A stretch of DNA of 15,735 nucleotides from Aquificota bacterium (GTDB lineage Bacteria; Aquificota; Aquificia; Aquificales; Hydrogenothermaceae): contig JAADDZ010000025.1 of NCBI GenBank assembly GCA_013153635.1, positions 1-15,735 on the forward strand. Direction: 5' to 3'. The translations under genes and the position numbers were made by a program. The notes below the pieces were generated by a model. That model saw nothing but the letters and a program-made list of their open reading frames with translations, searched no databases and was not told the DNA's origin. This document shows positions 1 to 15,735 of this stretch, piece after piece. The first letter of the stretch is position 1. The number at the start of each line of letters is the position of its first letter.

Positions 1-392
1 TCTAAGGTGAATTTTATGTTTTTATCTTTTAGGTATTCTTTTAGTAGAACTAGGTACTCTTTATCTGTAATGAAAATAACAAAGTTGTCTTTGCATATTG
101 GTTTTATGGAGTTTATCTGATTTTTAGTTAGTATATGGGCATCGTCTATTATGATTATATGATTTGTCAAATTATTTAGGTTTTCTAAATCTATCTCTTT
201 TGCGTTTATATAGATAGTCTCTTTTTTTCTAAGATTTGCTGACTGTAGGTATTTTGCAAAAGCTGTTTTTCCAGTTTTTTTGTCTCCGTATATAATCCCA
301 CACCCATTACTTTCGAAGACTATATTTTCTATTATTATTTTTAGTTCTCGTAAGTTCTTAGATAAGAAAAAGTAAGGCTCTTTATTTGTCAT
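1..392 (-). CDS. P-loop ATPase, ExeA/GspA/MshM-like (N-terminal part, cut by window edge)
   Basis: An open frame starts at ATG 392 and runs without a stop to base 1, giving 130 residues. It has a Walker A motif GDKKTGKT near residue 35 and a Walker B-like IIIIDDAH near residue 75. The N-terminus PYFFLS followed by an EL residue pair and then the P-loop matches the arrangement in the ExeA/GspA/MshM AAA ATPases, which support secretin or MSHA-type pilus assembly. A pilin-like and a PilM/PilN-like gene lie 8-10 kb away on the same strand, which fits that reading. The upstream sequence AGGA is a weak, distant ribosome binding site, and a TATAAT-like box lies at 424-429 on the minus strand. The ATPase fold is well supported; the ExeA/MshM assignment is inference, and a DnaA/Hda-like or other AAA ATPase remains possible because the C-terminal part is missing. 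Confidence 0.7.
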   Translation of the reverse strand, partial: MTNKEPYFFLSKNLRELKIIIENIVFESNGCGIIYGDKKTGKTAFAKYLQSANLRKKETIYINAKEIDLENLNNLTNHIIIIDDAHILTKNQINSIKPICKDNFVIFITDKEYLVLLKEYLKDKNIKFTL

Positions 393-456
393 TATATTTT
401 TATCCTAATTTGTTTAAATAAAAATTATAACAAATATAGTTTATAATGATGCTGTT
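393..456. promoter_or_regulatory. Divergent promoter region between the ATPase and SDR genes
   Basis: This 64-bp AT-rich gap separates divergent starts. On the plus strand, TATAAT at 442-447 ends 9 bases before the ATG at 457, so transcription would begin only about 2-3 nt upstream of the start codon. On the minus strand, TATAAT (bases 429 to 424) lies about 32 bases before the ATPase start. No convincing TTGACA-like -35 box is visible at 17 bases from either, so these are -10 matches only. Confidence 0.5.
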
Positions 457-1182
457 ATGGAAATCAAAGGAAAAAATGCACTTGTAACTGGCTCTGCTAA
501 AAGGATTGGGAAAGCTATCGCTGTAAACCTTGCTAAAGAAGGAGCAAATGTTATTGTTCATTATCGTTCCTCTAAAGAAGAAGCTTTAAAGGTAAAACAA
601 GAAATAGAGAGTTTTGGGGTAAAGTGTGCTTTGGTAAAGGCTGATTTAGAAAATCTAGAAGAAGTTTTTTTCCTTGCCTTTGAGTCTTTGAGAATTTTCG
701 GGAGTATTGATATTCTCGTTAATAATGCGTCTATCTACTATCCTACTCCTTTGGAAGAGTTAAAAGAGGAAGATATAGATAGATTCTATAATGTACATGT
801 GAAAGCTCCTTTGTTTTTATCTAAAGAGTTAGGGCTTTCTATGTTTAAGAATAAAAATGGAAGGATTATAAATATTGCAGATTATTCTGCAATAAAGCCC
901 TATCCGAATTATATTGCATATAATATATCTAAGGGTGCGATGCTAACATTGACGCGTAATTTGGCAAAGGAGTTAGCTCCTTATGTTTTAGTGAATGCGG
1001 TATTACCGGGACCTATCGTTCCTCCAGAAGATTTAGAAGATAAAAATATACCGTTGAAAAAGACTGTTTTAAAAAAGTGGGGTAGAGAGGTAGAAATATG
1101 GAAAGCTGTGAAGTTTTTAATTGAAAGTGATTTTACTACTGGTGTTTTTTTACCAGTAGAAGGTGGGAGGCTTATATATTGA
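457..1182 (+). CDS. SDR-family oxidoreductase, pteridine reductase (PTR1/FolM)-like
   Basis: This 241-aa protein has the short-chain dehydrogenase/reductase fold. TGSAKRIG (residues 11-18) is the nucleotide loop with the TGxxxR form of pteridine reductases, HYRSS (35-39) suggests NADPH preference, and NNAS is at 89-92. The catalytic pair Tyr155/Lys159 (YNISK) is preceded by Asp142 at the place 13 residues before Tyr where ordinary SDRs have Ser. That Asp-Tyr-Lys arrangement is the signature of PTR1, which reduces dihydropterins and dihydrofolate. The likely role is therefore tetrahydrofolate or pterin reduction in the cytoplasm; a FabG-like activity is less likely. There is no ribosome binding site before the ATG and a TATAAT box ends 9 bases upstream, so the mRNA may be leaderless. 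The gene overlaps the next one by 4 nt. The SDR call is firm; the substrate is inferred. Confidence 0.85.
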   Translation: MEIKGKNALVTGSAKRIGKAIAVNLAKEGANVIVHYRSSKEEALKVKQEIESFGVKCALVKADLENLEEVFFLAFESLRIFGSIDILVNNASIYYPTPLEELKEEDIDRFYNVHVKAPLFLSKELGLSMFKNKNGRIINIADYSAIKPYPNYIAYNISKGAMLTLTRNLAKELAPYVLVNAVLPGPIVPPEDLEDKNIPLKKTVLKKWGREVEIWKAVKFLIESDFTTGVFLPVEGGRLIY

Positions 1183-1943
1183 GTTATAGTTTGACTTTTT
1201 TGGGTACTGGTGGAGGTAGAGTTGTAGTTTTTAGACAGCTTAGACATTCTGGAGGTATGTGGCTTTCTTTTGATAGATTTAATATCCTTATAGACCCGGG
1301 ACCTGGAGCTTTGATTCGAATGTTTGAAAGAGGTTTAGACCCGAGAGATGTTGATATTTTTATTTTGTCTCATAGGCATTTAGACCATACAGCTGATATA
1401 AATGCAGTTTTAGAGTCTGCTACAGAAAGTACCAAAAAGAAAAAAGATATATTAATCTGTCCAAAAGATGCTTTAAAAGATTGTGATTCTGTAGTTCTTC
1501 CTTATCTACAAAAAGGATTAAAATCTATTGAGTTTATACATGAAGGAAAAACGATAAAGTATAAAAATATATCTATAAATGGGTTGATAAAGCATATACA
1601 CAAGGGTGCTGACACTTATGGTTTAGAGATAAAAAATGATAGTAAGAGTTTTGTTTATGTTCCTTGTGGAAGATTTTTTGAAGGAATGTTAGACGGGTAT
1701 CCAAAAGGTGCAGATTTAATGGTGTTTAATACTACTTTTACAAGACCTGTACCAAATGTAGACCATCTCTCTGCAAGTGATGTAAGAAAGATGCTTTTAA
1801 AACTAAAACCCAAAAAGGCTATTATTACTCATTTTAGTGTTCAGATGCTAAAAGCTTCCCCACAGAAAGTAGCTGAAAATCTATCAAAAGAAACTAATGT
1901 GGAGGTTATAGCTTCAAAAGATGGGCTAAAAGTAGAATTTTAA
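1179..1943 (+). CDS. Metallo-beta-lactamase-fold hydrolase (RNase Z/PhnP-like group)
   Basis: This 254-aa protein opens with LTFLGTGGGR, the usual first strand of the family. The metal-binding motif HRHLDH is at residues 65-70 (His65, His67, Asp69, His70). Further ligand candidates are His141 in the HIHKGADTYGLEI segment, His196 (VDHLSASD) and His218 (ITHFS). The position where most relatives carry the metal-bridging Asp (SGDT) here reads VPCGRFF, with Cys163 and no Asp. The start is TTG at 1179, whose last two bases form the upstream TGA stop; a GGTGGGAGG ribosome binding site lies 8 bases before. It is translationally coupled to the pteridine-reductase-like gene. The substrate is unknown; RNase, phosphodiesterase or lactonase activity are all possible for this fold. 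Confidence 0.85.
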   Translation: MSYSLTFLGTGGGRVVVFRQLRHSGGMWLSFDRFNILIDPGPGALIRMFERGLDPRDVDIFILSHRHLDHTADINAVLESATESTKKKKDILICPKDALKDCDSVVLPYLQKGLKSIEFIHEGKTIKYKNISINGLIKHIHKGADTYGLEIKNDSKSFVYVPCGRFFEGMLDGYPKGADLMVFNTTFTRPVPNVDHLSASDVRKMLLKLKPKKAIITHFSVQMLKASPQKVAENLSKETNVEVIASKDGLKVEF

Positions 1944-1965
1944 AAAGGGTGGCTGGTAAGCCACC
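1941..1965 (-). terminator. Rho-independent terminator of the sox operon
   Basis: On the minus strand a perfect 7-bp stem GGTGGCT/AGCCACC (1959-1965 with 1948-1954) with a 4-nt loop is followed by C and TTTTT (1942-1946). It lies 38 bases past the stop of the last gene of the sox unit. The T-run overlaps the TAA stop of the convergent MBL gene. On the plus strand there is no T-run after the stem, so it should terminate only the minus-strand transcript. A competing 5-bp stem CTGGT/ACCAG is also possible within the same sequence. Confidence 0.85.
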
Positions 1966-2002
1966 AGATACAGCGGGAGGCGAGTAAGGTCAAAAGAAGG
2001 GG

Positions 2003-2503
2003 TCAAAGCATGCTTTTGATAGCCGTGTCTATTCTTTTTTCTAGTTCTTCTACAGCTTTTTTAACTTTTGGATATTTTGTTCCATCTAACAGCATAGATA
2101 CTTTTGCTCTGACTATATAAGTGTAATCGTCGTCTTCTACTTGATATACAGTTATAACCATAGGAGATATAACTAATGCGTTAGGGTCTCCTGTAAATAT
2201 CTTGTACAAGGTTGATATGCTGGTAACAAGAAAGTTTTGTACAAAAGTGATATTTAGTTTGTCATAGTCAGAGAATATCTTTACGTTCGCTTCTAAAGGT
2301 GCAATAGGGTTAGTAGTATCCACTATGGTAATCTGTTGAGCTTCAAGGTTCATCTTTAGAAGTTGTACTACTTCGTCAGCATCTCCTTCGTATTTGTATA
2401 TGATTATGCCTTTTCCAGAGCTTTTTGTGTCAGGTTTCCATTGGGCATAAGAGAGTCCTAGTAATAGACAGGTAATATAAAGAAAAACGGTAAATTTTCT
2501 CAT
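2003..2503 (-). CDS. Secreted DUF302-like protein, distal gene of the sox operon
   Basis: This 166-aa protein has an N-terminal signal peptide (hydrophobic residues 6-19, likely cleavage after SYA at 20), so it acts outside the cytoplasm. The mature part has the pattern of DUF302-like proteins: an opening YKYEGDADEV strand/helix, a middle segment ending ISPMVITVYQVEDDD, and a C-terminal helix rich in charged residues. It lacks the Pro-Cys of its relative at 3878-4357 and has no Cys after the signal peptide. It is the last gene before the terminator and is preceded by a structured intergenic leader (2518-2571) and a strong AGGAGG site at 2508-2513. DUF302 has no established biochemical function; placement suggests a role in sulfur compound handling or the envelope. 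The family match is by pattern only. Confidence 0.6.
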   Translation of the reverse strand: MRKFTVFLYITCLLLGLSYAQWKPDTKSSGKGIIIYKYEGDADEVVQLLKMNLEAQQITIVDTTNPIAPLEANVKIFSDYDKLNITFVQNFLVTSISTLYKIFTGDPNALVISPMVITVYQVEDDDYTYIVRAKVSMLLDGTKYPKVKKAVEELEKRIDTAIKSML

Positions 2504-2517
2504 GAGACCTCCTTTTT

Positions 2518-2571
2518 CCTAGATGTAGAATCTAGGGTCGGGCTATTTTTATTCTGCCGCCCGACTGGCAG
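2518..2571 (-). promoter_or_regulatory. Structured RNA leader: H-type pseudoknot plus adjacent hairpin
   Basis: Read on the minus strand, the bases after the porin stop can form stem 1 CTGCC/GGCAG (2567-2571 with 2554-2558) whose loop is A plus GTCGGGC. That loop (2559-2565) pairs perfectly over 7 bp with GCCCGAC (2537-2543) to give stem 2. The linker crossing stem 1 is 10 nt, A-rich (2544-2553), and loop 1 is a single A: the classic geometry of an H-type pseudoknot. Immediately next, with no spacer, is a 7-bp hairpin CCTAGAT/ATCTAGG with a 5-nt loop (2518-2536), which ends 4 bases before the AGGAGG ribosome binding site. There is no T-run, so it is not an ordinary terminator. A role in mRNA stability, translation control or ligand sensing is inferred. 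Confidence 0.55.
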
Positions 2572-2574
2572 GTT

Positions 2575-3858
2575 TTAATATATAAGCTGTAGTCCCATAC
2601 CTACATAAGAAAAGTCGAGATTTTTAATTTTGCCCCAGTCATAACTTATGTTTAACTTTAGGTTGTCTTTATTTATAAGCCAGTTTAAGCTCACTTCATA
2701 AAGCTCTTTTTTAGAGGCTACTCCTGTGTCACTTACGTAATCTCCGTTGTTATCGTATGGGTCTTCTTTTGATACCATAATAGCAGGTCTTATAATCTGT
2801 TTGTTCTTGAGGAAAAAGTTATACCCTGCTTTTACTGACCAAACCTTGTCTGTACCTTCTGTATTATCAAGTTTTTTTCTATATAACCAGTCATATTCGG
2901 CGTTGAAATCCCAAGGTCCGTAGTTTGCTAAAATGTCTACTCCGTACATATTGTTTTGTTTGAATACATCTGTTTCTCCTTGATAGGTGTAGTTTAGACC
3001 TATAGTGATACCGTTTCTCTTTCCGTAATAGGTCTGGGTGTAACCCATTTTGTATTTGGTCATTTCTGGGTCTCCAAAGCTCCATGCTACTCTCAATGCG
3101 AGTAGTGGAGACCATTTTATTCCGTCACCTACTCCTGCTTTTCCACTTCCGCCAATTACTTCGTTTCCATCTCCGTCACCGTCTCCCGGGTCAAACGTTA
3201 TTCCAGATTTGGAGTTGCCTATGATTTTCGTATGGTTTGTGTCAAAAATTCCTACATTGAAGTTAAATTTCTTTTCTAATGCTAATCCACCTATATTTAT
3301 ACCTGTTTCACGACCAGGACCTCTACCTACTATATGTTTTCTAGGGGTAAAGTTTGGTAAGGATTTTTGGAAAGATATAACTTTGAACGCTGTGGTTATA
3401 CTTTCTTTTCCTACTTGGGGTCTAAAGTACCCAACAGATACATTCGCCCATTCTGGGTCTAAAGACCATGTCCATATTGCGTCCCAGATGTAAAACTCTC
3501 TGTTCTCTGTTCCTGCTCCTTCTATGGAGCCTCCAGTTGTGTTTGGACCTCCTGTTCCAGCGGTTGCTTCATTTTTTCCTAAATTGTCGTATGCAAACCA
3601 TACCTTGAAGGTCATATCTTTTCTGATTTTACCTTTTACTCCTATTCTACCTCTTCTTATATACAGGTCATTTCTTGAGTCCATATTGTTATTGAAGCTG
3701 TCATTTTCTATTGTGTAGATGTTCCACACCTGAACCATCTGGAAAATCTCTATCCATTTTCCATCTCCAAAGTATACTCTTGGTTTTGCATGTGCATGTG
3801 AGGTAAAAAGTGCTAAAGTCCCTAAGCCTACCACTGAAGATACTATTACTTTTTTCAT
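2575..3858 (-). CDS. Outer-membrane porin, phosphate-selective porin O/P (OprP/OprO) type
   Basis: This 427-aa protein has a signal peptide (cleavage near AHA, residue 24), alternating beta strands rich in Tyr and Trp, and a C-terminal aromatic residue (LQLIY), all typical of outer-membrane beta-barrels. The segment DLYIRRGRIGVKGKI near residue 65 is the signature of the OprP/OprO anion porin family. Residues around 225-245 form an acidic, glycine-rich loop containing GDGDGDGN that could bind calcium. It follows the DUF302 gene by 20 bases with an AGGAGG site and lies in the same transcript as soxB. Inferred role: passage of anions such as thiosulfate or sulfate to and from the periplasmic Sox enzymes. 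The porin call is firm; the substrate is not. Confidence 0.85.
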   Translation of the reverse strand: MKKVIVSSVVGLGTLALFTSHAHAKPRVYFGDGKWIEIFQMVQVWNIYTIENDSFNNNMDSRNDLYIRRGRIGVKGKIRKDMTFKVWFAYDNLGKNEATAGTGGPNTTGGSIEGAGTENREFYIWDAIWTWSLDPEWANVSVGYFRPQVGKESITTAFKVISFQKSLPNFTPRKHIVGRGPGRETGINIGGLALEKKFNFNVGIFDTNHTKIIGNSKSGITFDPGDGDGDGNEVIGGSGKAGVGDGIKWSPLLALRVAWSFGDPEMTKYKMGYTQTYYGKRNGITIGLNYTYQGETDVFKQNNMYGVDILANYGPWDFNAEYDWLYRKKLDNTEGTDKVWSVKAGYNFFLKNKQIIRPAIMVSKEDPYDNNGDYVSDTGVASKKELYEVSLNWLINKDNLKLNISYDWGKIKNLDFSYVGMGLQLIY

Positions 3859-3877
3859 GTTAAACCTCCTGTTTTTG

Positions 3878-4357
3878 TTATTCTTTTAAAGCATTTATTA
3901 TTTCTCTCATCGTTTTTTCTACATACTTTATCGTTGTTATAGCTGTTTTGTCTTTTATTTTTAGTTTTTTTATAAGAGGAGATATTTTTGCCATTCCTAC
4001 CACAAGCTTGCCGTCTTTATCTTTGTATGTAAAGATTCTGCATGGGAAGTATCCTGCAAGATGAGGGTTATTTTTCATTATTTTGTATCCCATAGACAGA
4101 CTACAGGTTAGATATATCCTCATATCTTCCCAAAAATCTTTGTAGCCTTGCTCTTGTACACCTTTTGTTATGTTTAAGATTTTTATTATTTTTAGGTTTT
4201 TTCCTTCTGCTTCTGATTGGATTACCATGTCTGCCTCTTCTAACGACATGTCTACCTTTATCCAGTACAGTTCAGAATCTTCATAGCCAAAACTTATATT
4301 AAAAAGAAGGAGGTAAGCCGCAGTAAGGCTACCTAGCAGTATTTTTGTCAAGGACAT
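3878..4357 (-). CDS. Secreted DUF302-domain protein, between soxB and the porin
   Basis: This 159-aa protein has a signal peptide or N-terminal membrane anchor (hydrophobic residues 5-23). The mature part fits DUF302: an amphipathic first half, a KGVQEQGY segment, then HLAGYFPCRIFTYKDKDGKLVVGMAKISP, where the Pro-Cys and the dGKvvV strand are characteristic. It overlaps the end of soxB by 10 nt, and its AAAGGAGG ribosome binding site sits inside the last soxB codons, so the two are co-translated. The family function is not established. Its recurring association with sulfur or envelope genes and the conserved Cys suggest binding or handling of a small thiol or sulfur species in the periplasm, which is inference. 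Confidence 0.75.
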   Translation of the reverse strand: MSLTKILLGSLTAAYLLLFNISFGYEDSELYWIKVDMSLEEADMVIQSEAEGKNLKIIKILNITKGVQEQGYKDFWEDMRIYLTCSLSMGYKIMKNNPHLAGYFPCRIFTYKDKDGKLVVGMAKISPLIKKLKIKDKTAITTIKYVEKTMREIINALKE

Positions 4358-6084
4358 ATACCTCCTTTCTTAGGACAGCCACAGTTAATATCTATAACTT
4401 TTACATTTGATTTTAAAGGTGGAGCTACTACTTTCTTTCTTTTTACATAATCGATTACTATGTCGTATACAGGTCTAAATTTTTTGGCGTTTCTTCCAGC
4501 TCTGTGCAGGTTTCCACCCCACGCCGCAAGAACATAGTATCTATTTGGGTCAAATGGTTTTCCGTTTACATATATGTTTCTAAGCCTTTTTCCCATAGGA
4601 GCTGTGATTTTTATTTCGTATTCCATTCCGAGTAACCTGCTCATGTCTCCTCCTTGCTGATAGAGAGGATTTTCATTAAATACATTGTCAGCTATATCTT
4701 CTAGAATCATCTTTAGTTGAGAACCTTTCATCTCAAATCTATAGACATCTGGGTAGGTTATTGCTGTCATTTCGTATATGTTATCTACAGTTATTTCTTC
4801 TTCTGGTAAGATTGTAGTTCCCCATCTGTAGCCGGGTGTAAACACGATTTCTGCGTCTGTTTCTTCTTTTATAGCTTCAGATATAACTCTGTCAAAGGTC
4901 GAGTAGAATGTGTCTCTTTTGTACAGTAAGGTTTGGGTTTTCCCTATTACTTGGTTTAGTTTTTTCTCATAAGGTTTGTAATGATTGTTTATTAGGGTTT
5001 CCATTTGGGGGTCTGGTTTTATAAAGTTACTAGCTACTGGTATTAGCTTGTAGTTGTATTTTGTGATTTTTTTGCCTTTTACTTCAAGGTCTAACCTTCC
5101 TACATATTTTCCATGACTGCCGGCTATTACTATCATTGTGTTTCCAACGAATATAGGTTTTGGAGCTGGGTCGTGGGTATGTCCGCTAAATAAGATGTCG
5201 ATTCCTTTTACTTTTTTTGCAAGGGCGATGTCTAAAGAAAACCCGTCATGAGATAGGAGGACGACTAGGTCTACTTTTTTGTCGTTCTTTAGTTCGTCTA
5301 CAAGCTCTTGTAAGGTGTCCATTCTAACACCAAAAGTCCAGCCTTCTATGAATTCTTTTGGGTTGGCTATAGGAGTGTATGGGTATGAGTTTCCTATTAT
5401 TCCTATTTTTGCTCCGCCGACTTCTTTTATTGTGTATGGTTTAAAAACTCTCTCTTCCCACATAGAATCGAGAACGTTTTGGGAGATAAATTCAGCTTTT
5501 AGATGGTTATCTATTAGTTCCATCACTCTATCTTTTCCATATGTAAACTCCCAGTGTCCTACCATAACATCTATTCCAAGGGCGTTTTGAACGTCCACTA
5601 CCGCTTTTGCATTGGTAAATAAGGCTACAGCTGTTCCCTGCCATGTGTCTCCAGAGTCTAGAAAGAGTACTTTGTCTCTTCCTCTTTCTGAAATTATCTG
5701 TTTTACAAGGGTTGCCATATGGGCTACTCCACCCATTTTTCCATATTTGTGTGCTAGTTCTACAAAATCTACAGCTGTATCAAAGTACTGTCTTATAGAC
5801 CCTTTTTTGATTCCATAGTATTCTAGGTATGCTTCTCCACATAGGAATCCGGGTTCTCCTACTAATGATGGGTGAGACAGTAGGGTGGAGGGTTCTCTAA
5901 AGTATAAGGGTTTTAGATGGGCATGGAGGTCACATATGTGTAGAAGGGTTACTGTACCTACCGGTTTGAATTGGAAGATTTCTTCTGGTTTTAGTTTTGC
6001 TAGCTTTGCAAGAGCGTCTCCTCCTGTTGCTGTTAACCCTAAGACAGCCGCAAGTTCTAGAAAATCTCTTCTTGATAGATTCAT
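4348..6084 (-). CDS. soxB: SoxB, sulfate thiohydrolase of the Sox system
   Basis: This 578-aa protein belongs to the dimanganese 5'-nucleotidase-like family and removes sulfate from the SoxY-bound S-sulfonate in the periplasm. The N-terminus SRRDFLE is a Tat signal. The metal and active-site motifs are in order: DLHAHLKP (Asp52, His54, His56), DSGDTWQG (143-150), GHWEFTYG (176-183), SHDGF (His279) and GHTHD (His302, His304). GHWEFTYG is diagnostic of SoxB as opposed to other 5'-nucleotidases. The C-terminus carries an unusual cysteine-rich tail, NCGCPKKGGICP, with Cys568, Cys570 and Cys577. It starts 10 bases after soxA with a GGAGG site. The identification is firm; the purpose of the tail is unknown. 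Confidence 0.97.
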   Translation of the reverse strand: MNLSRRDFLELAAVLGLTATGGDALAKLAKLKPEEIFQFKPVGTVTLLHICDLHAHLKPLYFREPSTLLSHPSLVGEPGFLCGEAYLEYYGIKKGSIRQYFDTAVDFVELAHKYGKMGGVAHMATLVKQIISERGRDKVLFLDSGDTWQGTAVALFTNAKAVVDVQNALGIDVMVGHWEFTYGKDRVMELIDNHLKAEFISQNVLDSMWEERVFKPYTIKEVGGAKIGIIGNSYPYTPIANPKEFIEGWTFGVRMDTLQELVDELKNDKKVDLVVLLSHDGFSLDIALAKKVKGIDILFSGHTHDPAPKPIFVGNTMIVIAGSHGKYVGRLDLEVKGKKITKYNYKLIPVASNFIKPDPQMETLINNHYKPYEKKLNQVIGKTQTLLYKRDTFYSTFDRVISEAIKEETDAEIVFTPGYRWGTTILPEEEITVDNIYEMTAITYPDVYRFEMKGSQLKMILEDIADNVFNENPLYQQGGDMSRLLGMEYEIKITAPMGKRLRNIYVNGKPFDPNRYYVLAAWGGNLHRAGRNAKKFRPVYDIVIDYVKRKKVVAPPLKSNVKVIDINCGCPKKGGICP

Positions 6085-6094
6085 CTTTTACCTC

Positions 6095-6892
6095 CTACCT
6101 TACTAAACCGGGTGCATTTATTTCTGCCCCGTTAGAAAGGGAAGTTATGTATAGTTCTAGAGCTACCATTTCTTTTGAACCTAGAGGTAGTTTTTTCATA
6201 CCTGCATTTTTCATACATTGCTGGAATCTCTGTTCTATGGTGAACACTTTTGATTTGGTCATTCTGTATCCAGGCCAGTGAGCCGCCGCCGCAGTACCTT
6301 CTACTCCGTTTATACTTCCATTTCCTAATGGTTTTAACCATTGCATTCTAAGTCTTCTTCCTGCGGCAAATTCATGACATACTTGGCATGACAGGTATCT
6401 TTTTCCTCTTTTTGTTCTAAATACTTCTTTTCCATATTCGTAGTAGTCTTTTACTACTGGATTAGAAGATGTATCTACATCTATTTTTGTTCCTGATGCT
6501 ATATACTTTAGGTATGTGACCAATGCTACGTTTTGTTCGCTTTTTAGGGAAAAGGGTTTTGTTTTTTGATATTTTGCTTGACACATCTGAACTCTTTGCT
6601 GAAGAGAGACTACTTTGTTGCATTCTTTTTGGTATTTTGGATATTTCCCTATCTGGTTTATAAATTTGGTATCATCTGGATTATGACAGCTTGCACATGA
6701 TTTTTTCTCTGAACCCATTGGTTTGTTAAATAGCTCTCCTCCGATTTCTTCTGCGAAGACTTCCCCCGGATTTATACCTTCTTGGTATAGAGCCCAGTCT
6801 TCTGGGGATATAGCTTCTGGTTGAGCTGTAGCTATAGAGAATGTTGTCAAAATTGTTAAGACCCCAGACATGCTAATTTTGAGAATTCGCAT
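6095..6892 (-). CDS. soxA: SoxA, diheme c-type subunit of SoxAX
   Basis: This 265-aa protein has a Sec signal peptide (cleavage near residue 23, TAQ). Two heme c motifs are present: CASCH (66-70) and CQVCH (169-173). Each half has a conserved Cys suited as the distal heme ligand: Cys104 (RVQMCQ) and Cys226 (RFQQCM), the latter being the known catalytic position in SoxA. HWPGYR at 205-210 is also typical. SoxAX joins thiosulfate to the SoxY C-terminal cysteine by oxidative conjugation. It is a diheme SoxA, unlike the single-heme form of some bacteria. GGAGGG precedes the ATG by about 7 bases and soxZ ends 13 bases upstream. The identification is firm. Confidence 0.96.
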   Translation of the reverse strand: MRILKISMSGVLTILTTFSIATAQPEAISPEDWALYQEGINPGEVFAEEIGGELFNKPMGSEKKSCASCHNPDDTKFINQIGKYPKYQKECNKVVSLQQRVQMCQAKYQKTKPFSLKSEQNVALVTYLKYIASGTKIDVDTSSNPVVKDYYEYGKEVFRTKRGKRYLSCQVCHEFAAGRRLRMQWLKPLGNGSINGVEGTAAAAHWPGYRMTKSKVFTIEQRFQQCMKNAGMKKLPLGSKEMVALELYITSLSNGAEINAPGLVR

Positions 6893-6905
6893 TTTTTATC
6901 CCTCC

Positions 6906-7238
6906 TTATTGGGCAAATTTTATTTTGACGACTTTTTCTGTTACGTCTCCTGTGTTGTCTTTCCATACGATTTTAAGTGGAGCTTCTTTGTCCACTTTTA
7001 TGTTGAATGCTATAAATGGGTTTGCGCTAAGTCCTGATGTTGTTTTCATATATGTTACTTTTTCTCCTGCGTAGTAGACTTCTACATCTGTTATGTAGTG
7101 GGCTGGAATTACTTTTCCTGTTTTTTTGTCTTTTCTCATTCCTGTTTCCATAGGGTGCATGATTACTGTTGCTACTGTAACTATGTCTCCTTTTTTGTAT
7201 CTTCTTGGTTTAATTTTCACTAAAGCTTTTCTTGGCAT
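6906..7238 (-). CDS. soxZ: SoxZ, scaffold partner of SoxY
   Basis: This 110-aa immunoglobulin-like protein has no signal peptide, as usual for SoxZ, which is exported as a complex with the Tat substrate SoxY. Diagnostic parts are the start with KIKPRRYKKGDIVTVATVI, the HPMETGMRKD segment near residue 28, and the YYAGEKV and SANPFIAF strands. SoxYZ carries the sulfur intermediates between SoxXA and SoxB in the periplasm. It is 28 bases after soxY with a strong AGGAGG site. The identification is firm. Confidence 0.96.
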   Translation of the reverse strand: MPRKALVKIKPRRYKKGDIVTVATVIMHPMETGMRKDKKTGKVIPAHYITDVEVYYAGEKVTYMKTTSGLSANPFIAFNIKVDKEAPLKIVWKDNTGDVTEKVVKIKFAQ

Positions 7239-7266
7239 CTTTAATTCCTCCTTTTGTTAAGTTTTT

Positions 7267-7710
7267 TTAACCACAACCGCCTATTGTTACTTTTACTTTT
7301 TGTGATGCTTCTAAGAAAGAACCATCATTTAGTTCAGCTAAGGCATGAACTACTGTGGTTTTTGCTAGTTTTATTCGGGTACTGATAAAGGCTCTTCCGT
7401 TTTGAGGTGTGAAGTAAATGGAGAACACATAAGGATTTGGGTTGTCTTTGGCAAATACGTGAATCGCTTTTACCTGTTCTACGGGAAGGTTTACTAGTAC
7501 TTTGATTGGTACTACTGCTCCGTTTTCAGCTATTTCTGGAGCTTTTAGCTGAACTTTGTCTGATGGTGTAGGTGTTTTCCCTCCAGTGATTTTCATGAGG
7601 GCTTGCTGGAACTTGTCTGGATTTGCGTGTGCCTTTTTTGAAAAGGTGGGAGAGACCGCTACTACTGATACTGCTATGGACATGGTTTTTAAGAAATTTC
7701 TTCTATCCAT
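7267..7710 (-). CDS. soxY: SoxY, sulfur-carrier protein of the Sox system
   Basis: This 147-aa protein has a Tat signal (DRRNFLK at 2-8, followed by a hydrophobic stretch) and ends in IGGCG, the swinging-arm C-terminus whose Cys146 carries covalently bound thiosulfate-derived sulfur. The middle has the SoxY Ig-like fold with VPIKVLVNLP and FTPQNGRAFISTRI strands. It pairs with SoxZ, the next gene. A ribosome binding site AGGAGG lies in the 12-base gap after the thioredoxin-like gene. The identification is firm. Confidence 0.97.
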   Translation of the reverse strand: MDRRNFLKTMSIAVSVVAVSPTFSKKAHANPDKFQQALMKITGGKTPTPSDKVQLKAPEIAENGAVVPIKVLVNLPVEQVKAIHVFAKDNPNPYVFSIYFTPQNGRAFISTRIKLAKTTVVHALAELNDGSFLEASQKVKVTIGGCG

Positions 7711-7722
7711 TTTTAACCTCCT

Positions 7723-8157
7723 TTATTTCATAAAATATTCTGTCATTGGTATTTTTTTGTATGAGCCTGTTGAAAAGTATTCTAGTATCTTTAGGAAATC
7801 TTTTTTTTCCCAAGCTCCGAAGATACTTTTTATTAGTTCTCCATTTTTGTCTATGAAGTAGAACATTGGAGTTCCTATAAACCCGTATTGGACTTTTATA
7901 AAGTGTCCGTCGTCTGTACATTTTCTAATTTTTACAGGAATAAAGTGTTTGGTAATTATTTCTTGGATTTTTTTGTCTGTAAATACTTTTTTTTCCATAT
8001 CTTTGCAGTAGTGACATTTTGGAGAATAGAGATATACGAATATTATTTTGTTTTCTTTTTCTGCTCTTTTAAAAGCGGTATCTAGGTCTGTTTCCCAAGA
8101 TATGTTTGCTTTTGTATTTCCTATAAAAAGTAGAATTACTAAAAATGCTCTAACCAT
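7723..8157 (-). CDS. Periplasmic thioredoxin-fold protein (SoxW-like)
   Basis: This 144-aa protein has a short N-terminal signal peptide (residues 4-17) and a thioredoxin fold: FVYLYSPKCHYCKDM with the redox pair Cys48-His-Tyr-Cys51, and a GTP segment with cis-Pro97. A third cysteine, Cys80, occurs in VKIRKC. It lies between soxX and soxY, the position where SoxW/SoxV-type reductants are found in other sox operons. The likely job is keeping the SoxY cysteine, or the extra cysteines of SoxX and SoxB, in the reduced form. No SoxV/CcdA-like electron donor is visible in this window. The ribosome binding site is weak (AGAAGAAAG), and the stop of soxX is only 7 bases upstream, which suggests coupling. 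Confidence 0.8.
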   Translation of the reverse strand: MVRAFLVILLFIGNTKANISWETDLDTAFKRAEKENKIIFVYLYSPKCHYCKDMEKKVFTDKKIQEIITKHFIPVKIRKCTDDGHFIKVQYGFIGTPMFYFIDKNGELIKSIFGAWEKKDFLKILEYFSTGSYKKIPMTEYFMK

Positions 8158-8164
8158 CTTTCTT

Positions 8165-8689
8165 CTATTTTAGAGTCATTAGATATGCTGTTATTGCACA
8201 GACTTGGTCGTAGGTTAATGCTCCTGTGGTTAGGTTGACTGTCATTGTATTGAAGTAGGGGTTGTCTTTGAACTCTGGAGGTATTTGGACTCTAAAGTCT
8301 GCTACTCTCTGGAACAGCCATTGTATATCCTTTTTTTGTCCTCCTATGTATTCTGCTTTGAACAGGGTGTTCATGTACCCAGTAAGGTCAGGACCTACAT
8401 CTCCACAACCAGTTGCATTTGGCGCACAGTGACAAGCTACACAGTTCGCTATTTTTGTGCTTAGGTATAACTTTCTTCCTTCTTCTGCTTTTTTCTGGAC
8501 AAATTTAGGGTCTGTTAGTTTGCAGTTGTCAGGTATGGCATAGATTGTTGGTCCAGGGGGAATATCTTTTAATAGAGCTTGTCTTCCGTCTGGAGATTCT
8601 ATCCCGGGACAGTTTTGGGCATCTGCATATAGAACTGTTATCGAGGTAACTGCAAGGAGTGAAATCCCAATTTTTTTCAAAAATTTCAT
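8165..8689 (-). CDS. soxX: SoxX, monoheme c-type subunit of SoxAX
   Basis: This 174-aa protein has a Sec signal peptide (residues 1-24, likely cleavage after ADA) and one heme c motif, CVACH (83-87). The downstream DVGPDLTGY and Met149 (NTMTVN) correspond to the heme environment and the axial Met. It forms SoxAX with the soxA product. It has five more cysteines (27, 56, 88, 95, 164), of which Cys88 and Cys95 sit in a CHCAPNATGCG insertion right after the heme motif, unlike most SoxX. It is the first gene of the operon, with GGAGGATTAGA before the ATG and a probable sigma-54 promoter about 40 bases upstream. The identification is firm. Confidence 0.95.
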   Translation of the reverse strand: MKFLKKIGISLLAVTSITVLYADAQNCPGIESPDGRQALLKDIPPGPTIYAIPDNCKLTDPKFVQKKAEEGRKLYLSTKIANCVACHCAPNATGCGDVGPDLTGYMNTLFKAEYIGGQKKDIQWLFQRVADFRVQIPPEFKDNPYFNTMTVNLTTGALTYDQVCAITAYLMTLK

Positions 8690-8725
8690 TCTAATCCTCC
8701 TTTTATGGTTTTGCTGTTTTAATAT

Positions 8726-8741
8726 ATCAATTTTTGTGCCA
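8726..8741 (-). promoter_or_regulatory. Candidate sigma-54 -24/-12 promoter of the sox operon
   Basis: On the minus strand the element reads TGGCAC, five A, then TTGAT, against the consensus TGGCACN5TTGCW. It matches the -24 half completely and has the exact spacing; the -12 half has A instead of C. The start site would be near 8715, leaving a leader of about 26 bases that contains the GGAGG site. The same region holds TATATT, a possible sigma-70 -10 box, but no matching -35 box is seen. Confidence 0.55.
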
Positions 8742-8793
8742 AAGGGCTGGTCTTTTATTTTAGGGGTCTTTAGGGTTGTGGCCTATTATCTGG

Positions 8794-8809
8794 TGTTCCA
8801 TTTGGAACA
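8794..8809. promoter_or_regulatory. Perfect 7+7 palindrome, likely activator site 1
   Basis: TGTTCCA, a 2-base centre, then TGGAACA form an inverted repeat centred at 8801.5. This is about 86 bases upstream of the predicted sox start site, the usual distance for an NtrC-family enhancer site. No T-run follows, so it is not a terminator of the upstream gene. It may bind a dimeric regulator. Confidence 0.55.
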
Positions 8810-8825
8810 GTTGTTTTGATTTTGG

Positions 8826-8841
8826 TGTGCTAAATGGAACA
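8826..8841. promoter_or_regulatory. Degenerate copy of the palindrome, likely activator site 2
   Basis: TGTGCTA, AA, then TGGAACA. The right arm is identical to that of the first site and the left arm differs at two positions. Its centre at 8833.5 is 32 bp from the first, close to three helix turns, so both sites face the same side of DNA. It ends 2 bases from the stop codon of the PilM/PilN-like gene. Confidence 0.45.
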
Positions 8842-8842
8842 T

Positions 8843-10144
8843 TTAGATTTGTTGGTATATGGCTATATTTATTACTGCTTCTAGATTTGGGTAGTTGTAT
8901 CTAGATTTGTTTATAACTTTGTATCTGTGTGATGTGTTTTTTAAAAGCTGTTCTAAGGTCTTTCTAAAGTTTTCCATTTTGGAATAGGTATCAAAATGTT
9001 TTTTTGTTTTTATGCTTATGATGATACTGTTGTGAGGTATGTCTTTTTTTATGTGCAAGATGTCTATATCTAGGAAGTAAAACAGCTCTTTTAGATTGTT
9101 TGTTATTGTGCTTAGATAGGTTTTTTGAGATTTTATTAGATATTTGATGTAGTTCTCATAGTAGGTGATATTTTTTATGTTTGTTTTTGCTAGTATTTTG
9201 TTCTGCTCTTTTATAAATTTTGTGTTTAGGTTTTGGAGTATCGATAGTTTTTGTTCTATTTGGGATAGTTTGTCAATAAAAAAATATCCAGTGAGAAGTA
9301 TCAGTATCAGTAAAGTGATATTTAGGTAAGATATTACCGTATTAAAGGCTTTCTTTTGTTTTTCTTTCTCTGGAAGGAAGTTGTAATGGTCTGATGTGAA
9401 TACAGCTCCTATAGGGATTAGATGTTCATGAAAGTTTTCTTCTTCGATGTTGTGTGCTATGTATCTATGGTGGATTGTTGCTACAGGGGTGTTTGAGAAA
9501 CTGTATATAAGTTTGCTAAGTTCTATAGAAGAGAAAATCTCTCCACTTACTAGTATAAGGTCTATTTTTGGGACTTTTTCTTGGAGTATGTAGTGGTAGG
9601 TTAGGTTTATATTTTCGTAAAAGAAGTTGGTTGGGTCTTTCTTTTCTGTATTTGGTATCTTTATTGTCCTAGAGTATATAAGTATTTTGTCTTTTGATAT
9701 GTTGAGTATAAGTTTTTCATTGTCAGCAAAACAGTGATATATGTATTCTTTAGTGTTAATCTGGTTTGTTATGTTGTGAATAGCTATTTGAGATAAGGTG
9801 AGAATCTTTATGTTGTGGTATCTTATGTCTGGTTTTGTTATGTAAATGTAGTGTAATGTTTTATTTTCTTGTTTTGATTCTTTGTCTTCTAAAAATTTTA
9901 TAACTACATCTTTGTCGGTTATGGATAGTTTTTGTTTTATAAGGAGTTCTTTTGTTTTTGTATCTTTTATCTGTGGTAGATATAAGGTTTTGATTTCAAA
10001 CTCTAAATCTGTATAGGAAAATATAAGCTCTCTTTTTGATATGGTGGTGTCTGTTTTTTTTATGTATAGTTTGTGTCTATATTTTTTTCCTTTTATACAT
10101 ATGAGAGATTCGTCAAGTTTTCTTTCACAAGATAGTATTTTCAT
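8843..10144 (-). CDS. PilM/PilN-like (GspL/MshI-type) inner-membrane pilus-assembly protein
   Basis: This 433-aa protein has a large N-terminal cytoplasmic part (about 1-265), a single membrane helix at about 270-290, then a coiled coil and a small periplasmic alpha/beta part. YNFLPEKEKQKK just before the helix resembles the N(L/F)LP motif of PilN, and the whole plan is that of GspL or a PilM-PilN fusion that anchors a pilus or secretion ATPase. The identification rests on topology and context, since it follows a pilin-like gene by 4 bases. Sequence conservation is low. It is extremely poor in glycine (4 of 433) and has no tryptophan, and the coding strand is A- and C-rich with little G, unlike neighbours. 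There is no ribosome binding site; translation probably re-initiates from the pilin stop. Confidence 0.5.
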   Translation of the reverse strand: MKILSCERKLDESLICIKGKKYRHKLYIKKTDTTISKRELIFSYTDLEFEIKTLYLPQIKDTKTKELLIKQKLSITDKDVVIKFLEDKESKQENKTLHYIYITKPDIRYHNIKILTLSQIAIHNITNQINTKEYIYHCFADNEKLILNISKDKILIYSRTIKIPNTEKKDPTNFFYENINLTYHYILQEKVPKIDLILVSGEIFSSIELSKLIYSFSNTPVATIHHRYIAHNIEEENFHEHLIPIGAVFTSDHYNFLPEKEKQKKAFNTVISYLNITLLILILLTGYFFIDKLSQIEQKLSILQNLNTKFIKEQNKILAKTNIKNITYYENYIKYLIKSQKTYLSTITNNLKELFYFLDIDILHIKKDIPHNSIIISIKTKKHFDTYSKMENFRKTLEQLLKNTSHRYKVINKSRYNYPNLEAVINIAIYQQI

Positions 10145-10148
10145 AGTT

Positions 10149-10754
10149 TTAAGGCAGTAGATATAGTCTTACTTCGTCTGAATTCCCATCTAGTATCCAG
10201 CAGTCAGTATTTGGACTATAGGGGTCTGTAGTTTTAAATACTATATCTCCTGTTGTTGCTTCTCCATCGTCTATCATCTGGTCTAATGCACAGATATATT
10301 TTATTGGTACTGAAACTGGAGGGTATGGAGGGTTTTCGTTTCCTAAAAAGTATAGCCATGTAGCTGTTTTTCCTCTATTTGTTTCGTGTATAAGGTGCAA
10401 CGGAAACCCAAAGACAGTTTTTCTGTCTGAAGCCTTTAAAAAACCATGTACATTTATAAGCAGATGCCAAAAAGCTAGATATTCTGTAGTTGTGTCTATC
10501 ACACCATTTTTTGTGGCACTACAGTCTGTAGATATATCTGTTGGCGTGGGAGTTGTACAGCCGTCACCGGGATAAAATCCGTACCTATCATAAAAAGCGT
10601 TTACAGCGGCGATAACTTTGTTATATTGGGTTGCGAGATGTTTTACTTTTGCATTCTCTATAAGGTTCTTTCCTTTAAATATCATTCCTAATATCAGTCC
10701 TATTATAATAAGGACTATAGCAAGTTCAATAAGAGTAAATCCTTTGTTTTTCAT
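10149..10754 (-). CDS. Type IV pilin-like protein with prepilin leader
   Basis: This 201-aa protein starts MKNKG followed by FTLIE, the class III prepilin peptidase site with cleavage after Gly5, N-methyl-Phe6 and Glu10 (the +5 residue), then a hydrophobic helix (6-27). Later parts typical of this pilin subgroup are YGFYPGDG (58-65) and the ALDQMIDDG segment near residue 156. Four cysteines (66, 78, 155, 185) could form two disulfides. It may be a major or minor subunit of a thin pilus or a pseudopilin. A PilM/PilN-like gene follows directly. The ribosome binding site is AGGTG. No promoter is obvious in the 70-base gap after the glycosyltransferase. Confidence 0.9.
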   Translation of the reverse strand: MKNKGFTLIELAIVLIIIGLILGMIFKGKNLIENAKVKHLATQYNKVIAAVNAFYDRYGFYPGDGCTTPTPTDISTDCSATKNGVIDTTTEYLAFWHLLINVHGFLKASDRKTVFGFPLHLIHETNRGKTATWLYFLGNENPPYPPVSVPIKYICALDQMIDDGEATTGDIVFKTTDPYSPNTDCWILDGNSDEVRLYLLP

Positions 10755-10824
10755 GCTTACACCTATTTGGTATATTTGTTTATATTTTTTTTCGGAAGTT
10801 GTGAGAGGAAGTGAAATTTTTTAT

Positions 10825-12444
10825 TTACGGTCGGTAGATTAAAAATCTCTTCTCAAATCCTGACATATCTCCGTGATAAGCTTTGATTACATACTTTATA
10901 AGGATAAGAAATCTAGATTCACTGCTTTTTTTATAGAGGTAGCCTTTCCATATGACAGGGGCATTTTCTAACTTTTGTAAGGTCTCCTGTGTAACTAAGG
11001 CTAGTATTGGTTTGGAACGTGTTCTGTATAAGCTTACTATTTTTTCTGTAGTTATATCTCTTAACACTTTCCTTTTTGTATAAAAGGGTAAGTTGTGTAT
11101 AAATCTATTTTCAATCATAAGTGGTATGGTCTTAGGGACGAAGTTTTCTTTTACAGCGGTACCAATCTGGTCATATGGTCTGTATTTTTCTATTATTGGT
11201 AGTACTGAAACTGTGAACGTAAAAGCTATAACTAAGGCTGAAAGGTAGGGAACTAATCTAACATCTTTATATTTGAGAATGTAGAGTATAGGAAATGCCA
11301 TAATGATGTAATAAAAATAGTCTAAGTTAAAGGCATGAATCAAATAGTAATTCCCGTATAAAATCAAAATGGTAGGTACTATATACAATAGATAATAAAA
11401 ATAGGTTTGGTACTTATTTTTTGAGATATAGTGGTACATTGCGTATCCAGTTAATATAGCTAATGCTGGGTGGGCTTGGATAAAGTAGGTAGGGATTTTT
11501 CCTTTTGCTATAGTAAAAATAATAAACATAACTCCTATCCAAGATAGGATAAAGTAATGTTTTTTTATTTTATCTCTAAAGGAAAAATACAAGCTGTAGA
11601 AAAACACTAAAGAATAGGGTAAAAATCCCCATAATATTACATATATGTAGAAAAATAAGTCACTTATCCCTTTTGATTTTTTTGTTAAAGCTCTTTTTAT
11701 AGTCTCTTCCATATATATGTCTAAAAATTGGTTCCCAAATTTTAGGTACATATACACAAACCAGCTAAAGCCAATAACTAAAATGATAGGTATTCCAAGA
11801 TGTACCCTTAAAAATAAGAAATCTTTCCAAAATCTTTTTAAAGAAAGTTGATTTTCTATTAGTAGGTAGAAAATTACTATACCTCCTATAACTATAAGGT
11901 AAGGGTATCCTTTTGTAAGTATAGTTAACGAAAGAGCTAAATATGAAAGATATATGTATATCCATCTCTTGGTTTGGTAACCTACCAAAAAAAAGTACAA
12001 AGTTAAGGTAAAGAAAAAGGTTAGAGGTATCTCTGGAGAGGCATAACGAGAGTTTATAAAGAACTGAACGCTGAACATTACGACGAAGAGAGAATAAAAT
12101 GCTATATGAACATTTTTGTACAGCCTCATAGCTATTAAAAAGGTTAAAATGATAGAACCTATAGCGTACAAAACGATGGGCAGTCTTACAGCAAACTCGT
12201 TTAGACCAAAGATAAGTGAACTAAGGGCTATAGACCAATAAGTAAGGGGCGGTTTATTAAATCTAGGCTCATAGTTGTAATATATCTCTATAAAATTTTT
12301 GTTTTCGAACATTTCTCTGACTGCTTCTGCATAAAAAGCTTCATTTGCAGTCCAGATGTCATTAAGCCATATATTCCAAAAGAATATAAGTACAGACCAA
12401 AATATAAAGAGGGTAAACATATGAAAAGTATGTCTATCAATCAT
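10825..12444 (-). CDS. GT-C family glycosyltransferase (ArnT/PMT-like, GT39/GT83)
   Basis: This 539-aa integral membrane protein has about 10-12 hydrophobic helices and a C-terminal soluble part of about 100 residues. Near the N-terminus, NEAFYAEAVREM (34-45) and FNKPPLTYW (near 62-70) match the first periplasmic loop of ArnT, which transfers sugar from a polyprenyl-phosphate carrier. In ArnT and PMT proteins this motif begins with Asp-Glu; here it is Asn34-Glu35. The probable substrate is a lipid-linked sugar added to lipid A, a glycolipid or a protein. The ATG overlaps the TGA of the upstream gene by 1 nt (TGATG), so they are coupled. The family call is firm; donor and acceptor are unknown. 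Confidence 0.85.
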   Translation of the reverse strand: MIDRHTFHMFTLFIFWSVLIFFWNIWLNDIWTANEAFYAEAVREMFENKNFIEIYYNYEPRFNKPPLTYWSIALSSLIFGLNEFAVRLPIVLYAIGSIILTFLIAMRLYKNVHIAFYSLFVVMFSVQFFINSRYASPEIPLTFFFTLTLYFFLVGYQTKRWIYIYLSYLALSLTILTKGYPYLIVIGGIVIFYLLIENQLSLKRFWKDFLFLRVHLGIPIILVIGFSWFVYMYLKFGNQFLDIYMEETIKRALTKKSKGISDLFFYIYVILWGFLPYSLVFFYSLYFSFRDKIKKHYFILSWIGVMFIIFTIAKGKIPTYFIQAHPALAILTGYAMYHYISKNKYQTYFYYLLYIVPTILILYGNYYLIHAFNLDYFYYIIMAFPILYILKYKDVRLVPYLSALVIAFTFTVSVLPIIEKYRPYDQIGTAVKENFVPKTIPLMIENRFIHNLPFYTKRKVLRDITTEKIVSLYRTRSKPILALVTQETLQKLENAPVIWKGYLYKKSSESRFLILIKYVIKAYHGDMSGFEKRFLIYRP

Positions 12445-13004
12445 CAGTCAATAAATACCCTTATTCCTGCGATTCCATAGACACCTGTATCAAGAACTTG
12501 TTTTATATTATCTTCATTTATACCGCCAAGAGCGTACACCGGGATAGTTACATTCTTTAAAACTCTTTGTAGCTCTTCTATACCTTTTGCCTCTTTTTTA
12601 TCTATGGTTTCAAAGATGGGAGAAAAGAATATGTAATCAGCTCCTTCTTTTTCTGCTTGTATAGCTTCTTCTATGCTATGGCATGATTTTCCTACTATAA
12701 GTTCAGGGAATTTGTGTTTTACAGCTTCTATAGGAATACCGTTTGACGGTAAGTGGACTCCTTCTGCATGAACCATAACTGCTATGTCTACTCTATCGTT
12801 AATAAAAAGAAAGGCATCGTATCCTTTTAGTATTTCTCTCATTAGTAATGCGTATTTATAGATTTCACCAGAAGGTAAATCTTTTTCTCTTAGCTGAAAC
12901 ATTCTTATACCTTTTTGGAGCTGTCTTTTGATTTGTTCCTCAAAAGGTCTTTTGAACTGTTTTCTGTCAGTGATAGCGTAGAATTTTTGGAGTATGTTTT
13001 TCAT
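12444..13004 (-). CDS. ThiE/TenI-like thiamine-phosphate synthase superfamily protein
   Basis: This 186-aa TIM-barrel protein has the ThiE/TenI landmarks: MFQLREKD (Gln37, Arg39, Lys41), FINDR (Asn69, Asp70), EGVHL (His84), GKSCHSIEEA (Ser107, His109), DYIFFSPIFET and ALGGI (158-162). The GQxD motif that binds Mg-pyrophosphate in true ThiE is replaced by PSNG (86-89). This suggests a TenI-like thiazole tautomerase or a diverged enzyme rather than thiamine-phosphate synthase. Its length is slightly short for ThiE (about 205-220). It overlaps the small ORF upstream by 4 nt (ATGA) and the glycosyltransferase downstream by 1 nt. The superfamily call is firm; the reaction is uncertain. Confidence 0.8.
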   Translation of the reverse strand: MKNILQKFYAITDRKQFKRPFEEQIKRQLQKGIRMFQLREKDLPSGEIYKYALLMREILKGYDAFLFINDRVDIAVMVHAEGVHLPSNGIPIEAVKHKFPELIVGKSCHSIEEAIQAEKEGADYIFFSPIFETIDKKEAKGIEELQRVLKNVTIPVYALGGINEDNIKQVLDTGVYGIAGIRVFID

Positions 13005-13102
13005 TCTTCACCTTTATCAAAATAGACGAGTATTCCAAACACAACAATAGCGATAACAACCATACCTATTACAATGATAGGAAACCATTTTGCAGGGTCC
13101 AT
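13001..13102 (-). CDS. 33-aa single-pass membrane peptide (small ORF)
   Basis: An open frame runs from ATG 13102 to TGA at 13001-13003. The peptide has DPAKWF at the start, an uninterrupted hydrophobic stretch of about 20 residues (8-28, rich in Ile, Val and Gly) and DKGEE at the end, so it is a probable one-helix inner-membrane protein with a charged C-terminus. GGAGG lies 5-6 bases before the ATG. An in-frame ATG 12 bases upstream overlaps that GGAGG and is less likely. The stop codon overlaps the ATG of the next gene (ATGA), as in coupled operons. It fills what would otherwise be a 117-base gap between hisF and the ThiE/TenI-like gene. Function is unknown. Confidence 0.7.
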   Translation of the reverse strand: MDPAKWFPIIVIGMVVIAIVVFGILVYFDKGEE

Positions 13103-13121
13103 AGATACCTCCATTTGCTAT

Positions 13122-13880
13122 TTATAATCTTACTATAACTTCTTTATTCTTTAAAAATTTTTTAACTTCTCCTATTGTTAGTTCTTTAAAGTGAAATAGT
13201 GAAGCGGCAAGAGCCGCATCTGCTTTTCCTTTTGTAAAGGCTTCATAGAAATGCTCTTTTTTCCCTGCTCCTCCAGATGCTATCACAGGTATAGAGACAG
13301 ATTCGCTTACAGCTCTTGTAAGAGGTATGTCATATCCGCTTTTTGTTCCATCTTTATCCATAGATGTTAAGAGTATTTCTCCTGCTCCTAAGCTTTCTAC
13401 AGCTTTTGCCCATTGTACCGCATCTATTCCTGTAGGTGTTCTTCCTCCGTGAATGTACACTTCCCATTTTCCTTTTTTTGTTTCTTTAGCATCTATGGCA
13501 ACAACGATGGTTGAAGAGCCGAATCTTTTTGCGGCTTCTTCTATAAGGATAGGCTCTTTAACCGCTGATGTATTTATTGATACTTTGTCTGCACCGCTTT
13601 CTAACAGTTTTCTTATATCTTCTAATGTTCTTATACCTCCTCCTACAGTTAAAGGCATAAATACTGTTTGTGCAGTTTTTTTTACCACATCAAGGATTAT
13701 ATCTCTATCTTCTGCTGATGCGGTTATGTCAAGGAAGACTAATTCATCTGCTCCAGCCTCATCATAAGCTTTTGCGGCTTCTACTGGGTCTCCTGCATCG
13801 ATAAGATTTACAAAGTTTACTCCTTTTACGACTCTACCTTTGTTTACATCTAGACAAGGGATTATTCGTTTTGCTAGCAT
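13122..13880 (-). CDS. hisF: HisF, cyclase subunit of imidazole glycerol phosphate synthase
   Basis: This 252-aa TIM-barrel protein is of the usual length. It makes imidazole glycerol phosphate and AICAR from PRFAR, using ammonia from the HisH subunit, in histidine synthesis. The catalytic Asp11 (IPCLDV) and Asp130 (VVAIDAK) are both present, as are the phosphate-binding parts VGGGIRT (79-85) and IASGGAG. hisH and other his genes are not in the window, so the gene is detached from a his operon. It overlaps the upstream TOPRIM gene by 1 nt (TAATG), and GGAGG lies 9 bases before the start. The identification is firm. Confidence 0.97.
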
Positions 13881-14242
13881 TAATGTATACCTCCAGCCTC
13901 TAAGAGGGGAAGTTCTTCTATCTCTTTTATTGAAAAGTTTTTTAGGTATTCTCTAAAAGATATATCTGTAGGTATACCTTCTCTTTCTAACAGAAATCTT
14001 ATCTTTTGGAATATCTTCTCTCCTTGTTTATCTATATCTACTAAAATAATACATAGATTCACTAGCTCCATCTCTTCTACAACATCGTAGAACCTTTTTC
14101 CTTTTAGGGATATAACATTTTTTATGTGCCAATTTTTTAGTACTGATTCATCTTTTTTCCCTTCTACCAAAATGTATATGTTATCTGTATTTCCGTATTC
14201 TTGAAGTTTTTCTTTCCAATGGGAAAATGATTTGAATTTCAC
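13880..14242 (-). CDS. Small stand-alone TOPRIM-domain protein
   Basis: The chosen start is GTG at 14242 because AGGAGG lies 6 bases upstream; a longer frame to TTG 14290 overlaps mqnD and has no ribosome binding site. The protein is 120 aa. A TOPRIM domain is evident: ILVEGKKDE with Glu27, then VDIDKQGEK with Asp69 and Asp71, the acidic residues that bind Mg2+ in primases, topoisomerases and RNase M5-type nucleases. Nothing else is attached, so the whole protein is little more than this domain. It may be a ribonuclease M5-like or related nuclease. It overlaps hisF by 1 nt. The domain is well supported; function is unknown. Confidence 0.8.
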
Positions 14243-14282
14243 AGCAAACCTCCTAATGTATTTAGGTAAAAGGAGACTGATG

Positions 14283-15110
14283 CTATACAAAACTAATCTT
14301 TGGTAGGGTTTTTATCAAGTTTTTTTCGTATGCTTTTGTCAAAAATGTTATTATAGCTTCTTTACCTCTATCTCCGTAATCTAAAGTGAGGTCATTAACA
14401 TACATTCCTACGAATCTGTCTGCTTTTTCTTTTTCCATATCTCTTGCAAATCTTAGGGCATAATCTAATGCTTCTTCTCTATTGTTAAGAGAGTACTCTA
14501 TACTTTCTTTTAGTATATGAGAGACATCTTTTATAACTTTTTCTCCTAGGTCTTTTCTTATAACGTTACCTCCAAGAGGTAAAGGTAACCCTTTTGTCTC
14601 TTCATACCACCATTTCCCTAAATCTAATATGCAAGACAGTCCTTCATCTTTGTAGGTTAGCTGTCCTTCGTGGATTATCAATCCTGCGTCAAAGATACCC
14701 TCTTTTACTTTTTTTATGATTTGGTCAAAGGGAACAACACTATAGGAGATATTTGGTTCAAAGAGCTTTAGAGCTAAAAACGCTGATGTTAATGTGCCGG
14801 GAATCGCTATTTTTTTGTTAGGTAGGTCTCCTATATCAAAGTCTTCTCGTGCAACAATCATAGGACCGTAATTGTCCCCCATACTAGCTCCACTTGATAA
14901 AAGAGCATATTTATCAGCTACGTAAGGAAATGCATGTATAGATATTGCACTAACCTCATACACTCCTTCTAAAGCTTTTTTGTTTAAGGTTTCTATGTCT
15001 GATAGAATGTCTTCAAATTCGTATCCTTTCAAATCGATTTTTTTGTGGTTTATAGCATAGAACATAAATGCATCGTCAGAATCAGGACTGTGAGCTACTC
15101 TTATTCTCAT
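14283..15110 (-). CDS. mqnD: MqnD, 1,4-dihydroxy-6-naphthoate synthase
   Basis: This 275-aa protein is of the MqnA/MqnD family (periplasmic-binding-like fold, but cytoplasmic, no signal peptide). HSPDSDDAFMFYAI at 7-20 corresponds to the MqnD N-terminal motif, and LIIHEGQLTY with His147 is the conserved catalytic histidine region of MqnD, absent in MqnA. It converts cyclic de-hypoxanthine futalosine to 1,4-dihydroxy-6-naphthoate in the futalosine route to menaquinone. Respiratory quinone is needed by a Sox-based lithotroph, so the presence is coherent, but other mqn genes are not in view. GAGGTG precedes the ATG and the gap to the upstream gene is 40 bases. The call is strong for MqnD, with a small chance of MqnA. 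Confidence 0.88.
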   Translation of the reverse strand: MRIRVAHSPDSDDAFMFYAINHKKIDLKGYEFEDILSDIETLNKKALEGVYEVSAISIHAFPYVADKYALLSSGASMGDNYGPMIVAREDFDIGDLPNKKIAIPGTLTSAFLALKLFEPNISYSVVPFDQIIKKVKEGIFDAGLIIHEGQLTYKDEGLSCILDLGKWWYEETKGLPLPLGGNVIRKDLGEKVIKDVSHILKESIEYSLNNREEALDYALRFARDMEKEKADRFVGMYVNDLTLDYGDRGKEAIITFLTKAYEKNLIKTLPKISFV

Positions 15111-15142
15111 AAAACACCTCTTAAAACGGAAAATTTTAAGAT

Positions 15143-15148
15143 ATTATA
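15143..15148 (-). promoter_or_regulatory. Possible -10 box for the mqnD transcript
   Basis: A perfect TATAAT on the minus strand lies 33 bases before the mqnD ATG, in the 40-base gap after the MotE-like gene. No good -35 sequence lies 17 bases further up, so this is a weak prediction in AT-rich DNA. Between it and the start is an AT-only 8-bp inverted repeat (15119-15141). Confidence 0.3.
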
Positions 15149-15150
15149 TT

Positions 15151-15624
15151 CTAATTTTGAGAAGATGGGGGGTTATTTTGATTTTTAATCTCTGTCAATA
15201 TTTTTACTATTTTATCTACCATTTCAGGTTTTACATAGTTCATAACTTCTCCAGCCAATCTAGGTTTCATATTGTATATAATGTAAGCGGCTTTTAGAGG
15301 GTCTTTCATCTTTGATATTTTCTCTCCTGCCATTTCTGGCTCCATTTTTTCAAAGACTTTACCTAACTTTTTGTACCTTTCTTGGTTTACTTTTTGGACT
15401 ATCTTTTCAAACTCTTTTTTTTCTTTTTCTAGCTTTTTTCTCTTTTTCTCTATCTCTTCTAATAAAAGATTGTTTTTCTCTATAAGTTTTTTAACTTCTA
15501 ATTTTAACTTTTCAAGTCTTTGTATCTCTTTTTGTATCTCTTTTTTTTCTACTTCACCATAAGAAAAGTTAGTTATTAAGTTTACGGCTGTTAGTATGGT
15601 TAGTAATTTCGTCAAGTAACGCAT
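15151..15624 (-). CDS. MotE-like protein with coiled coil and MgtE N-terminal domain
   Basis: This 157-aa protein has a signal peptide or anchor (residues 5-22), a long coiled coil of Lys/Glu heptads (about 28-85), and a C-terminal MgtE_N-type helical domain with KLGKVFEKMEPEMAGE, MKPRLAGEVMNYV and KIVKIL repeats. Proteins with this plan lie next to fliJ in flagellar operons and act in the periplasm near the motor. Here the fliJ-like gene is directly upstream and overlaps by 56 nt, in agreement. It ends 40 bases before mqnD. The call is by architecture and neighbours; the exact motor role is not established from sequence. Confidence 0.75.
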   Translation of the reverse strand: MRYLTKLLTILTAVNLITNFSYGEVEKKEIQKEIQRLEKLKLEVKKLIEKNNLLLEEIEKKRKKLEKEKKEFEKIVQKVNQERYKKLGKVFEKMEPEMAGEKISKMKDPLKAAYIIYNMKPRLAGEVMNYVKPEMVDKIVKILTEIKNQNNPPSSQN

Positions 15625-15735
15625 TTTCCCTCTTCTCTTCTAATTTTTTTTTCAATTTTTCTTGTTTTTTTTGATAGTTCTCCATCAATTTTTTTTCTGC
15701 AATTAGCTCTTTTAACTTGAATCTCTTTTGGTCTA
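15569..15735 (-). CDS. fliJ: FliJ-like flagellar export chaperone (C-terminal part, cut by window edge)
   Basis: An open frame enters from the right edge (first complete codon at 15733) and ends at TAA 15569-15571, giving 55 residues. It is a lysine/glutamate-rich coiled coil (KRFKLKELIAEKKLMENY), and a DE pair (LLDEIT) near the C-terminus is typical of the FliJ end. FliJ escorts export substrates to the flagellar type III ATPase FliI. Most of the gene is outside the window. It overlaps the MotE-like gene by 56 nt, an unusually long overlap. The identification is moderate because coiled coils resemble each other. Confidence 0.6.
   Translation of the reverse strand, partial: DQKRFKLKELIAEKKLMENYQKKQEKLKKKLEEKRENALLDEITNHTNSRKLNN

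Follow-up and report, generated by a model that had tools for sequence, protein, structure and literature searches.

A predicted sigma-54 promoter with a phased pair of enhancer sites upstream of the sox operon in Hydrogenothermaceae

Described sox regulators and the soxX upstream region

According to a review (PMC6335251), TspS/TspR of Acidithiobacillus caldus drives sox from a sigma-54 promoter via the UAS TGTCCCAAATGGGACA, as established experimentally (Li et al., 2017); TspR is a response regulator with REC-AAA+-Fis domains, and both the site and the promoter are located 5′ of soxX. TspS carries an sCache_3_2 domain (PMC12194929). Transcription of sox is also controlled by SoxR of the ArsR family and the CsoR-like TTHA1953 (PMC10318464), which belong to other protein families and act without an enhancer, sigma-54 or an ATPase step. 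The PhnD-like (PF12974) domains of TtrS and ThsS sense tetrathionate and thiosulfate, respectively (PMC5408782).

We analyzed the window, a 15,735 nt stretch of a Hydrogenothermaceae genome (phylum Aquificota) that carries a sox operon on its minus strand (Table 1). Judged from sequence comparison, positions 8726-8841 are very probably the control region of this operon. The first-pass annotation had placed TGGCAC-N5-TTGAT, a sigma-54 element with one mismatch, before soxX, and this element was confirmed: the -24 GG lies at 8740-8739 and the -12 GA at 8728-8727 of the minus strand, the mismatch being the -12 C, as GA replaces GC. The two inverted repeats that it had described were confirmed as well. 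The proximal site TGTTCCAAATGGAACA is a perfect 16-bp palindrome, and the distal site TGTTCCATTTAGCACA, with two mismatches, lies a single base beyond the upstream gene's stop codon; their centers are 32 bp apart.

The proximal site TGTTCCAAATGGAACA differs from the TspS/TspR UAS by one symmetrical change per arm (C-to-T and G-to-A in the window), and the exact TGTCCCAAATGGGACA 16-mer precedes soxX in a relative (G087). As a further likeness, an NtrC-family, sigma-54 response regulator gene is located directly 5′ of soxX, or a few genes off, in many Hydrogenothermaceae, and the window genome has its orthologue on contig 3 (C3). The two systems belong to different phyla and are likened by sites, promoter and domains. 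The Aquificota system differs from TspS/TspR in that the kinase is joined by PhnD-like and DsrE-like proteins, that the regulator module lies apart from sox in several relatives as well as in the window genome, and that a small RNA is a possible second target; in the window, the -12 element also reads GA. The earlier suggestion of possible novelty for enhancer-type control of sox is not supported: in kind it fails, because A. caldus TspS/TspR achieves such control with essentially the same site (PMC6335251). Enhancer-type control of sox is thus already known from Acidithiobacillus, while the Aquificota case seems to be undescribed. Our search of the open literature returned no description of enhancer-controlled sox for Aquificota and no described sox regulator for Hydrogenothermaceae, and sox goes unmentioned in a cross-phylum survey of sigma-54.

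Table 1. Features of the sox locus in the window, with distances relative to the inferred start, and candidate small RNA loci
Feature	Position	Strand	Basis
Distal degenerate enhancer site TGTTCCATTTAGCACA, center -118.5 (predicted)	8826..8841	minus	second site in most relatives
Proximal enhancer site TGTTCCAAATGGAACA, perfect palindrome, center -86.5 (predicted)	8794..8809	minus	sequence; conservation
Sigma-54 element TTGGCAC-AAAAA-TTGAT (TTGGCACAAAAATTGAT)	8726..8742	minus	sequence; conservation
Transcription start (inferred), 12 nt from the -12 base	8715	minus	sigma-54 promoter geometry
soxX ribosome binding site AGGAGG	8696..8701	minus	sequence
soxX, first gene of the operon (ATG at 8689)	8165..8689	minus	NCBIfam TIGR04485 above cut-off
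Thioredoxin-like protein, conserved second gene	7723..8157	minus	Pfam PF13899; synteny
soxY	7267..7710	minus	TIGR04488
soxZ	6906..7238	minus	TIGR04490
soxA	6095..6892	minus	TIGR04484
soxB	4348..6084	minus	TIGR04486
DUF302 protein, conserved within the operon	3878..4357	minus	PF03625; synteny
Porin-like protein, conserved within the operon	2575..3858	minus	PF07396; synteny
Conserved gene, no Pfam match, closes the conserved run in many relatives	2003..2503	minus	synteny
Candidate small RNA loci (L197-L216)	e.g. G065:C10:38422-38539; G097:C1:526238-526341; G000:C12:45861-45972 (window genome)		

Conservation and helical phasing of the control region

Because the statistics of a single genome are too weak, the case is decided by the comparison across genomes. 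In shuffles of the intergenic region, inverted repeats with 7-bp arms arise by chance at frequencies between 4% (loops of 0-4) and 14% (loops of 0-20), and the best site of the window scored against the literature motif TGTCCCA-N2-TGGGACA gives p of about 0.001 (1000 shuffles). Allowing one mismatch at most, TGGCAC-N5-TTGAT matches the window genome 14 times and its reversed control 12 times, so that no enrichment is seen. The palindrome TGTTCCAAATGGAACA, however, is the sole exact copy in the 1.69 Mb genome and lies 5′ of sox. All other sites examined as further targets, which match the degenerate motif with at most one mismatch, were intragenic.

SoxX is present in 27 of the 41 Hydrogenothermaceae genomes. 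With the consensus TTGGCAY-N5-TTGCW and at most one mismatch, a sigma-54 element was found in all 24 soxX loci whose DNA covers the position, and GG-N10-G is kept in every one of them. The -12 base of the element is located 31-39 nt 5′ of the soxX start codon, except in three genomes from a single genus, where the distance is 57-58 nt. Where longer upstream DNA is available (23 loci), at least one palindrome of the form TGTYCCA-N2-TGGRACA was always found, at one mismatch or less in 22 loci and at two in the remaining one; a second copy is usual in relatives and weak in some genera. Thus, the conservation of palindromes and promoter elements was borne out at 23/23 and 24/24 loci, and the arrangement extends across eight genera. 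Across the 41 genomes there are 33 exact matches to the degenerate motif and one to its reversed control. Of the 33, 24 precede soxX, including two in G101, whose sox promoter and soxX are separated. The Acidithiobacillus UAS, which is experimentally defined and was not fitted to the Aquificota data but is independent of them, was scored on 17 representatives of the eight genera and gave a best-site p of 0.001-0.003 in each (shuffles). Since related genomes are not independent, counts within a genus are worth about one observation.

The same comparison bears on the nature of the promoter. A sigma-70 extended -10 element (TGATATATT, 8729-8721) overlapping the -12 could drive sox, with the palindromes binding an ordinary activator or repressor; TG-A-TATATT is indeed visible in the window, and the -12 C is missing from the sigma-54 element. 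However, the consensus scan of the minus strand of the window returned no sigma-70 promoter here, the -10-like string is lost in the nearest sox-bearing relative (TTGATATCCATT) while GG-N10-G persists throughout the covered loci, and the soxX-adjacent regulator of relatives has a sigma-54 interaction domain. We consider sigma-70 control unlikely. Of the 24 loci, 17 have C at the -12 base, 3 have A and 4 have T, the A carriers being both soxX-bearing members of the window's genus and G086; because A or T thus stands at -12 in 7/24 loci, the GA of the window falls within natural variation. The window genome encodes one copy of rpoN (L018, E 2.3e-59).

Elsewhere in the window genome, TTGGCAC-N5-TTGAT, again with GA at -12, is located directly 5′ of fliA (G000:C9:74609-74624, L001) and probably serves this flagellar sigma factor gene as a sigma-54 promoter.

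The two palindromes keep a common helical register. Their spacing corresponds to three turns in g1, g2 and g7 (32-33 bp) and g4 (35 bp), and to two turns in g3, g5, g6 and g9 (21-23 bp). Taking one value per genus and comparing with uniform spacings of 16-40, the inter-site phase is clustered at 10.5 bp (R 0.86, p about 0.001), although the exact register is less certain in the two-turn genera because the second site is often weak there. The distance of the proximal site from the inferred start spreads widely, from about -74 to -142. The sites are therefore phased mutually at a variable distance from the promoter, which fits the requirement of a looping enhancer. A chance inverted repeat, or a terminator of the upstream gene, is a highly improbable account of the palindromes: the shuffles yield similar repeats at the frequencies given above, and a terminator-like match does exist, but it is on the plus strand, the minus strand, from which the upstream gene is read, shows no T run after the palindromes, and both sequence and phasing are conserved across genera with differing upstream genes. 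A terminator or hairpin role was rejected.

The candidate activator and its sensor module

The window genome encodes eight full-length sigma-54 activators. When the soxX-adjacent activators of relatives were compared with six of these eight, the best match was the protein encoded at C3:121841-123172, with 64-76% identity; in a tree that used all eight, the sox-linked and unlinked copies, including the protein of the window genome, formed one clade with support of 100/100. The recognition helix GISRKQLRTKMKN is invariant in 24/24 full-length copies. Together with the eight genera and RpoN, this single activator orthologue strongly supports the earlier proposal that a sigma-54 promoter and phased NtrC-family sites control sox. 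That another of the eight activators, and not the C3 protein, mainly reads the palindromes at this sigma-54 promoter is improbable. Such a reading would account for G104, in which the motif and a sigma-54 promoter precede a candidate small RNA and no C3 orthologue was found; in the window genome, moreover, regulator and sox are not linked. Against it, this one activator adjoins soxX in many relatives as a single clade, has an invariant recognition helix and co-occurs with sox, whereas the GISRKQLRTKMKN helix is absent from every other activator that was extracted from the window genome, G104 or G101.

Among the 41 family genomes, sox and the activator are both present in 24 and both absent in 13; the remaining four are discordant. 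G074, a draft assembly in 270 contigs, has the activator without sox; G090 is 78% complete, and its contig breaks off at soxX; in G078 the activator gene contains 11 stops and soxX is broken; and in G101 sox is present and the activator was not found. On C11 of G078 (L133, L164), the activator, soxX and soxA appear jointly decayed, perhaps by sequencing error, while the enhancer site and promoter remain. Loss of sites was ruled out for G101, where one contig carries the promoter and sites, intact, and another carries soxX. TnpB/IS605-type sequence edges both sides of the gap (C40:600-880, L150; C10, L078:7782-10051), and therefore a mobile element appears to lie between the promoter and soxX. 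G101 is possibly a natural uncoupling of sox from its switch. Outside the family, no such activator was found at the threshold used in 33 sox-bearing Aquificaceae, and ten sox-bearing Aquificaceae loci showed no comparable site or promoter 5′ of the first sox gene.

On contig 3 the activator gene is divergent from genes for a DsrE-like protein, a PhnD-like protein (PF12974) and a histidine kinase (C3:118788-120374). The same module accompanies the activator family-wide, with some genes unseen at some loci, partly owing to contig ends. In G075 the entire module is located immediately 5′ of soxX; in the window genome it lies elsewhere and the sites are still at sox. The activator module and soxX are separated in g5 and g9 by a gene for flavocytochrome c sulfide dehydrogenase (L075:8500-9768), so that the control region there follows a sulfide-oxidation gene. 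At another locus, the GTP cyclohydrolase I gene of G072 (L074:5076-6686) is split by an intein-like insert with LAGLIDADG domains.

Four cytoplasmic cysteines between the membrane and kinase parts of the kinase (L093:1789-3375; C.K.....CWL ... eC..C) are invariant in 15 copies, and three in the PhnD-like protein (L093:3372-4184; C..V; iC.SNC.MPLY) are invariant in 17 copies. These residues possibly serve redox or covalent sulfur sensing. The sCache_3_2 match in the kinase is sub-threshold (14.6 bits, E 0.035; cut-off 28.4). Because the PhnD-like domains of TtrS and ThsS sense such ions, a sulfur oxyanion is the likely signal of the module by analogy. The likeness to ThsS/ThsR and TtrS/TtrR lies in the PhnD-like periplasmic domain, the ligand being a predicted one in Aquificota; the domain is part of the kinase in ThsS and TtrS, whereas in Aquificota it forms a protein of its own and a sigma-54 activator acts as response regulator.

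With considerable confidence, we propose that the sigma-54 promoter and phased enhancer pair, read by the NtrC-family activator of contig 3, control sox. The sites, conservation, phasing, regulator identity and co-occurrence, RpoN and the DsrE/binding protein/kinase module were computed; from these we infer the start site and the signal, and that the activator binds, loops and uses ATP. Activator dimers would bind both palindromes on one face of the DNA. The partner kinase would phosphorylate the activator; the kinase's signal (a reduced sulfur compound, e.g. thiosulfate) probably reaches it in part through the co-encoded PhnD-like periplasmic protein. The phosphorylated activator would then contact, by DNA looping, the sigma-54 RNA polymerase poised at the -24/-12 element and spend ATP on promoter opening. 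With the kinase on, soxX-trx-soxYZAB and the genes behind would be expressed. The GA at -12, the two mismatches of the distal site, the unlinked regulator in the window genome and the motif in G104, where no C3 orthologue was found, are points against this explanation.

A candidate small RNA family and the possible reach of the proposed switch

The motif palindromes and a sigma-54 promoter also precede an intergenic unit of ~70-100 nt, a predicted small RNA. It has a C-rich, anti-Shine-Dalgarno-like core, CCTGCTGCTAA ... CTACCTCCTCC (CTGCTGC / CTACCTCCTCC), and an intrinsic terminator, and is often located 3′ of an O-methyltransferase gene. A model built from ten copies matches in about twenty family genomes, although it favors sigma-54-driven copies by construction because it includes the promoter. 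Sox-type palindromes lie upstream of most candidate copies; those of the window-genome copy (E 8e-4) are unrecognizable. The copies tested against Rfam matched no family. We regard this family as a candidate for control by sigma-54, and as a finding it is newer than the sox switch.

NtrC-family activators are known to drive small RNAs from sigma-54 promoters, as in LuxO-Qrr and GlrR-GlmY. The logic of the Aquificota candidate, a predicted one, is comparable with these systems, whereas the binding sites and signals differ. We consider it possible, though rather doubtful, that the sox enhancer protein heads a small sulfur regulon comprising sox and the sigma-54-dependent small RNA, in which the separate PhnD-like protein feeds the four-cysteine kinase. 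Common control is a hypothesis, given that G104 carries the small RNA unit and the motif with neither sox nor the activator found, and several g7 genomes have sox and the activator with no clear small RNA copy. As the C3 orthologue was not found in G104, another activator may read the motif there. If true, the regulon would bring LuxO-Qrr-like logic to lithotrophy.

The proposed switch would name a regulator and its target sites for the main thiosulfate-oxidation operon of an important hot-spring family. It would also place a Tsp-type switch in two phyla and suggest that such a switch can separate from its operon in the genome while the sites stay. As sequence and phase are kept while the spacing is shifted by one full turn between genera, these loci offer a clean natural experiment on cooperativity in enhancer binding.
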